Below, piece by piece: positions 1-64,000 of a stretch of 64,000 bases of DNA. The DNA comes from Ancylobacter defluvii (GTDB lineage: Bacteria > Pseudomonadota > Alphaproteobacteria > Rhizobiales > Xanthobacteraceae), in assembly GCF_018390605.1 (NCBI RefSeq), contig NZ_JAHBGD010000028.1, positions 1-64,000 of the forward strand, given 5' to 3'. The notes below the pieces were generated by a model that had not been told where the DNA came from, searched no databases, and saw nothing but the letters and a program-made list of their open reading frames with translations. The position numbers and the translations under genes were made by a program. Position 1 is the first letter of the stretch. The number at the start of each line of letters is the position of its first letter.

Positions 1-46
1 TCGTTCATCTCGCTGGCGCCATGATCTGGCTCAAATGAATGTCGAT

Positions 47-326
47 CCGACCTAAGCGAATCGCGCTTGATACACTCGCGCTTGGTTGGACATTCATGCC
101 TCTCCACCGGATGGACGACAGTCCATCCTAGGGGTTCGCAAGAACCCTCCATTCTCGGGGGTCAGCCGCTGCTGCATGGTTCGCCGTGCCCGCGCCCGAC
201 CGCCGCGATAGGCGCGTCTCGAAAGGCTCGAGACGCGCTGGGGCACTTAGAGGTCCTTCCGTTCGAGATGTCCTTTCTCAAAGGCACCGCTGTCAGAAGC
301 CGGAATTTTCCGGTCAGATTAGTCGG
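47..326 (+). ncRNA. Candidate retron msr-msd RNA
   Basis: This gene-free stretch upstream of a retron-type reverse transcriptase is packed with inverted repeats. A candidate a1 arm (47-55, CCGAC with one bulged C, then TAA) can pair with a candidate a2 arm (TTAGTCGG, 319-326). Directly after a1 comes GCGA, the context of the priming guanosine in retron Eco1, so G56 is the predicted branch base. Next come two compact msr-like hairpins: 109-116 with 121-128 (8 bp, loop GACA) and 132-137 with 142-147 (6 bp, GCAA tetraloop). The msd candidate is a long interrupted hairpin: 150-157 with 264-270 (one bulge), 186-191 with 241-246, and a perfect 10-bp tip at 212-221 with 229-238. Two smaller hairpins follow at 272-284 and 300-313. 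The folding was done by eye; the exact ends are inference. Confidence 0.55.
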
Positions 327-343
327 TGAGAAAGGAAAAGATC

Positions 344-520
344 ATGTCGACAACGACTGATCCCCCGAGCGACGAACGGAAGTATGCCGGTTTCTGGAAG
401 CGGATGCGAGGCTTCGGCCGCAAATTCGTGAATAGAAAGACGTTCATTGCTGCGCTCCAGATCGTTCTTTTGATGACGAGGATCGCAAAGGCCTTGAAGC
501 AGTTGGTCGGAGACCTCTAA
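344..520 (+). CDS. Small cationic amphipathic protein of the retron locus (candidate toxin)
   Basis: A 58-residue protein with no family I recognise. The ATG at 344 is chosen over an in-frame GTG at 326 because GAGAAAGGAA lies just before it. Residues 12-32 are rich in Lys/Arg. Residues 33-48 are a hydrophobic segment (TFIAALQIVLLMTRIA), followed by an amphipathic helix-like tail with Lys49 and Lys52. I count 12 Lys/Arg against 4 Asp/Glu. This composition suits a membrane-active peptide. Its Shine-Dalgarno starts right where the candidate a2 arm of the retron RNA ends, so translation could depend on RNA structure or reverse transcription. The HTH and reverse transcriptase genes follow on the same strand. 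A toxin role is inference; a structural or regulatory small protein is also possible. Confidence 0.6.
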   Translation: MSTTTDPPSDERKYAGFWKRMRGFGRKFVNRKTFIAALQIVLLMTRIAKALKQLVGDL

Positions 521-554
521 GTCATTTCCCCTCTAAGGAAAATCACGCAAGCCG

Positions 555-872
555 ATGTATCATCGAGCACTAAAACTAATTCGGCAATACCATCGGCTTT
601 CGCAGGTCGATTTGGCTAACGGTATAGGTTTGTCGAGATCGTTTATTTCTGAAATTGAGAAAGATGGTGGAAAGAGACCTAGTGTCGACGTTCTCGAACG
701 ATATGCAGCGTATTTTTCAATTCCTCTTTCATCGTTGTTGATTTTTGCCGAACAAACTGAGTCTAACGATCTAGGAGAACGTTCCAGAGTATATGCCGCA
801 ACTAAGGTGCTTCGAATGCTGGAGTGGCTGGAGGAGACCACAAGGGTGAATGATTCGACGGATGCAGCCTAA
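555..872 (+). CDS. Cro/C1 (XRE)-type HTH protein of the retron locus
   Basis: A 105-residue protein with one Cro/C1-type helix-turn-helix at about residues 7-60. Helices 2-3 fall in the segment SQVDLANGIGLSRSFISEIE, followed by KRPS and a typical helix 4-5 (LERYAAYF). The tail (about 65-105) is acidic and helical with no recognised domain. TAAGGAAAA at 534-542 is the likely ribosome-binding site, spaced rather long. The stop codon overlaps the start of the reverse transcriptase gene (TAATG), so the two are probably translationally coupled. Such a partner could be a transcriptional repressor or a nucleic-acid sensor of the retron complex. HTH partners define one published retron class (type VI, as I recall); that assignment is inference. 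Codon use is AT-rich like the next gene. Confidence 0.85.
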   Translation: MYHRALKLIRQYHRLSQVDLANGIGLSRSFISEIEKDGGKRPSVDVLERYAAYFSIPLSSLLIFAEQTESNDLGERSRVYAATKVLRMLEWLEETTRVNDSTDAA

Positions 873-1840
873 TGGCACCTAAAAATAAGGCTTCTTTGAG
901 AATTGAAGATTGCTGGCTCTTCGCCGTCGCGTCGAAGGAAGATTTGGCGCGCCGTCTGTCTACAGACAGGCAAAAAATTTCTGTCTCAGATTTGGAACGA
1001 CTCTCTGCCGACGCTGGCAATTATAGGCTATTCAGCATACGCCAAGGTACTAAAGAGCGACCTGTTCAGGAACCCAAGCGAGAGCTTCAACAAATACACG
1101 CCCGCATACATCGACTCTTATCAAGAGTTGTTGTGCCTGAATATCTGCATTCTGCCGTAAAAGGTAAATCTTATCTGACAAATGCTAGAGAGCATGGTCA
1201 CGGTATTTCTATTATTAAGATAGATGTGAAGAAATTTTTTCCGTCCGTGCCTCGTTTTCGTGTTTTCACATTCTTTAAAATTGTCATGAAATGTCGGAAA
1301 GATGTATCTGGTCTTCTTGCTGATCTGATTACGTTTGACCAACGGCTTCCCACCGGAAGCAGCGCAAGCCCAATAATCGCTTACTACGCATTCAAGCCGA
1401 TGTTCGATGAAATATCGCGATTCGCTGAGAGTGCTGGACTTAAGATGAGTTGTTACGTGGATGACATGACTTTTAGTGGATCCAATGCAAATAGATTTAA
1501 TCTTTACGAGATTCACAAAATTATATCAAAGTATGGATTGAAATCTCATAAAATGAAATATTTTGTGGATCAAGAACCTAAAATTATTACGGGTGTGTGT
1601 AACACACCCAGCGGCGAGCGCGTGCCGAACAAATTGCATCTTAAGATAAGTATTGGCTTCGAGGAACTTCGCGCCGCAAAATCTCATACTTCGGCGGTCA
1701 AGTTATTGCGCCCACTCTTGGGACGCCTTGACGCCGCAGGGCAAATTGATCCTCGCTTTCGAGCGAGAGCGCTAACATTGCGTTCGACATTCAAAACTAA
1801 GAGCCGCATCTCGAATGGCGCTATCAAGGGTCGCGTCTGA
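872..1840 (+). CDS. Retron-type reverse transcriptase
   Basis: A 322-residue reverse transcriptase, the usual size for stand-alone retron enzymes, with no maturase or endonuclease domain. Visible motifs are the retron region-X signature NAREH (104-108, consensus NAxxH), motif A IDVKKFFPS (117-125, catalytic Asp118), motif B LPTGSSASP (159-167), the catalytic box YVDD (195-198) and ITG (239-241) where retrons usually have VTG. In retrons this enzyme copies part of the msr-msd RNA into msDNA, priming from the 2'-OH of an internal guanosine. The start overlaps the HTH stop codon. The gene is strikingly AT-rich: only 14 of 60 bases are G or C at 1501-1560, against about two thirds in neighbouring genes. 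This indicates horizontal acquisition. Confidence 0.93.
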   Translation: MAPKNKASLRIEDCWLFAVASKEDLARRLSTDRQKISVSDLERLSADAGNYRLFSIRQGTKERPVQEPKRELQQIHARIHRLLSRVVVPEYLHSAVKGKSYLTNAREHGHGISIIKIDVKKFFPSVPRFRVFTFFKIVMKCRKDVSGLLADLITFDQRLPTGSSASPIIAYYAFKPMFDEISRFAESAGLKMSCYVDDMTFSGSNANRFNLYEIHKIISKYGLKSHKMKYFVDQEPKIITGVCNTPSGERVPNKLHLKISIGFEELRAAKSHTSAVKLLRPLLGRLDAAGQIDPRFRARALTLRSTFKTKSRISNGAIKGRV

Positions 1841-1858
1841 CAGGCTCCCTTCCCTCCC

Positions 1859-1887
1859 TTGCCTCCCAACCTCTTTGGCGCTATATG
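1859..1887 (+). promoter_or_regulatory. Candidate sigma-70 promoter for rpsA
   Basis: A TTGCCT box (1859-1864) and a TATATG box (1882-1887) are separated by exactly 17 bp, just after the reverse transcriptase gene ends. It would give an rpsA leader of roughly 310 nt. Assigned by eye from spacing and consensus. Confidence 0.4.
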
Positions 1888-2203
1888 CACGCGCATCCGG
1901 GTGTCCCTTCAACGGGCGGTTCCGGGGTGGGCCGGCGATGCGGGAACCGTGTCGTCGTGCGCAGGAGGCTCGCCCGCCCTCACCGTGCGTCGGACGCCCG
2001 TCCAGAGACCTGACCCGAGCGCGCTCAATGCCGCGCCAGGGCAAATGTCTCGCCCCTTCTGACGAAGATCTCGATCGCCACGGCCAATGCGCCGGGCCTT
2101 GACGTGGAAACGTCGGGGCTGCGCCGGAATGCCAGCTTCCGGTGCCCGTGGACATCGAGAGACCCTCAACCCCGTACCGGCGCTTTTGGCACCAGGAGCT
2201 TTT
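1888..2203 (+). other. Long untranslated leader in front of rpsA
   Basis: No convincing gene lies in this stretch. It has host-like high GC, so the AT-rich island ends by about 1840. One clear inverted repeat (CGGTTCC 1917-1923 with GGAACCG 1943-1949) could form a hairpin. AGGAG at 2194-2198 serves as the rpsA ribosome-binding site. S1 mRNAs are known to be autoregulated in other bacteria; whether this leader does so is not visible. Confidence 0.4.
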
Positions 2204-3910
2204 ATGTCCGCTACTCAAACCGCACTTGCGTCCCGCGACGATTTCGCCGCGATGCTCGAGGAGAGCTTCTCCGTCGCCGAGCCCGCCGAAGGCTCGGTCG
2301 TCAAGGGCATCGTCGTCGCCATCGAAAAGGACCTCGCCATCATCGACATCGGTCTCAAGACCGAAGGTCGCGTGGCGCTGCGTGAATTTGCCGGCCCCGG
2401 CCGCGACCAGCAGATCCAGGTCGGCGACGAGGTCGAGGTCTATCTGGAGCGCGTCGAGAACGCGCTCGGCGAAGCCGTCCTCTCGCGCGACAAGGCGCGC
2501 CGCGAAGAGAGCTGGGTCCGCCTCGAGAAGGCCTTCAACGACCAGCTGAAGGTCACCGGCGTGATCTTCAACCAGGTGAAGGGCGGCTTCACCGTCGATC
2601 TCGACGGCGCCGTGGCCTTCCTGCCGCGCTCGCAGGTCGACATCCGTCCGATCCGCGACGTCGGCCCGCTGATGCACAACCCGCAGCCGTTCCAGATCCT
2701 GAAGATGGACCGTCGCCGCGGCAACATCGTGGTCTCGCGCCGCACGGTTCTCGAAGAGACCCGCGCCGAGCAGCGCCACGAGCTGGTGCAGAACCTCGAA
2801 GAGGGTCAAGTCATCGACGGCGTGGTGAAGAACATCACCGATTACGGTGCGTTCGTCGACCTCGGCGGCATTGACGGCCTGCTGCACGTCACCGACATCG
2901 CCTGGCGCCGCGTGAACCACCCGACCGAAGTGCTGAACATCGGCCAGACGGTCAAGGTGAAGATCATCAAGATCAACCACGAGACCCACCGCATCTCGCT
3001 CGGCATGAAGCAGCTGCTCGGCGATCCGTGGGAGGGCATCGAGGCCAAGTACCCGGTGGAGGCCCGCTTCAAGGGTCGCGTCACCAACATCACCGACTAC
3101 GGCGCGTTCGTCGAGCTGGAGCCGGGGATCGAGGGCCTCATCCACGTCTCCGAGATGAGCTGGACCAAGAAGAACGTCCACCCCGGCAAGATCGTCGCCA
3201 CTTCGCAGGAAGTGGAAGTGGCGATCCTCGAGGTGGATCCGGTCAAGCGCCGCATCTCGCTCGGTCTCAAGCAGACCCTGCAGAACCCCTGGGACGCCTT
3301 CGCCGAGAAGTATCCGGCCGGCGCCGTGGTGGAAGGCGAGGTCAAGAACAAGACCGAGTTCGGCCTGTTCCTCGGCCTCGACGGCGACGTCGACGGCATG
3401 GTGCATCTGTCGGACCTGGACTGGAACCGTCCGGGCGAGCAGGTCATCGACGAGTTCAAGAAGGGCGACGTGATCAAGGCGGTCGTCCTCGACGTGGACG
3501 TCGACAAGGAGCGCATCTCGCTCGGCGTGAAGCAGCTGGCCGGCGACCCCTTCGCCGATGCCGGCGAGCTGAAGAAGGGCGCGATCGTCACCTGCGAAGT
3601 CATCGACGTGAAGGATGGCGGCGTCGAGGTGAAGATCATCGGCTCCGACATGACCACCTTCGTGAAGCGCTCGGAACTGGCCCGCGACCGCGGCGACCAG
3701 CGTCCGGACCGCTTCGCCGTCGGCGAGAAGTTCGATGCCCGCGTCACCCTGTTCGACCGCAAGGCGCGCAAGGTGCAGGTCTCGATCAAGGCGCTCGAGA
3801 TCGCCGAAGAGAAGGAAGCCGTGGCGCAGTTCGGCTCGCAGGATTCCGGCGCTTCGCTGGGCGACATCCTCGGCGCCGCGCTGAAGAAGGCCAACGAGAA
3901 GGCCGACTGA
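2204..3910 (+). CDS. rpsA: 30S ribosomal protein S1
   Basis: A 568-residue S1, normal length for the family. It shows six tandem S1 OB-fold repeats, the middle ones very similar to each other ([23 protein letters not shown] and [16 protein letters not shown] type, then an ISLGMKQL or ISLGLKQT linker). S1 binds mRNA and helps load structured leaders on the 30S subunit. I start at ATG 2204 (MSATQTAL), preceded by AGGAG; an in-frame ORF runs further upstream but has no S1 similarity. Rhizobiales usually have cmk just upstream of rpsA; here the neighbour is the retron island, and whether cmk lies beyond the window edge cannot be seen. An intrinsic terminator follows. Confidence 0.97.
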
Positions 3911-3942
3911 GCGACCTCCGCTCGATCGCCTGATCGATGAAA

Positions 3943-3969
3943 ACGGGACGGCCTCCCGTCTTGCTTTTT
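3943..3969 (+). terminator. Intrinsic terminator of rpsA
   Basis: ACGGGA (3943-3948) pairs with TCCCGT (3954-3959) around a 5-nt loop and is followed by CTTGCTTTTT. It sits 33 nt after the rpsA stop. Confidence 0.75.
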
Positions 3970-4003
3970 GGGCAACGTCGCGGGGCACCGGCCGCGCCCG
4001 GCG

Positions 4004-4270
4004 TCAGATCGCGGGCGGCGGCTCGATCTCCGGCGGCAGGCTGTCGGGCGGCAGCTCCTGCGGGATGTCGCCGGGGCGGATATCCGGCTCGCCGCGGCCG
4101 GGCGGGGGAATATCGGGGCCGGGATCGGGCGGATTGGGATCCTCGACCGGCGCCGGCGGGCTGTCGGGGTTGTCGGCCGGGACGGGAATGTCCGGCCCGC
4201 CGGGCTGCGGGGTGCGCGGCGGCTCCGGCAGATCCGGGGCCGGCGGCGTCGGGATGTCGGGATCGGCCAT
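4004..4270 (-). CDS. Small proline-rich protein of unknown function
   Basis: An 88-residue protein made almost wholly of Pro, Asp, Glu, Ile and Gly, with recurring PDIP-type units (PDIPTPP, PDIPVPA, PDIPPPG, PDIRPGD). It has no signal peptide, membrane segment or recognised domain and is probably disordered. The start is supported by a strong GAGGAGGA ribosome-binding site a few bases before ATG 4270. A longer frame that continues upstream inside argP is only a shadow. It lies downstream of argP on the same strand, about 78 nt apart. Low-complexity GC-rich frames can arise by chance, but the ribosome-binding site makes translation likely. Confidence 0.55.
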   Translation of the reverse strand: MADPDIPTPPAPDLPEPPRTPQPGGPDIPVPADNPDSPPAPVEDPNPPDPGPDIPPPGRGEPDIRPGDIPQELPPDSLPPEIEPPPAI

Positions 4271-4347
4271 GCTCTGTCCTCCTCGGCTGCGAGGAGAACG
4301 GGCGCCGGCGTCTTGTGGTTCCGGTCGTCTTGCCGTGGCTCGCCGCG

Positions 4348-5247
4348 TCAGGCCGACAGATGGTGCCGCGCCGTCACGACGACCTCGCGGGTGAGCGCCG
4401 CCAGCCGATCGGCGACCAGGCGGTTGATCTGCCAGTAGAGGGGAATGTCCAGCGCGGTATCGGGGATCAGCTCCACCAGCCGGCCGGATTGCAGATGCGG
4501 CCGCACCAGCTGGATGGGGTTCATCCCCCATCCCATGCCGGACAGGCTGGCCTCGATGAAGCTCTGCGTCGATGGCAGCCAATGGGTGGGATAGCCGAGA
4601 TCGACGCCGAGCGCCTGCCGCAGCCAGCGGTCCTGCAGCCCGTCCTTCTGGTTGAAGGTCAGCGCCGGGGCGTCGAGGATCGCCTCCGGGGTCACGCCGT
4701 CGGCAAAATGCCGGGCGATGAAGTCGGGGCTCGCCGTCGCAACATAGCGCAGCGCGCCGAGCGACGTCCGGCGGCAGCCCTGGATCGGCTTTTCCACGCT
4801 GGTGACGGCGGCGATCACCCGCCCGCGCTGCAGCCAGTCGGCGGTGTGATCCTGATCGTCGACGGCGATGTTCAGAAGATAGGGCGAGTGCCGGGCGAAG
4901 GCCGACATCGCCGCCACGAACCATGTGCCGAGGCTGTCGGCATTGGTGGCGATGTGCAGCGTCACCCTTTGCCTGGTCGCGGCCGGGTCGATCAGCGCCG
5001 GCAGATGCGCGAGCAATTCGCCTTCGAGCATGCCGACCGTCTCCATGTGCCGGCACAGCCAGTCCCCGGTCTCGGTCGCGGTGCAGGGGCTGCCGCGCGC
5101 GATCAGCACCACGCCCAGACGCTCCTCCAGCTGCTTCACCCGCTGCGAGACGGCGGAAGAGGTGACACCGAGCTGGCGCGCCGCCCTGTCGAAACTTCCG
5201 GTCTGGACCACCGCCGCGACGGCGCGGAGCGCGGAATAATCGAGCAT
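4348..5247 (-). CDS. argP: LysR-family regulator ArgP (arginine/lysine export control)
   Basis: A 299-residue LysR-type regulator. The N-terminal winged helix (residues 1-60, with TGSFDRAARQLGVTSSAVSQ) is followed by the effector domain. The sequence fits the ArgP/LysG subgroup, which senses basic amino acids and activates a divergent exporter gene. The divergent neighbour is indeed a LysE/ArgO exporter with a 100-bp shared intergenic region, the classic arrangement. It starts at ATG 5247 (MLDYSALRAV), typical of the family. Confidence 0.9.
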   Translation of the reverse strand: MLDYSALRAVAAVVQTGSFDRAARQLGVTSSAVSQRVKQLEERLGVVLIARGSPCTATETGDWLCRHMETVGMLEGELLAHLPALIDPAATRQRVTLHIATNADSLGTWFVAAMSAFARHSPYLLNIAVDDQDHTADWLQRGRVIAAVTSVEKPIQGCRRTSLGALRYVATASPDFIARHFADGVTPEAILDAPALTFNQKDGLQDRWLRQALGVDLGYPTHWLPSTQSFIEASLSGMGWGMNPIQLVRPHLQSGRLVELIPDTALDIPLYWQINRLVADRLAALTREVVVTARHHLSA

Positions 5248-5347
5248 GGATCAGTTCTGCTTAATTGGGGCCAGCAAGATTAACTCGTCTGAACCCGATC
5301 GTCGCGCTATCGCACGCGCATCTCATCGGGAAAGCGCCGCGCCTGAC

Positions 5348-5956
5348 ATGAATGTTTCGGTTTTTGTAACAGGCCTGCTGATGGGGCTGAGCCTGATCGT
5401 CGCCATCGGCGCGCAGAATGCCTTCGTCCTGCGCCAGGGACTGCGCCGCGAGCATGTGTTCGCCGTCTGCCTCGCCTGCGCCCTGTCCGATGCCGTGCTG
5501 ATCGTGCTGGGCGTCACCAGCTTCCGGCAGATCGCCGCGCTGCTGCCCTGGCTCGATCCGGTGATGCGCTATGGCGGCGCGGCATTCCTGATCCTCTATG
5601 GCGCCCGGAGCTTCCGCTCCGCCCTGCTCTCCTCCGGAACGCTGGCCGCCGCCGAGGCGAACCCGTCGAGCTTTCGCCGAACGCTTGCCACCTGCCTCGC
5701 GCTGACCTGGCTCAATCCGCATGTCTATCTCGATACCGTCATGCTGCTCGGCACCGTCTCGACCCGCTTCCCCGGGGGCGAGGCGTCGTTTGCGGCCGGC
5801 GCGGCGAGCGGCTCCTTCCTGTTCTTCTTCGCGCTCGGCTATGGCGCGGGCGGGTTGCGGCCGATTTTCGCCAATCCGTCGGCCTGGCGGGTGCTGGAGG
5901 CGCTGATCGCCGTTACCATGTGGATGATCGCCTACCGGCTGGTAAGCGGGGCGTGA
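5348..5956 (+). CDS. argO: LysE/ArgO-family basic amino acid exporter
   Basis: A 202-residue inner-membrane protein with about six hydrophobic helices. The N-terminal signature GLLMGLSLIVAIGAQNAFVLRQG is shared by LysE and ArgO. It exports excess arginine and/or lysine, driven by the membrane potential. ATG 5348 (MNVSVFVTG) is preferred to an in-frame upstream start, since it begins directly with the first membrane helix. It is divergent from argP, whose product most likely activates it when basic amino acids accumulate. Confidence 0.9.
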   Translation: MNVSVFVTGLLMGLSLIVAIGAQNAFVLRQGLRREHVFAVCLACALSDAVLIVLGVTSFRQIAALLPWLDPVMRYGGAAFLILYGARSFRSALLSSGTLAAAEANPSSFRRTLATCLALTWLNPHVYLDTVMLLGTVSTRFPGGEASFAAGAASGSFLFFFALGYGAGGLRPIFANPSAWRVLEALIAVTMWMIAYRLVSGA

Positions 5957-6014
5957 CCGGCAGCGGCGGTATGGCTGCCGTTGCCGCCCTGTCGAACGAT
6001 GTGAGGAGCCTCTC

Positions 6015-6899
6015 GTGCAGTTGTTTCGCGGCCTATCCGGTTTTTCGCTCACCCCGACCGATGCGGAGGGGCGGGTGCAGGCCGACCTGCTCGGCCGCCT
6101 GCTGCAACGCATCCAGGCGGCGGGGGTGGATTCGCTCGGGCTGCTGGGCAGCACCGGCGGCTATGCCTATCTCGCGCTCGCCGAGCGGCAGCGCGCCGTT
6201 CGGGCGGCGGTGGAGGCCGTCGGCGGACAGATGCCGATCATCGTCGGCGTCGGCGCGCTCAGAACCGACGAGGCGCTGGCTCTCGCCCGCGACGCCCGCA
6301 AGGCCGGAGCCGATGGGCTGCTGCTGGCCCCGGTCTCCTATACGCCGCTGACCCAGGAGGAGGCGTTTCAGCACATTGCCGCCGTTGCCGAAGCCGGCGA
6401 GCTGCCGCTGTGCATCTACAACAATCCCGGCACCACCAAATTCATCTTCGGCGAGGATCTGATCGCCCGGCTGGCGTTGGTGCCGAACATTGCCGCCATC
6501 AAGATGCCGCTGCCCGCCGATGGCGACTTCGCCGGCGAGCTGGCGCGGCTGCGCGCGCGCACGCCGGACGGTTTTGCCATCGGCTATAGCGGGGACTGGG
6601 GCGCGGCGGAGGCCCTGCTGGCCGGCGGCGACGCCTGGTACAGCGTGGTGGCCGGGCTGTTGCCGGTGCCGGCGCTGAAACTGCTACGCGCCGCCCAGGC
6701 CGGGGATGCGGCGGAGGTCCGGCGCCTCGACGCCGCCTTCCAGCCGCTCTGGCACCTGTTCCGGGAGTTCGGCAGCTTCCGCGTGATGTACGTCATCGCG
6801 GAACTGCTCGGCCTCTGCCAGCTCGAGCCGCCGCGGCCGATCCTGCCGCTTGCCGGCGAGGTCCGGCCGCGCGTGGAGGCGGCATTGCAGGGGCTCTGA
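6015..6899 (+). CDS. Dihydrodipicolinate synthase/N-acetylneuraminate lyase family protein
   Basis: A 294-residue TIM-barrel aldolase of the DapA/NanA superfamily. It shows GSTGGYAYL near residue 46 (the GTTGE region of DapA), YNNPGTT with the family tyrosine, and AIKMP carrying the Schiff-base lysine. It starts at GTG 6015 after a GTGAGGAGCC ribosome-binding site. The GTTGE motif is changed to GSTGG, so it is probably not the housekeeping DapA. The substrate is unknown; such paralogues cleave or form various 2-keto acids. It follows argO by about 60 nt and may be co-transcribed. Confidence 0.8.
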   Translation: MQLFRGLSGFSLTPTDAEGRVQADLLGRLLQRIQAAGVDSLGLLGSTGGYAYLALAERQRAVRAAVEAVGGQMPIIVGVGALRTDEALALARDARKAGADGLLLAPVSYTPLTQEEAFQHIAAVAEAGELPLCIYNNPGTTKFIFGEDLIARLALVPNIAAIKMPLPADGDFAGELARLRARTPDGFAIGYSGDWGAAEALLAGGDAWYSVVAGLLPVPALKLLRAAQAGDAAEVRRLDAAFQPLWHLFREFGSFRVMYVIAELLGLCQLEPPRPILPLAGEVRPRVEAALQGL

Positions 6900-6954
6900 G
6901 GGCGAGGCGCCCTATCGCGGGCGCTGCGTCGTCTGAACTCGGCGGGCGTCGGCC

Positions 6955-7542
6955 CTAGTCCCGCACCCGCGCCGGATTGCCGACCGCCTTGGCGCCGGCG
7001 GGGATGTCCTTGGTCACCACCGCGCCGGCGCCGATCAGCGCGTCGTCGCCGATGGTGACGCCGGGCAGGATGATCGCCCCGGCGCCGATCCAGGCATTGC
7101 GCCCGATCGTCACCTTGCGGCCGAATTCGAGGCCGCCGCGCCGTTCGTCCGGGTCGCGCGGATGGTCGGCGGTGAGGATCTGCACGCCGGGCCCGATCTG
7201 GGTGCCGTCGCCGATGCGCACCTCGACCACGTCGAGGATCACGCAGTTGAAATTGAGGAACACCCCGGCGCCGAGCCGGATGTTGAAGCCGTAATCGCAA
7301 TGGAATGGCGGGCGCACCACCGTGCCGGCGCCCACCTTGCCGAGCCGCTGGCGCAGCAGATCGCCGCGCGCCGCCTCGGAAAGCCCGAGCGAGGCATTGT
7401 AGCGCGCCATCCACGCGAAGGCGGCGGCGGCGCAGGCCTGGATCTCGGGATCGGCGGCGCTGTAAAGCTCGCCGGCCAGCATCTTCTCGAATTCGCTCGG
7501 GGGCATGGTGTCGTCGTACAGCTTGAACGCGGTCTGCGCCAT
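6955..7542 (-). CDS. Sugar O-acetyltransferase (Maa/NodL/LacA family)
   Basis: A 195-residue trimeric left-handed beta-helix acetyltransferase. An N-terminal Mac domain (MLAGELYSAADPEI) precedes hexapeptide repeats ([51 protein letters not shown]). The conserved HP motif (TADHPRDP) holds the catalytic histidine. The family transfers acetyl from acetyl-CoA to maltose, glucose or Nod-factor sugars; the natural substrate cannot be told from sequence. The end, NPARVRD, is typical. Confidence 0.88.
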   Translation of the reverse strand: MAQTAFKLYDDTMPPSEFEKMLAGELYSAADPEIQACAAAAFAWMARYNASLGLSEAARGDLLRQRLGKVGAGTVVRPPFHCDYGFNIRLGAGVFLNFNCVILDVVEVRIGDGTQIGPGVQILTADHPRDPDERRGGLEFGRKVTIGRNAWIGAGAIILPGVTIGDDALIGAGAVVTKDIPAGAKAVGNPARVRD

Positions 7543-7692
7543 CGGGATCGTCCATCGTGAGGACGTCCGACTAGCGGAGAACCGCGATAGCCGGAAGCAA
7601 CGGCGCCATCACGTTTCGCGACGCTCTGAATCGTGGGGATGACGGGGATGGGTGGCGGATTTCCACGCAATGGCCGCGATCCGGTGCCGGCG

Positions 7693-8559
7693 TCAGAATT
7701 CGACGTCGAGTTCTTCCATCTCGTCCGGCTCCACCCGCGCCGCCTCGCTCCATTCCTGCATGGCGGGAAAGCCCAGCATGGTGGCGCAATAGGCGGCGCT
7801 GATCGGGTCGAGCGGCACGTCATAGGTGGTGAAGCGCGAGCAGACCGGCGCATACATCGCATCCGCCATGGTGGGGGCGGCGCCGAACAGATAGGGCCCG
7901 CCATGCGCGGTGAGGCATTCGTTCCAGATGGCGACGATGCGGGCGATGTCGGCCTGCGCCCCGGTCCATATCTTGAAGCCGGGATGATGCGCCTTGATGT
8001 TCATCGGCAGTGCCGAGCGCAGATTGGCGAAGCCGGAATGCATCTCGCCGCAGATCGAGCGGCAATGCGCCCGCGCGGCCCGATCCTTGGGCAGCAGCCC
8101 GGCCTCTGGCGCGATTTCATGCAGATATTCGCCGATGGCGAGGGTGTCCCAGATGCGCAGCCCGGCATGGTCCAGCCGCGGAACCAAGAAGGAGGAGGCC
8201 TGCAGCAGCAGCTCGGCGCGGATCGAGGGATCGTCGGCGGAAAGCTGGGCCTCGGCGAAATCCAGCCCGGCCATGCGGCACAGCAGGAAGCCGCGCAGCG
8301 ACCATGAGGAATAGTTCTTGCTACTGATGGTGAGGATGGTCTTCGGACGGTGAGTGGGGCGCTGGGTGGATTCGGGGCTGGACGAGGCTGATTTGCGGGA
8401 GGGCGCCGGTTTGCCGGCCGGTGCTTTGGCGGGTGCTTTTGCCGGGGCCTTGGCGGTTTCGTTGCCGGGGACCGCGCCTTGCCGCGTCGCGGCGGCCTCG
8501 GCATGCGAGGGAACGGATGTCCGCGACGGACGGCGTTTCGGGGCGGCCGGGGCGGGCAT
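7693..8559 (-). CDS. Glutathione S-transferase family protein with low-complexity N-terminus
   Basis: A 288-residue protein. The thioredoxin-like GST N-domain begins near residue 75 (ILTISSKNYSSWSLRGFLLCRMAGL) and is followed by an all-helical C-domain. The Ser-Ser-Trp segment near the active site resembles a subgroup of soluble GSTs. ATG 8559 follows AGGACC; an in-frame ATG 66 nt further upstream (8625) looks weaker. Residues 1-70 are Ala/Lys/Pro/Ser rich with a repeated AKAP unit and are probably disordered. The true start could therefore be further in. The substrate is unknown. Confidence 0.75.
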   Translation of the reverse strand: MPAPAAPKRRPSRTSVPSHAEAAATRQGAVPGNETAKAPAKAPAKAPAGKPAPSRKSASSSPESTQRPTHRPKTILTISSKNYSSWSLRGFLLCRMAGLDFAEAQLSADDPSIRAELLLQASSFLVPRLDHAGLRIWDTLAIGEYLHEIAPEAGLLPKDRAARAHCRSICGEMHSGFANLRSALPMNIKAHHPGFKIWTGAQADIARIVAIWNECLTAHGGPYLFGAAPTMADAMYAPVCSRFTTYDVPLDPISAAYCATMLGFPAMQEWSEAARVEPDEMEELDVEF

Positions 8560-8781
8560 GTCAGCTGGTCCTGTGTTGACGCAACGGGGTTTGGGCGGAC
8601 TGCATGTAATCACACTTCGTGCCATCGCGAATGACGTGCGCGATCTGCCGCAGCGTCAAGACCCTTCGTCGTATCGTGCCAGGCCCGGCTTTGCTCTAGC
8701 GTGCGGGATGGACCGGGCAGCGGCGCTCCGCCCCGCCGCGCACCGGGCCGGTCAGCCGTGCCGTCCGGGAGCCCGCCGCGC

Positions 8782-10044
8782 ATGATCTACGCCGCCTATC
8801 AGGCCCAGGCCGACCTGCTCGACCCGTTGCGTACCATGGCGCGGCTGTCGCGCCGGATGATCGAGACCGCCATGGGCGGCAGCGCCATGGCCGGGCCGCC
8901 GCTGGCGGGCCTCGCGGCGGCGGGGCCGGGTGCCGGGGCGATGATGCGCAACATGGTCGCGGCGCTGGAGATGTTCGAGCGCTTCAGCCTCAGCCATCAG
9001 CGCCCGGCCTTCGGCATCGACACCGTGACGGTTGGCAATCGCGAGGTGGCGGTGACCGAGGAGGTGACGGCCAGCCTGCCCTTCGGCTCGCTGCTGCATT
9101 TCAAGAAGGATGTCGAGCAGCCGCAGCCGCGCGTGCTGGTGGTGGCGCCGCTCTCCGGCCATTTCGCCACCCTGCTGCACGGCACGGTGAAGACGCTGCT
9201 GCCGGAGAACGACGTCTACGTCACCGACTGGCATAATGCCCGCGACGTGCCGCTCAGCGCCGGGCCGTTCGGCTTCGACGACTATGTCGAGCACGTGATC
9301 CGCTTCCTGGAGATCGTCGGGCCGGGCGCGCACGCGCTGGCGGTGTGCCAGCCCTGCGTGCAGGTGCTGGTGGCCACCGCGGTGATGAGCCAGCAGGACA
9401 ATCCGGCGACGCCGCATTCCATCACCCTGATGGCCGGGCCGGTCGACACCCGCGTCAACCCGACCAAGGTCAACGAACTCGCCACCTCCAAGCCGATGGA
9501 CTGGTTCGAGAAGAACCTGATCTCCACCGTGCCGGCCGGCTTTCCCGGCGCCGGGCGGCGGGTCTATCCCGGCTTCGTGCAGGTCGGCGCCTTCATGGCG
9601 ATGAACATGGACCGGCATGTGAAGGCGCATGTCGAGCTGTTCGAGAACCTCGCCATGGGCGAGCACGAGAAGGCGGCGACCTCGAAGAACTTCTACGACG
9701 AATATTTCGCCGTGCTCGACCTTGCCGCCGAATTCTATCTCGAGACCATCCGCATCGTGTTCCAGGAGCACGAGCTGCCGCGCGGGGTGCTGACCTATCG
9801 CGGCGACACGGTGGATCTGCGCGCCATCCGCCGCACCGCGCTGCTCACCGTGGAGGGCGAGCGCGACGACATCTGCGCCGTCGGCCAGACGGTGGCGGCG
9901 CAGGATCTGTGCTCCAGCCTGCGCCCGCACCGCAAGCGCCACCACATGCAGGCCGGCGTCGGCCATTATGGGGTGTTCTCCGGGCGGCGCTGGCAGTCGC
10001 AGGTCTACCCGCTGGTGCGCAACCACATTCTCGCGGCGGATTGA
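8782..10044 (+). CDS. phaZ: Intracellular polyhydroxybutyrate depolymerase
   Basis: A 420-residue protein of the intracellular PHB depolymerase family, which breaks storage granules down to 3-hydroxybutyrate units. The alpha/beta-hydrolase nucleophile is a cysteine in AVCQPC (Cys189), the known change from the serine lipase box in this family. GHFATLLHGTVKTLL (127-141) and the C-terminal HYGVFSGRRW element are typical. I start at ATG 8782 (MIYAAYQAQ), which matches the family start; the frame is open further upstream without similarity. It implies the host stores PHB. Confidence 0.92.
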   Translation: MIYAAYQAQADLLDPLRTMARLSRRMIETAMGGSAMAGPPLAGLAAAGPGAGAMMRNMVAALEMFERFSLSHQRPAFGIDTVTVGNREVAVTEEVTASLPFGSLLHFKKDVEQPQPRVLVVAPLSGHFATLLHGTVKTLLPENDVYVTDWHNARDVPLSAGPFGFDDYVEHVIRFLEIVGPGAHALAVCQPCVQVLVATAVMSQQDNPATPHSITLMAGPVDTRVNPTKVNELATSKPMDWFEKNLISTVPAGFPGAGRRVYPGFVQVGAFMAMNMDRHVKAHVELFENLAMGEHEKAATSKNFYDEYFAVLDLAAEFYLETIRIVFQEHELPRGVLTYRGDTVDLRAIRRTALLTVEGERDDICAVGQTVAAQDLCSSLRPHRKRHHMQAGVGHYGVFSGRRWQSQVYPLVRNHILAAD

Positions 10045-10148
10045 GCCGGGCCCGCGCAACCGGCCGGCTCCGTCCGCGCCGGGGTGGAATCCGAAATAGA
10101 TGCCTGATTTGCGGCGGCAGGATCCGTGGAGCCTGCTAGATTCGCCGC

Positions 10149-11216
10149 ATGCTGTTCGATCTGCCCGACCACGACACGCTTTATCGCGCGCTCATCGACC
10201 GCGACGACCGCTATGAGGGTCGCGCCTTCGTCTGCGTCGCCACCACCGGCGTGTTCTGCCGGCTGACCTGCCCGGCCCGCAAGCCACTGGCCGGCAATTG
10301 CAGCTTCCACGCCACCATCGGCGAATGCATCGAGGCGGGATTCCGCCCCTGCAAGCGCTGCCATCCGCTGCAACCGGCCGCCGCGGCCGACCCGGTGATC
10401 GCGGCGCTGCTGGCCGCGCTCGACGAGCGGCCGGAGCGGCGCTGGAGCGAGGGCGACGTGGCGCGCCTAGGCTTCGACCTCTCCACGGTGCGGCGCAGCT
10501 TCAAGCGGCATTTCGGCATGACCTTCATCGAGATGGCGCGGCAGCGCCGCCTGCGCGAGGGTTTCGAGACGCTGGCGCTGGGCGGCTCGGTGATCGCTGC
10601 GCAGCAGGAGGCCGGATTCGAATCCGCCAGTGCCTTCCGCGCCGCCTTCGCCCGGTTGATCGGCCGCGCGCCGGGCGAGCTCACCGGGCGCGGGCTGCTG
10701 CTGGCCGACTGGATCGCCACCCCGATCGGCGACATGCTCTCTTTGTCGAGCGCCTCGCAGCTGCATCTGCTCGAATTCATCGATCGCCGGGCGCTGCCGA
10801 CCGAACTCGGCAAGCTCGCCGCGCTGGCCAAGGGCGAGATCGGCATCGGCTCTTATGCGCCGACCGAGCAGATCCGCGCCGAGCTCGGGCGATTCTTTGC
10901 CGGCAAATCGGCGGAATTTGCCACACCGCTGGCCTTGCACGGCAGCGCCTTCACCCGCGCGGTGTGGGCGGAGCTGCGGCAGATCCCGCCCGGCGAGACC
11001 CGCTCCTATGGCGAGATCGCCCGCCGCATCGGCCAGCCGGCGGCGGTGCGCGCGGTGGCGCGGGCGAACGGCGCCAACCAGCTCGCCTTGATCATCCCCT
11101 GCCACCGGGTGATCGGCGCCGACGGCGCGCTCACCGGCTATGGCGGCGGGCTGTGGCGCAAGCAGAAGCTGCTCGACATCGAGCAGCAATTCGCCCGCGC
11201 CGCGCCGGCGGCGTGA
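10149..11216 (+). CDS. ada: Bifunctional DNA repair protein/transcriptional activator Ada
   Basis: A 355-residue protein with all Ada domains. The N-terminal zinc domain carries Cys37, Cys41, Cys68 and Cys71, where one cysteine accepts methyl from phosphotriesters. An AraC-type HTH lies at about 80-180, and the C-terminal O6-methylguanine-DNA methyltransferase domain has PCHR with acceptor Cys318. It repairs alkylated DNA and, when methylated, activates the adaptive response. It starts at ATG 10149 and is followed by an intergenic repeat region. Confidence 0.93.
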   Translation: MLFDLPDHDTLYRALIDRDDRYEGRAFVCVATTGVFCRLTCPARKPLAGNCSFHATIGECIEAGFRPCKRCHPLQPAAAADPVIAALLAALDERPERRWSEGDVARLGFDLSTVRRSFKRHFGMTFIEMARQRRLREGFETLALGGSVIAAQQEAGFESASAFRAAFARLIGRAPGELTGRGLLLADWIATPIGDMLSLSSASQLHLLEFIDRRALPTELGKLAALAKGEIGIGSYAPTEQIRAELGRFFAGKSAEFATPLALHGSAFTRAVWAELRQIPPGETRSYGEIARRIGQPAAVRAVARANGANQLALIIPCHRVIGADGALTGYGGGLWRKQKLLDIEQQFARAAPAA

Positions 11217-11238
11217 GGAGGACGGTGATTGTGTTTTG

Positions 11239-11348
11239 CCCCCTCTCCCCATTGGAGAAAGGGGTAGGGCGAGGGGCTCTACGGCTCCGCAATGGTGTCG
11301 CCCCTCACCGACCCGCTGCGCGGGCCACCTCTCCCCAATGGGGAGAGG
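11239..11348. repeat. Intergenic inverted-repeat element (CTCTCCCC type)
   Basis: Two facing copies of a GC-rich motif. The right end is a perfect hairpin (CCTCTCCCC 11328-11336, AAT, GGGGAGAGG 11340-11348). The left end starts CCCCCTCTCCCCATTGGAG, and GAGGGGC (11271-11277) pairs with GCCCCTC (11300-11306). It resembles scattered extragenic repeats of proteobacteria; copy number is not visible from one window. Confidence 0.5.
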
Positions 11349-11407
11349 AAAGAAAGAGACGTCACCAAGCGCAGCGATAGGCGCCCGCCGAAAGACCGGG
11401 AGCCATG

Positions 11408-11497
11408 CCCCGTCATCCGGCACGGCCGAAGGCCGAAGCGGGAGCGCAGCGACATTGGCTGATGATCCCGGCTCTCCGCTACGCTCCGGGGATGACG
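11408..11497. repeat. Intergenic palindromic element with CGTCATCC/GGATGACG ends
   Basis: CGTCATCC (11411-11418) faces GGATGACG (11490-11497), with GGCCGAAGGCC and other internal pairing between. The ends match the style of the shorter palindrome at 26306-26336, so both may belong to one dispersed extragenic repeat family. It lies between the converging ada and hemH genes and may also terminate both. Confidence 0.5.
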
Positions 11498-11531
11498 AGA
11501 ACCGGAGGCGTTCGGCCGCCCGGGTGCAATC

Positions 11532-12599
11532 TCACCCCAGATCGGCCCAGCCGGCGAGCTCGCGGCGGATCACCGCCTCCAGCACATCCAGCCCCGGCTC
11601 GCTGTCGTTGAGGCAGGGGATGAAGTGGAACTGCTCGCCGCCATTGTGATGGAAGATCTCGGCATTCTCGCCGGCGATCTCCTCCAGCGTCTCCAGGCAA
11701 TCGGCGACGAAGCCGGGCGTGATCACCGCCAGCCGCTTCACGCCGGATTTGGCCAGCGCCTCCACCGTCTTGTCGGTATAGGGCTGTAGCCATTCCGCCT
11801 TGCCGAAGCGCGACTGGAAGGTGAGGCGGAGCTTGTCCTCCGGCCAGCCGAGGCGCTCGCGCACCAGCCGCGCGGTCTTGTAGCAATAGCAGTGATAGGG
11901 ATCGCCCTTCTCGAAATATTCCTTCGGAATGCCGTGGAAGGAGGCGAGCACCAGCTCCGGCTCCCAGTCGAGTCCGGCGAGGGACTTTTCGATGGATGAG
12001 GCGATGGCCTCGATATAGGCCGGCTCGTCCGGCCATGGGGGCGCGACGCGCAGCACCGGCTGCCAGCGCATTTTCTTCAGGGCGTCAAAGGCGGCATCGC
12101 AGACGGTAGCCGAGGTCGCCGCCGCATATTGCGGATAGAGCGGCACCAGGAGAATGCGGTCGCAGCCCTGCTTTTGCAGGGCGTCCAGCCGCGAGGCGAC
12201 CGACGGATTGCCGTAGCGCATCGCCCAATCGAAGACCAGGCGGGCGTCCTTGCCGCCGAGGCGGGCCGCCAGCTTGTCCGACTGCGCGCGGGTGATGGTG
12301 CGCAGCGGGCCCTCGTTCAGCTGCTTGTTCCAGATCGTCTCGTAATCCTTGCCCTTGGCCTGCGGGCGCTTCGACAGGATGACGACGTTGAGCAGGAACC
12401 ACCACAGGACCCGGTTGACCTCGATCACCCGGCGGTCGGAGAGGAATTCCCCGAGATAGCGCCGCATCGACCAGTAATCGGTGCCGTCCGGCGTGCCGAG
12501 ATTGACGATGAGCACGCCGATCCTGCCGGATTTCACCGGCGGATGGTCCTTGGGCAGCGGCGCGGCGGCCGCGCCCGGCGGCGTCACGGTCTGGTTCAT
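11532..12599 (-). CDS. hemH: Ferrochelatase
   Basis: A 355-residue ferrochelatase, which inserts Fe2+ into protoporphyrin IX as the last step of heme synthesis at the inner membrane. Family marks are GVLIVNLGTPDGTDYWSMRRYL near the N-terminus, the LVPLYPQYAAATSATV segment, and SFHGIPKEYFEKGDPY containing the catalytic histidine. It ends with FVADCLETLEEI. I start at ATG 12599 (MNQTVTPPG), with AAGGACC upstream, rather than the frame start at 12656. Confidence 0.95.
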   Translation of the reverse strand: MNQTVTPPGAAAAPLPKDHPPVKSGRIGVLIVNLGTPDGTDYWSMRRYLGEFLSDRRVIEVNRVLWWFLLNVVILSKRPQAKGKDYETIWNKQLNEGPLRTITRAQSDKLAARLGGKDARLVFDWAMRYGNPSVASRLDALQKQGCDRILLVPLYPQYAAATSATVCDAAFDALKKMRWQPVLRVAPPWPDEPAYIEAIASSIEKSLAGLDWEPELVLASFHGIPKEYFEKGDPYHCYCYKTARLVRERLGWPEDKLRLTFQSRFGKAEWLQPYTDKTVEALAKSGVKRLAVITPGFVADCLETLEEIAGENAEIFHHNGGEQFHFIPCLNDSEPGLDVLEAVIRRELAGWADLG

Positions 12600-12731
12600 C
12601 GCAGGTCCTTGTCGTTCTCGCCCGCTTATAGGCGAAATCGGCGGCGCTGCCACCACGCCGGGTCGGGCGCGGCGGCGCGTCGCATCGAGGAGCGGGGGCC
12701 TTGTCAGGGCATGCGGATTAAGGGCGCAGCC

Positions 12732-13436
12732 TCACGGGCGCGGCGGGATCTCGATGCCGCGCTGCACCGCCGGACGCGCGAGCCCGCGCTCCAGCCAGGC
12801 CGGCACGTTCTTCAGCTCGTCATAGCCGACCAGTTCGCCGGCGCCGTAGAAGCCGATGAGGTTGCGCACCCAGCCGAGCGAGGCGATGTCGGCGATGGTG
12901 TAGTCGTCGCCCATGATCCAGTCGCGGCCCTCGAGCCGGCTCTCCAGCACCCGGATCAGCCGGGCGCTTTCCTTGGCGTAGCGGTCGCGCGGGCGCTTGT
13001 CCTCATATTCGCGGCCGGCGAATTTATGGAAGAAGCCGAGCTGGCCGAACATCGGCCCCAGCCCGCCCATCTGCCACATCACCCACTGCACGGTCTCGTA
13101 GCGCCCGGCCGGGTCCCTGGGCAGCAGCTGGCCGGTCTTCTCGGCGAGATAGAGCAGGATGGCGCCGGATTCGAACAGGGCGAGCGGCTTGCCGCCGGGG
13201 CCGTCGGGATCGAGGATCGCCGGGATCTTGCCGTTGGGGTTGAGCGACAGGAATTCCGGCGTCCAGCTCTCGTCCTTGCCGATATTGACGGCGTGCGCCT
13301 CATAGGGCAGGCCGGTTTCCTCCAGCATGATCGACACCTTCACCCCGTTGGGGGTGGGCACCGAGTAGAGCTGAAGGCGGTCGGGATGTTTGGCGGGCCA
13401 GCGGGCGGTGATCGGGAAGGTGGACAGATCGGTCAC
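12732..13436 (-). CDS. Glutathione transferase of the YfcG/YghU (disulfide-bond reductase) type
   Basis: A 234-residue GST-family protein starting at GTG 13436 behind a clear GAGGAG. The thioredoxin-like domain contains LYSVPTPNGVKVSIMLEETGLPYEAH, the Nu-class/YfcG signature with Thr and Asn in the active site, then NPNGKIPAI. It has the C-terminal helical domain with YTIADIA. E. coli relatives bind glutathione and reduce disulfides rather than conjugate xenobiotics; that activity is inferred. Confidence 0.88.
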   Translation of the reverse strand: MTDLSTFPITARWPAKHPDRLQLYSVPTPNGVKVSIMLEETGLPYEAHAVNIGKDESWTPEFLSLNPNGKIPAILDPDGPGGKPLALFESGAILLYLAEKTGQLLPRDPAGRYETVQWVMWQMGGLGPMFGQLGFFHKFAGREYEDKRPRDRYAKESARLIRVLESRLEGRDWIMGDDYTIADIASLGWVRNLIGFYGAGELVGYDELKNVPAWLERGLARPAVQRGIEIPPRP

Positions 13437-13604
13437 GCAGGAGCTCCTCGACGGCTGCGATGGTGGCGCGGCGGGCGGATGCGCGCCGGGTTGGCCTCTA
13501 GCTAGGCACGCCAAGGCCGACATGCCATGCTCCGGCGGCATTTCCTGCGAGGTTTTGCGTTCCATCGCGGCGGGATCGGCGGGGCCGCCGGATCGGGGGA
13601 CGGC

Positions 13605-14405
13605 ATGGGCGGCGAAAGGCTGGGGCTGGTCGGCTGCGGTCAATTGGGCGGAGCGATCGGCCGGGCGCTGCTGCGTTCCGGCGCTTTCGCTCCCGCGCCG
13701 CTGCTGATCTGCAACCGTTCCGGCCCGGCGGCCGGTTTTTCCGACGTCGCCGATATCGCCTGGACCACCGACCCGCAGGAGGTGGCGGATCGCTGTACGG
13801 TCGTGCTGCTGGCGCTGCCGCCGGCGGCGGGGCGGGCGCTACGCATCCGTGCACCGGACCGGCTGGTGGTCTCGGTGATGGCCGGGGTCACGGCGGCGCA
13901 GCTCGGCGGCATCAGCGGGTCGGCGCGGGTGGTGCGCGGCATGTCGAATCCGGCGGCCGAGATCGGCATGGCCTATTCGCCGTGGTTCGCCGCACCGGGG
14001 GTGACGGCGGCGGACCGCGCCACGGTGCGGGCGCTGTTCGCGGCCTGCGGCAGCACCGACGAGGTGCCGGACGAGGGCCAGATCGACGTGTTTACCGCGA
14101 TCACCGGGCCGGTGCCGGGCTTCGTCGCCTATTTCGCCCAATGCGTGCAGGATTATGCCCAGGGACAGGGCGTCGAAGCGGATGTGGCGCGGCGGGCGGT
14201 GGCGCAGCTGTTCCATGCCGCCGGGCGGATGCTGGCCGCCACCGATCGCCCGGCCGCCGATTTCGTGCAGGAGATGATCGACTATGCCGGCACCACCGCG
14301 GCCGGGCTCAACGCCATGAAGGCGTCGCCGCTCGCCGAAGCGGTGGCGACCGGGCTGGAGGCGGCGCGGCGGCGGTGCCTCACCATCGGCCAGCCGCAAG
14401 GCTGA
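13605..14405 (+). CDS. Pyrroline-5-carboxylate reductase family protein (ProC-like)
   Basis: A 266-residue NAD(P)-dependent oxidoreductase. The N-terminal Rossmann motif GCGQLG (10-15) and the C-terminal segment DFVQEMIDYAGTTAAGLNAMK resemble ProC. The C-terminal helix bundle matches P5C reductase dimerisation regions, but the substrate signature is loose: ProC's VTSPGGTT is FVQEMIDYAGTT here. It may be a paralogue rather than the housekeeping proline enzyme. It starts at ATG 13605 after GGGGGA and converges on the homospermidine synthase gene. Confidence 0.75.
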   Translation: MGGERLGLVGCGQLGGAIGRALLRSGAFAPAPLLICNRSGPAAGFSDVADIAWTTDPQEVADRCTVVLLALPPAAGRALRIRAPDRLVVSVMAGVTAAQLGGISGSARVVRGMSNPAAEIGMAYSPWFAAPGVTAADRATVRALFAACGSTDEVPDEGQIDVFTAITGPVPGFVAYFAQCVQDYAQGQGVEADVARRAVAQLFHAAGRMLAATDRPAADFVQEMIDYAGTTAAGLNAMKASPLAEAVATGLEAARRRCLTIGQPQG

Positions 14406-14410
14406 ACGGA

Positions 14411-14438
14411 AACGCCGCCGGGCGCGGCCGGCGGCGTT
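14411..14438. terminator. Shared hairpin between convergent genes
   Basis: A perfect 11-bp stem (14411-14421 with 14428-14438) closes a GCGCGG loop between the ProC-like gene and hss. There is no long T-run on either strand, so it may act with Rho or as an mRNA end stabiliser. Confidence 0.5.
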
Positions 14439-14483
14439 CAGGCGATCACGATTCGCGCTGCGGGAGCGGGCCGTCCGTCCGAC

Positions 14484-15911
14484 TCACCGCACCAGCACGT
14501 TGCGGAACTGCCAGGGGTCGCTCTCGTCGATGTCCTCGGGGAACAGGCCGGGACGGCCGTCCAGCGGCGTCCAGTCGGTGTAGTAGCCCTTCAGCGTGCC
14601 GAGATAGGGCCGCTGGATCTCGAGGCAGCGCTTGTAGTCCATCTCGTCGGTCTCGACGATGCCGGCCTCGGGGTTCTCCAGTGCCCACACCATGCCGGCG
14701 AGGATGGCGGAGGTCACCTGAAGGCCGGTCGCGGTCTGGTAGGGCGCGAGGTCGCGGGTTTCCTCGATGGTGAGCTGCGAGCCGTACCAGTAGGCGTTCT
14801 TGGCATGGCCGAACAGCAGCACGCCGAGCTCGTCGCGCCCGTCGACGATCTCGTGCTCGCTCAGGATGGTCCATTCGCCCTGGAACTTGCCCTCATTGCC
14901 GAACATCTCGTGCCACGACAGCACTGCGTCGTTGCAGGGGTGATAGGCGTAGTGGCAGGTCGGGCGGTAGGCGACCGAAGCGCCTTCGCGCACGGTGAAG
15001 TAGTCGGCGATCGAGATCGATTCGTTGTGCGTGACGAGGAAGCCATGCTGGGCGCCGAGCGAGGGGCACCAGGTGCGCACCTTGGTGGCGGCGCCGGGCT
15101 GCATCAGGTAGATCGCCGCGCCCGAGCCCTGATTGTGCGAGCGGGCGGTCTCCGGCTGCCAGGTCTCGTGGGTGCCCCAGCCGAGCTCGGCCGGCTGCAG
15201 GCCCTCGGAGACGAAGCCCTCCACCGACCAGGTGTTGATGAAGTGGCCGAAGGGGCGCGGGGCGCTCGCGCGCTGGGTGTCGCGCTCGGCGATGTGGATG
15301 CCCTTGACGCCGAGCGTCTGGGCAAGGCGCGCCCAGCCCTCGCGGCTGGTCGGCTCCTCGAAGGCGGTACCGGTATCGGTGGCGATGTCGACCAGCGCCT
15401 GCTTGACGAACCACGACACCATGCCCGGATTGGCGCCGCAGCAGGAGACCGCGGTCGGCCCGCCCGGATTGGCGCGCTTGGCGGCCAGCATGCTCTCGCG
15501 CAGCGCATAGTTGGAGCGGCTCGCCGGGGTGGCGTTCTTGTCGAAATAGAAGCCGAGCCAGGGCTCCACCACGGTGTCGATATAGAGCGCGCCCAGCTCG
15601 CGGGCGAGCGTCATCATGTCGACCGAGCCGGTATCGACCGAGAGGTTGATCACGAAGCCGCGGCCGCCAGTGGTCAGCAGCGGCGTCAGGATTTCGCGGT
15701 AGTTCTCCTTGGTGATCGCCAGCTGCAGAAAGGTGATGCCGCGCTCGTCGAGGAGGGCGCGGTTGTCGTCGACCGGATCGATGACGGTGAGACGGTCCTT
15801 GTCGAAGTCGAAATGCCGTTCGAGGAGCGGCAGGGTACCACGCCCGATCGAGCCGAAGCCGATCATCACGATGGGACCGTCGATTTTTCCATAGACCGGC
15901 CAGACCGACAT
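14484..15911 (-). CDS. hss: Homospermidine synthase
   Basis: A 475-residue enzyme that transfers an aminobutyl group to putrescine with NAD+ to give sym-homospermidine, the main long polyamine of many Rhizobiales. The NAD-binding motif GFGSIG is at 18-23. The family marks DTVVEPWLG, SCCGANPGMV and HNQGSGAAIYLMQPGA are seen in order. Length matches the family (about 475). It starts at ATG 15911, with AAGGAG upstream. With the decarboxylase at 17167-18297 it forms a two-step route from ornithine to homospermidine. Confidence 0.95.
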   Translation of the reverse strand: MSVWPVYGKIDGPIVMIGFGSIGRGTLPLLERHFDFDKDRLTVIDPVDDNRALLDERGITFLQLAITKENYREILTPLLTTGGRGFVINLSVDTGSVDMMTLARELGALYIDTVVEPWLGFYFDKNATPASRSNYALRESMLAAKRANPGGPTAVSCCGANPGMVSWFVKQALVDIATDTGTAFEEPTSREGWARLAQTLGVKGIHIAERDTQRASAPRPFGHFINTWSVEGFVSEGLQPAELGWGTHETWQPETARSHNQGSGAAIYLMQPGAATKVRTWCPSLGAQHGFLVTHNESISIADYFTVREGASVAYRPTCHYAYHPCNDAVLSWHEMFGNEGKFQGEWTILSEHEIVDGRDELGVLLFGHAKNAYWYGSQLTIEETRDLAPYQTATGLQVTSAILAGMVWALENPEAGIVETDEMDYKRCLEIQRPYLGTLKGYYTDWTPLDGRPGLFPEDIDESDPWQFRNVLVR

Positions 15912-16236
15912 TCTCAGGGACACTCCTTTGTTGGCCTCAATACTTTTAGGTGGGGGCACCATGGTGGGGCGGGGATGCAACGTCAATAGCGACGCCGCCC
16001 AGGGTGGGGCAAGCCTGCCGCGCCGGTGATGACGCGCGCGTGACGTCGCGGCGAAAGGCGGCGGACGCCGCCCCGGGGGACCGCATGCGAACGGTCTGCG
16101 CACCGGGGCGGCGCCGGAGCATGTTCCGCGCCGGCCGCGCCACGAAGGCCCGGCCGTCGGAACATGCGTCAACCCGTCGAACCGAAAGCGCCTCCCTGCC
16201 GGTCGGACCTTAGTCCGAGGGGAAGGCGCTCATGCC
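15912..16236 (-). terminator. Gene-free spacer with a large terminator hairpin after the GNAT gene
   Basis: No gene is seen in these 325 nt. At 16187-16230 an extended hairpin lies just past the GNAT stop on the minus strand: AGCGCCT with AGGCGCT outside, and CGGAC with GTCCG inside around TAAG. It is followed by TTTC. It probably ends or attenuates transcription between the GNAT gene and hss, so hss may have its own promoter in 15912-16180. Confidence 0.5.
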
Positions 16237-16905
16237 TCACGCCGAGCGCTTGAGCGCGGCGGGCACGGATTCGCGGGCGATCAGCTCGCTGAGGCTGGGG
16301 GCGGCGAGGAAATCGCCGGTGGGGCTGACGAGGCCGCGCGCGCCCTTCAGCGCGCCGGACCGCAGCTCCAGGCCGAGGAAACGCGCGCGCTCGAAGGCGC
16401 CGGGCAGCCACAACCCATCGGTGAGCCCGCGCTCGAAGCCGAAGCGGGCGTAATAAGGCGCGTCGCCGACCAGCAGGATGGCGCCATGGCCGAGGCGGGT
16501 CGCCTCGTTGATGGCGGTGACCATCATCGCCTTGCCGAGGCCGCGGTCGCGGAACCACGGATGCACCGCCAGCGGGCCGAGCAGCAGCGCCGGCCGCGCC
16601 GGGCCCGCCGTGACGTGCCACATCCTGAGCGTGCCGACCACCCGGCCATCGGCGCCATGGGCGGCGAAGGCGAGGCCGTCCGCCGGCATGCGGCCCTCGC
16701 GCAGGCGCTCGCTCGTCTTGGCCAGACGCGCGGCGCGGCCGAAGGCGAGGTCGAGCAGCGCCTCGCGCTGGGCAATGTCGGCCGCGCGCTCCAGCGAGAT
16801 CGCCGGCGCGGGACCGGCGAAATCGACCGGCGCGGGGGCGGCGGCGTTGACCAGAGCGGACTGGACCAGAGCAGCGTGGGCGAGATCGGCGACGGCACGT
16901 TCCAT
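16237..16905 (-). CDS. GNAT-family N-acetyltransferase
   Basis: A 222-residue acetyltransferase with the acetyl-CoA site HPWFRDRGLGKAMM (motif A, R/QxxGxG/A form) and downstream VGDAPYYARFGFERG, typical of GNAT group YhbS-like proteins. ATG 16905 follows GGAGG; the frame runs further upstream without similarity. It sits between ornithine decarboxylase and homospermidine synthase, all on the minus strand. A polyamine or related amine substrate is thus plausible but unproven. Confidence 0.8.
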   Translation of the reverse strand: MERAVADLAHAALVQSALVNAAAPAPVDFAGPAPAISLERAADIAQREALLDLAFGRAARLAKTSERLREGRMPADGLAFAAHGADGRVVGTLRMWHVTAGPARPALLLGPLAVHPWFRDRGLGKAMMVTAINEATRLGHGAILLVGDAPYYARFGFERGLTDGLWLPGAFERARFLGLELRSGALKGARGLVSPTGDFLAAPSLSELIARESVPAALKRSA

Positions 16906-17110
16906 GACGGCCTCCAACACCCGGACCACCGGGCAAAAGAGGTGAAAAGGAATTGTGAAAGGCCCGGTGCGGCGGGATGGTTCCGCTGCGGCGGCGCGAG
17001 GACCGCCCGACACGACGCCCCGGGATGACGCCCGGAGAGCTCCGTTCCGCCGCGCCGGCATGCCGCGCAGCAGCGTTGCCACCGCCGAAGCGGCGGCCGC
17101 GGGGAGCGTC

Positions 17111-17168
17111 CCGAACCAGGTGTTTTCCGGTTCGGGCCTTCGAAGGTGAGCCGGCTTGCGCCCGGCTC
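17111..17168 (-). terminator. Tandem hairpins after ornithine decarboxylase
   Basis: On the minus strand two stems follow the decarboxylase stop. The first is GAGCCGG with CCGGCTC (17148-17168, overlapping the stop codon); the second is CCGAACC with GGTTCGG (17129-17135 and 17111-17117). The second encloses an A-rich loop. There is no clear U-tract, so they may attenuate rather than fully stop transcription. Confidence 0.4.
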
Positions 17169-18297
17169 AGATCACATATGAGCGCAGCGGGTCGAAGCCG
17201 TTGAACGCCACCGCCGAATAGGTGGTGGTGTAGGCGCCGGTGGCCTCGATCAGCACCTTGTCGCCGATGGCGAGCGAGATCGGCAGCTCGATCGGGGTCT
17301 TCTCGTAGAGCACGTCGGCCGAATCGCAGGTCGGGCCGGCCAGCACGCAGGGCTCGGTCGCCTCGCCGTCCCGCGCGGTGCGGATCGGGTAGCGGATCGC
17401 CTCGTCCATCGTCTCGGCGAGGCCGCCGAACTTGCCGATGTCGAGATAGACCCAGCGCATGGTGTCGGTGTCGGCCTTCTTCGAGATCAGCACCACCTCG
17501 GCTTCGATCAGGCCGGCGGCGCCGACCATGCCGCGGCCCGGCTCGATGATGGTCTGCGGGATGGCGTTGCCGAAGTGCCGCGACAAAGCGCGGAAGATCG
17601 CCTCGCCATAGGCCTCGGCGGCCGGCACGTCCTGCAGGTACTTAGCCGGGAAGCCGCCGCCGAGATTGACCAGCGACAAGGTGAAGCCGCGCTCGGCGCA
17701 CTCGGCGAAGATCTTCGAGGCGGACGCGAGAGCGGCGTCCCAGGCCTCGACGTTCTTCTGCTGCGAGCCGACATGGAACGAGACGCCATACGCCTCGAGG
17801 CCGAGGCGATGGGCGTGCTCCAGCACGTCGACCGCCATTTCCGGCTCGCAGCCGAACTTGCGCGACAGCGGCCATTCGGCGCCGGCGCCGTCGCACAGGA
17901 TGCGGCAGAACACCTTGGCGCCGGCGGCGGCGCGGGCGACCTTCTCGACTTCCGCCTGGCAATCGACCGAGAACAGGCGCACGCCCAATTCGAAGGCACG
18001 GGCGATGTCGCGCTCCTTCTTGATGGTGTTGCCATAGGAGACGCGGTCCGGCGTGGCGCCGGCGGCGAGCGCCATCTCGATCTCGGCGACCGAGGCGCAA
18101 TCGAAGCAGGAGCCCAGCTCGGCGAGCAGGGAAAGGATTTCCGGCGCCGGGTTGGCCTTCACCGCATAGAAGACACGGGTGTCCGGCAACGCATGGGCGA
18201 AGGCGCCGTAATTGGCGCGCACGACGTCGAGATCGACGACGACGCAGGGACCATCCTCTCGTCGATTGCGGAGGAACTCGCGAATACGGTCGGTCAT
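17167..18297 (-). CDS. Ornithine decarboxylase (PLP, alanine-racemase fold)
   Basis: A 376-residue type III-fold decarboxylase that makes putrescine from ornithine. Visible residues are Lys47 in YAVKANP (PLP Schiff base), HVGSQ (176-180), GGGFP (214-218), EPGRG (253-257, PLP phosphate binding) and CDSADV (325-330), whose Cys-Asp is typical of ornithine or lysine/ornithine decarboxylases rather than diaminopimelate decarboxylase. It heads the polyamine cluster and has an unusually long 5' leader. The alternative is dual lysine/ornithine activity, which sequence alone does not exclude. Confidence 0.92.
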   Translation of the reverse strand: MTDRIREFLRNRREDGPCVVVDLDVVRANYGAFAHALPDTRVFYAVKANPAPEILSLLAELGSCFDCASVAEIEMALAAGATPDRVSYGNTIKKERDIARAFELGVRLFSVDCQAEVEKVARAAAGAKVFCRILCDGAGAEWPLSRKFGCEPEMAVDVLEHAHRLGLEAYGVSFHVGSQQKNVEAWDAALASASKIFAECAERGFTLSLVNLGGGFPAKYLQDVPAAEAYGEAIFRALSRHFGNAIPQTIIEPGRGMVGAAGLIEAEVVLISKKADTDTMRWVYLDIGKFGGLAETMDEAIRYPIRTARDGEATEPCVLAGPTCDSADVLYEKTPIELPISLAIGDKVLIEATGAYTTTYSAVAFNGFDPLRSYVI

Positions 18298-18777
18298 GGC
18301 GCTCTCCCACTGACCCGAAGCTGCGACCCGTGGAGACGATCCCTCGCCCGCGCGGCGCCAATGTGCCGCGTCGGTGGCGAGAATGCGCCTCCGTTCGCCG
18401 TCCGCACGGTTTTTGCCGCTTGGCCGGAAGAAGTGGAGCCGTGGCAGCGATGCGTTCGGCGCGCATGTGGAGAGCGCGACCGTTCGATCGATGCCTTCGC
18501 TTGGTACGGGAAACCCGACCGCACGCCCGGCAAGAAGTAGTGCCTCTTCAGTTTCCCGACCTTTGGAGGGCCGACAGAGACCAAAAAAGCCCGCTACGTC
18601 GTTGCTTCAAGTCACGTTCCCAGCTGAGAGCTGAGTGCGCCGGTTTCGCCTCCGGCTACCGATCTTCCTGGCGACTTTCCGGCCTCTTGTCCGGACTTCC
18701 GCCGACCGGCACGCGACCACAGGCACGTGCGAATATTGGGCGAGGGGTGATGTAGGGACATTCGCCGTCACATGCAA
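18298..18777 (-). promoter_or_regulatory. Long leader and candidate promoter of ornithine decarboxylase (speF-type position)
   Basis: On the minus strand a TTGCAT box (18772-18777) and a CTACAT box (18750-18755) with 16 bp between give a leader of about 450 nt. It contains short hairpins, such as CGGG/CCCG around TTT near 18508-18518 and AGCT/AGCT near 18622-18632, and a T6 run near 18584. A frame opening with TTG at 18584 reads through the leader and ends at 18294, overlapping the decarboxylase start by 4 nt (ATGA). Alphaproteobacterial ornithine decarboxylase genes are known to carry the speF leader RNA. I infer such an element here but cannot align it. Confidence 0.4.
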
Positions 18778-18935
18778 GCGGGTTTTTGCAGGAATTTGCC
18801 ACCCCGCCGAACCATGGCCGAATCGACAGCCGCGGCGGAGCTCTGCCCGACAGGCCGCTCCCGGCCGGAGCCGGTGCTTGTCAGGGGCGGGGGAGTGTGT
18901 TCTGTTTTCGTTCCAGTTCGGTCGAGGAGGCGGCG

Positions 18936-19358
18936 ATGGCGGTTCAGCCCGCTCTGCATATCGGCATCGGCATTGCGCGGCCCTATGAGAAGGTGCGGGC
19001 GTATCTTTGCGAGCCGGCGAATTTTCCGGCGTGGGCGGAAGGGCTCGGCAAAGGATTCGCGCCGCTCGGCGGCACCGACTGGCAGGTGGAGACGCCGCTC
19101 GGGCCGATGCGGGTGCGTTTCACGCCGCCGAACCAGCATGGCGTGCTCGACCACACGCTGATCCCCGAGAACGGCGCGCCGATGTACAACCCGATGCGGG
19201 TGGTCGCCAATGGCGACGGCAGCGAGGTGGTGTTCAGCCTGTTCCGGCGCCCGGGCGTAAGCGAGGCGGCGTTCGCCGCCGATGCCGACTGGGTGCGCCG
19301 CGATCTCGCGCGGCTGAAGGCGCTGCTGGAAACAGGGCCGGCGCCGGATCGCGGGTGA
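18936..19358 (+). CDS. SRPBCC-family (START/Bet v1-like) protein
   Basis: A 140-residue single-domain protein. The opening IGIARPYEKVRAYLCEPANFPAWAEGLG is the first strand and helix of SRPBCC folds, followed by repeated beta strands and a long C-terminal helix (FAADADWVRRDLARLKALLE). Such proteins form a cavity for hydrophobic ligands. The ligand is unknown. It starts at ATG 18936 after GAGGAGG. It is divergent from the decarboxylase with a 638-bp spacer, mostly the decarboxylase leader. Confidence 0.75.
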   Translation: MAVQPALHIGIGIARPYEKVRAYLCEPANFPAWAEGLGKGFAPLGGTDWQVETPLGPMRVRFTPPNQHGVLDHTLIPENGAPMYNPMRVVANGDGSEVVFSLFRRPGVSEAAFAADADWVRRDLARLKALLETGPAPDRG

Positions 19359-19485
19359 GGGCGGCCGAGCGTTCCCAGGCCATTGCGGCGCGTGCCGGCC
19401 CGGCCGTCGGGAACGATGGCCGGGTGGGGGATCTCGCGTCGCCGGCGCGCTGCGACGGGAGGCAGGGTGCGCCGCCGGAGGGCGC

Positions 19486-19725
19486 TCAGCCCTCGACGAA
19501 GGGCTCGACGCTCTTGGCCTTCATGATGAAGCGGTAGATGCCGTAGGTGGCGAGCAGGCCGAAGGCGACCTCGAAGATCAGCTCGGTCACCCAGCCGGCA
19601 TTGAACAGCGCCGCCACCGCCCAGCCGGCGGCGAGGCCGGCGCCGATGAGCTCGGCTCCCAGCAGAATGGCGGCGCTCACCACCGTGCTGACATGGTCCC
19701 AGCGGATGCGACGGCCCGTGCTCAT
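19486..19725 (-). CDS. Small two-helix membrane protein
   Basis: A 79-residue protein with two predicted membrane segments (about 14-38 and 45-67) and a short charged tail. AGGAAG lies just before ATG 19725. I do not recognise a named family. It lies alone between an SRPBCC gene and a gamma-glutamyltransferase-like gene. The base composition and ribosome-binding site support a real gene. Confidence 0.65.
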   Translation of the reverse strand: MSTGRRIRWDHVSTVVSAAILLGAELIGAGLAAGWAVAALFNAGWVTELIFEVAFGLLATYGIYRFIMKAKSVEPFVEG

Positions 19726-19860
19726 CAGTCTTCCTAGCCTTGGCTTCTTGCCTTAATCGACGGCGCGCAACCTGCTATGCCCGGCCGCGCCGGTCAAGTC
19801 GCCGCACGCGAGCGTGATTCGGCGCCGCGCGGGAGGTTGGGGGCACGGGAGGTCGGGGAC

Positions 19861-21468
19861 ATGGATCGCTTCACCGCACATGAGAGCCGCCACGGCGGCC
19901 GCGGCGTGATCGCCACGCCGCACCGGCTGGCCTCGCTCGCCGGCCGCGCGGTGCTGGAAGAGGGCGGCAACGCCGTCGAGGCCATGCTCGCCGCCGCCGC
20001 CGCCATCGCGGTGGTCTATCCTCATATGAACCAGATGGGCGGCGACGGCTTCTGGCTGATCCGCGGCCCGTCCGGCCGGGTGGCCTATATCGAGGCGGCC
20101 GGGTTCGCCGGCGCCCGGGCGACGCGGGCCTTCTACCGCGATGCCGGCCATGACGCCGTGCCCGCGCGCGGCCCGCTCGCCGCGCTCACCGTGCCCGGAC
20201 AGGTCGGCGGCTGGATGCTGGCGCTGGAGATGGCGCGGGGGCTGGGCGGAAAGATGCCGCTGAAGCGGCTGTTGGAGAGCGCGATCGCCCATGCGCGCGA
20301 AGGCACGCCGGTCTCGGCCTCGCAGGCGCGGCTGACGACCGAGAAGCTCGGCGAGCTGAAGGACGTGCCGGGCTTCGCCGGCGCCTATCTCGCCGAGGGC
20401 AAGCCGCCGGAGGCGGGGACGCTGCAGCGCGCCGGGCGGCTCGCCGACACGCTGGAGCATCTCGCCGGCGCCGGCCTCGACGATTATTACCGCGGCGATG
20501 TCGGGCGCGAGCTCGCCGCCGATCTCGAGCGCGTCGGCTCGCCGGTGACCCGCGCCGACCTTCAGGCCTATCGCGCCGTCGAGCGCAAGCCGCTGGCCGC
20601 GACCTTGCGCGGGATGAAGCTGTGGGGATCGCAGCCGCCGACGCAGGGGCTGGCCAGCCTGATGATCCTCGGCATCTTCGAGCGGCTGGGCGTTGTCGAG
20701 CCCGAGGGCTTCGCCCATGTCCACGGTCTGGTCGAGGCGACCAAGCGCGCCTTCCTGGTCCGCGACAAGGTGGTGACCGACTATGCGCGCCTGACCGCCG
20801 ATCCGGCCTCCTTCCTCACCCCGGCGACGCTGGAGCGCGAGGCGGCGGCGATCGACGGGCGCCGCGCCCTGCCCTGGCCGCAAAAGGCCGCACGCGGCGA
20901 CACCGTGTGGCTGGGCGCCACCGACAAGAGCGGCGTCTCGGTCTCCTACATCCAGTCGATCTACTGGGAGTTCGGTTCCGGCGTCGTCTCGCCGGCGACC
21001 GGCGTGCTGTTGCAGAATCGCGGCGCCTCCTTCTCGCTCGACCCCAAGGCGGTGAACCCGCTGGAGCCGGGGAGGCGGCCCTTCCACACGCTCAACCCCT
21101 GCATGGCCGAGCTGGCGGACGGGCGCGTGGTCGCCTTCGGTTGCATGGGTGGCGAAGGCCAGCCGCAGAGCAATGCGGCGGTGATGAGCCGCTACGGGAT
21201 GTTCGGCGTGCCGCTCGGCCAGGCGGTGGCGCGGCCGCGCTGGCTGCTCGGGCGCACCTGGGGCGACGACACCATCGGGCTCCGGGTCGAGGGCGCCTTC
21301 GATTCGCGCGTCGCCGACGACCTGTCGCGCGCCGGCCATGAGCTGAGCGTGCTGCCGGAGGCCTATAGCGACACGATGGGCCATGCCGGGGCGGTGGTAT
21401 GGCACCCGAAGGGGAATGTCGAAGGCACGCACGATCCGCGTTCCGACGGCGACGCCGAGGCGGTGTGA
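19861..21468 (+). CDS. Gamma-glutamyltransferase family protein (YwrD-like)
   Basis: A 535-residue Ntn-hydrolase precursor of the gamma-glutamyltranspeptidase family. The large subunit has NAVEAMLAAAAAIAVVYPHMNQMGGDGFW. The expected self-cleavage threonine lies in GDTVWLG, and LLQNRGASFSLDP and RPFHTLNP follow as in the YwrD subgroup. It lacks an obvious signal peptide, unlike E. coli Ggt, so it may be cytoplasmic. Start ATG 19861. The true substrate is unknown; relatives act on gamma-glutamyl amides or related acyl amides. Confidence 0.85.
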   Translation: MDRFTAHESRHGGRGVIATPHRLASLAGRAVLEEGGNAVEAMLAAAAAIAVVYPHMNQMGGDGFWLIRGPSGRVAYIEAAGFAGARATRAFYRDAGHDAVPARGPLAALTVPGQVGGWMLALEMARGLGGKMPLKRLLESAIAHAREGTPVSASQARLTTEKLGELKDVPGFAGAYLAEGKPPEAGTLQRAGRLADTLEHLAGAGLDDYYRGDVGRELAADLERVGSPVTRADLQAYRAVERKPLAATLRGMKLWGSQPPTQGLASLMILGIFERLGVVEPEGFAHVHGLVEATKRAFLVRDKVVTDYARLTADPASFLTPATLEREAAAIDGRRALPWPQKAARGDTVWLGATDKSGVSVSYIQSIYWEFGSGVVSPATGVLLQNRGASFSLDPKAVNPLEPGRRPFHTLNPCMAELADGRVVAFGCMGGEGQPQSNAAVMSRYGMFGVPLGQAVARPRWLLGRTWGDDTIGLRVEGAFDSRVADDLSRAGHELSVLPEAYSDTMGHAGAVVWHPKGNVEGTHDPRSDGDAEAV

Positions 21469-21545
21469 GTCGAGAAAGGCCGGCGCGGCAACGGTTTCGC
21501 GCGGGTTCATCGAATGGTCACGGCAACATGCGAGACGCGCGGCCC

Positions 21546-22685
21546 ATGGAAACGATTCTCACCAATGCCCGAATCGTCCTCGATGACGCCGTCGTCGCGG
21601 GCACGCTGGTCGTGGAACGCGGCGACATCCGCGCCGTCGACGAGGGGCGCTCGCATCTCGCCCAGGCGATCGACTGCGCCGGCGCCTATCTGGCGCCCGG
21701 CCTGATCGACCTGCACACCGATGCGCTGGAAAGCCATTTCGTGCCGCGCCCGAAGGTGATCTGGCCGGATGCCCGCGCCGCGGCGCTGGCGCATGACGCG
21801 CAAATGGCCGGCTCCGGCGTCACCACCGTCTACGACGCCATCTGCGCCGGCGGCTTCGACCAATCCAAGGCCGACCGCCGGGCGCTCTACACGGTGATGC
21901 TCGACGCCGTCGACGAGGGCACGGCGCGCGGCATGTTCCGCGTCGAGCACCGGCTGCACCTGCGCTGCGAACTCACCGACCCGACGCTGGAAGAGCTGGT
22001 GGCGCAGGCCTCGGGCCGGCCGACGCTGGCGCTGGCCTCGCTGATGGACCACACGCCCGGCGCCCGGCAGTGGCGCAATGTCGAACACCTCAAGACCTAT
22101 CTCTCCGGCATCGGCAAGACCGCCGAGGAGATGGACCGCGAGCTCAATGAGCGCGCCGCGCGCGGACGGGCGGCGGTGCCGGGCAATTTCGCCAAGATGG
22201 TCGGGCTGTTCGCCGGCTCCGGCATCGTGCTGGCGAGCCATGACGACACCACGCCCGAGCATGTCGCCGACGCCAAGGCGGCGGGCTGCACCATTTCCGA
22301 ATTCCCCACCACGCCGGAAGCGGCGAAGGCGGCGCGGCAGGCGGGCCTCGCCACCATTGGCGGGGCGCCGAACGCGGTGCGCGGCGGCTCGCATTCCGGC
22401 GGCGTCTCGATGCGGGTGCTGGCGGCGCAGGGGCTGATCGACGCGCTCGCCTCCGACTATGTGCCGGCGAGCCTGTTGCAGGCGGCGCTGGCGCTGACCC
22501 GCGATCCCGGCCTGACGCTGCCGGCGGCGCTGGCGCTGGTGACCTCGCGGCCGGCGGCGCTGGCCGGGCTGGCCGACCGCGGCCGGCTGGCGTCGGGGCT
22601 GCGGGCCGATGTGCTGGCCTTTCATGTGATCGACGACACGCCGGTGGTGCGGGAGGTCTTCCTCGCCGGCCGGCGCATCTTCTGA
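21546..22685 (+). CDS. phnM: Alpha-D-ribose 1-methylphosphonate 5-triphosphate diphosphatase PhnM
   Basis: A 379-residue amidohydrolase-fold enzyme. It removes pyrophosphate from ribose 1-methylphosphonate 5-triphosphate ahead of C-P lyase. PhnM marks seen are GLIDLHTDALESHFVPRP, SLMDHTPGARQW, ASHDDTTPEHV and GGAPNAVRGGSHSG. It starts at ATG 21546; an in-frame ATG at 21528 (MRDARPM) is possible. It is followed within about 40 nt by two more phosphonate-associated genes, but no phnGHIJKL is present in the window. Confidence 0.92.
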   Translation: METILTNARIVLDDAVVAGTLVVERGDIRAVDEGRSHLAQAIDCAGAYLAPGLIDLHTDALESHFVPRPKVIWPDARAAALAHDAQMAGSGVTTVYDAICAGGFDQSKADRRALYTVMLDAVDEGTARGMFRVEHRLHLRCELTDPTLEELVAQASGRPTLALASLMDHTPGARQWRNVEHLKTYLSGIGKTAEEMDRELNERAARGRAAVPGNFAKMVGLFAGSGIVLASHDDTTPEHVADAKAAGCTISEFPTTPEAAKAARQAGLATIGGAPNAVRGGSHSGGVSMRVLAAQGLIDALASDYVPASLLQAALALTRDPGLTLPAALALVTSRPAALAGLADRGRLASGLRADVLAFHVIDDTPVVREVFLAGRRIF

Positions 22686-22726
22686 ACGACGGGACTTCGC
22701 GCGCGAAGCTGTTCTCGGGAGGACGC

Positions 22727-23569
22727 ATGACGACGATACTTGGTGATGCGCGGCCGCATGATTTCCGGCTGAGCGATTTCCGGCCGGCCGACGCGCCGTC
22801 CATCGACCTCAAGGCCGCCGCCGAGGCCGACCCGCGCCCGGCCGAGGCCCGGCCGGCCGACCGGCGCTATGCGATCTATTTCGCGCCGCCGGCCAAGAGC
22901 CCGCTGTGGCGCTTCGGCTCCTCGGTGATCGGCTACGACGCCGAGAGCGGGCGCGAATTGCCGCAGCCGTCCCTGTCGCGTTTCGCGCCGGAGCGCTGGC
23001 GCGACATCACCTCCGAGCCGCGCCGCTACGGCTTCCACGGCACGCTGAAGGCGCCGTTCCGCCTGGCGCCGGACAAGGACGAGGCGAGCCTGCGCGCGGT
23101 GTGCGCCCGCTTCGCCGCCGACCGGGCGAGCTTCGCCTGCGCCGGGGTGATGCTGGCCTCCATCGGCCGCTTCTTCGCGCTGAAGACGGTATCGACCTGT
23201 TCGGCGCTGAACCGGCTTGCCGCCGGCGCGGTGGCGGCCTTCGACGATTTCCGCGCCCCGATGACCGAGGCCGAGCGCGAGCGCCGGCTGCGGGCGCCGC
23301 TGACCGAGCGGCAGAAGGATTATCTGGCGCGCTGGGGCTATCCCTATGTGCTGGACGATTTCCGCTTTCACATGACGCTGACCGGCCCGCTCGACGACGA
23401 CGCCGACCGCGCGGCGGCGGCGGAGGAACTGGCCGAGCTGTTCGCGCGGAGCGGGGCGGACGGGCCGCTGATCGTCGGCGGCATCGCGCTGTACCGCCAG
23501 GAGGCGCGGCAGGACGGCGCCGGCGGCGAGCGCTTCCGGCTGATCGAACGCTTCAGCTTCGGGAGCTGA
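22727..23569 (+). CDS. DUF1045 phosphonate-metabolism protein (2H phosphoesterase)
   Basis: A 280-residue DUF1045 protein. The two catalytic HxT motifs of the 2H phosphoesterase superfamily are seen in GFHGTLKAPF and FHMTLTGP. This family lies in C-P lyase operons of alphaproteobacteria and is thought to process cyclic or phosphoribosyl intermediates, in a role parallel to PhnP/PhnN. Its first 45 residues are a less conserved extension. It sits between phnM and the hexapeptide gene, with 3 nt before the latter. Confidence 0.85.
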   Translation: MTTILGDARPHDFRLSDFRPADAPSIDLKAAAEADPRPAEARPADRRYAIYFAPPAKSPLWRFGSSVIGYDAESGRELPQPSLSRFAPERWRDITSEPRRYGFHGTLKAPFRLAPDKDEASLRAVCARFAADRASFACAGVMLASIGRFFALKTVSTCSALNRLAAGAVAAFDDFRAPMTEAERERRLRAPLTERQKDYLARWGYPYVLDDFRFHMTLTGPLDDDADRAAAAEELAELFARSGADGPLIVGGIALYRQEARQDGAGGERFRLIERFSFGS

Positions 23570-23572
23570 GGC

Positions 23573-24199
23573 GTGACCCAGCCGCCCACCCGGCTCGGGC
23601 CGGAGCCCGTCATCGATGCCAGCGCCGAGCTCAACGCCTCGACGCTCGGCCGCTACACCGAGGTCGGCGAGCGCACGCGGCTGGTCGAGGTCGAGCTCGG
23701 CGACTATTCCTACGTGGTGAACGACAGCGACATCGCCTACACCACCATCGGCAAGTTCACCTCCATCGCCGCGATGACCCGCATCAATCCCGGCAACCAC
23801 CCGATGGAACGGGCCAGCCAGTCGCACTTCACCTATCGCGCCGGCGATTATTTCGCCGGCGAATCCAACGAGGCGAGCTTCTTCGACCGCCGCCGCGCCC
23901 AATGGGTGACGATCGGCCATGACGTCTGGATCGGCCACGGCGCCATCGTGCTGCCGGGCCGCCGCATCGGCGACGGCGCGGTGGTGGCGGCCGGGGCGGT
24001 CGTCACCAAGGACGTGGCGCCCTACAGCATCGTCGGCGGCAATCCGGCGCGACCGATCCGCGCGCGCTTTCCCGCCGCAATTGGCGAAAGGCTGCAGGCG
24101 CTCGGCTGGTGGCACTGGGAGCATGCGCGGCTTCAGGCCGCGCTCGCCGATTTCCGCGCGCTGCCGGTCGAGGCCTTCCTGGAGAAGCACGGCGGCTGA
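23573..24199 (+). CDS. Phosphonate-associated hexapeptide-repeat acetyltransferase
   Basis: A 208-residue left-handed beta-helix transferase of the family linked to phosphonate operons (chloramphenicol-acetyltransferase-like; PhnO-like in role only). It shows [18 protein letters not shown] with the catalytic histidine region, and [34 protein letters not shown]. It begins at GTG 23573, 3 nt after the DUF1045 gene, so the two are surely co-translated. The likely role is N- or O-acetylation of an aminophosphonate or precursor; this is inferred from family context. Confidence 0.82.
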
Positions 24200-24312
24200 A
24201 CGCCGCGCCGTGGCCGTATGGCCTCCGGCGCGGCGACCTGACAGCCTTGCGCCCGCCACGCTTGGGCTCTACGTCAGGGGCTCGGCTTTGAAGACGGAGC
24301 GGCCCGGAACCG

Positions 24313-25290
24313 ATGCTCGGCACTGCAATGGACGTCGATTCCCTGCTGGAGCGCCGGCGGCTGCGCCGCAAGCTCACCTTCTGGCGCGTGGCGCTGCTGC
24401 TGGTCATCGCCGGCGCCGCGGCGCTGGCGGCGGTGTGGTGGACCGATGGCGGCTTCACCCCGCGCTCGGCGCCGCACGTGGCGCGGGTGTCCATCGGCGG
24501 CATCATCCGCAACGACCGTGAGCGGCTGGAGATGTTCGACGACATCGCCCGCTCCGGCGCCCGCGCGGTGATCATCGCCATCGATTCGCCCGGCGGCACC
24601 GTGGTCGGCTCGCAGCAGCTCTATGACGGGCTGCGGCGGCTGGCGGAGAAGCTGCCTGTGGTGGCGGTGGTCGACGGCATGGCGGCGTCGGGCGCCTATA
24701 TCGCCGCCATGGGCGCCGATCACATCGTGGCGCCGCGCAACGCCATGGTCGGCTCGATCGGCGTGATCTTCCAGTACCCGAACTTCACCGATCTGATGAA
24801 GACCGTGGGCGTCGCCTACGAGACCATCAAGTCGAGCCCGCTCAAGGCGGTGCCGAACGGCTTCGAGCCGACCAGCCTCGAGGCGCGGGCGGCGGTGATG
24901 TCGCTGGTGACCGACAGCTATGACTGGTTCCGCGGCCTGGTCGCCGAGCGGCGGACCATCGCCGGCGAAAAGCTTGACCTCGTCGCCGACGGCCGGGTGT
25001 TCACCGCGCATCAGGGCCTGCCGCTGAACCTCGTCGACGAACTCGGCGACGAGCGCACAGCGCGGGCCTACCTCGCCCGCGAGCGCGACGTGGCCGAAAG
25101 CCTGCCGGTGCGCGTCTGGCGTACCGGGCGCTCCGGCGAGGAATTCGGCTGGCTGCGGGCGGCGGGGGTGCGGCTGATGTCGCTGTTCGGGCTCGGGGAC
25201 GTGGCCTCGGTGCTGATCGGCCCGGCTTTCGACGCCGCGACTCAGTCTCGCCTTGACGGTCTGTTGGCCCTCTGGCACCCTCGCGATTAA
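24313..25290 (+). CDS. sppA: Signal peptide peptidase SppA (S49, short form)
   Basis: A 325-residue inner-membrane serine protease that degrades cleaved signal peptides. An N-terminal membrane helix spans about 23-43. The Ser nucleophile lies in DGMAASGAYIAA and the general-base lysine in KSSPLKAV. This is the half-length form that assembles as an octamer. It is upstream of ihfB and a LapA-domain gene, an order common in Rhizobiales. A second, partial S49 gene lies at the window end. Confidence 0.93.
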   Translation: MLGTAMDVDSLLERRRLRRKLTFWRVALLLVIAGAAALAAVWWTDGGFTPRSAPHVARVSIGGIIRNDRERLEMFDDIARSGARAVIIAIDSPGGTVVGSQQLYDGLRRLAEKLPVVAVVDGMAASGAYIAAMGADHIVAPRNAMVGSIGVIFQYPNFTDLMKTVGVAYETIKSSPLKAVPNGFEPTSLEARAAVMSLVTDSYDWFRGLVAERRTIAGEKLDLVADGRVFTAHQGLPLNLVDELGDERTARAYLARERDVAESLPVRVWRTGRSGEEFGWLRAAGVRLMSLFGLGDVASVLIGPAFDAATQSRLDGLLALWHPRD

Positions 25291-25376
25291 GCTTTCGGGG
25301 GGAGCCAACAGTTTCGAGAATAAAGTGTTTTCGGATTTACGACGAGCCGAAGACGAACTAAGGGGCCGGGGCGTCG

Positions 25377-25670
25377 ATGATCAAGTCGGAACTAGTCCAG
25401 CGTATCGCGGAAGCCAATCCGCATCTCTATCAGCGCGACGTCGAGAATATCGTGAATGCGATACTCGACGAGATCGTCGGAGCTCTTGCCCGCGGAGACC
25501 GGGTGGAGCTGCGCGGCTTCGGTGCCTTCTCGGTGAAGGCGCGGCCGGCGCGCACCGGGCGCAACCCGCGCACCGGCGCCCATGTGGCGGTCGACGGCAA
25601 GGCGGTGCCGTATTTCAAGACCGGCAAGGAGATGCGCGAACGCCTGAATGGCGGGGTGGATCTCGAATAG
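25377..25670 (+). CDS. ihfB: Integration host factor subunit beta
   Basis: A 97-residue DNA-bending protein of the HU/IHF family. [26 protein letters not shown] and the DNA-binding arm [12 protein letters not shown] identify IhfB. Pro in the arm intercalates DNA to bend it sharply. It pairs with IhfA, which is elsewhere. Start ATG 25377 lies about 85 nt after sppA. Confidence 0.96.
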
Positions 25671-25699
25671 CCGGACGTGCCAAGCAGGAGTGTCAAGGC

Positions 25700-26083
25700 G
25701 TGCTGCGTCGCATCCTATCGATCGTGCTGATCCTGCCGATCTCCATCGGCCTCATCATGCTGGCGGTGGCCAACCGCCATCCGGTGGCGCTGGTGCTCGA
25801 TCCCTTTGCCGGCGTCCTGTCGGTGGATCTGCCGCTGTTCGTGGTGGTGCTGGCAAGCCTCATCATCGGCGTGGCGCTGGGCGGGGTCACGGTGTGGCTG
25901 CGGCAGGGACGCTATCGCCGGGCGGCGCGCAGCGCCGGCCGCGATGCGCGCCGGGCCAATGCGCAGGTGGATAATTTGCGCGCCGCGATGTCGGAGCGGG
26001 CGCCGCGCGGGCCGATGGCGCCGGGCGGCGGCATGGGGCCGATCGCCCCGGTGGCCCTGCCGGGCCGGCGCGACGCGGCATAA
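25700..26083 (+). CDS. LapA-domain (DUF1049) membrane protein
   Basis: A 127-residue protein starting at GTG 25700, with CAGGAG and AAGG upstream, 29 nt after ihfB. Two membrane helices (about 5-26 and 40-66) flank the LapA signature NRHPVALVLDPF. A basic cytoplasmic helix follows, then a Gly/Pro/Met-rich tail. LapA/LapB in E. coli scaffold LPS synthesis; the ihfB-lapA order is widely kept. LapB is not in this window. Confidence 0.82.
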   Translation: MLRRILSIVLILPISIGLIMLAVANRHPVALVLDPFAGVLSVDLPLFVVVLASLIIGVALGGVTVWLRQGRYRRAARSAGRDARRANAQVDNLRAAMSERAPRGPMAPGGGMGPIAPVALPGRRDAA

Positions 26084-26305
26084 GCGCCGCGCCTTCCGGC
26101 ACGACGCGAGGCGCACAGCCGGAGCGCGACCTGATGCCGGGTGACGGCGCGGCTCGGCTCTGCGGCTCACGGCTGTTCAGCAATGAGGAATTAAGGCGTT
26201 CGCCCGGCCGCGCCGGCATGCGATAGCGCTCGCGCGCGAGGTCAGCATCGCGATGAGGCGCGCGGCGTCGTATTGTTTCATCCAGCAAATGGCCGCGACG
26301 GACGA

Positions 26306-26336
26306 CGTCATGCCCGGCACAGGCCGGGGCATGACG
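26306..26336. repeat. Intergenic palindrome with CGTCATG/CATGACG ends
   Basis: CGTCATGCCCGGC (26306-26318) faces GCCGGGGCATGACG (26323-26336), one bulged G aside. It is located after the ohr gene end. It matches the style of the longer element at 11408-11497 and is typical of dispersed Rhizobiales extragenic repeats. The rest of 26084-26361 holds no gene that I can support. Confidence 0.55.
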
Positions 26337-26361
26337 CTTCTGCCGGTGCGGAGGCCGCCGG

Positions 26362-26778
26362 TCACTCGACGGCGAGTTCGACCGGAATGTTGCCGCGCGT
26401 CGCCTTGGAGTACGGGCACATCTGGTGCGCGGCCTCGATCACCTCCTGCGCTTGCTCCTTTGAGAGCGCCGGCGCCTTCAGGGTGAGCTTCACCGCCAGG
26501 CTGAAGCCGCTGTCGCTCTTCTGCAGCGAGGCGGCCACCGTGACCGAGGCGTCGGAAACGTCGAGCTTCTTCTGGCCGCCGACCGCTTCCACCGCCGAGC
26601 CGAAGCAGGCGGCATAGCCGGTGGCGAACAGATGCTCGGGCGTGGTCTTGCCGGGCTCCAGCACGCCGTTCTTCGGCATGCCGAGATCGACGGAGACCGA
26701 GCCGTCGCTGGTGGCGGAATGGCCGTGGCGGCCGCCCTTGGCGGTGGCGGTGCCGGTGAAGAGCGTGGTCGCGGTCAT
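26362..26778 (-). CDS. ohr: Organic hydroperoxide resistance protein
   Basis: A 138-residue OsmC/Ohr-fold thiol peroxidase that reduces organic and lipid hydroperoxides with lipoylated partners. Reactive Cys58 lies in AACFGSA and Cys121 in MCPYSKA, with the conserved Arg in GGRHGHS. The length is standard. No ohrR regulator gene adjoins it. The upstream spacer contains an 18-bp perfect palindrome at 26881-26898 that could be an operator. Confidence 0.95.
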   Translation of the reverse strand: MTATTLFTGTATAKGGRHGHSATSDGSVSVDLGMPKNGVLEPGKTTPEHLFATGYAACFGSAVEAVGGQKKLDVSDASVTVAASLQKSDSGFSLAVKLTLKAPALSKEQAQEVIEAAHQMCPYSKATRGNIPVELAVE

Positions 26779-26880
26779 GAAAAATGCTCCTTGGCGCTTT
26801 CAGATGTTGCCGATCATCGACGGGCGCCATGAAGATAGGGCGACGGTGCCGCCCGGCAACGTCGATGGTCGCCGTTCCGC

Positions 26881-26898
26881 CTTCGCACGCGTGCGAAG
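26881..26898. promoter_or_regulatory. Perfect 18-bp palindrome between ohr and a HAD gene
   Basis: CTTCGCACG followed at once by its reverse complement CGTGCGAAG. It lies in the 372-bp divergent spacer (26779-27150), about 103 bp from ohr and 253 bp from the HAD gene. A gapless palindrome is more operator-like than hairpin-like. The rest of the spacer shows no gene. Which regulator would bind is unknown. Confidence 0.4.
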
Positions 26899-27150
26899 CC
26901 GACAGTCCCGCTACCCGTCCCGCGGCGTTGTCGCAAAGCCGGAGGGCCGTGGCCGGGCGGCACAGGCAGCCGCGCCGCGAACGGGGCGGGAGCCTGCCAT
27001 GCCGGGGGCGGCCTTGTGCCGTGGCGGCGGACATGGCAGTTGGACCCGTGGGTTCCGCCGTTCCCGCATCGTTGCCGGCGTGATCCTTGCCGGCGTTATC
27101 GTTGCCGCCTTCCGCCCTGCACGCTCCCAGCCGACGAGGTCGCCTTGCCC

Positions 27151-28053
27151 ATGTCGTCTACGTCCACGCCGCTCCCCTCCGCCGCTGTGCCGCCGATTCC
27201 CGTCCTGCCCTTCGCCGAGCTGGCGCCGCGCTACGACGTGATCCTGTGCGACGTCTGGGGGGTGCTGCACAACGGCGCCAATGCCTTTGCCGCGGCCTCG
27301 GACGCATTGACGCGGGCACGCGCGGCTGGCCGCACGGTGATCCTGGTCTCCAACGCCCCGCGGCCGAACGCCGATGTCGGCATCATCCTCGACCGCTTCG
27401 GGGTGCCGCGCACCGCCTATGACGCCATCGTCACCTCCGGCGACGTCACCACCGGCCTGCTGCGCCAGGGCGGCATCGGCAAGGTCTGGCATCTGGGACC
27501 GGAGCGCGACCTCGGCATCTACCAGGGCGCCGGCGTCGAACTGGTAGCGATGGAAGCGTGCGAGCGGGTGGTCTGCACCGGCCTGTTCGACGACACCACC
27601 GAGACACCCGATACCTATCGCGACACGCTGGCGGCGATGCACACGCGCGGGCTCACCATGATCTGCGCCAATCCCGATATCGTGGTGGAGCGCGGCGGCG
27701 AGCTGATCTGGTGCGCCGGCGCGCTCGCCGAGGCCTATCAGCAGATCGGCGGCGCGGCGATCTGGTGCGGCAAGCCGCACCGCCCGATCTACGAGGCGGC
27801 GTTCGCCAAGGCGGTGGAGCTGCGTGGCGTGCCGGCCGAGCCCGGCCGCGTGCTCGCCATCGGCGACGCGTTGCGCACCGATCTCGCCGGCGCGCTCGGG
27901 GTCGGCATCGACTGCCTGTTCATCGCCGGCGGCATCCATGCCGGCGAGCTCGGGCTGGAGCGCTCGGGCACCATCGACCCGCGCGCACTCGCCCGGCTGA
28001 TCGAGGACGGGCCCGGCCGGCCGGTCGCCGCCGCGCCGCAGCTGGTCTGGTAG
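27151..28053 (+). CDS. HAD-superfamily hydrolase, class IIA (TIGR01459-like)
   Basis: A 300-residue HAD phosphatase of the NagD/PGP-like subclass IIA. Motif I DVWGVLHNG gives the nucleophile Asp, motif II is VSNAPRP, and motif IV is AIGDALRTDLAGA, with Lys in CGKPHRPIYE. The DxWG form (instead of DxDG) is typical of the alphaproteobacterial TIGR01459 group of unknown substrate. I start at ATG 27151; a longer frame upstream has no similarity. It precedes ribF, whose FMN-linked role hints at a flavin phosphatase, but this is speculation. Confidence 0.82.
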   Translation: MSSTSTPLPSAAVPPIPVLPFAELAPRYDVILCDVWGVLHNGANAFAAASDALTRARAAGRTVILVSNAPRPNADVGIILDRFGVPRTAYDAIVTSGDVTTGLLRQGGIGKVWHLGPERDLGIYQGAGVELVAMEACERVVCTGLFDDTTETPDTYRDTLAAMHTRGLTMICANPDIVVERGGELIWCAGALAEAYQQIGGAAIWCGKPHRPIYEAAFAKAVELRGVPAEPGRVLAIGDALRTDLAGALGVGIDCLFIAGGIHAGELGLERSGTIDPRALARLIEDGPGRPVAAAPQLVW

Positions 28054-28254
28054 CGTCCCGCACGCCAAGCCGCTCGCGTCACGCCGCTCACGCCGAGCCA
28101 AGGCGCAGCCTGTCGAACTGATAGCTTATTCGTATCGGCCGGCCGGTTTCGCGGGGCGCGGAAAGCGGCTAGGGGTTTGCCGGGTTGACGCGCCGGCTGC
28201 GCATCCGCAGTTTTGCGCGCGATCCGTTACGCAGGTTCCGACGGTGTTGCCCCG

Positions 28255-29220
28255 ATGAGTGCTTCCCCCGCTTCCCGACCCTTCATCGTGCTGCGCGGCG
28301 GCGACGCCGTGCCGGCGTCCCTCGCCGATCCGGTGGTGGCGATCGGCAATTTCGACGGCGTGCATCGCGGCCACCGGGCGGTGATCGGCGCGGCGGTGCG
28401 GCGGGCGCATGCCGCCGGCAAGCCGGCGCTGGCACTGACCTTCGAGCCGCATCCGCGCGCCTATTTTCGCCCCAACGAGCCGATGTTCCGCCTCACCCCG
28501 GAACCGCTGAAGCTTGCCATGCTCGCGGCCACCGGGCTCGACGGCGCGGCGGTGCTCGCCTTCGACGCGCTGCTGGCGGCAAAGGACGCCGAGAGCTTCG
28601 TCACCGAGATCCTGGTCGAATGGCTGGGGGTGGGCTGCGTGGTGGCCGGCTTCGACTTCCATTTCGGCCGCGCCCGCGGCGGCTCGCCGGCCTTCCTGCG
28701 CGAGGCCGGCGCGCGCCATGGCTTCGCGGTGGAGATCGTGCCGCCGCTGCTCGACGACGGCGCGCAGATTTCCTCCAGCGCCATCCGCGCGGCGCTGGCG
28801 CAGGGCCGGGTCGAGCAGGCCGCCCACATGCTGGGGGCGCCGTTCACCGTCGAGGCCGAGGTGATCCATGGCGACAAGCGCGGCCGCGAACTCGGCTACC
28901 CCACCGCCAATATGCGGCTGGATCCTGCCACCGAGCTTGCGCATGGCATTTACGCGGTGAGCGTGGAGATCGACGGGGTGGAGCGGCCGGCGGTGGCGAG
29001 CTTCGGCCGGCGGCCGACCTTCGACGACGGCGCGCCGCGGCTGGAGACCTTCGTCTTCGACTGGTCGGGCGACCTCTATGGCCGGCGGCTGAAGGTGGCG
29101 TTCCACGCCTATCTCCGGCCGGAGCTGAAGTTCGCCGGCATCGAGCCGCTGATCACCCAGATGGACGAGGACAGCCGCCGGGCGCGGGCGATCCTCGGTG
29201 CCCGGCTCAGTGAGGGCTGA
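28255..29220 (+). CDS. ribF: Bifunctional riboflavin kinase/FAD synthetase
   Basis: A 321-residue enzyme that makes FMN and then FAD. The N-terminal FMN adenylyltransferase domain has [14 protein letters not shown] (the nucleotidyltransferase HxGH) and [10 protein letters not shown], and [10 protein letters not shown] near 180. The C-terminal riboflavin kinase domain has [16 protein letters not shown] and the [13 protein letters not shown] element. It starts at ATG 28255. It lies directly before ileS-lspA, the usual ribF-ileS-lspA order. Confidence 0.95.
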
Positions 29221-29297
29221 CGCGCCGACCCCTTCAAACCCTTGCACGGCCTCGCCGCTGCGCTTACACCGTGCCCGATAGCGTAGGGAGCCGGTCA

Positions 29298-32200
29298 ATG
29301 ACGAACCGAAACAGCGATGGTCGCGAGCCGAAGACCCCCGATACCGAGGGTGGCGAGGCGCACGACTATTCGGCGACGCTGTTCCTGCCGCAGACCGAAT
29401 TCCCGATGCGCGCCGGCCTGCCGCAGCGCGAGCCGGAATTCCTCGCCCGCTGGGAACAGATCGGCCTCTACCAGCGCCAGCGCGAGGCCGGCGCGGGCAA
29501 GCCGCGCTTCGTGCTGCATGACGGCCCGCCCTATGCCAATGGCAACATCCATATCGGCCACGCGCTCAACAAGATCCTGAAGGACGTGGTGGTGCGCTCG
29601 CAGGGCGCGCTCGGCCACGACTCGAATTATGTGCCGGGCTGGGACTGCCACGGCCTGCCGATCGAGTGGAAGATCGAGGAGCAGTACCGCGCCAAGGGCC
29701 GCAACAAGGACGAGGTGCCGGTCGTCGAGTTCCGCCAGGAATGCCGCGCCTTCGCCCAGGGCTGGATCGACGTACAGCGCGCCGAGTTCAAGCGGCTCGG
29801 CGTCGGCGGCGACTGGGACCATCCCTATGTGACGATGAGCTTCGACGCCGAGGCGCAGATCGCCCGCGAAATCATGAAGTTCGCCGCCAACGGTCTGCTC
29901 TATCGCGGCTCCAAGCCGGTGATGTGGTCGGTGGTCGAGCGCACCGCGCTGGCCGAGGCGGAGGTCGAGTATCACGACCACCAGTCGACCACGATCTTCG
30001 TGAAGTTCCCGGTCACCGGCTATCGCAAGAGCGCGGCGACCGCCGGCGGCCTGCCCAAGGGGCTCGACCCGGCCGCCGCCGCCGCCGACATCCACTTGTT
30101 CCCGTCCTATGAGGGCGCCTCCGTCGTCATCTGGACGACGACGCCCTGGACCATCCCCGGCAACCGCGCCATCGCCTTCGCCGAGAACGTCACCTATGCC
30201 GTCTACGAGGTGACCGAGGCGGCGGCCGACAACTGGGCCAAGGTCGGCGAGCATTTCATCATCGCCGACAAGCTGGCGGCCGACGTGTTCAAGGCCGCGC
30301 GCGTCACCGGCTATGAGCGCCATAAAGAGGTGGACCCGACCCATCTGGTCTGCGCGCATCCGCTCGCCGGCGTTGCCGGCACCAAGGGCTATTTCGACTT
30401 CGCCGTGCCGGTGGTGGCCGGCGATTTCGTCACCGACGACACCGGCACCGGCTTCGTGCATATCGCTCCCGGCCACGGCGCCGACGACTTCAACCTCTAT
30501 GTCGCCGAGCGCCTCGGCGAGGTGCCGCATACCGTCGGGCCGGACGGGCGCTATTACGATCATGTGCCGCTGTTCGCCGGCCATCGGGTGATGGACGACA
30601 AGGGCAAGGACGGCGATGCCAACGACGCCGTCATCAAGGCGCTGATGGCGGCCGACCGGATCATCGCCCGCGGCCGGCTGAAGCATCAGTACCCGCATAG
30701 CTGGCGCTCCAAGGCGCCGATCATCTTCCGCAACACGCCGCAATGGTTCATCGCGATGGACAAGGACATCGCGGCGGCGGACGGCTCCTCGACGGTCGGC
30801 GACACGCTGCGGGCGCGGGCGCTCGGCGGCATTGCCGGCGTCGACTGGGTGCCGGCCTCGGGCCAGAACCGCATCAACGGCATGATCGAGAACCGCCCGG
30901 ACTGGGTGGTGTCGCGCCAGCGCGCCTGGGGCGTGCCGATCGCGGTGTTCGTGAAGGACAAGGGCGATGGCACCGTCGAAATCCTGCACGACGACGCGGT
31001 GAATGCGCGCATCGCCGAGGCCTTCGCCACCGAAGGGGCGGACGCCTGGTACAAGGAGGGCGCCGCGCAGCGTTTCCTCGGCACCGATTACAGCGCCAAT
31101 GAATGGCACAAGGTCGACGACATCCTCGACGTCTGGTTCGATTCGGGCTCCACGCATGCCTTCACGCTGGAGGTGCGCGAGGACCTGAAGGTCGACCGCG
31201 CCTTCAATGGCGGGCCGGACCGGGTGATGTATCTCGAAGGATCGGACCAGCATCGCGGCTGGTTCCACTCCTCGCTGCTGGAGAGCTGCGGCACCCGCGC
31301 GCGGCCGCCTTATGACGTGGTGCTGACCCACGGCTTCGTGCTCGACGAGCAGGGCCGCAAGATGTCGAAGTCGATCGGCAACGTCGTGGCTCCGCAGGAG
31401 GTGATCAAGGCCTCCGGCGCCGACATATTGCGCCTGTGGGTGTGCGCTTCCGACTATTCCGACGATCTGCGCATCGGGGCGGAGATCCTCAAGACCACGG
31501 TCGAGACCTATCGCAAGCTGCGCAACACGCTGCGCTGGCTGCTCGGCTCGCTGCACCATTACCGCGAGAGCGAGCGCATCGCCTATGCCGACATGCCGGC
31601 GCTGGAGCGCATGGTGCTGCACCGGCTGGCCGAACTCGACAAGGTGGTGCGCGAATCCTACGCCAGCTTCGACTTCAAGCGGGTGAACGCGGCGCTGACC
31701 CAGTTCATGACCGCCGAGCTGTCGGCGTTCTATTTCGACGTGCGCAAGGACGCGCTCTATTGCGACCCGATCTCCTCGGTGACGCGCCGCGCCTGCCTGA
31801 CCGTGCTCGACGAGGTGTTCCGCCGGCTGGTGATCTGGCTGGCGCCGATCCTGCCGTTCACCGCGGAGGAGACCTGGCTGGCGCGGTTCCCGTCCGCCGA
31901 CGGCTCGGTGCATCTGGAGACCTTCCCCGACACCCCGGCGAAGTGGCGCGACGAGACGCTGGCCGACGAATGGCGCAAGATCCGCCTCGTCCGCCGCGTG
32001 GTGCTCGGCGCGCTGGAGCTGGAGCGCGCCGCCAAGCGCATCGGCTCCAGCCTGGAGGCGGCGCCGGTCATCCATGTCTCGGATCCGAACCTGTTCGCGG
32101 CGGTGAGCGCGGTCGACCTCGCCGAGGTGTGCATCACCTCCGACGCGCATCTGATGCCGGACGAGGGGCCGAAGGACGCCTTCCGCCTCGACGACGTGCC

Positions 32201-32360
32201 GGGCGTCAGCGTGGTGCCGTCGCGGGCGGAGGGGCATAAATGCGCCCGCTCGTGGAAGATCTCGCCGCTGGTCGGCACCGATCCGGACTATCCGGATGTC
32301 ACCCCGCGCGACGCCCAGGCGCTGCGCGAGCGCGCGAGCGCCCGGCGGGCCGCCGAATGA
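29298..32360 (+). CDS. ileS: Isoleucyl-tRNA synthetase
   Basis: A 1020-residue class Ia synthetase. HIGH is at 85-88 ([11 protein letters not shown]) and KMSKS at 688-692. The editing (CP1) domain sits between them ([16 protein letters not shown]), and the anticodon-binding domain follows. A C-terminal zinc-finger module typical of E. coli IleS is not evident (only CARSW near the end). ATG 29298 follows GGGAG. Its stop overlaps the lspA start (ATGA), coupling the two genes. Confidence 0.97.
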
Positions 32361-32854
32361 GGCTGAGCCTCACCGGCCCGTTCACCGGGCTCGGCGCGCG
32401 CTTCGCGCTGCTGGCGCTGGTCGTCGACCAGGCGTCGAAGCTGGCGGTGCTGCACGGCGTCGATTTCGGCGACGACGGCAAGGTGACGGTGCTGCCGTTC
32501 TTCGACCTGGTACGGGCGTGGAACACCGGCATCAGCTACGGCATGTTCTCCGGCGGCGCCGATGGCTGGTGGCTGCTCGGCGGGCTGAAAATCGCTGCCG
32601 CGGTGCTGTTCTGGTTCTGGCTGGCGCGCACCGGGCGGCGCATCGAGGCGATCGCTCTCGGGCTTTTGATCGGCGGGGCGCTGGGCAATGCCATCGACCG
32701 CGTGGCCTATGGTGCGGTGTTCGACTTCATTTCGCTGCACGCCTTGGGCTTCTACTGGTACGTCTTCAATCTGTCGGACGTCGCCATTGTTGCCGGCGTG
32801 GCCTTGCTTTTGTATGACTCCTTCTTCGGCGGCGCCGTAAAAACGCCGTCCTGA
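32357..32854 (+). CDS. lspA: Lipoprotein signal peptidase (signal peptidase II)
   Basis: A 165-residue inner-membrane aspartyl protease that cleaves prolipoproteins after diacylglyceryl transfer. Four membrane helices are seen. Catalytic aspartates are Asp123 in GAVFDFI and Asp141 in FNLSDVAI, with NAIDRVAYG (111-119) conserved. The start overlaps the ileS stop by 4 nt. An in-frame ATG-less extension upstream inside ileS is ignored. Confidence 0.95.
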
Positions 32855-32926
32855 GGTGAAAACTGCGTTCGAGCCCTGCGTGTCCGACCTTCCTGCGTCG
32901 GCCGCAGGCCGGCAGGAGACGACCGG

Positions 32927-33616
32927 ATGACGACATCGACCTTTGCGCCGCGCCATTTCCTCGCGCGCGGTCTTGCCATCGCCGCGTTCGCGTCGGGCCT
33001 GATGGCCCTGACGCTGTTCAGTGCCGCACCCGCCGCCGCCCAGGAAGACAATTTCACCGAGCAGGTGCTGACCAGCCTCGGCCTGGTGGCGCCGCAGGGT
33101 CCCGAGATCGATTATCGCGAGCGCGCGCCCATCGTGGTGCCGCCGTCGGGCGACGTGCTGCCGCCGCCGCGCGACGGCGCCGCCATCACCCAGAACCCGG
33201 CCTGGCCGAAGGACTATGACGACGAGCGCAAGAAGAAGGAGGCGGCGGCAGCGGCGAAGGTGAAGGTCTTCACCAACGACAACGCCCAGACCCGTGCGCT
33301 CGGCCCGGCCGAGATGGCCAGCACCCGCACCAACATTCCTTCCAACAACCGGGCCCAGGGTCGCAACGCCGCGGCGCGCGAGGATTGGCTGAAGCCTACC
33401 GGCTACGGCCTGTTCAGCCTCGGCCAGAAGCAGGAAGAGAAGCCGATGGTGTTTGCCGGGGAGCCGGAGCGCCAGTCGCTCACCGAACCGCCGCCGGGCT
33501 TCCAGACCCCGGCTCCCGGCGCCGCCTTCGGCGTGGTCGCCGACCGGCCGGAGGACAAGGCCTGGAACCCGCTGAGCTGGTTCGATCAGACCCAGCGCAA
33601 CAAGGACCGCAACTGA
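32927..33616 (+). CDS. Secreted protein of unknown function
   Basis: A 229-residue protein with a signal peptide (basic start, hydrophobic 14-34, cleavage near APAAAQE). The mature part is Pro/Ala/charged rich, with DERKKKEAAAAAK and a C-terminal PEDKAWNPLSWFDQTQ motif. The motif resembles a conserved Rhizobiales protein that lies between lspA and the M16 peptidases, perhaps envelope-linked. I cannot name a function. ATG 32927 follows GGAGAC. A terminator follows the gene. Confidence 0.75.
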   Translation: MTTSTFAPRHFLARGLAIAAFASGLMALTLFSAAPAAAQEDNFTEQVLTSLGLVAPQGPEIDYRERAPIVVPPSGDVLPPPRDGAAITQNPAWPKDYDDERKKKEAAAAAKVKVFTNDNAQTRALGPAEMASTRTNIPSNNRAQGRNAAAREDWLKPTGYGLFSLGQKQEEKPMVFAGEPERQSLTEPPPGFQTPAPGAAFGVVADRPEDKAWNPLSWFDQTQRNKDRN

Positions 33617-33629
33617 GCGCGTCTTCTTC

Positions 33630-33658
33630 AAGGCCGGCGATTGCCGGCCTTTCGCTTT
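33630..33658 (+). terminator. Intrinsic terminator
   Basis: AAGGCCGGC (33630-33638), loop GATT, GCCGGCCTT (33643-33651), then TCGCTTT. A 9-bp perfect stem 13 nt past the stop of the secreted-protein gene. The remaining spacer to 33920 shows no gene. Confidence 0.75.
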
Positions 33659-33920
33659 CAGTGCCTGTCGCTTTGATGGCCTTCGCTTTCGGGCCATGCG
33701 CGGCGTGTTCACGGGGGATTGAAGCCGCCGGCGGTCCAGCCGCGGCTGGTTCCGTGCCACCCTTACGCCGATTTAATCAACCAGAGCATGTTCTTGTCGC
33801 CGAACTCGTGCGACGGTCGCGGAACGTGCTCAGGGCACGCCCGATGCGCTGCCGCCTGTCGGACTCGCCGCGCGGGGACTCTTGCCGCGTGGGGATGCGC
33901 CGGCGGCGCGGCGTGCCCAT

Positions 33921-35324
33921 ATGACCCAACCGGATGCCGCTATGTCGACTGGAAAGCTCATGCCCGCTCTGTTGCTTGCCGCCGCCACCGGGGCCGCGGC
34001 CCTTGCCGCCCCCCGCCCCGCCGATGCCGCCGACGTGGCGCAGTACACGCTCGACAACGGCATGCAGGTGGTGGTGGTGCCCGATCATCGTGCCCCGGTG
34101 GTCACCCATATGGTGTGGTACCGCGTCGGCTCGGCCGACGAGCAGCCCGGCAAGTCCGGCATCGCGCATTTCCTCGAGCACCTGATGTTCAAGGGCACGG
34201 CCAGCCACCCGGCCGGCGAGTTCTCGCAGGTGGTGTCGAAGATCGGCGGGCAGGAGAACGCCTTCACCTCCAACGACTACACCGCCTATTTCCAGCGCGT
34301 CGCCAAGGAGCACCTGAAGACGGTGATGGGCTTCGAGGCCGACCGCATGACCGGGCTGGTGCTCACCGACGAGGTGGTGCTGCCCGAGCGCGACGTGGTG
34401 CTGGAAGAGCGCCGCATGCGCACCGACAACGACCCCGGCTCGCAGCTCTCGGAAGCGGCGCAGGCGGCGATGTACACCAACCACCCCTACGGCCATCCGA
34501 TCATCGGCTGGGAAGACGAGATCCGTCAGCTCAACCGCGAGGACGCGCTCGCCTTCTACAAGCGCTTCTACACGCCGAACAATGCCATCCTGGTGGTGGC
34601 CGGCGACGTCGAGCCGGAAGCGGTGAGGGCGCTGGCGCAGGAGACCTACGGCAAGGTCGCCCGCCGCGCCGAGACCGCCGAGCGCGAGCGCCCGAAGGAG
34701 CCGATCCCGCGCGCCGAGCGCCGCCTGGTGCTGGCGGATGCCCGCGTCGGCCAGCCCAGCCTGTCGCGTGCCTATCTGGTGCCGGCCTATCGCAACGAGA
34801 AGAAGGACAGCGTGGCGCTCGACGTGCTGGCGCAGATTCTCGGCGGCGGCTCGACCGGCCGGCTCTACCGCGAGCTGGTGGTGGCGCAGGGCCTCGCCGC
34901 CGGTGCCGGCGCCTGGTACCAGAGCACGGCGCTGGACGACACCCGCTTCGGGGTGTCCGCCTCGCCGCGCCCGGATGTCGACATGGCCAGGCTGGAGGCG
35001 GCGCTGGACGCGGTGATCGCCAAGCTGGCCGCCGACGGGCCGGAGGCCGGCGAGCTGGAGCGCGCCAAGACCCGGCTGGTCGCCGAAGCGATCTATGCCC
35101 AGGACAACCAGGCGACGCTGGCGCGCATCTACGGCGCCGCGCTTGCCACCGGCACCACCGTCGAGGACGTGAAGAACTGGCCCGACGAGGTGAAGCAGGT
35201 GACCGCCGACGAGGTGAAGGAGGTGGCGCGGCGCTATCTCGTTCCCGCGCGGGCGGTGACCAGCCAGCTGCTGCCGGCGCGCGACGCTAGCGCGGCACCG
35301 GCCGCGCCGGAGAAGCGCTCGTGA
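33921..35324 (+). CDS. M16-family zinc peptidase (active subunit)
   Basis: A 467-residue pitrilysin-family peptidase with a signal peptide (residues 8-37, cleaving near ADAADVA). The inverted zinc motif HFLEH is at 83-87 (HxxEH) and a further Glu lies in LPERDVVLEE. The C-terminal R-Y pair region follows. It works as a heterodimer with the next gene product in the periplasm and degrades peptides. Start ATG 33921 (MTQPDAAMS); ATG 33942 (MSTGKL) is an alternative. Its stop overlaps the GTG of the next gene. Confidence 0.9.
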   Translation: MTQPDAAMSTGKLMPALLLAAATGAAALAAPRPADAADVAQYTLDNGMQVVVVPDHRAPVVTHMVWYRVGSADEQPGKSGIAHFLEHLMFKGTASHPAGEFSQVVSKIGGQENAFTSNDYTAYFQRVAKEHLKTVMGFEADRMTGLVLTDEVVLPERDVVLEERRMRTDNDPGSQLSEAAQAAMYTNHPYGHPIIGWEDEIRQLNREDALAFYKRFYTPNNAILVVAGDVEPEAVRALAQETYGKVARRAETAERERPKEPIPRAERRLVLADARVGQPSLSRAYLVPAYRNEKKDSVALDVLAQILGGGSTGRLYRELVVAQGLAAGAGAWYQSTALDDTRFGVSASPRPDVDMARLEAALDAVIAKLAADGPEAGELERAKTRLVAEAIYAQDNQATLARIYGAALATGTTVEDVKNWPDEVKQVTADEVKEVARRYLVPARAVTSQLLPARDASAAPAAPEKRS

Positions 35325-36751
35325 GCCGCTTGATGAGCGCCTTGTCGAGCGGCTTCGCCGCCATGCATCCCTCTGCCCGTAACCTCGCCGCAGGCCTTAT
35401 CGCCATGACCGCCCTCGTTTCCCTCGCCCCGACCTCGCCCGCCCAGTCGCAGACCACCCGCATCCAGAAGGTGGTGAGCCCCGGCGGCATCGAAGCCTGG
35501 CTGGTCCACGACACCACCCTGCCGCTGGTGGCGATGGAGATCGCCTTCGTCGGCGGCGGCGCCCAGGACCCCGCCGGCAAGCCGGGCGTCGCCAGCCTCG
35601 CCGCCTCGCTGCTTGACGAAGGTGCCGGCGATCTCGATGCCCGCGCCTTCCAGGACGCGATGGCGGAGAAGGCGATCGAGGTGCACTTCGACGCCTCGCG
35701 CGACATGGTCGGCGGCTCGCTGCGCACCTTGTCGGAGAATGTCGAGCCTGCCTTCGAGCTGATGCGGCTCGCAGTGACCGCGCCGCGCTTCGATGACGAG
35801 GCGGTGGAGCGCATCCGCCAGGGCCAGCTCGCCAATCTGCGCCGTCGCGCCAACGACCCCTCGACCCAGGCCAGCCTCGCCTGGTCGGCGCGCGCCTTCC
35901 CGAACCACCCCTATGGCCGCCCGCTGTCCGGCACGCTGGAGAGCGTGCCCGCCATCACCCGCGGCGATCTGGCCGGCTTCGCCAAGCGCACGCTCGCCCG
36001 CGACAATCTCAAGATCGCGGTGGTGGGCGACATCACCCCGGAGGCGCTCGGCCCGGCGCTGGACAAGATGTTCGGCGCCCTGCCGGCCAAGGCCGAGCTG
36101 ACGCCGGTGCCCGACGTGGTGCCGCAGGGCCTCGGCGCGGTGGAGGTGAAGACGCTCGACGTGCCGCAGACCTCGATGGTGTTCGGCGGCATCGGGCTGA
36201 AGCGCAACGATCCCGATTTCATCCCCGCCTTCGTGCTCAACCACATGCTGGGCGGCTCGGCCTTCTCCTCGCGGCTGTTCCGGGAGGTGCGCGAGAAGCG
36301 CGGCCTCGCCTATTCGGTCTACAGCCATCTCGCCCCGCTCGACCATGCCGGGCTGATCCTCGGCGGCACCGCCACCAAGAACGAGCGCGCCGGCGAGACG
36401 GTGGATCTGATCCGCGCCGAATATATGAAGCTGTTGACCGACGGCCCGAGTGAGGAAGAGCTCGCCGACGCCAAGAGCTATCTGATCGGCTCGTTTGCGC
36501 TGCGCTTCGACAGCTCCGCCAAGGTGGCCTCGCAGCTGCTGCAGATCCAGATCGACGATCTCGGCATCGACTATATCGACCGCCGCAACGAACTGGTGGC
36601 GGCGGTGAGCCTCGACGACATCAAGCGCGTCGCCGGCCGGTTCCGCGAGAATCCGGCGCTGCTGTTCAGCCTGGTCGGCAAGCCCGAAGGCCTCGCCGCC
36701 GCCGGTGCCACCCCGGCCAACGGCGCCGCCAGCGGCAACTCGGGCGGCTGA
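35321..36751 (+). CDS. M16-family peptidase-like protein (catalytically silent subunit)
   Basis: A 476-residue paralogue of the previous gene with its own signal peptide. At the position of HxxEH it has SLAASLLDEG, so zinc is not held and it is predicted to be inactive. Its C-terminal domain keeps the substrate-binding LFREVREKRGLAYSVYSH segment. This active/inactive pairing parallels mitochondrial processing peptidase and Sphingomonas SPH2681/SPH2682-type heterodimers. GTG 35321 overlaps the upstream stop (GTGA). Confidence 0.88.
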   Translation: MSRLMSALSSGFAAMHPSARNLAAGLIAMTALVSLAPTSPAQSQTTRIQKVVSPGGIEAWLVHDTTLPLVAMEIAFVGGGAQDPAGKPGVASLAASLLDEGAGDLDARAFQDAMAEKAIEVHFDASRDMVGGSLRTLSENVEPAFELMRLAVTAPRFDDEAVERIRQGQLANLRRRANDPSTQASLAWSARAFPNHPYGRPLSGTLESVPAITRGDLAGFAKRTLARDNLKIAVVGDITPEALGPALDKMFGALPAKAELTPVPDVVPQGLGAVEVKTLDVPQTSMVFGGIGLKRNDPDFIPAFVLNHMLGGSAFSSRLFREVREKRGLAYSVYSHLAPLDHAGLILGGTATKNERAGETVDLIRAEYMKLLTDGPSEEELADAKSYLIGSFALRFDSSAKVASQLLQIQIDDLGIDYIDRRNELVAAVSLDDIKRVAGRFRENPALLFSLVGKPEGLAAAGATPANGAASGNSGG

Positions 36752-37026
36752 ACGCATCCTCCCCTGTTCCCCCCGGCGGCGATGCTTTGCTATAAGAGCC
36801 GCCGCCCCGGAGTGCCACCGATCGCGCCATGCTGTGCGATCTGTGGAAAAGTGCTCTGGATTCAATGAACTGGGGCATGTTCTCGCCGCAAAGGCCGTTC
36901 AGCCTTCGCCGAACATGCATTCAAGGGATCGGCGGATGACGTGGATGAGCGCAAAGCCGCGCCGTAACGGCGTCGTTTCGCGCGTTGGGGATGGGCGTCA
37001 TGCCGCGAGGAATGGGGAACGTGCCT
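36752..37026 (+). promoter_or_regulatory. Spacer with inverted repeat and TATAAG box
   Basis: No gene is supported here. GCATGTTC (36875-36882) faces GAACATGC (36911-36918), 28 nt apart, upstream of the lipoprotein gene. A TATAAG box preceded by TTTGC lies at about 36792-36797 but has no good -35. These could be the promoter and operator of the lipoprotein gene. Confidence 0.3.
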
Positions 37027-38112
37027 ATGCGTGAAGGCGTTTTCGGCATCGGGGGGATGACCGGTTCGGCACGCCGCTTGATCATGGTTCCGGCACTCGG
37101 CCTGTTGCTGGCGGGGTGCGCCGGCGGCCTCGGCGGCGGCGGCAATGAAGGACCGATGGGCGGCGGCAATACCGATGGCCAGGGCGGCTTCGGCTCGACC
37201 ATGGAAACCACCACCGTCGCGCCGACCGCCGGCGCGTCTTCCGGGCCGACCGCGGTGGGCCGGGCAGCTCCCGCCGCGCCGGCGCTGCCGGCACCGGTGA
37301 CCGCCGTTACCGGCTCCCGCTCCTCCAGCCAGACCGTGGTTGCCGGTGACGGCGGCCTCGGGGCCAATTCCACCACCGGCGTCAATCCCGACGACTATAC
37401 CTGCCCCGGCGTGCAGGTGCGCGGCGGCGCGGCCACCTGGCAGGTCACCGACGGCGCCGAGGGCGGCATACGCTACCAGGCCAATCTCGGCACCTTCTCG
37501 CGCGAGTGCCATTTCGCCCGTCCGGACATGAACATGCGCGTCGGCATCCAGGGCCGGGTGCTGCTCGGCGCCAAGGGCGGTCCCGGCCGGGTGACGGTGC
37601 CGCTGCGTCTCGCCGTGGTTGAGGAAGGGCCGACGCCGAAGCCGATCTGGACCAAGCTCTATACGGTGCCGGTGGAGATCGGCCAGGGGGTGATGCAGGT
37701 CGATTTCGGCCTCGTCGCCGACGATGTGACCTTCCCGCTGCCGACCCCGGAGGCGCTTGAGCGTTACGTCGTCTATGTCGGCTTCGATTCGCAGGCCGGC
37801 GCGGCCGAGGCGCGGCGCACCACCCGCCCGCGTCCGGCGGCGCAGTCCCGGCCGGCGCAGGAGCCGGCACAGCCGCGTCCGGCGCGGACCACGCCGCCGG
37901 CCAGCGCGCCCGCGGCGGCCGCCACGGCACCGGTGCAGGCCACCCCTGCCGCTCCGGTTCGGGCCGCTCCCGCGACCCCCGCGCCGGCGGCCTCGGCGCC
38001 GATGAGCGGCGCGCCGGAGACCAGCACCGCGCCGGCGGCCTCGTCGTCGGCCAGCGGAAACAACCAGTGGATCGGTGCTCCGGCGCCTTCCACCGGCGGC
38101 TTCTCGCAATAG
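37027..38112 (+). CDS. Lipoprotein of unknown function with Ala/Pro-rich tail
   Basis: A 361-residue protein with a lipobox LLLAGC (Cys31) after a short signal segment, so the mature lipoprotein starts CAGGLGGGG. A middle domain (about 115-245) is compact, with CPGVQVR and TFSRECHFARPDMNMRVGIQGR; two cysteines may pair. The last 110 residues are Ala/Pro/Thr/Ser repeats. No named family is recognised. ATG 37027 is chosen; ATG 36985 is in frame. Terminated by the hairpin at 38159. Confidence 0.75.
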   Translation: MREGVFGIGGMTGSARRLIMVPALGLLLAGCAGGLGGGGNEGPMGGGNTDGQGGFGSTMETTTVAPTAGASSGPTAVGRAAPAAPALPAPVTAVTGSRSSSQTVVAGDGGLGANSTTGVNPDDYTCPGVQVRGGAATWQVTDGAEGGIRYQANLGTFSRECHFARPDMNMRVGIQGRVLLGAKGGPGRVTVPLRLAVVEEGPTPKPIWTKLYTVPVEIGQGVMQVDFGLVADDVTFPLPTPEALERYVVYVGFDSQAGAAEARRTTRPRPAAQSRPAQEPAQPRPARTTPPASAPAAAATAPVQATPAAPVRAAPATPAPAASAPMSGAPETSTAPAASSSASGNNQWIGAPAPSTGGFSQ

Positions 38113-38158
38113 GCGGGGGCCGTCTCCGGCCCTCGTTGCATCCGGTTTTCAATAGGAT

Positions 38159-38198
38159 CGAGGCCCGTCGCGGGTGACTGCGGCGGGCCTCGGCTTTT
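38159..38198 (+). terminator. Intrinsic terminator after the lipoprotein gene
   Basis: CGAGGCCCG (38159-38167) pairs with CGGGCCTCG (38184-38192), with inner CGC/GCG pairing, then GCTTTTCC. It also faces the end of the converging DUF3422 gene. Confidence 0.7.
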
Positions 38199-38279
38199 CC
38201 GGAGTGGGCTTACGCGGCCGACTTTGGTGGCCACCTGGGCGGCCACCCGGGTGCCGGGGCGCGGGCGCGAGGCGGCGCG

Positions 38280-39665
38280 CTAGATCTCGTCGAAATGGCC
38301 CCGGCGGATGCGCCGCACCACCATCCAGATCGCCAGCACTACGAAAGGCACGGCGAGCGCGGTGGCGATGCCGACGTCGTAATGCAGGCCGGCGTGCTCG
38401 GCGGCGGCGTGCAGCCCTTCTAGGGCGTAATGCAGCAGACTGATCACGTAATAGGAGATCGCCGCCACCGACAGCCCCTCGACGGTCTGCTGCAGGCGCA
38501 GCTGCATGCGGGCGCGCTTGTTCATCGAGGAGAGCAGGTCGCGGTTCTGCTGCTCCAGCTCGACATCGACGCGGGTGCGCAGCAGGTTGGCGGCGCTGGT
38601 GAGCTTCAGCGACAGATTGGCCTGGCGCTGCTCGGTGCTCTGGCAGGTGCGCATCGCCGGCAGCAGGCGGCGGGCGAGGAATTGCTGCCAGGTTGGGAAG
38701 CCGGCGATCGGCCGCTCGCCGATGGTGCGCAGCCGCAGGCCGACGATCTCGTCATAGGCGCGGCTGGCGCCGAAGCGGAACAGCGAGGCGGCGGCATCCG
38801 CCTCCACCTCGGCGGCGAGCGAGGTGAGCTCGTCAAGCAGCTTGTGGTTGGCGGCCAGCCCCTGGCTGTCCTTCATCTCGGTGGTGAGGGCGCGCAGCCG
38901 CTCCTCGATGCGCGCCACTCCCGGGGCGATGCGCATCGCCTCCGGCAGCCCGAGCAAGGCGAGGGTGCGGTAGGTCTCGATCTCCAGCACCCGCTGGATC
39001 AGGGCGCCGGCGGCGTCGGGCGTCATGCCGCGGTCGCGCACCAGGATGCGCACGAAGCCGGAGACGTCGGGCTGGAAATCGGTGGCGATCTCGGCGAAGC
39101 CGTCCTCGACATCGGAGCGGGCAAGGCTGGAGCGGTCGAACAGCCGGTCGAGGGGCAGCGAATCGGCGGTGTCGGTGGTCAGATGCAGGTCGACCGCCAC
39201 CAGCAGCAGGCCGGGTTGCGGGATCTGCGCCAGCGACGCCATCAGGCTCGCCGAGGAGGGATGGAACGGCAGGCCGCCGGTGACGATGTCCTCGGCCGGC
39301 AGCTCCCAGCTATAGGTGGTGAATTCGGCATGGCGCTCCCAGCGCACATTCACCCCGCCAAAGGCGGCGTGGTGCTGCTTGGCCTGGCGCGACGGCACCG
39401 GCTGGCCGCGCGCGGCGCACAGCGCGGCGAAGGCGTCGCGGTCGGCGGAAGCCTCCTCGCGATTGACCAGGAAGGCGAGATGCAGCAGCCGCGCCGGCGT
39501 CGAGACCGGCACGAAGGGGCGCGCGTGCAGTTCGGCCAGCACCCCGGCGCGCAGCGGATGATCGCGGAACGGCGTGAGCCCGAGCGGCGCCGGCGGCAGC
39601 GGCGCGGCGGCCGCATTGGCGGAAGCGCCGGATGCATCGGCACCGGATGCGGTGACATCGGGCAT
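38280..39665 (-). CDS. DUF3422 family membrane-anchored protein
   Basis: A 461-residue protein of the DUF3422 family. The family start HPLRAGVLAELHARPF is followed by a long helical region with a likely coiled coil (DVELEQQNRDLLSSMNKRARMQLRLQQTVEGLSV). C-terminal membrane segments lie near 395-455. The function is unknown; it probably sits in the inner membrane with a large soluble domain. Start ATG 39665 (MPDVTASG); the first 30 residues are an Ala-rich extension. Confidence 0.85.
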   Translation of the reverse strand: MPDVTASGADASGASANAAAAPLPPAPLGLTPFRDHPLRAGVLAELHARPFVPVSTPARLLHLAFLVNREEASADRDAFAALCAARGQPVPSRQAKQHHAAFGGVNVRWERHAEFTTYSWELPAEDIVTGGLPFHPSSASLMASLAQIPQPGLLLVAVDLHLTTDTADSLPLDRLFDRSSLARSDVEDGFAEIATDFQPDVSGFVRILVRDRGMTPDAAGALIQRVLEIETYRTLALLGLPEAMRIAPGVARIEERLRALTTEMKDSQGLAANHKLLDELTSLAAEVEADAAASLFRFGASRAYDEIVGLRLRTIGERPIAGFPTWQQFLARRLLPAMRTCQSTEQRQANLSLKLTSAANLLRTRVDVELEQQNRDLLSSMNKRARMQLRLQQTVEGLSVAAISYYVISLLHYALEGLHAAAEHAGLHYDVGIATALAVPFVVLAIWMVVRRIRRGHFDEI

Positions 39666-39918
39666 GGCGGGCCTCCCTGGCGCGCCGCGGCATGGCGGCG
39701 CGGTCGCGGAACTTTACACCGTGCGCAGCGGTTGCACGGTGAGGACGGCAAGGCAAGGCCGATACGGCGCGGCGGCGTGCGAAACCGCGTCGCGCCGGGC
39801 GGAGTTGTGGTGCATTTGCATTAACCATCGCGCAATGCCGTCGCGGTTAAAAATTCGATTGCATTGCCGATTGTGGCGGATGCATGAACGTTGCCAGGGT
39901 AGGTTTGGGAATCTGACC

Positions 39919-40662
39919 ATGACATTGCTTGCGCGTATCTGGGGCCTGTGCGTCGTCCTCATCCTCGCTCTTGCAGTGTCCTCGCCGGCCGATGCCCGAA
40001 GCGCAGCGTCGAGCGACGCCAAGCCGCGCGTCTACCTGCTGCGCGGACTCGCCAACATCTTCTCGCTCGGCATGGACGACCTCGCCACCAAGCTGAATGC
40101 GCGCGGCATCAAGGCGACCGTGCACTCCTATGCCGACTGGCAGACGGTTTCGGCGGCTGCGGTGGCCGAGGCCAAGCGCGGCAAGCGCCGTCCCTCGCCG
40201 GTGATCATCGTCGGCCATTCGCTGGGCGCCGACGCGGCGGTCTATATGGGCAACAAGGTGAGCGGCGAGGGCGTCCCGGTGCCGCTGGTGGTGACCTTCG
40301 ATCCGGTGACGCCCACCACCGCTTCCGCCAACATCGGCAAGGTGGTGAACTATTACGTGGCATCGGGCTCCGGCAAGCCGGTCGCCGGCCCGAAGGTGCA
40401 GAACATCAACATGGGTGGCGGCGATTCCAAGGTCGGCCACTTCAACATCGACAAGCTGGCGCAGCTGCACGAGCAGGTCATCGGCATGATCGACCGTCCG
40501 GCGGTGCGTCCGCGGCGGACCCGCCCGGCGGCACCGCCGACGGCCCGCGCTCCCGCCGCGCTCCCGGCCGCCGCCCAGCCGGCCGCACCCACCACCGAGA
40601 CCGCCGCCGTGCCGGCTGCTGCTGCGGCAAGCGTGCCGGCCGCCATCCGCGCGCCTAATTGA
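39919..40662 (+). CDS. Secreted alpha/beta-hydrolase-like protein
   Basis: A 247-residue protein with a signal peptide (cleaved near ADARSA). It has an alpha/beta-fold pattern: VYLLRGLANIFSLGMDDLA, then the nucleophile elbow GHSLGAD and VTFDPV. The C-terminal part keeps GHFNID with a possible catalytic His. The last 60 residues are Ala/Pro-rich. It may be a small lipase or esterase; the substrate is unknown. The upstream spacer (39666-39918) is AT-rich and holds facing TTAACC (39821) and GGTTAA (39845). Confidence 0.75.
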   Translation: MTLLARIWGLCVVLILALAVSSPADARSAASSDAKPRVYLLRGLANIFSLGMDDLATKLNARGIKATVHSYADWQTVSAAAVAEAKRGKRRPSPVIIVGHSLGADAAVYMGNKVSGEGVPVPLVVTFDPVTPTTASANIGKVVNYYVASGSGKPVAGPKVQNINMGGGDSKVGHFNIDKLAQLHEQVIGMIDRPAVRPRRTRPAAPPTARAPAALPAAAQPAAPTTETAAVPAAAAASVPAAIRAPN

Positions 40663-41062
40663 GCTCGACCGACACCACCCTGAACGTGTGCATCTCGCCG
40701 TCCTCGTCGCGCAGCGAGACATATTCGCCCGGCGCGAAGGCGTGGTCGCCGAAGCGATAGCCGGCCTCGTCATCCTCCGCCGCGCCCTTGTCGTAGTCGA
40801 ACACCCAGGTGGCGCCATTGGTGCCGCCGGCCCGGTGCACCAGCATGCCGTCTTCCGGCGGCTCGCCGCTCCAGAAGCGGTGCACGGTGCACAGCTCGCG
40901 GGCGAGGCGCCAGGCGGCGAGATCGATATGGCCGGCGGCGTCGAGCGGGGCGACGAACTCGTAGCCGTGCCGGGCACTGCCGTCCGGAAACTGCTTCGAG
41001 CGGGCGAGGTTCAGGCGGATGCGCTTTAGCACCACGGCATCGGCGGACGGGCTGGCGGTCAT
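40655..41062 (-). CDS. Protein of unknown function (135 residues)
   Basis: A soluble acidic protein with no domain I recognise. Recognisable parts are RIRLNLARSKQFPDGSARHGYEF, FWSGEPPEDGMLVHRAGG and WVFDYDKGAAEDDEAGYRFGDHAF. These look like a conserved alphaproteobacterial protein. ATG 41062 follows AGGGAG. It overlaps the end of the convergent hydrolase gene by 8 nt. Confidence 0.8.
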   Translation of the reverse strand: MTASPSADAVVLKRIRLNLARSKQFPDGSARHGYEFVAPLDAAGHIDLAAWRLARELCTVHRFWSGEPPEDGMLVHRAGGTNGATWVFDYDKGAAEDDEAGYRFGDHAFAPGEYVSLRDEDGEMHTFRVVSVELN

Positions 41063-41185
41063 TGGACGTTTCTCCCTTCTTCGCGGCATGGATCCGGCAT
41101 GCAGCCTTATCCCCATTCGAGGTGAGCACCGCCTTGATCGGGCGCAAGGCCGCGACCGTATCGACGCGGCGAATTGATCGGGCTC

Positions 41186-41248
41186 GACCAACAGATAATC
41201 CTCGGTGGTCTAGATTTTTTACCAAGGGCGGTGCATTGGTTCTCTAGA
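41186..41248 (+). promoter_or_regulatory. Nested inverted repeats upstream of glcD (candidate operator)
   Basis: GACCA (41186-41190) faces TGGTC (41206-41210). Then TCTAGA (41209-41214), ACCAA (41221-41225), TTGGT (41236-41240) and TCTAGA (41243-41248) are nested symmetrically. The TGGTC/GACCA half-sites resemble those of FadR-type GntR regulators such as GlcC. This is a visual inference. Confidence 0.35.
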
Positions 41249-41279
41249 ACGGGTCGAATGACCGTAGGGGAGGAGCGCC

Positions 41280-42860
41280 ATGTCACACGAGGCCATATCT
41301 GCGGCTCCGTCTGCGGCCCTGTCGCAGGGAGCCGTGCCGGGCGCGGGCGAGCCGGGCGAGGTCCCGCACGCGCTGGTGATGCCGGAACCCAAGCGTGAGG
41401 TGCTGGCGCGGCGAGGCGAGATCGTCGCCGATCTGCGCGCCATCGTGCCGGGCGAAGGGGTGATCGACACCGAGATCGAGATGCGCCCCTATGAGAGCGA
41501 CGGGCTGACCGCCTATCGCCAGCTCCCCCTCGCCGTGGTGCTGCCCTCGACCACGGCGCAGGTATCGAAGGTGCTGGCCTATTGCCACGCCCATGGCATC
41601 CGGGTGGTGCCGCGTGGGGCGGGCACCTCGCTGTCCGGCGGCGCGTTGCCGCTGGAGGACGCGATCCTGCTCGGCATGGGCAAGTTCAACCGCATCCTCG
41701 ACATCGACTTCGACAACCGTACCGTCACCGCCCAGCCGGGCGTGACCAATCTCGGCATCACCAATGCGGTGGTGCATGAGGGCTTCTATTACGCGCCCGA
41801 CCCCTCCTCGCAGATCGCCTGCACCATCGGCGGCAATGTCGCGGAGAATTCCGGCGGCGTGCACTGCCTGAAATACGGCCTCACCACCAACAACGTCATG
41901 GGCGTCGAGATGGTGCTGATCACCGGCGAGGTGATCCGGCTCGGCGGCCAGCATCTCGATTCCGGCGGGCTCGACCTCCTTGGCCTGATCGTCGGCTCGG
42001 AAGGGCTGCTGGGGGTAGTGACGGAAGTCACCGTGCGCATCCTCAAGAAGCCGGAGACGGCGCGGGCGGTGCTGGTCGGCTTTCCTTCCTCCGAGGCGGC
42101 GGGCGAATGCGTGGCCTCCATCATCGCCGCCGGCATCATTCCCGGCGGCATGGAGATGATGGACAAGCTCGCCATCGAGGCGGCCGAGGCCTTCGTCAAG
42201 GTCGGCTATCCGCTCGATGTCGAGGCGCTGCTGATCGTCGAACTCGACGGGCCGGAAGCCGAGGTGAACCACCTGATCGGACGGGTGTCGGAGATCGCCT
42301 CCGGGCTCGGCTGCATGACGCTGCGCGCCTCCACCAGCGAGGAGGAGCGCATGGCGTTCTGGGCCGGGCGCAAGGCGGCGTTCCCGGCGGTGGGGCGTAT
42401 CTCGCCGGATTATTACTGCATGGACGGCACCATTCCGCGCAAGGCGCTGCCGCGCGTGCTGTCCGGCATGACCGAGATGTCGGAGAAATACGGCCTCGCC
42501 TGCGCCAACGTGTTCCATGCCGGCGACGGCAACCTGCATCCGCTGATCCTCTACGATGCCAACAAGCCGGGCGAGCTGGAGCGCGCCGAGGCGTTCGGCC
42601 GAGACATCCTGCTGCTCTGCGTCGAGGTGGGCGGCGTGCTCACTGGCGAACACGGGGTCGGCGTCGAGAAGCGCGACCTGATGCCCTCAATGTTCAATGA
42701 GGTCGATCTGGCGCATCAGCAGCGGCTGAAATGCGCCTTCGATCCGGAATCGCTGCTCAACCCCGGCAAGATGTTCCCGCAGCTGCACCGCTGCGCCGAG
42801 CTTGGGCGCATGCATATCAGCGGCGGGCAGCTGCCGTTCCCGGACATTCCGCGGTTCTGA
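41280..42860 (+). CDS. glcD: Glycolate oxidase subunit GlcD (FAD-linked)
   Basis: A 526-residue FAD-binding oxidase of the D-lactate dehydrogenase/GlcD group. The FAD-PCMH domain carries RGAGTSLSGGALP and TIGGNVAENSGGVHCLKYGLT. The C-terminal cap has HAGDGNLHPLILYD and LTGEHGVGVEKRD, the conserved catalytic site. It oxidises glycolate to glyoxylate with GlcE and GlcF at the membrane. ATG 41280 has GGGGAGGAG upstream. It is followed by an amidohydrolase gene 16 nt later, then glcE and glcF. Confidence 0.95.
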   Translation: MSHEAISAAPSAALSQGAVPGAGEPGEVPHALVMPEPKREVLARRGEIVADLRAIVPGEGVIDTEIEMRPYESDGLTAYRQLPLAVVLPSTTAQVSKVLAYCHAHGIRVVPRGAGTSLSGGALPLEDAILLGMGKFNRILDIDFDNRTVTAQPGVTNLGITNAVVHEGFYYAPDPSSQIACTIGGNVAENSGGVHCLKYGLTTNNVMGVEMVLITGEVIRLGGQHLDSGGLDLLGLIVGSEGLLGVVTEVTVRILKKPETARAVLVGFPSSEAAGECVASIIAAGIIPGGMEMMDKLAIEAAEAFVKVGYPLDVEALLIVELDGPEAEVNHLIGRVSEIASGLGCMTLRASTSEEERMAFWAGRKAAFPAVGRISPDYYCMDGTIPRKALPRVLSGMTEMSEKYGLACANVFHAGDGNLHPLILYDANKPGELERAEAFGRDILLLCVEVGGVLTGEHGVGVEKRDLMPSMFNEVDLAHQQRLKCAFDPESLLNPGKMFPQLHRCAELGRMHISGGQLPFPDIPRF

Positions 42861-42875
42861 GCGAGGTCAGGAGAC

Positions 42876-44291
42876 ATGGCGACGCTGCTCGCGAAAAACG
42901 CCGACATCCTCGTCACCATGGACGGTGCGCGCCGGGAGATTGCCGGCGGCGGGATTTTCGCGCGCGACGGCATGATCGAAGCGGTGGGGCTAAGCGAGAC
43001 GCTGCCGGCCAGTGCCGACCGGGTGATCGACCTTTCCGGCCACGTGGTGCTGCCGGGGCTGGTGAACTGCCATCACCATCTCGACCAGACGCTGACCCGT
43101 AATCTGCCGGCGGCGCAGAACACCAATTTGTTCCGCTGGCTGAAGGCGCATTACCGCATCTGGGGCGCCCGCACGCCGGAGGCGAGCCGCACCGCGACGC
43201 TGGTCGGCCTCGCCGAACTGGCGCTGTCCGGCTGCACCACCGCCTTCGACCACGCTTATGTGTTCCGCAATGGCTGCAGGGTCGATGACCAGATCGCCGC
43301 CGCCCGCGAGATCGGCATGCGCTTCATGGTCTCGCGCGGCTCGATGTCGCTGGGCGAAAGCCGTGGCGGCCTGCCGCCGGACAGCTGCGTCGAGCTTGAG
43401 GACGATATCCTCGCCGACAGCGAGCGGGTGATCGGCGCCTATCACGATGCCGCTCCCGGCTCGATGCTGCAGATCGCGCTGGCGCCCTGCTCGCCCTTCT
43501 CGGTCTCGGCGGAGCTGATGCGCGAGAGCGCGACCATCGCCCGCCGGCACAAGGTGCGGCTGCACACCCATCTCGCCGAGACCATCGACGAGGAGCGCTA
43601 CACGCTGGAGCGCTTCGGCAAGCGGCCGGTGGCCTATATGGAGGAGCTCGGCTGGCTCGGCGATGACGTCTGGTTCGCCCATGCGGTGCACGTCAAAGAC
43701 CATGAGATCGGCTGCTTTGCCGGTTCAGGAGTCGGCGTGTGCCATTGCCCGTCCTCGAATATGCGGCTCGCTTCCGGCATCGCCCCGGTCAAGGCCTATC
43801 GCCGTGCCGGCGTGAAGGTGGGGCTTGGCGTCGACGGCTCGGCCTCCAACGACGGCAACCACATGCTCGGCGAGGCGCGGCAGGCGATGCTGCTGGCGCG
43901 CCTCCAGATTTCGCTGCGTCCGCCCGAGGGGCCGGACACCGCGCTCTCCACCTCCGATCCCTCGCGCGATCCGGAATGGATGACCGCGCGCGAGGCGCTG
44001 GAACTGGCGACGCTGGGCGGCGCCTCGGTGCTGGGCCGCGACGATATCGGCGCGCTCGAGCCCGGCAAATGCGCCGACTTCACCGCCTTCCGCCTCGACG
44101 ACCTCGCCTTTGCCGGCGGGCTCTCCGATCCGGTCGCCGCCTGCCTGTTCACCGGCCCGCACCGCGCCGGCTGGACCGTGGTGCACGGCAAGCCGGTGGT
44201 GGAGCGCGGCGCGATCATCACCATCGACCTGCCGGCGGTGATCGCCGAGCACAACCGGCATGCGGCGCGCCTCGCCGCCCTTTCCTCTTGA
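42876..44291 (+). CDS. 8-oxoguanine deaminase-family amidohydrolase
   Basis: A 471-residue zinc amidohydrolase of the 8-oxoguanine deaminase/atrazine chlorohydrolase clade. The metal and substrate motifs are NCHHHLDQTLTRN, HTHLAET, FAHAVHV, HCPSSNMRLASG and LGVDGSASND. Characterised relatives convert 8-oxoguanine to urate. CAGGAG precedes ATG 42876. It lies inside the glcD-glcE operon. Alternative amino-triazine or cytosine-like substrates cannot be excluded. Confidence 0.85.
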   Translation: MATLLAKNADILVTMDGARREIAGGGIFARDGMIEAVGLSETLPASADRVIDLSGHVVLPGLVNCHHHLDQTLTRNLPAAQNTNLFRWLKAHYRIWGARTPEASRTATLVGLAELALSGCTTAFDHAYVFRNGCRVDDQIAAAREIGMRFMVSRGSMSLGESRGGLPPDSCVELEDDILADSERVIGAYHDAAPGSMLQIALAPCSPFSVSAELMRESATIARRHKVRLHTHLAETIDEERYTLERFGKRPVAYMEELGWLGDDVWFAHAVHVKDHEIGCFAGSGVGVCHCPSSNMRLASGIAPVKAYRRAGVKVGLGVDGSASNDGNHMLGEARQAMLLARLQISLRPPEGPDTALSTSDPSRDPEWMTAREALELATLGGASVLGRDDIGALEPGKCADFTAFRLDDLAFAGGLSDPVAACLFTGPHRAGWTVVHGKPVVERGAIITIDLPAVIAEHNRHAARLAALSS

Positions 44292-44315
44292 AGACCGCCT
44301 GCGAGTGAACCGCAT

Positions 44316-45539
44316 ATGAGCGCACCCTCCACCGACCGCCTCCGCCCGCGCGACGAAGCCGAAGCCGCCGCGATCGTCCGCTGGGCGGTGTCCGAAAGCC
44401 GCACGCTCGATGTCGCCGGCACCGGCACCAAGCAGGGCCTCGGCCGTCACATCCAGACCGATGCCACGCTCGACCTCTCGGCACTGAGCGGGGTGACGCT
44501 CTACGAGCCCGCCGAGCTGGTGCTGAGCGCCCGCGCCGGCACGCCGGTGGCCGAGATCGAGGCGCTGCTGGCGGCCTCGAACCAGATGATGGCCTTCGAG
44601 CCGATGGATTTCGGCCCGCTGCTCGGCCGCCCCAGGGGCGGCGGCACGCTGGGCGGGCTGATGGCGACCAATCTCGCCGGCCCGCGCCGCCCCAGCGCCG
44701 GCGCCGCCCGCGACCACGCGCTCGGCCTGCGCGCGGTGTCCGGCCGCGGCGAGGCGTTCAAGGCCGGTGGCCGGGTGGTGAAGAACGTCACCGGCTACGA
44801 CCTGCCGCGCGGCCTCGCCGGCTCCTATGGCACGCTCGCCGCCTTCACCGAGCTGACCATCAAGGTGCTGCCGCGCCCGGAGACACTGGAGACGCTGCTG
44901 ATCTACGGCCTCGACGACGCCACCGCCGCCAAGGCGATGAGCGCGGCGGTCGGTTCTTATTACGACGTCTCCGGCGCCGCCCATGTGCCTTTCGTCCTTG
45001 CCGGGCGGATTCCCGCGTTGGCGCTCGCCGGAACCTCGGTCACGGCGCTGCGGCTGGAAGGCGTGCCGCCATCGATCCGCCATCGCCGCGAGAAGCTCGA
45101 AGGCCTGCTCGGCGGCTTCGGCGCGCTCGGCCATCTGGAGGCGGAGGCGTCGAGCACGCTGTGGGCGGCGCTGCGCGATGTCGAGCCGTTCGGCGAGGAC
45201 CTATCGCGCGCGGTGTGGCGGGTCTCGACCGCGCCGATGCAGGCGGCCGCCATCGGCGCTGCGGTCGAGGCGGCGGGCGGCACCTGCTTCTACGACTGGG
45301 CCGGCGGGCTGATCTGGATCGAGATGCCGGACGCCGATCCGCGCCCCGGGCTGGTGCGCGACGCGGTCACTGTCGCGGGCGGACACGCCACGCTGATCCG
45401 TGCCGCCGTCGCCGCTCGCGCCGCGCTCGAGGTGTTCCAGCCGCTCGACGCCGTGACCGGGGCGCTGGTGAAGCGGATGAAGGACGGTTTCGATCCCAGC
45501 CGGGTGCTCAGCCCCGGCCGCATGTATGCGGGAGTGTGA
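44316..45539 (+). CDS. glcE: Glycolate oxidase subunit GlcE (FAD-binding)
   Basis: A 407-residue subunit with an FAD-PCMH domain (residues 1-175) in which the GlcE signature VKNVTGYDLPRGLAGSYGTLA is clear. Also seen are RPRDEAEAAAIVRWA and the end ALVKRMKDGFDPSRVLSPGRM. It pairs with GlcD. It lies 24 nt after the deaminase-family gene and 6 nt before glcF. Confidence 0.94.
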   Translation: MSAPSTDRLRPRDEAEAAAIVRWAVSESRTLDVAGTGTKQGLGRHIQTDATLDLSALSGVTLYEPAELVLSARAGTPVAEIEALLAASNQMMAFEPMDFGPLLGRPRGGGTLGGLMATNLAGPRRPSAGAARDHALGLRAVSGRGEAFKAGGRVVKNVTGYDLPRGLAGSYGTLAAFTELTIKVLPRPETLETLLIYGLDDATAAKAMSAAVGSYYDVSGAAHVPFVLAGRIPALALAGTSVTALRLEGVPPSIRHRREKLEGLLGGFGALGHLEAEASSTLWAALRDVEPFGEDLSRAVWRVSTAPMQAAAIGAAVEAAGGTCFYDWAGGLIWIEMPDADPRPGLVRDAVTVAGGHATLIRAAVAARAALEVFQPLDAVTGALVKRMKDGFDPSRVLSPGRMYAGV

Positions 45540-45545
45540 GGCGCC

Positions 45546-46865
45546 ATGCAGACCCATTTCTCCCTCGCCCAGCTGGCGGATCCGCAGGTCGCGCGGTCGG
45601 AGCAGATCCTCCGCGCCTGCGTGCATTGCGGCTTCTGCACCGCCACCTGCCCGACCTACGCCCTGCTCGGCGACGAGCTCGATTCACCGCGCGGGCGCAT
45701 CTACCTCATCAAGGACATGCTGGAGAACGACCGGCCGGCGACCGCTGAGGTCGCCAAGCATATCGACCGCTGCCTCTCCTGCCTGTCCTGCATGACCACC
45801 TGCCCGTCCGGGGTGCATTACATGCACCTCGTCGACCATGCCCGCGACCACATCGAGAAGACTTACAAGCGCCCCTTGCTCGACCGCACGCTGCGCGCGG
45901 TACTGGCCAAGGTGCTGCCGAGCCGCTCGCTGTTCCGCCTGTCGCTGGCCGGCGCCATGCTGGCGCGGCCCTTCGCCGGGATGATCGGCCAGGTGCCGGG
46001 CCTCGCCCCGGTGGCCGCCATGCTGAAGCTGGCCCCGGCCCGGCCGGCGACCCGCTCGGCCAGCGAGACTGTCCGCAAGTTCCCGGCGCTCGGCGCCCGC
46101 CGCGCCCGCGTCGCGCTGCTCGACGGCTGCGCCCAGCCGGTGCTGCGGCCGGAGATCGACGAGGCGGCGATCCGCCTGCTCACCCGCATGGGGGTGGAAG
46201 TGGTGCGCCCGGTCGGCGGCGGCTGCTGCGGCTCGCTCACCCATCACATGGGCAAGGAGGAGCCGGCGCTCGCCAATGCCCGCGCCAATGTCGACGCCTG
46301 GTGGCGGGAGATCGAGGGCGAGGGGCTCGACGCCATTCTCGTCACCACCTCCGGCTGCGGCACCACGATCAAGGATTACGGCCACATGCTGCGCCTCGAG
46401 CCGGCCTATGCCGAGAAGGCGGCCAAGGTCTCGGCGCTGGCCAAGGATGTCAGCGAGTTCCTGGCGGCGCGCGAGCTTCCCGCTCCGGTGATCGCGGCCG
46501 GGATGCGCGTCGCCTATCATTCCGCCTGCTCGCTTCAACATGGGCAGAAGGTGAAGACGGCGCCGAAGGAACTGCTTCAGCGGGCCGGCTTCACCGTGCT
46601 GGAGCCGGCCGAAGGGCATCTGTGCTGCGGCTCGGCCGGCACCTACAACATTCTCCAGCCGGAGATCGCCGGTCGGCTGCGCGACCGCAAGGTGGCGAAT
46701 ATCGAGGCCACCCGGCCGCAGGTGATCGCCGCCGGTAATATCGGTTGCCTGACCCAGATCGGCGGCGGCACCGCCATTCCCGCCGTGCATACGGTCGAGC
46801 TGCTTGACTGGGCGACCGGCGGGCCCAGCCCGTTGCCGGAGCCGTTCGCCGTCGCGGCAGAGTGA
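45546..46865 (+). CDS. glcF: Glycolate oxidase iron-sulfur subunit GlcF
   Basis: A 439-residue protein with two 4Fe-4S cluster motifs, C25-C28-C31-C35 (CVHCGFCTATCP) and C76-C79-C82-C86 (CLSCLSCMTTCP). Two CCG domains follow (GGGCCGSLTHHMG and HLCCGSAGTYN). It passes electrons from GlcD/GlcE to the quinone pool. It completes the glc operon. Confidence 0.95.
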   Translation: MQTHFSLAQLADPQVARSEQILRACVHCGFCTATCPTYALLGDELDSPRGRIYLIKDMLENDRPATAEVAKHIDRCLSCLSCMTTCPSGVHYMHLVDHARDHIEKTYKRPLLDRTLRAVLAKVLPSRSLFRLSLAGAMLARPFAGMIGQVPGLAPVAAMLKLAPARPATRSASETVRKFPALGARRARVALLDGCAQPVLRPEIDEAAIRLLTRMGVEVVRPVGGGCCGSLTHHMGKEEPALANARANVDAWWREIEGEGLDAILVTTSGCGTTIKDYGHMLRLEPAYAEKAAKVSALAKDVSEFLAARELPAPVIAAGMRVAYHSACSLQHGQKVKTAPKELLQRAGFTVLEPAEGHLCCGSAGTYNILQPEIAGRLRDRKVANIEATRPQVIAAGNIGCLTQIGGGTAIPAVHTVELLDWATGGPSPLPEPFAVAAE

Positions 46866-46895
46866 TCGGCTGGCAGATATGAGGGGAGCGCATCG

Positions 46896-47279
46896 ATGAT
46901 TGCCGTCATCTTCGAGGTCTGGCCGGCGGAGGGCCAGCGCCAGCATTATCTCGACCTTGCCGCCGCGTTGAAGGCCGATCTCCAGGGGCGCGACGGCTTT
47001 ATCTCGGTGGAGCGCTTCGAGAGCCTCACCGAGCCGGGAAAGCTGCTCTCGCTGTCGATCTGGCGCGACGAAGAGGCGGTGCGCGCCTGGCGCTGCCTGC
47101 CCTCGCACCGGGTCGCGCAGGGTGAGGGGCGCGGCAAGGGCGGGCGGGGCAAGGACGGGCGTGGCGGCGTGTTCCGCGACTACCGGCTGCGGGTGGCGAG
47201 CATCCTGCGCGACTATGGCCTGGAGCAGCGTGACGAGGCGCCGGACGACAGCCGCGCGGTGCATCCGCCGGTGGTGTGA
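46896..47279 (+). CDS. Antibiotic biosynthesis monooxygenase (ABM) fold protein
   Basis: A 127-residue ferredoxin-like ABM-domain protein. MIAVIFEVWPAEGQRQHYLDLAAALK and FISVERFESLTEPGKLLSLSIWRDEEAVRAWR are the typical strands and helix. A Gly/Arg-rich loop (QGEGRGKGGRGKDGRG) interrupts the last part. GAGGGGAG precedes ATG 46896, 30 nt after glcF, so it may be co-transcribed. Its reaction is unknown; family members include quinol and heme monooxygenases. Confidence 0.78.
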   Translation: MIAVIFEVWPAEGQRQHYLDLAAALKADLQGRDGFISVERFESLTEPGKLLSLSIWRDEEAVRAWRCLPSHRVAQGEGRGKGGRGKDGRGGVFRDYRLRVASILRDYGLEQRDEAPDDSRAVHPPVV

Positions 47280-47425
47280 GGATCATTTCAGGGCCTCGCC
47301 ACATCGGAAAGCGGCCGCGCGCGGATCTCGCCGGGGGACGTGGTTCATGTGGCGGAAAACGGCGCCCGCAATCGCCGGTGAATGCGCATGGGGAGGTGCT
47401 ATCCCCGATGGCGAGAAAGCCGCAA

Positions 47426-47454
47426 GCGACAGGGCGGGGGCTGGCCGGTATAAA
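47426..47454 (+). promoter_or_regulatory. Candidate promoter for the asparaginase gene
   Basis: GCGACA (47426-47431) and TATAAA (47449-47454) with a 17-bp spacer, ending 29 nt before ATG 47484. The CCGG repeats on both sides of the -10 may form a small operator. Confidence 0.4.
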
Positions 47455-47483
47455 AGCCGGACATTGAAGGCTTTGGAGCGTCC

Positions 47484-48521
47484 ATGTCCGCTGCCACCAC
47501 TCCCGCTACCACCACTCCCGCTGCTCACCCGGCGAAGCCCCCCCGCCTGCTCGCTTTGTCGCTGGGCGGCACCATCACCATGACCGCCACGGCCGGCGGC
47601 GGCATCGCCCCGACGCTGGGCGCCGCCGATCTGGTGGCGGCGGTGCCGGGGCTGGGCGAGGTGGCCGACATCGAGGCGCGTTCGCCGTTCCGGCTCGGCA
47701 GCTCCTCGCTGACCCTCGCGAATATCGCCGCCGTCGCCGCCGAGATCCGCGCCGCCTTCGCGGAGGGCTTCGACGCGGCATTGGTGATCCAGGGCACCGA
47801 CACCATCGAGGAAACCGCCTTCGCGCTCGACCTGCTGGTCGGCGACGAGCGGCCGGTGGTGGTGATCGGCGCCATGCGCGGGCCGCAGCAACCCGGCGCC
47901 GACGGCCCGGCGAACCTGCTCGCCGGCGCCCTCGTCGCCGTCAGCGCCGAGGCGCGCGGGATGGGCACGCTGGTGGTGCTGAACGACGAGATCCATGCCG
48001 CGCGTTATGTGCGCAAGGCGCACACGGCGCTCACCTCGGCCTTCGTCTCGGCGAATGGCGGCCCGCTCGGGCTGGTGGCCGAGGGGCGGGCGCGGTTTTT
48101 CAGCCGGGTCGCGCCGCCCGCCGTGCCGGTGCTGCTGCCGGGAGCCGGCGAATTGCCGCCGGTGGCGCTGGTCAAGATCGGCATGGGCGATGACGGGCGG
48201 CTGCTGCCGGCGCTGGCCGGCCTCGGCTATGCCGGTGCGGTCATCGAGGGTGCCGGCGCCGGCCATGTCCCCGGCGTGATGGCGGAGGCGGTCGGCGAGC
48301 TGGCGGCGCAGATGCCGGTGGTGCTGGCCAGCCGGACGCTCGGTGGCCCGGTATTCGAGCGCAGCTATGGCTATCCGGGCTCGGAAATCGACCTGATCGC
48401 CCGCGGCGCTATTCCCGCCGGGCTGCTGCCGGCGCTGAAGGCGCGGCTGCTGCTGGTGCTTGCGCTCAAGGCGGGGTTTTCGCGCGAGCGGATCGCGGCG
48501 GCGCTGGCGGCCTTCGGCTGA
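47484..48521 (+). CDS. L-asparaginase
   Basis: A 345-residue asparaginase/glutaminase-family amidase. Thr30 in LGGTITM and Thr105-Asp106 in QGTDTIEE are the two catalytic threonine sites. The Ser/Thr-Lys part is PGADGPANLL. No signal peptide is seen, but an Ala/Pro/Thr-rich lead (1-20) precedes the domain, so it is likely cytoplasmic. It hydrolyses asparagine to aspartate and ammonia. It is preceded by its own candidate promoter. Confidence 0.88.
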   Translation: MSAATTPATTTPAAHPAKPPRLLALSLGGTITMTATAGGGIAPTLGAADLVAAVPGLGEVADIEARSPFRLGSSSLTLANIAAVAAEIRAAFAEGFDAALVIQGTDTIEETAFALDLLVGDERPVVVIGAMRGPQQPGADGPANLLAGALVAVSAEARGMGTLVVLNDEIHAARYVRKAHTALTSAFVSANGGPLGLVAEGRARFFSRVAPPAVPVLLPGAGELPPVALVKIGMGDDGRLLPALAGLGYAGAVIEGAGAGHVPGVMAEAVGELAAQMPVVLASRTLGGPVFERSYGYPGSEIDLIARGAIPAGLLPALKARLLLVLALKAGFSRERIAAALAAFG

Positions 48522-48557
48522 AGCGTCCGCCCGCGACGCCGGCGACACGCCCGGGTG

Positions 48558-49020
48558 TCAGGCCGTACGCTTCCAGTGATCGAAGGCGCGCCCATAGGTG
48601 AGGCGGAACGGCCAGAAGGAGATCGACAGCTCGCGGGCGAGAGAGAGGGCGAGCGGGCGTTGCGTGATCCGGTCATAGGTCAACAGGCCGAGCCGGTGGC
48701 GTCCTCCAGCGTGTCAGCCTACATCAGCTCGATTTCCATGGTCCCCGGCTCGTGCTCGATCTTGTAGCCACCGACGCGCCAGCGCCGATCGGTGCCGAAG
48801 CCGATGGATTTCTGCTCCTCGTCCCCGATGTAGCTCTGACCCACCCCGGCAGCAGTGCCGCTCTCACTGCTGCCGGTCCAGCTGCCCTTGAACTGCAGCG
48901 GCGACGATTTCGGCGTGATGGGCGCGCGGGCAATGAGCTGCCCGGCTTGCGCCGCATCGAAGGTGTCGCCATCGCCCACAAGCTCGTCCACCAGCGCATG
49001 TGAGGCGGGCGGGAGCGCCG
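48558..49020 (-). pseudogene. Gene debris between asparaginase and pnp
   Basis: Two protein-like frames on the minus strand lie end to end without a plausible start. Frame A (about 49020 to 48719) reads ALPPASHALVDELVGDGDTF and further, ending EIELM-stop. Frame B (about 48713 to 48558) starts right after a stop and reads HRLGLLTYDRITQRPLALSL then SFWPFRLTYGRAFDHWKRTA-stop. The amino-acid make-up looks coding. I infer one decayed gene, or two C-terminal fragments. I do not recognise the family. Confidence 0.4.
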
Positions 49021-49027
49021 AAACGAA

Positions 49028-49053
49028 AACGGGGCGCCCGAAGGCGCCCCGTT
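49028..49053 (-). terminator. Intrinsic terminator of pnp
   Basis: A perfect 11-bp stem with a loop that reads TTCG on the minus strand, closed by C-G: the very stable UUCG tetraloop. TTCGTTTC follows. It lies 33 nt past the pnp stop. Confidence 0.8.
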
Positions 49054-49085
49054 CGATCAATCATCGACCGTGAGGTCGCGGCCGA

Positions 49086-51239
<2,154 letters not shown>

Positions 51240-51595
51240 GTCTGTCTCTGGCTTTCCGAAGAGGGGCCATGGGCAAGACGGCGGGAGGCTGAATTCCCAG
51301 CAGGATCCGATCCCTATCGCAAAAGTCGGGCGACTTTCGTGGAACCGGCTCTGCTCTCAGCCTCCGGCGATCCTGCCATGGCCGCCGCTTCTGTCGGACG
51401 CGGCGAGCCCCATGCCCGCCGCTCTTGCGTGTTCCGGAGCCTGCTCCTCAGGCTCCGGTTCCTTGGTTTGGAGCACCTTGCGGTCGATCGGGGTGTCCTG
51501 ATCGGGAAGGGCGCCGGCGCCGCGGCTAGATCCGCAACGCGTGGTCTCGATAGCGGACGAGGCCCGCACCGGGCGGTGCGAGCCTCGTCAAACGA
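51240..51595 (-). promoter_or_regulatory. Structured rpsO-pnp spacer with two strong hairpins
   Basis: No gene in these 356 nt. On the minus strand, just past rpsO, GACGAGGC/GCCTCGTC plus CGCACC/GGTGCG form a long stem (51556-51589), like the rpsO terminator in E. coli, but with little U-tract. In the pnp leader a perfect 10-bp hairpin lies at 51434-51443 with 51449-51458. In E. coli a pnp leader stem is cut by RNase III and lets PNPase repress itself; a like role here is inference. Confidence 0.55.
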
Positions 51596-51865
51596 TCAGC
51601 GGCGGATGCCAAGCCGCTGGATCAGGGACTTGTAGCGGGTTTCCTCGGTCTTCTTGAGATAGTCGAGGAGACCACGGCGCGCGGACACCATCTTGAGAAG
51701 GCCGCGACGGGAATGGTTGTCCTTCGCGTGGCTCTTGAAGTGGCCGGTCAGGTTGGTGATGCGCTCGGTGAGGATCGCAACCTGCACTTCCGCCGAACCG
51801 GTATCACCCGGCTTGGTGGCATATTCGGTGATGAGCGCCTGCTTGCGCTCTGGCGTGATCGACAT
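51596..51865 (-). CDS. rpsO: 30S ribosomal protein S15
   Basis: An 89-residue S15, the 16S rRNA central-domain binder. The whole protein is typical: [51 protein letters not shown] and the end [16 protein letters not shown] 51865 has AAAGGATACC upstream. It is the 3' neighbour of truB on the minus strand and is followed by pnp. Confidence 0.98.
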
Positions 51866-52137
51866 CGGGTATCCTTTCTGGTTTTCGATAGAGAAGATGG
51901 CGGCCGCCGCAGAATCTGCCTTGGCGGGCGCGCCGGCTTCGCGGATCGGCCGGGCCGGGATGTCGTCCAGCGCGGTCGAAGAGCGAAGAGCTCGCGCGGA
52001 CCTCTCGGTCCGCAACGCGGGCGCACCATACACGAAAACGCCTGCAACGCCAGTCGCATCTTTGCGCCCGGCCAGCCGTGGAACTCGTGTGGCGGCACGC
52101 TTTGGGAGGGGCCGGCGCAAGGCCGGCCGTCCTATGC

Positions 52138-53226
52138 TCAGGCCGCCGGGGCCGAGTGGAAGATGCGCCGGGGGAAGATCTCCGCCCCTTCGGCATCGCC
52201 CAGCGCCACCAGCCGGCCGCCGGCGGTGATGGCGACTGGGCCTTCGATGATCGGCGCGTCACGTCCGCGCAGGATGATCGACTGGCCGCGCGCCAGCCGC
52301 GCCGCGTCCGCCGGGCTCACCCGCAGCGAGGGCAGGCTGTCGAGACCGATCTCCACCGGGCGCAGCGCTGCGAAGGGCGGGGTCTCACCGTTCGCCTCGT
52401 GCATGGCGCGCAGCGTGTCGAGCGGGACCAGCTCCTCCTCGGCGAAGGTGCCGACCACGCTGCGGCGGAGCGCGACAATATGGCCGTGGGTGCCAAGCTG
52501 GCGGCCGAAATCGCGGGCGAGCGAGCGCACATAGGTGCCCTTGCCGCATTCGGCCTCGAATACCGCGTGGTCGGCATCCGGCATGTCGACGAGGTCGAGC
52601 CGGTGGATGATGACGGTGCGGGCGGCGAGCTCGACGGCGATGCCGTCGCGCGCCAGATCATAGGCGCGCTCGCCATTGATCTTCAGCGCCGAGAACGCCG
52701 GCGGTACCTGCTCGATCTCGCCGCGGAACCCCGGCAGGAGCGCGAGGATGGCGTCGCGGGCCGGCCGCACCTCCGACTGCGCGACCGGCTGGCCCTCGCT
52801 GTCGTCGGTATCGGTCTCGATGCCCCAACGCACGGTGAAGCGGTAGACCTTGCGGCTGTCCATGACGAAGGGCACGGTCTTGGTGGCCTCGCCCAGCGCG
52901 ATCGGCAGGCAGCCGGAGGCCAGCGGGTCGAGCGTGCCGGCATGGCCGGCCTTCTTGGCCTGGAACAGCCATTTCACCGCGCCGACCGCCTGGGTGGAGG
53001 TCATGCCGATCGGCTTGTCGAGCAGGACCCAGCCGTCGACGTCCTTCTTCGGACGGCGGGCGGAACGTTCGCGGCGGTCGCCCTTCGGCCCGCGCGGGCG
53101 GGCGTCTGTCGAGGTGGCATCGGCCGGGGGCGTGTCGGCCGGCGGCGCGGCAATGGTATCGTCGATGGTGTCGACCGCAAGGGCGGCGGCCTCGATCATG
53201 GGGCCGGTGATCATGGGGGCGGTCAT
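52138..53226 (-). CDS. truB: tRNA pseudouridine(55) synthase TruB
   Basis: A 362-residue enzyme that makes pseudouridine 55 in tRNA T-arms. Catalytic Asp100 is in [12 protein letters not shown]. The PUA-like tail and RSLARDFG (GTYVRSL motif) follow. The first 62 residues (Thr/Asp/Ala-rich then basic [11 protein letters not shown]) are an extension beyond the usual start [15 protein letters not shown]. The start at 53226 overlaps the rbfA stop (ATGA). Confidence 0.95.
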
Positions 53227-53651
53227 GCCTGATCGTCCTTGTCGTTCTCGTTGTTGTCGTCATGGTCGAGATCGCGCGCCACGTCAGGCGAACGCAGCAG
53301 CGCGTCGATGCGCGCCCCTTCCTCGAAGGAAGTATCGATGCGGAAGCGCAGCTCCGGGACGAATTTGAGTTCCAGCCGGCGGGCGATCTCGCCGCGCAAC
53401 GGCTTGGCGTTGGTCGCCAGCGCGTCGATGGCCGCCTTGGTGTCCTTGCCGCCGAGCGGCATGACGAAGCAGGTGGCGATCTTCAGATCCGGGCTCATCC
53501 GCACTTCCGGCACCGTGATCAGCACCTTGGCGAGCGCCGGATCGGGGATGTCGCCCCGCGACAGGACGTCGGACAGGGCGTGTCGCACCAACTCGCCGAC
53601 GCGCAGCTGGCGCTGGCTCGGGCCGGTGCCCGAGCTCGCTTTGGTCTTCAT
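53223..53651 (-). CDS. rbfA: Ribosome-binding factor A
   Basis: A 142-residue KH-like factor that matures the 30S subunit at the 16S rRNA 5' end. [23 protein letters not shown] and [24 protein letters not shown] are typical, as is [17 protein letters not shown]. The end is Asp/Asn-rich ([14 protein letters not shown]). I start at ATG 53651 (MKTKASSG) with GAGGA upstream; a TTG in frame 12 nt earlier is less likely. It lies 148 nt after infB. Confidence 0.93.
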
Positions 53652-53799
53652 GACGTTCAACAATCCTCAACGCCCGCACCGGCTTGGCCGGCAGGCGGGA
53701 CGGCTTCGACCGGAGCCGACGGATTCGGACCGTCCGGCTCCCGCGGTAAGTCTCAGGCGGCCGGGCGGAGAACCGTCCGGCCGTCAGGCGGCGCGATGA

Positions 53800-56619
<2,820 letters not shown>

Positions 56620-56684
56620 TCGGTATCCGTTCCTGAGCATCCACGCCCCTTGCGGGATGCCTCACATCTGTGCGCTAGCTTCGC

Positions 56685-57362
56685 TTATCCAGCGCGCCAG
56701 CTCTCGAGCCTTCTCACGCGCGCAAGAAACCCTGCGCTCGTCGGATGGGCGAGCAGCGCAGCATGTACCACATTTGCCCGCCCCAACGCCAAGTCCAATT
56801 GCACGCCTGACAAAGAGTTAACGAAGGCTATTTCCTTACCCTCCGCCTCGCCGACGCGCCGGGCGAGTGCGTCGAGCTTGGCTGCCCCGTCGCGCGCCGC
56901 GTCACTGGCGTGAACGAGGATGGCGGCGCCACCCACCAGGGCTTCCCCCACCTTGGTCGTGCCGGTCACCAACTGCCCCGCCTTGTTGGCGAAGCTGAGG
57001 GCACTGAACACGTCCTTCTCAAGCAAGGCATCGACCAGGTCGATAAGACCCGGATCGACCCGGCCCTTGCCGCGGAACGCGCGGCCGAAGGCCCTTTTCT
57101 TCAGCGCCAGCGTCAGCTCGGAGCGGGTGGCCCCGACCCAGGCGCCGCGTCCGGGAAGCTTGGCGGCGAGGTCGGGCACCACCAGCCCGTCCGGCGCCGC
57201 CACGAAACGCAGCATCTCGCCCACCGGCCGCACCGTGCGGCTGGCGAGGCACAGGCGCGACAGCACGCGGCGCGCCGCGGCGGGACCGGCATCGGTCTCC
57301 TCCGGCTCGCCGGCACCGGCGGGGATCTCGTGATCCCCGACCTGTTCGCTCGCCTGCTGCAT
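56685..57362 (-). CDS. YlxR-family RNA-binding protein (DUF448)
   Basis: About 225 residues from ATG 57362 (MQQASEQVG), which has AGGGAG 12 nt upstream; the frame also opens at ATG 57428 but without a ribosome-binding site. The YlxR fold spans about 30-110: RVLSRLCLASRTVRPVGEMLRFVAAPDG, then PGRGAWVGATR. A C-terminal ribosomal L7Ae-like part follows (LIDLVDALLEKDVFSALSFANKAGQLVTG and LGRANVVHAALL). It sits between nusA and infB as in most bacteria. It binds RNA, maybe RNase P RNA; exact role unknown. Confidence 0.88.
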   Translation of the reverse strand: MQQASEQVGDHEIPAGAGEPEETDAGPAAARRVLSRLCLASRTVRPVGEMLRFVAAPDGLVVPDLAAKLPGRGAWVGATRSELTLALKKRAFGRAFRGKGRVDPGLIDLVDALLEKDVFSALSFANKAGQLVTGTTKVGEALVGGAAILVHASDAARDGAAKLDALARRVGEAEGKEIAFVNSLSGVQLDLALGRANVVHAALLAHPTSAGFLARVRRLESWRAG

Positions 57363-57459
57363 CGCTGGGCGATACTCCCTCTTTACCGGATCCGACAGTG
57401 AGTTCGGAGCCCCCGTCCCGTCACCCATATCGGGCGGCCGGGCGAAAGGGCTCCGCGGC

Positions 57460-59075
57460 TCACGCCGCGTTGCCGGCGTCCTCTTCAGTCGTCTCTTCGG
57501 CCTCGTCGCCCGCCTGCGCGAGCTCCTCGGCCGAAATCCAGCCCGCCTTCACGCGGGCCTGCATGATCAGTGCCTCGGCGTCTTCCTTCGAGAGCTGGAA
57601 GCCCTCCAGTGCGCCGGCGATGCGGACGGTCTCGCCATCCTTGCGCTCGCTCCAGCCGACGAGATCGTCGGTGGCGCAGCCGGCCAGGTCCTCGACGGAC
57701 TTGATGTCGTTCTCGCCGAACGCAACCAGCATCGGCGAGGTCACGCCCGGCACTTCGCGCAGCTCGTCCTCGACGCCCAGCGCACGGCGGCGCTCGTCCA
57801 ACTCGGCTTCCACCTGGGCGAGGTGGCCCTGCGCGCGGTTCTGCAGTTCCTGCGCAGTGTCCTCGTCGAAGCCCTCGATGCTCGCCAACTCGTTGATCGG
57901 CACATAAGCGAGCTCTTCGACGGTGGCAAAACCTTCCGAGGCGAGCAACTGACCCATCATCTCGTCGAGATCGAGCGCCTCGGCGAAGATCTTCGAACGT
58001 TCGGCGAATTCCTTCTGGCGCCGCTCGCTCTCTTCCGCTTCGGTCATGATGTCGATGTCCCAGCCGGTGAGCTGGGAGGCGAGGCGAACATTCTGGCCGC
58101 GGCGGCCGATGGCCAGGCTTAGTTGGGCATCGGGCACCACGACTTCAATACGCTCGCGGTCCTCGTCGAGCACCACCTTGACGACTTCCGCCGGCGCAAG
58201 GGCGTTGACGATGAAGGTCGCCACATCGTTCGACCACGGGATGATGTCGATCTTCTCGCCCTGCAGCTCGTTCACCACGGCCTGCACGCGCGAGCCGCGC
58301 ATGCCGACGCAGGCGCCGACCGGGTCCACCGAGGTGTCGCGCGAGGTGACGGCAATCTTGGCGCGCGAGCCGGGGTCGCGGGCGACCGCCTTGATCTCGA
58401 CGATGTTGTCGTAGATTTCCGGCACTTCCTGCGCGAACAGCTTCGCCATGAACTGGGGATGGGTGCGCGACAGGAAGATCTGCGGGCCGCGCGGTTCGCG
58501 GCGCACGTCATAGACATAGGCGCGGATGCGGTCGCCGACCTTGAAGACTTCGCGCGGCAGCAATTCGTCGCGACGAAGCGAGGCTTCGCCTTTGCCGAGG
58601 TCGACGACGACGTTGCCGTACTCGACGCGCTTGACCGCGCCGTTGATGACTTCGCCGATGCGATCCTTGAATTCTTCATACTGCCGGTCGCGTTCGGCCT
58701 CGCGCACCTTCTGCACGATGACCTGCTTGGCCGACTGGGCGGCGATGCGGCCGAAATCGAAGGGCGGCAGGGTGTCGGCGATGGAATCGCCCACCTGCGC
58801 CGCCGGGTTCAGCCGGCGGGCGCCGACGAGGTCGATCTCGGTGGCGTAGTTCTCGACCTGATCGACCACCAGAAGGTGACGGGCAAGGCGCAGCTCGCCG
58901 GTGCGCGGGTTGATCTCCGCATGGATGTCGGTCTCGGCGCCGTAGCGGGAGCGCGCCGCCTTGGCGATCGCGTCCTCCATGGCGGCGATGACGATATGCC
59001 GGTCGATCGACTTTTCACGCGCGACCGCATCGGCGATCTGCAGCAGCTCGAGCCGGTTTGCGCTGACGACAGCCA

Positions 59076-59076
<1 letters not shown>
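57460..59076 (-). CDS. nusA: Transcription termination/antitermination factor NusA
   Basis: A 538-residue factor with the NusA N-domain ([24 protein letters not shown]), S1 domain ([22 protein letters not shown]), KH1-KH2 ([26 protein letters not shown] and [21 protein letters not shown]) and two acidic repeats at the C-terminus (about 370-500). It binds RNA polymerase to govern pausing and termination. ATG 59076 follows AAGGAG; TGA of rimP and this ATG share a base (TGATG). Confidence 0.96.
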
Positions 59077-59970
<894 letters not shown>

Positions 59971-60109
59971 CAACCAACCGTCAGGTCATCTGAGATATGT
60001 GAATGACCGTCATATACAGCCAAAACCCCCTTCGGCGCAAGTCGCCGCTTCGGCGGGCCGATCGCCGCCGCCGCTTGCCGGCCGGCGCGCCGCCGCTCAT
60101 AAGCAGGGC

Positions 60110-61021
60110 ATGCCCCATCCGACCACCGCCGCGCCGACCGCTTCATCCCCGCCAGCCGCGCGGCTGGCGGAGCGCGCGCCGGCCAAGATCAATCTCTCCC
60201 TCGCCGTGCTCGGGCGCCGGGCCGACGGCTATCACGAATTGTCGAGCCTCGTCGCTTTCGCCGGTGCGGCGGATCGGCTGGCCTATGATCCGGCCGGCGC
60301 GCCGGGCCTCGATCTCGCCGGTCCCGGCGCCGCGACGCTCGCCGTCGAGCCGGACAATCTGGTGCTGAAGGCGGTGCGGGAGCTGACGGCGCGCGTGGAG
60401 GGGCTGGCCGTCGGCCGCTTCACCCTCGACAAAAGGCTGCCGGTCTCCTCCGGCATCGGCGGCGGCTCGGCGGATGCGGCGGCGGCGCTCCGGCTGCTCG
60501 CCCGAACCAACGGGCTGGCGCCCGACGACCGGCGCATGTTCGAGGCGGCGCTCGCCACCGGCTCCGACGTGCCGGTCTGTCTTTATGGCCGCGCCTGCCT
60601 GATGCGCGGGCGCGGCGAGGCGCTGACACCCGTCGCCCTGCCGCGCTTTGGCCTGGTTCTGGTCAATCCGCGCATTCCGGTGGCGACCGCCGCCGTATTT
60701 CGCCAGCTCGGCCTCGTGCCGGGCGAGCGGTGCCGGTCGGTGCCGCCGCCTCCCACCGGCTTTGCGACGCGGGCCGAGGTGCTCGCCTTCCTCACCGGCA
60801 TGCCCAACGATCTCGAACCGCCGGCCCGCGCGCTCGAACCTTCGCTCGGCGAGGTGGCGGACCGCCTTGCCGGAACGCCGGCGGTGCGGCTGGTGCGGAT
60901 GTCCGGCTCCGGCGCAACATTCTTCGGGCTCTATGACGATTGCCGGGCGGCGGCGCGGGCGGCGAAGCTCATCGTCGCGGCGCGGCCGGACTGGTGGGTC
61001 AAGTCCACCATCATCGGGTGA
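60110..61021 (+). CDS. ispE: 4-diphosphocytidyl-2-C-methyl-D-erythritol kinase
   Basis: A 303-residue GHMP kinase of the non-mevalonate isoprenoid path. [25 protein letters not shown] and the ATP loop [18 protein letters not shown] are diagnostic; the third motif [13 protein letters not shown] follows near the end. It starts at ATG 60110. It is divergent from rimP over a 206-bp spacer. It works in the same pathway as the polyprenyl synthase gene nearby. Confidence 0.95.
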
Positions 61022-61031
61022 GGGGAAGCCT

Positions 61032-61355
61032 TTGACGACGGCATTCGTCTACGCGCTGGCGGCGCTCGCCGAGATCGCCGGCTGCTTCGCCTTCTGGGCG
61101 GTGGTACGTTCGGGGGCGAACCCACTCTGGCTGGCGCCGGGGGCGCTGAGCCTGATCGCCTTCGGCGCGCTGCTGACGCGGGTCGATGCCGAGGCGGCGG
61201 GTCGCGCCTTCGCCGCCTATGGCGGCGTCTATATCGCCGCCTCGCTGGTCTGGCTGTGGGCGGCGGAGGGCTTTCGTCCGGATCGCTGGGACCTGACCGG
61301 CGGCGCCATCTGTCTCGCCGGCGCGGCGATCATTCTCTACGCGCCGCGCGGCTGA
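61032..61355 (+). CDS. YnfA/UPF0060-family small membrane protein
   Basis: A 107-residue protein with four membrane helices of the UPF0060 family, seen by [22 protein letters not shown] and [24 protein letters not shown], plus [12 protein letters not shown]. It begins at TTG 61032, preceded by GAGGGGAAG; the in-frame upstream ORF is inside ispE. Fold and size are like small multidrug-type exporters, but function is unproven. It ends convergently, 20 nt from the next gene. Confidence 0.87.
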
Positions 61356-61375
61356 GGGCTCTTGGCGGGCGACCT

Positions 61376-62392
61376 TTAGCGGGCCCGCGCGACGCAGAAC
61401 TCCACCACGTCGAGCAGCGCCTGCTTGGCCGGGCCGTCGCGGAACAGGCCGAGCGCGTCCTTGGCGATGGCGCCGTAGTGACGGGCGCGCTCCACCGTGT
61501 CGGCGAGCGCATTGTGGCGGGACAGCAGCTCGATCGCCCGCTCGAGGTCGCCCTCGCCGATCTCGCCATCCTGCAGGCAGCGCGTCCAGAAGCCGCGCTC
61601 CTCCTCATTGCCGCGCCGGAAGGCGAGCACGATCGGCAGGGTGATCTTGCCCTCGCGGAAGTCGTCGCCCACATTCTTGCCGAGCTTGGCGCGCTGCCCG
61701 CCATAATCGAGCGCATCGTCGATCAGCTGGAAGGCGATGCCGAGATTCATGCCGTAGCTGCGGCAGGCCGCCTGCTCGGCCTTGGTGAGCTTGCCGAGCA
61801 CCGGGCCGACCTCGCAGGCGGCGGCGAACAGCTCCGCCGTCTTGCCGCGGATGACGGCGAGATACTCGTCCTCGCTGGTCGATGTGTTCTTGGCGGCGGC
61901 GAGCTGGGCCACCTCGCCCTCGGCGATCACCACCGCGGCGGTGGAGAGGATGTCGAGGCAGCGCATGTCGCCGACCTCGATCATCATGCGGAACGCCTGG
62001 CCGAGCAGGAAGTCGCCGACCAGCACGCTGGCCTCGTTGCCCCACAGCATGCGGGCGGCCGGCTTGCCGCGGCGCATGTCGCTGTCGTCCACCACGTCGT
62101 CATGCAGCAGCGTCGCGGTGTGCATGAACTCCACCGAGGCGGCGAGCTTGACGTGGCCCTCGCCCCGATAGCCGGCGAGAATGGCGGTGGCCACGGTGAG
62201 CATTGGCCGCAGCCGCTTGCCGCCGGAGGAGATGAGATGCGTCGCCACTTCCGGGATCATGGTGACGTCGGAGCCGGTGCGCGACAGGATCAGCGCATTG
62301 GCGCGCTCCATGTCGTCGCGGACGAGAGAGATGATGGTCTCGAGCGACGGTTCGGCAACGGGATCGAAAGGAACGACGACAGCCACAGTCAT
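61376..62392 (-). CDS. Polyprenyl diphosphate synthase (octaprenyl/decaprenyl type)
   Basis: A 338-residue trans-isoprenyl synthase. The first aspartate-rich motif is LLHDDVVDDSDMRRG and the second QLIDDALDYGG; GGKRLRP and GKITLPIVLA are conserved. It makes the long side chain of ubiquinone. Chain length cannot be read exactly from the sequence; Rhizobiales usually make the 10-unit chain. It starts at ATG 62392, divergent from the DUF2007 gene. Confidence 0.92.
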   Translation of the reverse strand: MTVAVVVPFDPVAEPSLETIISLVRDDMERANALILSRTGSDVTMIPEVATHLISSGGKRLRPMLTVATAILAGYRGEGHVKLAASVEFMHTATLLHDDVVDDSDMRRGKPAARMLWGNEASVLVGDFLLGQAFRMMIEVGDMRCLDILSTAAVVIAEGEVAQLAAAKNTSTSEDEYLAVIRGKTAELFAAACEVGPVLGKLTKAEQAACRSYGMNLGIAFQLIDDALDYGGQRAKLGKNVGDDFREGKITLPIVLAFRRGNEEERGFWTRCLQDGEIGEGDLERAIELLSRHNALADTVERARHYGAIAKDALGLFRDGPAKQALLDVVEFCVARAR

Positions 62393-62555
62393 TTTCCGAC
62401 AGGATGAAAACCGGCGCCACAATAAGGACAGGCCCGCCTCTCGGGCAAGCCGCCCGCGGGAACGCCGGTTTCCGGGCGAGGCCGGCCGGCGGGATCCGGC
62501 GGGCGGAATCGGCGCGCCCCTCCCCAGTCGGAGGGCGCCGTGCCATGATGCACGC

Positions 62556-62780
62556 ATGCGGGAAATCATGCGTACCAACGACCCGGTCCTCATCAGCGCC
62601 GTCGAGTCGCTCCTCGCCGCCGACGGCATCGGCCATCTGGTTCTCGACCGGCATATGAGCATCCTCGAAGGCTCGCTCGGGGTGATCCCCCGCCGGGTGC
62701 TGGTGGAGGACGACGCGGCGAATCGCGCCCGCCGGCTGCTGGTCGAGGCCGGCCTCGGGCGTGAACTGGTGCCGGAATGA
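62556..62780 (+). CDS. DUF2007-domain protein
   Basis: A 74-residue single-domain protein of the DUF2007 (putative signal transducing) family: MREIMRTNDPVLISAVESLLAADGI is typical, with HMSILEGSLGVIPRRVLV. It has a compact alpha/beta fold; function unknown. ATG 62556 is the family start; ATG 62568 is in frame too. It overlaps the methyltransferase gene by 4 nt (ATGA). Confidence 0.88.
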   Translation: MREIMRTNDPVLISAVESLLAADGIGHLVLDRHMSILEGSLGVIPRRVLVEDDAANRARRLLVEAGLGRELVPE

Positions 62781-63556
62781 GCGCGGGCGAGCCGCCACCG
62801 GACGATCTGCCGCTCACCGACGACGCGCTGCTCGGCGGCCGGCTGCGGCTGCTGCAGCCGGCGCGCGGCCACCGCGCCGGGCACGACGCGCTGCTGCTCG
62901 CCGCCAGCGTGCCGGCGGCGATTCGCCGCGCGGTCGACCTCGGCGCTGGTGTCGGCGCGGCCGGCCTCGCCGTCGCCGCACGGCTGCCGGCGACGCGGCT
63001 GCACCTTGTCGAGATCGACCCGGTGACCGCTGCGCTCGCCCGCCGCAACGCCGCGCGCCAGCAGCCCGATCTCTCGGCGCGGGTGTCGGTGGTGGAGGCC
63101 GACATCGCGACGCTCGCCCGGCCGGGCGGGCCGGCGGAGCCCGGGGCCCGCGCCGCCGACGCCGTGCTGATGAACCCGCCCTTCAACGATCCGGCGCGCC
63201 ATCGGGTCTCGCCCAGCGGCCGGCGGGCGCTGGCCCATATGGCGGAAGACGTTGCGCTCGACGACTGGGTAAAGGCGGCCGAGCGGCTGCTGGCGCCGGG
63301 CGGCCATCTCGCCCTCATCCACCGCCCTGAGGCGCTGGAGGCCATCCTCGCAGCGCTGTCAGGCCGTTTCGGTGCCGTGACGATACGCCCGGTCCATGGC
63401 CGGCCGGACGCGCCGGCGATCCGCGTGCTGGTCGGCGCGGTGAAGGGGCGGCGCACCCCGCCGGCGCTGCTGCCCGGATTGCTGCTCGCCGATGCCGGCG
63501 GCCGGCCGACGCCGGCGGCCGAGGCGGTGCTACGGGATGGTGCCGGGGTCGCGTGA
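62777..63556 (+). CDS. tRNA1(Val) (adenine37-N6)-methyltransferase-like protein (TrmN6)
   Basis: A 259-residue class I SAM methyltransferase. Motif I is DLGAGVG (54-60), the acidic loop LVEIDP, and the N6-adenine signature NPPF (133-136). DALLGGRLRLLQPARGHRAGHDALLLAA is typical of the TrmN6/YfiC family. It likely methylates adenine 37 of tRNA-Val. It is co-translated with the DUF2007 gene. Confidence 0.87.
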   Translation: MSAGEPPPDDLPLTDDALLGGRLRLLQPARGHRAGHDALLLAASVPAAIRRAVDLGAGVGAAGLAVAARLPATRLHLVEIDPVTAALARRNAARQQPDLSARVSVVEADIATLARPGGPAEPGARAADAVLMNPPFNDPARHRVSPSGRRALAHMAEDVALDDWVKAAERLLAPGGHLALIHRPEALEAILAALSGRFGAVTIRPVHGRPDAPAIRVLVGAVKGRRTPPALLPGLLLADAGGRPTPAAEAVLRDGAGVA

Positions 63557-63646
63557 GACCCTCGGCTGCGCGCGCTCGCCGGACCGTTATCGCGTTCGCC
63601 GGCGGATGCGCTTGAGCCGGAGCGCGTGCGGCCCTATGTCTTGCTG

Positions 63647-64000
63647 ATGGCAACTGCGTCCCTGTTTACCCAGCTGCGCCGGCACATGGCGCCCATCCTG
63701 CCGGCTTCGCTGCGTGACGACGCGGCCATCGTGCCGGTGGTCCGCCTTGCCGGCACCATCGGCGTCGGCACGCCGCTGCGCCCGGCCCTCACTCTCGCCG
63801 GGGTGGCGAAAAGCCTCGACAAGGCCTTCGCCGTGAAGGGCGCCAAGGCGGTGGCGCTGGTCATCAATTCGCCCGGCGGCGCGCCGGCGCAGTCGCATCT
63901 GATCTATAAGCGCATCCGCGATCTCGCCGCCGAGAAGCACCTGCCGGTGATCGCCTTCGTCGAGGACGTGGCCGCCTCCGGCGGCTACATGCTGGCCTGC
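63647..64000 (+). CDS. S49-family peptidase (SohB/SppA-like), cut by the window end
   Basis: The first 118 residues of a serine peptidase. VVRLAGTIGVGTPLR starts the ClpP-like fold. VALVINSPGGAPAQSHLIYKRI follows, then FVEDVAASGGYMLAC holds the Ser nucleophile. The frame is open to the last base. ATG 63647 is the start chosen; an in-frame GTG at 63626 is also possible. Unlike sppA at 24313 it lacks a clear N-terminal membrane helix, so it is a second, separate S49 paralogue. Confidence 0.88.
   Translation, partial: MATASLFTQLRRHMAPILPASLRDDAAIVPVVRLAGTIGVGTPLRPALTLAGVAKSLDKAFAVKGAKAVALVINSPGGAPAQSHLIYKRIRDLAAEKHLPVIAFVEDVAASGGYMLAC

Follow-up and report, generated by a model that had tools for sequence, protein, structure and literature searches.

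What RNA is encoded at the very start of this DNA, and how might it serve the three open reading frames that follow it? The window, by which we mean the whole stretch of 64,000 nt analysed, starts with the first base of contig C21 in its genome assembly. The genes downstream of the RNA are the following:

344 to 520, + strand: small ORF of 58 aa starting at ATG 344, putative effector.
555 to 872, + strand: XRE-family repressor gene (HTH_VI; PADLOC HTH_VI 1.5e-28, Pfam HTH_3).
872 to 1840, + strand: retron reverse transcriptase (RT) gene (RT_VI; PADLOC RT_VI 5.8e-80; motifs NAREH, YVDD and ITG).

By this composition (a structured RNA, a 58-aa peptide ORF, an XRE repressor and an RT) the locus is a type VI retron, and the RNA predicted at the window start is the RNA of such an element, a known kind of anti-phage element. 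In the PADLOC search the RT matched the RT_VI model far above those of other retron types, the next best being at 2.5e-39, and the neighbouring gene for a DNA-binding helix-turn-helix (HTH) protein matched the model of the same type. The NAREH, YVDD and ITG of the RT correspond to the NAXXH, YXDD and VTG of retrons; NAXXH and VTG are the motifs of retron RTs, and the V to I change occurs in a validated retron (PMC6868368). The small auxiliary gene is represented by the ORF at 344, which is found at the same position in the homologues. Type VI elements have already been described as an RT with a DNA-binding protein and a small auxiliary protein (PMC8541194), the class being that of Mestre et al. 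2020, which that article cites. An Rfam scan at gathering and permissive thresholds gave no retron family at the locus.

RT homologues sharing 50-65% identity come from Bradyrhizobium, Afipia, Hyphomicrobium and other relatives, and more distant ones from P2-like phages, Mu-like phages, plasmids and Bacillota. The viral contigs scanned with the RT contained no relative. The four-part layout is kept across Alpha- and Gammaproteobacteria and also in Bacillota. The type VI retrons of phages P2_2H1, ST147-VIM1phi7.1, KS5 and MuM16-1 likewise combine the RT with an XRE-type gene that adjoins or overlaps it and, upstream, a gene for a short hypothetical protein. In four Bradyrhizobium loci (L004, at 5001-5923, and L025, L047 and L052) the RT homologue is divided into two overlapping frames by an apparent frameshift.

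The window opens with the end of an insertion sequence, which is no part of the retron, followed by a probable target site and by what is left of the retron promoter:

1 to 51, + strand: right end of an IS5-family insertion sequence (IS), encoding the last transposase residues VHLAGAMIWLK* at 3-38.
52 to 54, + strand: CTA, plausibly duplicated from the target site of the IS; the left IS end at C16:6492 likewise has CTA in front of it.
55 to 79, + strand: remnant of the retron promoter, a spacer with the conserved CGAATC at 57-62 and a −10-like CTTGAT/TTGATA at 66-72.

Bases 1 to about 55 recur in eight further copies in the same genome at 98-100% identity, most of them at contig ends. The transposase matches NF033580 above the cut-off, and the ends of the IS were placed by alignment of the copies. 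Multicopy IS5-family ends lie at many contig ends of this assembly (window 1-54 and C16:6462-6545). At the end of contig C16 stand the operator TTCGCTGACAGCGAA and a −35-like TTTACA; the sole perfect TTCGCTNNNAGCGAA of the genome lies there, 15 bases before the matching IS end. A scripted join of both flanks yields the series of operator, TTTACA, CGAATC spacer and a1 region, which is the layout of the homologues. Synteny around rpsA gave no confirmation of this C16-C21 join.

Loci from Alphaproteobacteria to Staphylococcus and Verrucomicrobia share the palindrome TTCGCTNNNAGCGAA, or a near-match, at roughly −275 to −347 relative to the small ORF. In total, 37 of 42 type VI loci contain a palindromic operator, and in most of them a −35-like element follows at a short distance. 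Scanned freely for promoters, the 5′ region gave an ambiguous result; anchored on the operator, the scan placed −35 and −10 elements downstream of it with p = 6e-6. The −10 position in the window was inferred from locus L003 (TTGACG-17-TAGATT). The palindrome is likely the operator of the XRE protein, which would repress through it. The locus is the same in kind as other type VI retrons, with the difference that in this genome the operator and −35 have probably been cut off from the remainder of the retron by an IS5-family element; because the promoter is probably split in this way, the retron of this strain may have fallen silent or may depend on the IS for its expression.

Downstream of this junction, an RNA with the following elements is predicted:

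109 to 128, + strand: msr-like hairpin 1 (GGATGGAC/GTCCATCC), from sequence and fold; the homologues have a differently sequenced hairpin here.
131 to 148, + strand: msr-like hairpin 2, 100% paired, with two-sided changes in five of seven pairs.
152 to 206, + strand: long, interrupted, fast-evolving msd-like stem, from the window fold in a variable region of the alignment.
212 to 238, + strand: covarying msd-like stem-loop, five pairs with two-sided changes.

The region 30-345 folds far better than its dinucleotide shuffles (z −5.1; 0 of 100). Among nine homologues, hairpin 131-148, stem 212-238 and a long-range helix, X/X′, comprise 15 pairs changed on both sides, against 0 of 500 shuffles; counted by element in the nine-sequence alignment, the two-sided changes fall on five, five and four pairs, respectively. 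Slid structures collapse in the same test, and no shuffle of the 500 matched the observed totals. Covariation thus supports an msr-msd RNA whose conserved hairpins lie upstream of the RT, and the proposal of the initial annotation that a retron RNA precedes the genes was borne out by both the folding excess and the nine homologues. The two short hairpins and longer interrupted region that it described are present in the right order, and the two hairpins that covary are those at 131-148 and 212-238. Its limits for the RNA, 40-330, have to be moved: the left end is nearer 80 than 40, and the conserved fold passes 330 to reach 382, within the small ORF.

The stem that would bring the ends of the template together, a1/a2, was drawn in that annotation between 47-55 and 319-326, with G56 as the branch base priming reverse transcription. 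The strings are as claimed (CCGACcTAA, G56 and TTAGTCGG), eight pairs can be written, and GCGA comes next as in retron Eco1. Against this, a helix of equal quality arises in 77% of shuffles (p = 0.77), the homologous columns form 0-4 of the eight pairs in each of the eight other sequences, and covariation, absence of which across homologues had been named beforehand as refuting the stem, is nil. G56 aligns with G in 3 of 9 sequences and falls in would-be promoter DNA; the spot homologous to the GCGA (CGAATC, 57-62) lies upstream of the probable 5′ end of the RNA. The a2 segment borders a stretch in which the window has more bases than the homologues. This a1 fails because bases 1 to about 55 are a multicopy IS5-family end in the genome, so that it consists of an IS end plus target site. 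We therefore give next to no credence to this stem and branch base; the case shows that a plausible by-eye a1 can be the end of an insertion sequence at a contig edge. Pairing of CGAAT (57-61) with GTTCG (261-265) is also very improbable as the true a1/a2. All nine close homologues can form it, L044 by virtue of a single compensatory change, yet it amounts to five pairs, CGAATC sits between −35 and −10 in the operator-anchored layout and is probably promoter DNA, and GTTCG is already explained by its pairing with X′, which is also changed in L044.

Comparison of the loci suggests a different candidate pair of segments:

88 to 94, + strand: candidate a1 (GGACATT), pairing with 267-273.
267 to 273, + strand: candidate a2 (GATGTCC), directly 3′ of X.
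98 to 98, + strand: candidate priming G within CATGCC (95-100), invariant in 9 of 9 and placed by its position after a1.

Across loci, short segments directly 3′ of X pair with a segment 5′ of hairpin 1. A wide first scan for a1/a2 was weakly significant (p = 0.007); own versus cross-locus pairing in 38 loci, with windows picked after inspection, gave p = 8e-5. In the close set the four core pairs form in 94% of cases, and all their changes are one-sided. Because the windows were picked after inspection, the evidence that 88-94 and 267-273 are a1/a2 is rated as moderate. The candidate a2 shares three bases with the Shine-Dalgarno hairpin described below, and a1/a2 would cross X/X′ as a pseudoknot. 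In validated retrons the priming G comes after a1 (PMC6868368). The window has in common with Retron-Eco1 (Ec86) and the validated retrons (PMC6868368) an RNA upstream of the RT, msr-like hairpins followed by a long stem, NAXXH and VTG-like RT motifs, and a candidate a1/a2 with a G just past a1. It differs from validated retrons in a candidate a1/a2 shorter than their 8-30 bases and in a candidate priming G within TGCC instead of AGC (PMC6868368); unlike in Retron-Eco1 and the validated retrons, its RNA overlaps coding sequence, through X/X′.

The elements around the start of the small ORF are:

256 to 265, + strand: segment X (CTTCCGTTCG), which lies just 5′ of the candidate a2 and supplies the 5′ side of the long-range helix.
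271 to 336, + strand: Shine-Dalgarno hairpin of the small ORF, in which TCCTTTCTCA (271-280) pairs with TGAGAAAGGA (327-336).
373 to 382, + strand: segment X′ (CGAACGGAAG), partner of X, in codons 10-13 of the small ORF.

When the region −115 to −53 was paired with +13 to +45 of the small-ORF start in 38 loci, the best helix scored 21.7 within a locus and 15.3 across loci (p = 1e-17). In 32 diverse loci the combined Fisher p was 1e-17 with base shuffling and 1e-12 with codon shuffling. Helices at this position were found in most type VI loci tested, and in the 38-locus test they were not found in the expected place in L037, L083 and L095, among others. Controls in which X′ was swapped for a later ORF segment or for the HTH start gave p = 0.30 and 0.92; a control pairing an upstream segment (−250 to −187 from the small ORF) with the X′ window likewise exceeded its shuffles (p = 0.001). 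The Shine-Dalgarno stem was tested by own versus cross-locus pairing because it is out of register in the nine-row alignment (57% paired), and it is conserved (p = 1.3e-10, 38 loci); its apical part is extended in the window relative to the homologues. A further hairpin was seen at the start codon. X/X′ and the conserved Shine-Dalgarno hairpin together enclose the start of the peptide.

The peptide has a net charge of +8 and a hydrophobic segment near residues 34-51, and searches of Pfam, PADLOC, NCBIfam and PHROGs gave no family for the small ORF of the window. In nearly all homologues the HTH gene comes after an ORF of some 45-65 codons whose product is cationic and hydrophobic in its C-terminal half; the start-picking script favoured charge and hydrophobicity, so the exact starts are no independent evidence. 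The phage copy L054 is alone among the small ORFs in matching PHROGs, where its function is unassigned. In L066, L067 and L068, HTH_VI-like genes follow a different, non-cationic small ORF, perhaps of another subtype. In type I toxin mRNAs, the product is a short peptide, cationic and hydrophobic, and the RNA fold hides its translation start. The small ORF resembles them in both respects, and its peptide is probably a toxin; the difference is that control would run through the retron RNA and the RT. No homology is claimed, and the locus is not classed with type I toxin-antitoxin systems, in which an antisense RNA acts as antitoxin on the toxin mRNA.

Taking these observations together, we propose a model in which a single RNA, spanning from about 80 to at least 382, would serve the RT as template and also form the 5′ portion of the small-ORF mRNA. 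In the model, the peptide would be a membrane-active effector, and its translation would be blocked as long as X/X′ and the Shine-Dalgarno hairpin stay closed. The RT would prime at the G near 98 and copy X first, and the 5′ end of the msDNA would have the sequence of X′. We regard this as the most probable explanation of the locus, with good if incomplete confidence. Pairing of X with X′ and its copying by the RT would be mutually exclusive; copying X would require opening of the lock, tying reverse transcription to translation of the putative toxin. That the two processes are in fact coupled by competition for X, as first RT template and as ORF lock, so that copying opens the mRNA and toxin output depends on msDNA synthesis, is a more tentative proposal of fairly low probability.

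Both of the helices with the best support, X/X′ and the Shine-Dalgarno hairpin, bear on how the small ORF is translated, and a1/a2 has just moderate support. The conserved RNA might then be a structured leader that controls the small ORF, comparable to type I toxin mRNAs, with the RT template being another RNA. We find this unlikely, since the upstream half contains covarying msr-like hairpins and a long stem in retron order, and the RNA immediately precedes the genes, the arrangement of known retrons (PMC6868368). A somewhat less doubtful possibility, still well behind the model, assigns X/X′ to maturation or stability of the RNA, for instance as an RNase III site freeing the ncRNA from the mRNA, the peptide being restrained as a protein by RT-msDNA. 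The helices are perfect and of about 10 bp, and the RT-msDNA complex restrains other retron effectors (PMC12548924). Against this reading, ribosome-binding site and start codon consistently lie within the stretch closed off by the helix, and the Shine-Dalgarno sequence is itself paired.

Type VI retrons occur in phages, plasmids and chromosomes, and the literature searched says little about their RNA and effector. That search, whose scope lay outside the type-defining paper, returned no description of X/X′, the Shine-Dalgarno hairpin, the operator or a1/a2, an absence that is no proof. The candidate priming site, the operator and the conserved helix over the start of a probable toxin make the proposed mechanism testable with few point mutations. 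Elsewhere in the window, on the − strand at 18441-18741, the Rfam speF leader (18441-18576) lies beside the Alphaproteobacterial sRNA ar45 (18585-18741).

Follow-up and report, generated by a model that had tools for sequence, protein, structure and literature searches.

Which regulatory RNA occupies the long leader of the ornithine decarboxylase (ODC) gene of Ancylobacter defluvii, and how far does it extend? The gene starts at position 18297 on the minus strand of contig NZ_JAHBGD010000028.1 (GCF_018390605.1), within a window, the whole stretch of DNA that was analyzed, of 64,000 nucleotides. An earlier note, made from the sequence alone, had proposed a gene-free leader of about 450 nt with a far-upstream promoter, local hairpins, a run of six T residues, and a speF-type RNA. 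The length was well judged: counted from the inferred transcription start at 18741, the leader comprises 444 nt. We give an even chance to the reading that this leader is a single composite cis-regulatory RNA, in which one promoter is followed by an ar45 domain, a U6-GGUCUC linker, a speF domain, and a third hairpin (Table 1).

Two Rfam families in one leader

A cmscan search with Rfam 15 over the whole window returned only two families above their cut-offs, on the same strand (minus) and 8 nt apart. The speF model (RF00518), which the earlier note had anticipated, matches with 54.6 bits against a curated cut-off of 37 (E 1.1e-10), and the ar45 model (RF02347), a second match absent from that note, reaches 54.2 bits against a curated cut-off of 40 (E 5.4e-09). 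The locus is an ordinary member of both families. Rubella_3 and group-II matches in the leader fell under the cut-off (E 0.21 and 0.26) and were taken as chance.

The speF match ends 144 nt before the start of the ODC gene, which is of the COG0019 type according to Pfam and PDB matches. Alignment to the speF model places hairpin 1 and a GGC/GCC hairpin, with the conserved AGAGGC and GUGCGG, in the window; the leader of this biosynthetic gene contains a conserved structured domain, as is expected of a riboswitch. Among relatives, the stem of hairpin 1 displays two-sided changes, and its segment carries the loop motif NUCCANN in 192 of 193 leaders. The second stem-loop of the speF core is paired in 75.6% of alignment cells, with two-sided changes at four of six pairs. 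The GGC/GCC pairing is 100% paired and nearly invariant, and an alternative speF pairing, UGCC/GGCA, is paired in 93.1% of cells, with almost no covariation.

The far-upstream promoter took the form of CTTGCA-17-CTACAT, which ends 8 bases upstream of the ar45 5' end. Its CTTG recurs 35 to 38 nt before that end in 168 of 192 relatives, compared with 3, 1, and 0 of 192 in neighboring windows. A scan of the leader region for E. coli-type promoters found none, and a scan of the same region for short-loop terminators also found none. The run of six T residues is present too, as part of ar45, the domain that pairs with speF. An uninterrupted TTTTTT tract occurs in 171 of 193 leaders and an interrupted one (CTTTCT, TTCCTT) in 13, and GGTCT or GGTTCT follows the tract in 183. 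The GGUCUC that follows it in the window is almost as conserved as the U-tract itself, and a plain terminator would not need such conservation.

Local hairpins are likewise present, with modest fold energies. Folded alone, ar45 pairs GCCC at its 5' end with GGGC at its 3' end (z -2.19 versus dinucleotide shuffles), and the whole 444-nt leader reaches a z of -2.09 on the same comparison. For the leader as a whole, minimum-energy folding yields another structure, in which the proposed fold does not appear; support for the proposed fold is comparative, not thermodynamic. In one family (f23; G068, G208, G135, and G228), ar45 is only about 57 nt long and retains GCCC...CGCACGUGCC and GCAACGACGGUGCGGGC, and these shortened sequences thus show the minimal ar45 core.

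Table 1. Features of the ODC leader and operon in the window
Feature	Positions	Strand	Basis
Promoter: CTTGCA (18778-18773), 17 nt, CTACAT (18755-18750)	18750..18778	-	sequence and conserved CTTG
ar45 domain, RF02347	18585..18741	-	54.2 bits; 5' end is the inferred transcription start
GUAG, pseudoknot strand 1	18594..18597	-	covariation
U6 (18588-18583) and GGUCUC linker (18582-18577)	18577..18588	-	conservation in 193 leaders
speF domain, RF00518	18441..18576	-	54.6 bits, cut-off 37
speF hairpin 1, loop CUCCAAA (18568-18562)	18557..18573	-	two-sided stem changes; loop motif
CUAC in speF apical loop, pseudoknot strand 2	18537..18540	-	covariation
speF-core second stem-loop, GGUCGGG/CCCGUACC	18503..18520	-	pairing and two-sided changes
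Third hairpin, loop CUCCACA (18472-18466)	18460..18478	-	seen in most leaders, training and held-out
Likely ribosome-binding site, GGGAGA	18303..18308	-	sequence
Ornithine decarboxylase (ODC), 376 aa	17167..18297	-	Pfam and PDB matches
GNAT acetyltransferase, start codon inferred	16237..16905	-	Pfam PF13508 and PF00583
Homospermidine synthase, start codon uncertain	14484..15929	-	PDB 4plp

Tandem arrangement and gene neighborhood

The side-by-side placement of the two families is not peculiar to A. defluvii. At a match threshold of E 0.001, speF was found in 116 and ar45 in 101 of 249 genomes sampled from the order, and neither was found in 14 control genomes. In 98 of the 101 ar45-bearing genomes, both matches lie on the same strand, 6 to 12 nt apart (exactly 8 nt in 74); of the other three, one has its matches on different contigs and two have no speF match. 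Seventeen speF matches came without an ar45 match, and a pattern search recovered the 5' and 3' ar45 blocks in all 16 that were fetched, strongly diverged in G044. A sample of 385 genomes from the class yielded 10 genomes outside the order with speF, all of them with ar45 8 to 9 nt upstream. A weak ar45-only match in this class sample (G506; 29.5 bits) had no ODC that could be found alongside and was taken as false.

ODC is the constant neighbor. It was present in all 111 fetched speF loci (5 of the 116 matches, G033, G246, G052, G207, and G104, were left unfetched), with its start 24 to 336 nt downstream in 110 of them, all but G162. An independent search of GTDB genomes, with a pattern that describes the ar45-speF junction, returned at least 119 stretches, of which 80 led to loci; among the matches listed, ODC lies within 800 nt downstream in 74 of the 80, and the other 6 end too early for a judgment. 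In the sampled loci, ar45-speF is associated with ODC alone. Measured from the ar45 5' end, the ODC gene begins after 407 to 433 nt in nine genomes of f24, the family with the strongest matches, and after 394 nt in Sinorhizobium meliloti. Five relatives in the family of the window (L391, L392, L393, L394, and L395) carry two ar45-speF elements, 4 to 6 kb apart; in L391, these lie at 917 and 4800 on the plus strand, and the second precedes a second ODC, downstream of homospermidine synthase. A record titled Candidatus Kuenenia stuttgartiensis MAG (L238) also holds an element of the alphaproteobacterial type with ODC. Its offsets and identity equal those of L142, and it is probably a misplaced contig.

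Downstream of the leader, the operon runs from ODC through a GNAT acetyltransferase to homospermidine synthase, and the last two are likely cotranscribed with ODC. The ODC product has Pfam domains PF02784 and PF00278, and its best PDB matches are lysine/ornithine decarboxylases (5gjm, E 7.6e-62); NCBIfam gave it only lysA, under the cut-off, and gave no family for either of the other two proteins. Homospermidine synthase matches PDB 4plp, a homospermidine synthase, with E 1.3e-248. Among the named loci, 33 extend at least 3.5 kb beyond ODC; the GNAT gene comes next in all 33, and homospermidine synthase is found in 26. The S. meliloti gene downstream of the leader is odc2, followed by an N-acetyltransferase gene; published passages credit Odc2 with about 90% of the putrescine in that species, and those of one study state that homospermidine was left out for want of a commercial product.

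Base pairs between the two domains

Since pairs covary between the domains, comparison makes it nearly certain that ar45 and speF form one pseudoknotted RNA element. The predicted pseudoknot, as shown by covariation, consists of three to four base pairs that join the 3' internal loop of ar45 to the apical loop of speF. GUAG faces CUAC in the window, and GGUG and CACC occupy the corresponding sites in S. meliloti. From family to family, GUAG/CUAC, GGUG/CACC, GUAA/UUAC, GGAU/GUCC, and GAAC/GUUU interchange, with the ar45 strand directly after CGAC. Both strands are annotated as unpaired in the Rfam speF and ar45 models.

Leaders were taken from 201 sources, of which 193 gave complete cores and eight (L177, L178, L201, L207, L213, L216, L232, and L234) were cut or ambiguous. 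Some sources overlap (e.g., G162 is L194), and tests were therefore run on distinct rows (183) or on distinct tetranucleotide-loop combinations (65). For the first analysis, the conserved blocks of the 193 leaders were aligned without reference to structure (183 distinct rows, 213 columns), and covariation was scored with an APC-corrected G statistic. The background consisted of 40 null alignments, made by reassigning substitutions branch-wise on a FastTree tree. First among all column pairs came ar45 column 21 with speF-loop column 7 (E 0.019, extrapolated from the 40 nulls), and a second interdomain pair, ar45 column 24 with speF-loop column 6, ranked fourth (E 0.062, likewise extrapolated). 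The other places in the top five went to stems of the leader, namely the third hairpin (rank 2, E 0.022), ar45 (rank 3, E 0.042), and hairpin 1 (rank 5, E 0.21), again with extrapolated E values.

Counts of pairs point in the same direction. With any loop window allowed, all four pseudoknot pairs form in 170 of 193 leaders and three in the remaining 23. At a fixed position, the 65 distinct combinations average 3.677 pairs, versus 2.797 with shuffled loops (z 9.4; largest of 2000 shuffles, 3.092), and offsets of -10, -7, and -6 give z values of -3.6, -2.1, and 0.1. When each of the 21 families is represented by one combination, the observed mean of 3.857 is reached by none of 5000 shuffles. The pairs were resolved individually on a second alignment, built with MAFFT from 65 contiguous segments: pair 1 is GC in 47 and GU in 18; pair 2 is GC in 26, UA in 22, AU in 12, and other in 5; pair 3 is AU in 45, UA in 17, and other in 3; and pair 4 is unpaired in 13 of 56. 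In this alignment, the covariation score of the pseudoknot is 0.620, versus 0.230 (standard deviation, 0.025) for shuffled loops, none of 500 reaching it, and it is at most 0.115 when the strands are slid. Two of five pair-count measures, double-change pairs and further pair types, did not exceed the shuffles (458 and 454 of 500).

Further genomes of three families, all of them also represented in training, served as a hold-out of 130 loci and 135 elements. Eleven loci of training genomes were omitted, and L396, L398, L436, and L439 gave no parse. The core of three pairs, picked after the four-pair hold-out test and after the covariation score of the MAFFT alignment, is complete in 188 of 193 training leaders and in 126 of 135 held-out elements, a figure that includes three (L406, L423, and L447) on the same contigs as training L189, L202, and L243. 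Among 25 unseen combinations, the three pairs average 2.800, versus 2.526 in shuffles, a difference reached by 1 of 5000; the four-pair version of the test is weaker (3.200 versus 2.907; 35 of 5000). The shared contigs do not affect the 25-combination test, which cannot contain training combinations.

A longer interdomain helix, noticed by eye between ar45 CGCACGU and speF ACGUGCG, was not adopted. It is broken by U to A in 11 sequences and by C to A in 3, ar45 showing no matching change, the helix falls outside the best 60 column pairs, and matching changes occur in family f35 only. In the window, ar45 CGCACGU (18731-18725) and speF CGUGCGG (18525-18519), both on the minus strand, are largely complementary, and the pairing is broken in Bradyrhizobium-type sequences.

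How do these results relate to published descriptions of the two families? In the passages of Corbino et al. (2005; PMC1273637) that describe speF, the extended element begins near a putative transcription start with a stem that has a large insertion, about 80 conserved nucleotides follow, and no structure could be assigned to additional conserved blocks within the final 150 nt. The present element resembles theirs in scoring over the threshold of RF00518, preceding ODC, and beginning near a putative transcription start. It differs in that a pairing between its two parts and a structure for the blocks before the start codon are given here; the RF00518 model itself spans only the second half of the element. 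The alpha-r45 small RNA (SmrC45 or Smr45C; RF02347), which passages of Valverde et al. (2008) list as speF, has its likeness in the score over threshold, the pairing of the 5' and 3' ends, and the U-run that comes after; it is catalogued as a free small RNA, whereas here it makes up the first half of an ODC leader and pairs with speF. Passages of Corbino et al. (2005), Valverde et al. (2008), PMC2245857, PMC2873474, PMC7266159, and PMC7143759 make no mention of an ar45-speF pairing, most subscription journals lying outside this scope, and Greenlee et al. (2018) are reported to have added conserved sequence and structure to speF. The pseudoknot may therefore be new, or it may already be in print, for example, in the update by Greenlee et al.

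Possible functions of the composite leader

We consider it very probable that the leader acts in cis on ODC. The element would control an operon for putrescine and homospermidine, and we tentatively place its decision point, with somewhat less than even confidence, at U6, where the closing stem of ar45 and the U-tract lie together. Termination or cleavage at U6 would free ar45 as the small RNA of Sinorhizobium and Bartonella, which would make ar45 a shortened form of the ODC leader; published passages assign the end of ar45 in S. meliloti to a U-run. Upon read-through, speF would dock on ar45 via the pseudoknot and ODC mRNA would be made. A pathway product would set the balance, with homospermidine as the best candidate: the operon encodes the synthase for it, and the list of six tested compounds does not include it. 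Intrinsic termination at U6 cannot be steered by the speF loop, which is transcribed only later; the pseudoknot would therefore act on the read-through RNA, in which it may fix ar45 after the decision, protect the U-rich linker, or make a binding pocket complete. Riboswitches embedded in terminators, such as the HMP-PP class (Atilho et al. 2019), offer a possible analogy, with a closing stem that doubles as a terminator. Unlike that class, the present element has no known ligand and carries a second domain after the U-run.

What reads the leader might be a protein rather than a metabolite, and to this possibility we assign a real, if minor, share. Hairpin 1 and the third hairpin would then be paired sites that set translation or stability. 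Upstream of ODC, a third hairpin with a 7-nt NUCCANN loop is found under the strict definition in 85 of 110 leaders and, in the hold-out, in 97 of 134 (mononucleotide shuffles average 0.6 and never exceed 3); when one closing mismatch is permitted, it is found in 92 of 110. Hairpins with CTCCA in the loop occur in 67 of 110, whereas dinucleotide shuffles average 3.0 and reach 7 at most. The stems of the third hairpin vary with compensation. It begins 55 to 93 nt before the start codon in 77 of 92 leaders; in the window it begins 175 nt before that codon and falls within the 3' portion of the Rfam speF match. The near-constant NUCCANN of hairpin 1 and the negative metabolite binding in passages from 2005 also favor a protein. 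The most conserved internal loops, however, are located in ar45 and speF rather than in these hairpin loops. The loop class common to hairpin 1 and the third hairpin is also the sequence of a tRNA-Trp anticodon loop; mimicry of that loop is not favored, as the position after UCCA varies freely. We know of no protein that binds NUCCANN-type loops, which weighs against a protein reader.

Direct sensing of a polyamine by the leader strikes us as doubtful, and the fuller version, that speF is a riboswitch, as unlikely. In the latter, the internal loops of ar45, the pseudoknot, and the speF loop would jointly form a single pocket, with homospermidine or some other alphaproteobacterial polyamine as its ligand; occupation of the pocket would shift the balance between ar45 release and ODC mRNA synthesis, and ar45, once released, may have a trans role as well. 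Passages of Corbino et al. (2005; PMC1273637) report no binding for six pathway metabolites, homospermidine not being among those named, with a construct that ran from -400 to +3 in A. tumefaciens; this construct may or may not include the whole 5' strand of ar45. Should the fold extend over both catalogue entries, any construct that ends at the family border would lack half of it. Passages of a 2020 review note that a missing part may be the reason why orphan aptamers failed in binding tests, and those of a 2024 review state that there is no strict evidence yet for speF as a riboswitch.

A switch at the level of translation, in which the loop or the 5' strand of the third hairpin pairs with the ribosome-binding site, is a distinctly unlikely explanation. 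Nine bases of the window, GCGCUCUCC (18477-18469), are complementary to GGAGAGCGC (18307-18299), and UCUCC of the third-hairpin loop is complementary to GGAGA of the ribosome site. Across families, however, a leader's own ribosome site pairs with the hairpin loop no better than that of another family (-5.91 versus -5.72 kcal/mol; own better in 54%), and the distance between hairpin and gene is highly variable. Masking of the ribosome site by the third hairpin finds no support as a general rule, the complementarity not being species-matched.

It is less probable still that two separate RNAs are involved, ar45 as a trans-acting, Hfq-bound small RNA with its own terminator and speF as an unrelated downstream leader. 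Published passages do report that S. meliloti and Bartonella bacilliformis accumulate ar45 alone, as a small RNA, and that it coprecipitates with Hfq in S. meliloti; in Bartonella, a speF probe detects an RNA of more than 700 bases. Against separate RNAs stand the covarying interdomain pairs, the near-constant spacing, and the one conserved promoter; released ar45 may still have a trans role as a by-product. The length of the S. meliloti RNA (SmrC45 or SmelC706) is given in passages as 181 nt (2007) and 148 nt (2010), and one table gives RpoH1/2 for its promoter. The GCCC start used here for ar45 agrees with the 148-nt length.

SpeFL, the gammaproteobacterial speF arrest-peptide leader, controls ornithine decarboxylase through a leader peptide. 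That a short frame similarly senses ornithine on the ribosome here we find hardly credible: the enzyme reaction is shared and the leader is long, but unlike SpeFL, the RNA core has no conserved frame through it, and the strong signals are base-pair covariation. Open reading frames of at least 60 aa do cross the leader mechanically; segment lengths of the conserved core vary among relatives by non-multiples of three (speF loop, 9 to 14 nt; hairpin 1 segment, 35 to 44 nt), and the leader is thus gene-free, as the earlier note had it, as far as tested.

Returning to the composite leader, the pseudoknot lends itself to a test by two changes that carries its own control, and the operon points to a candidate ligand, homospermidine, that is absent from the published list of tested compounds. 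Taken together, the relatives indicate that two RNA families with separate catalogue entries are halves of one ODC-leader RNA.
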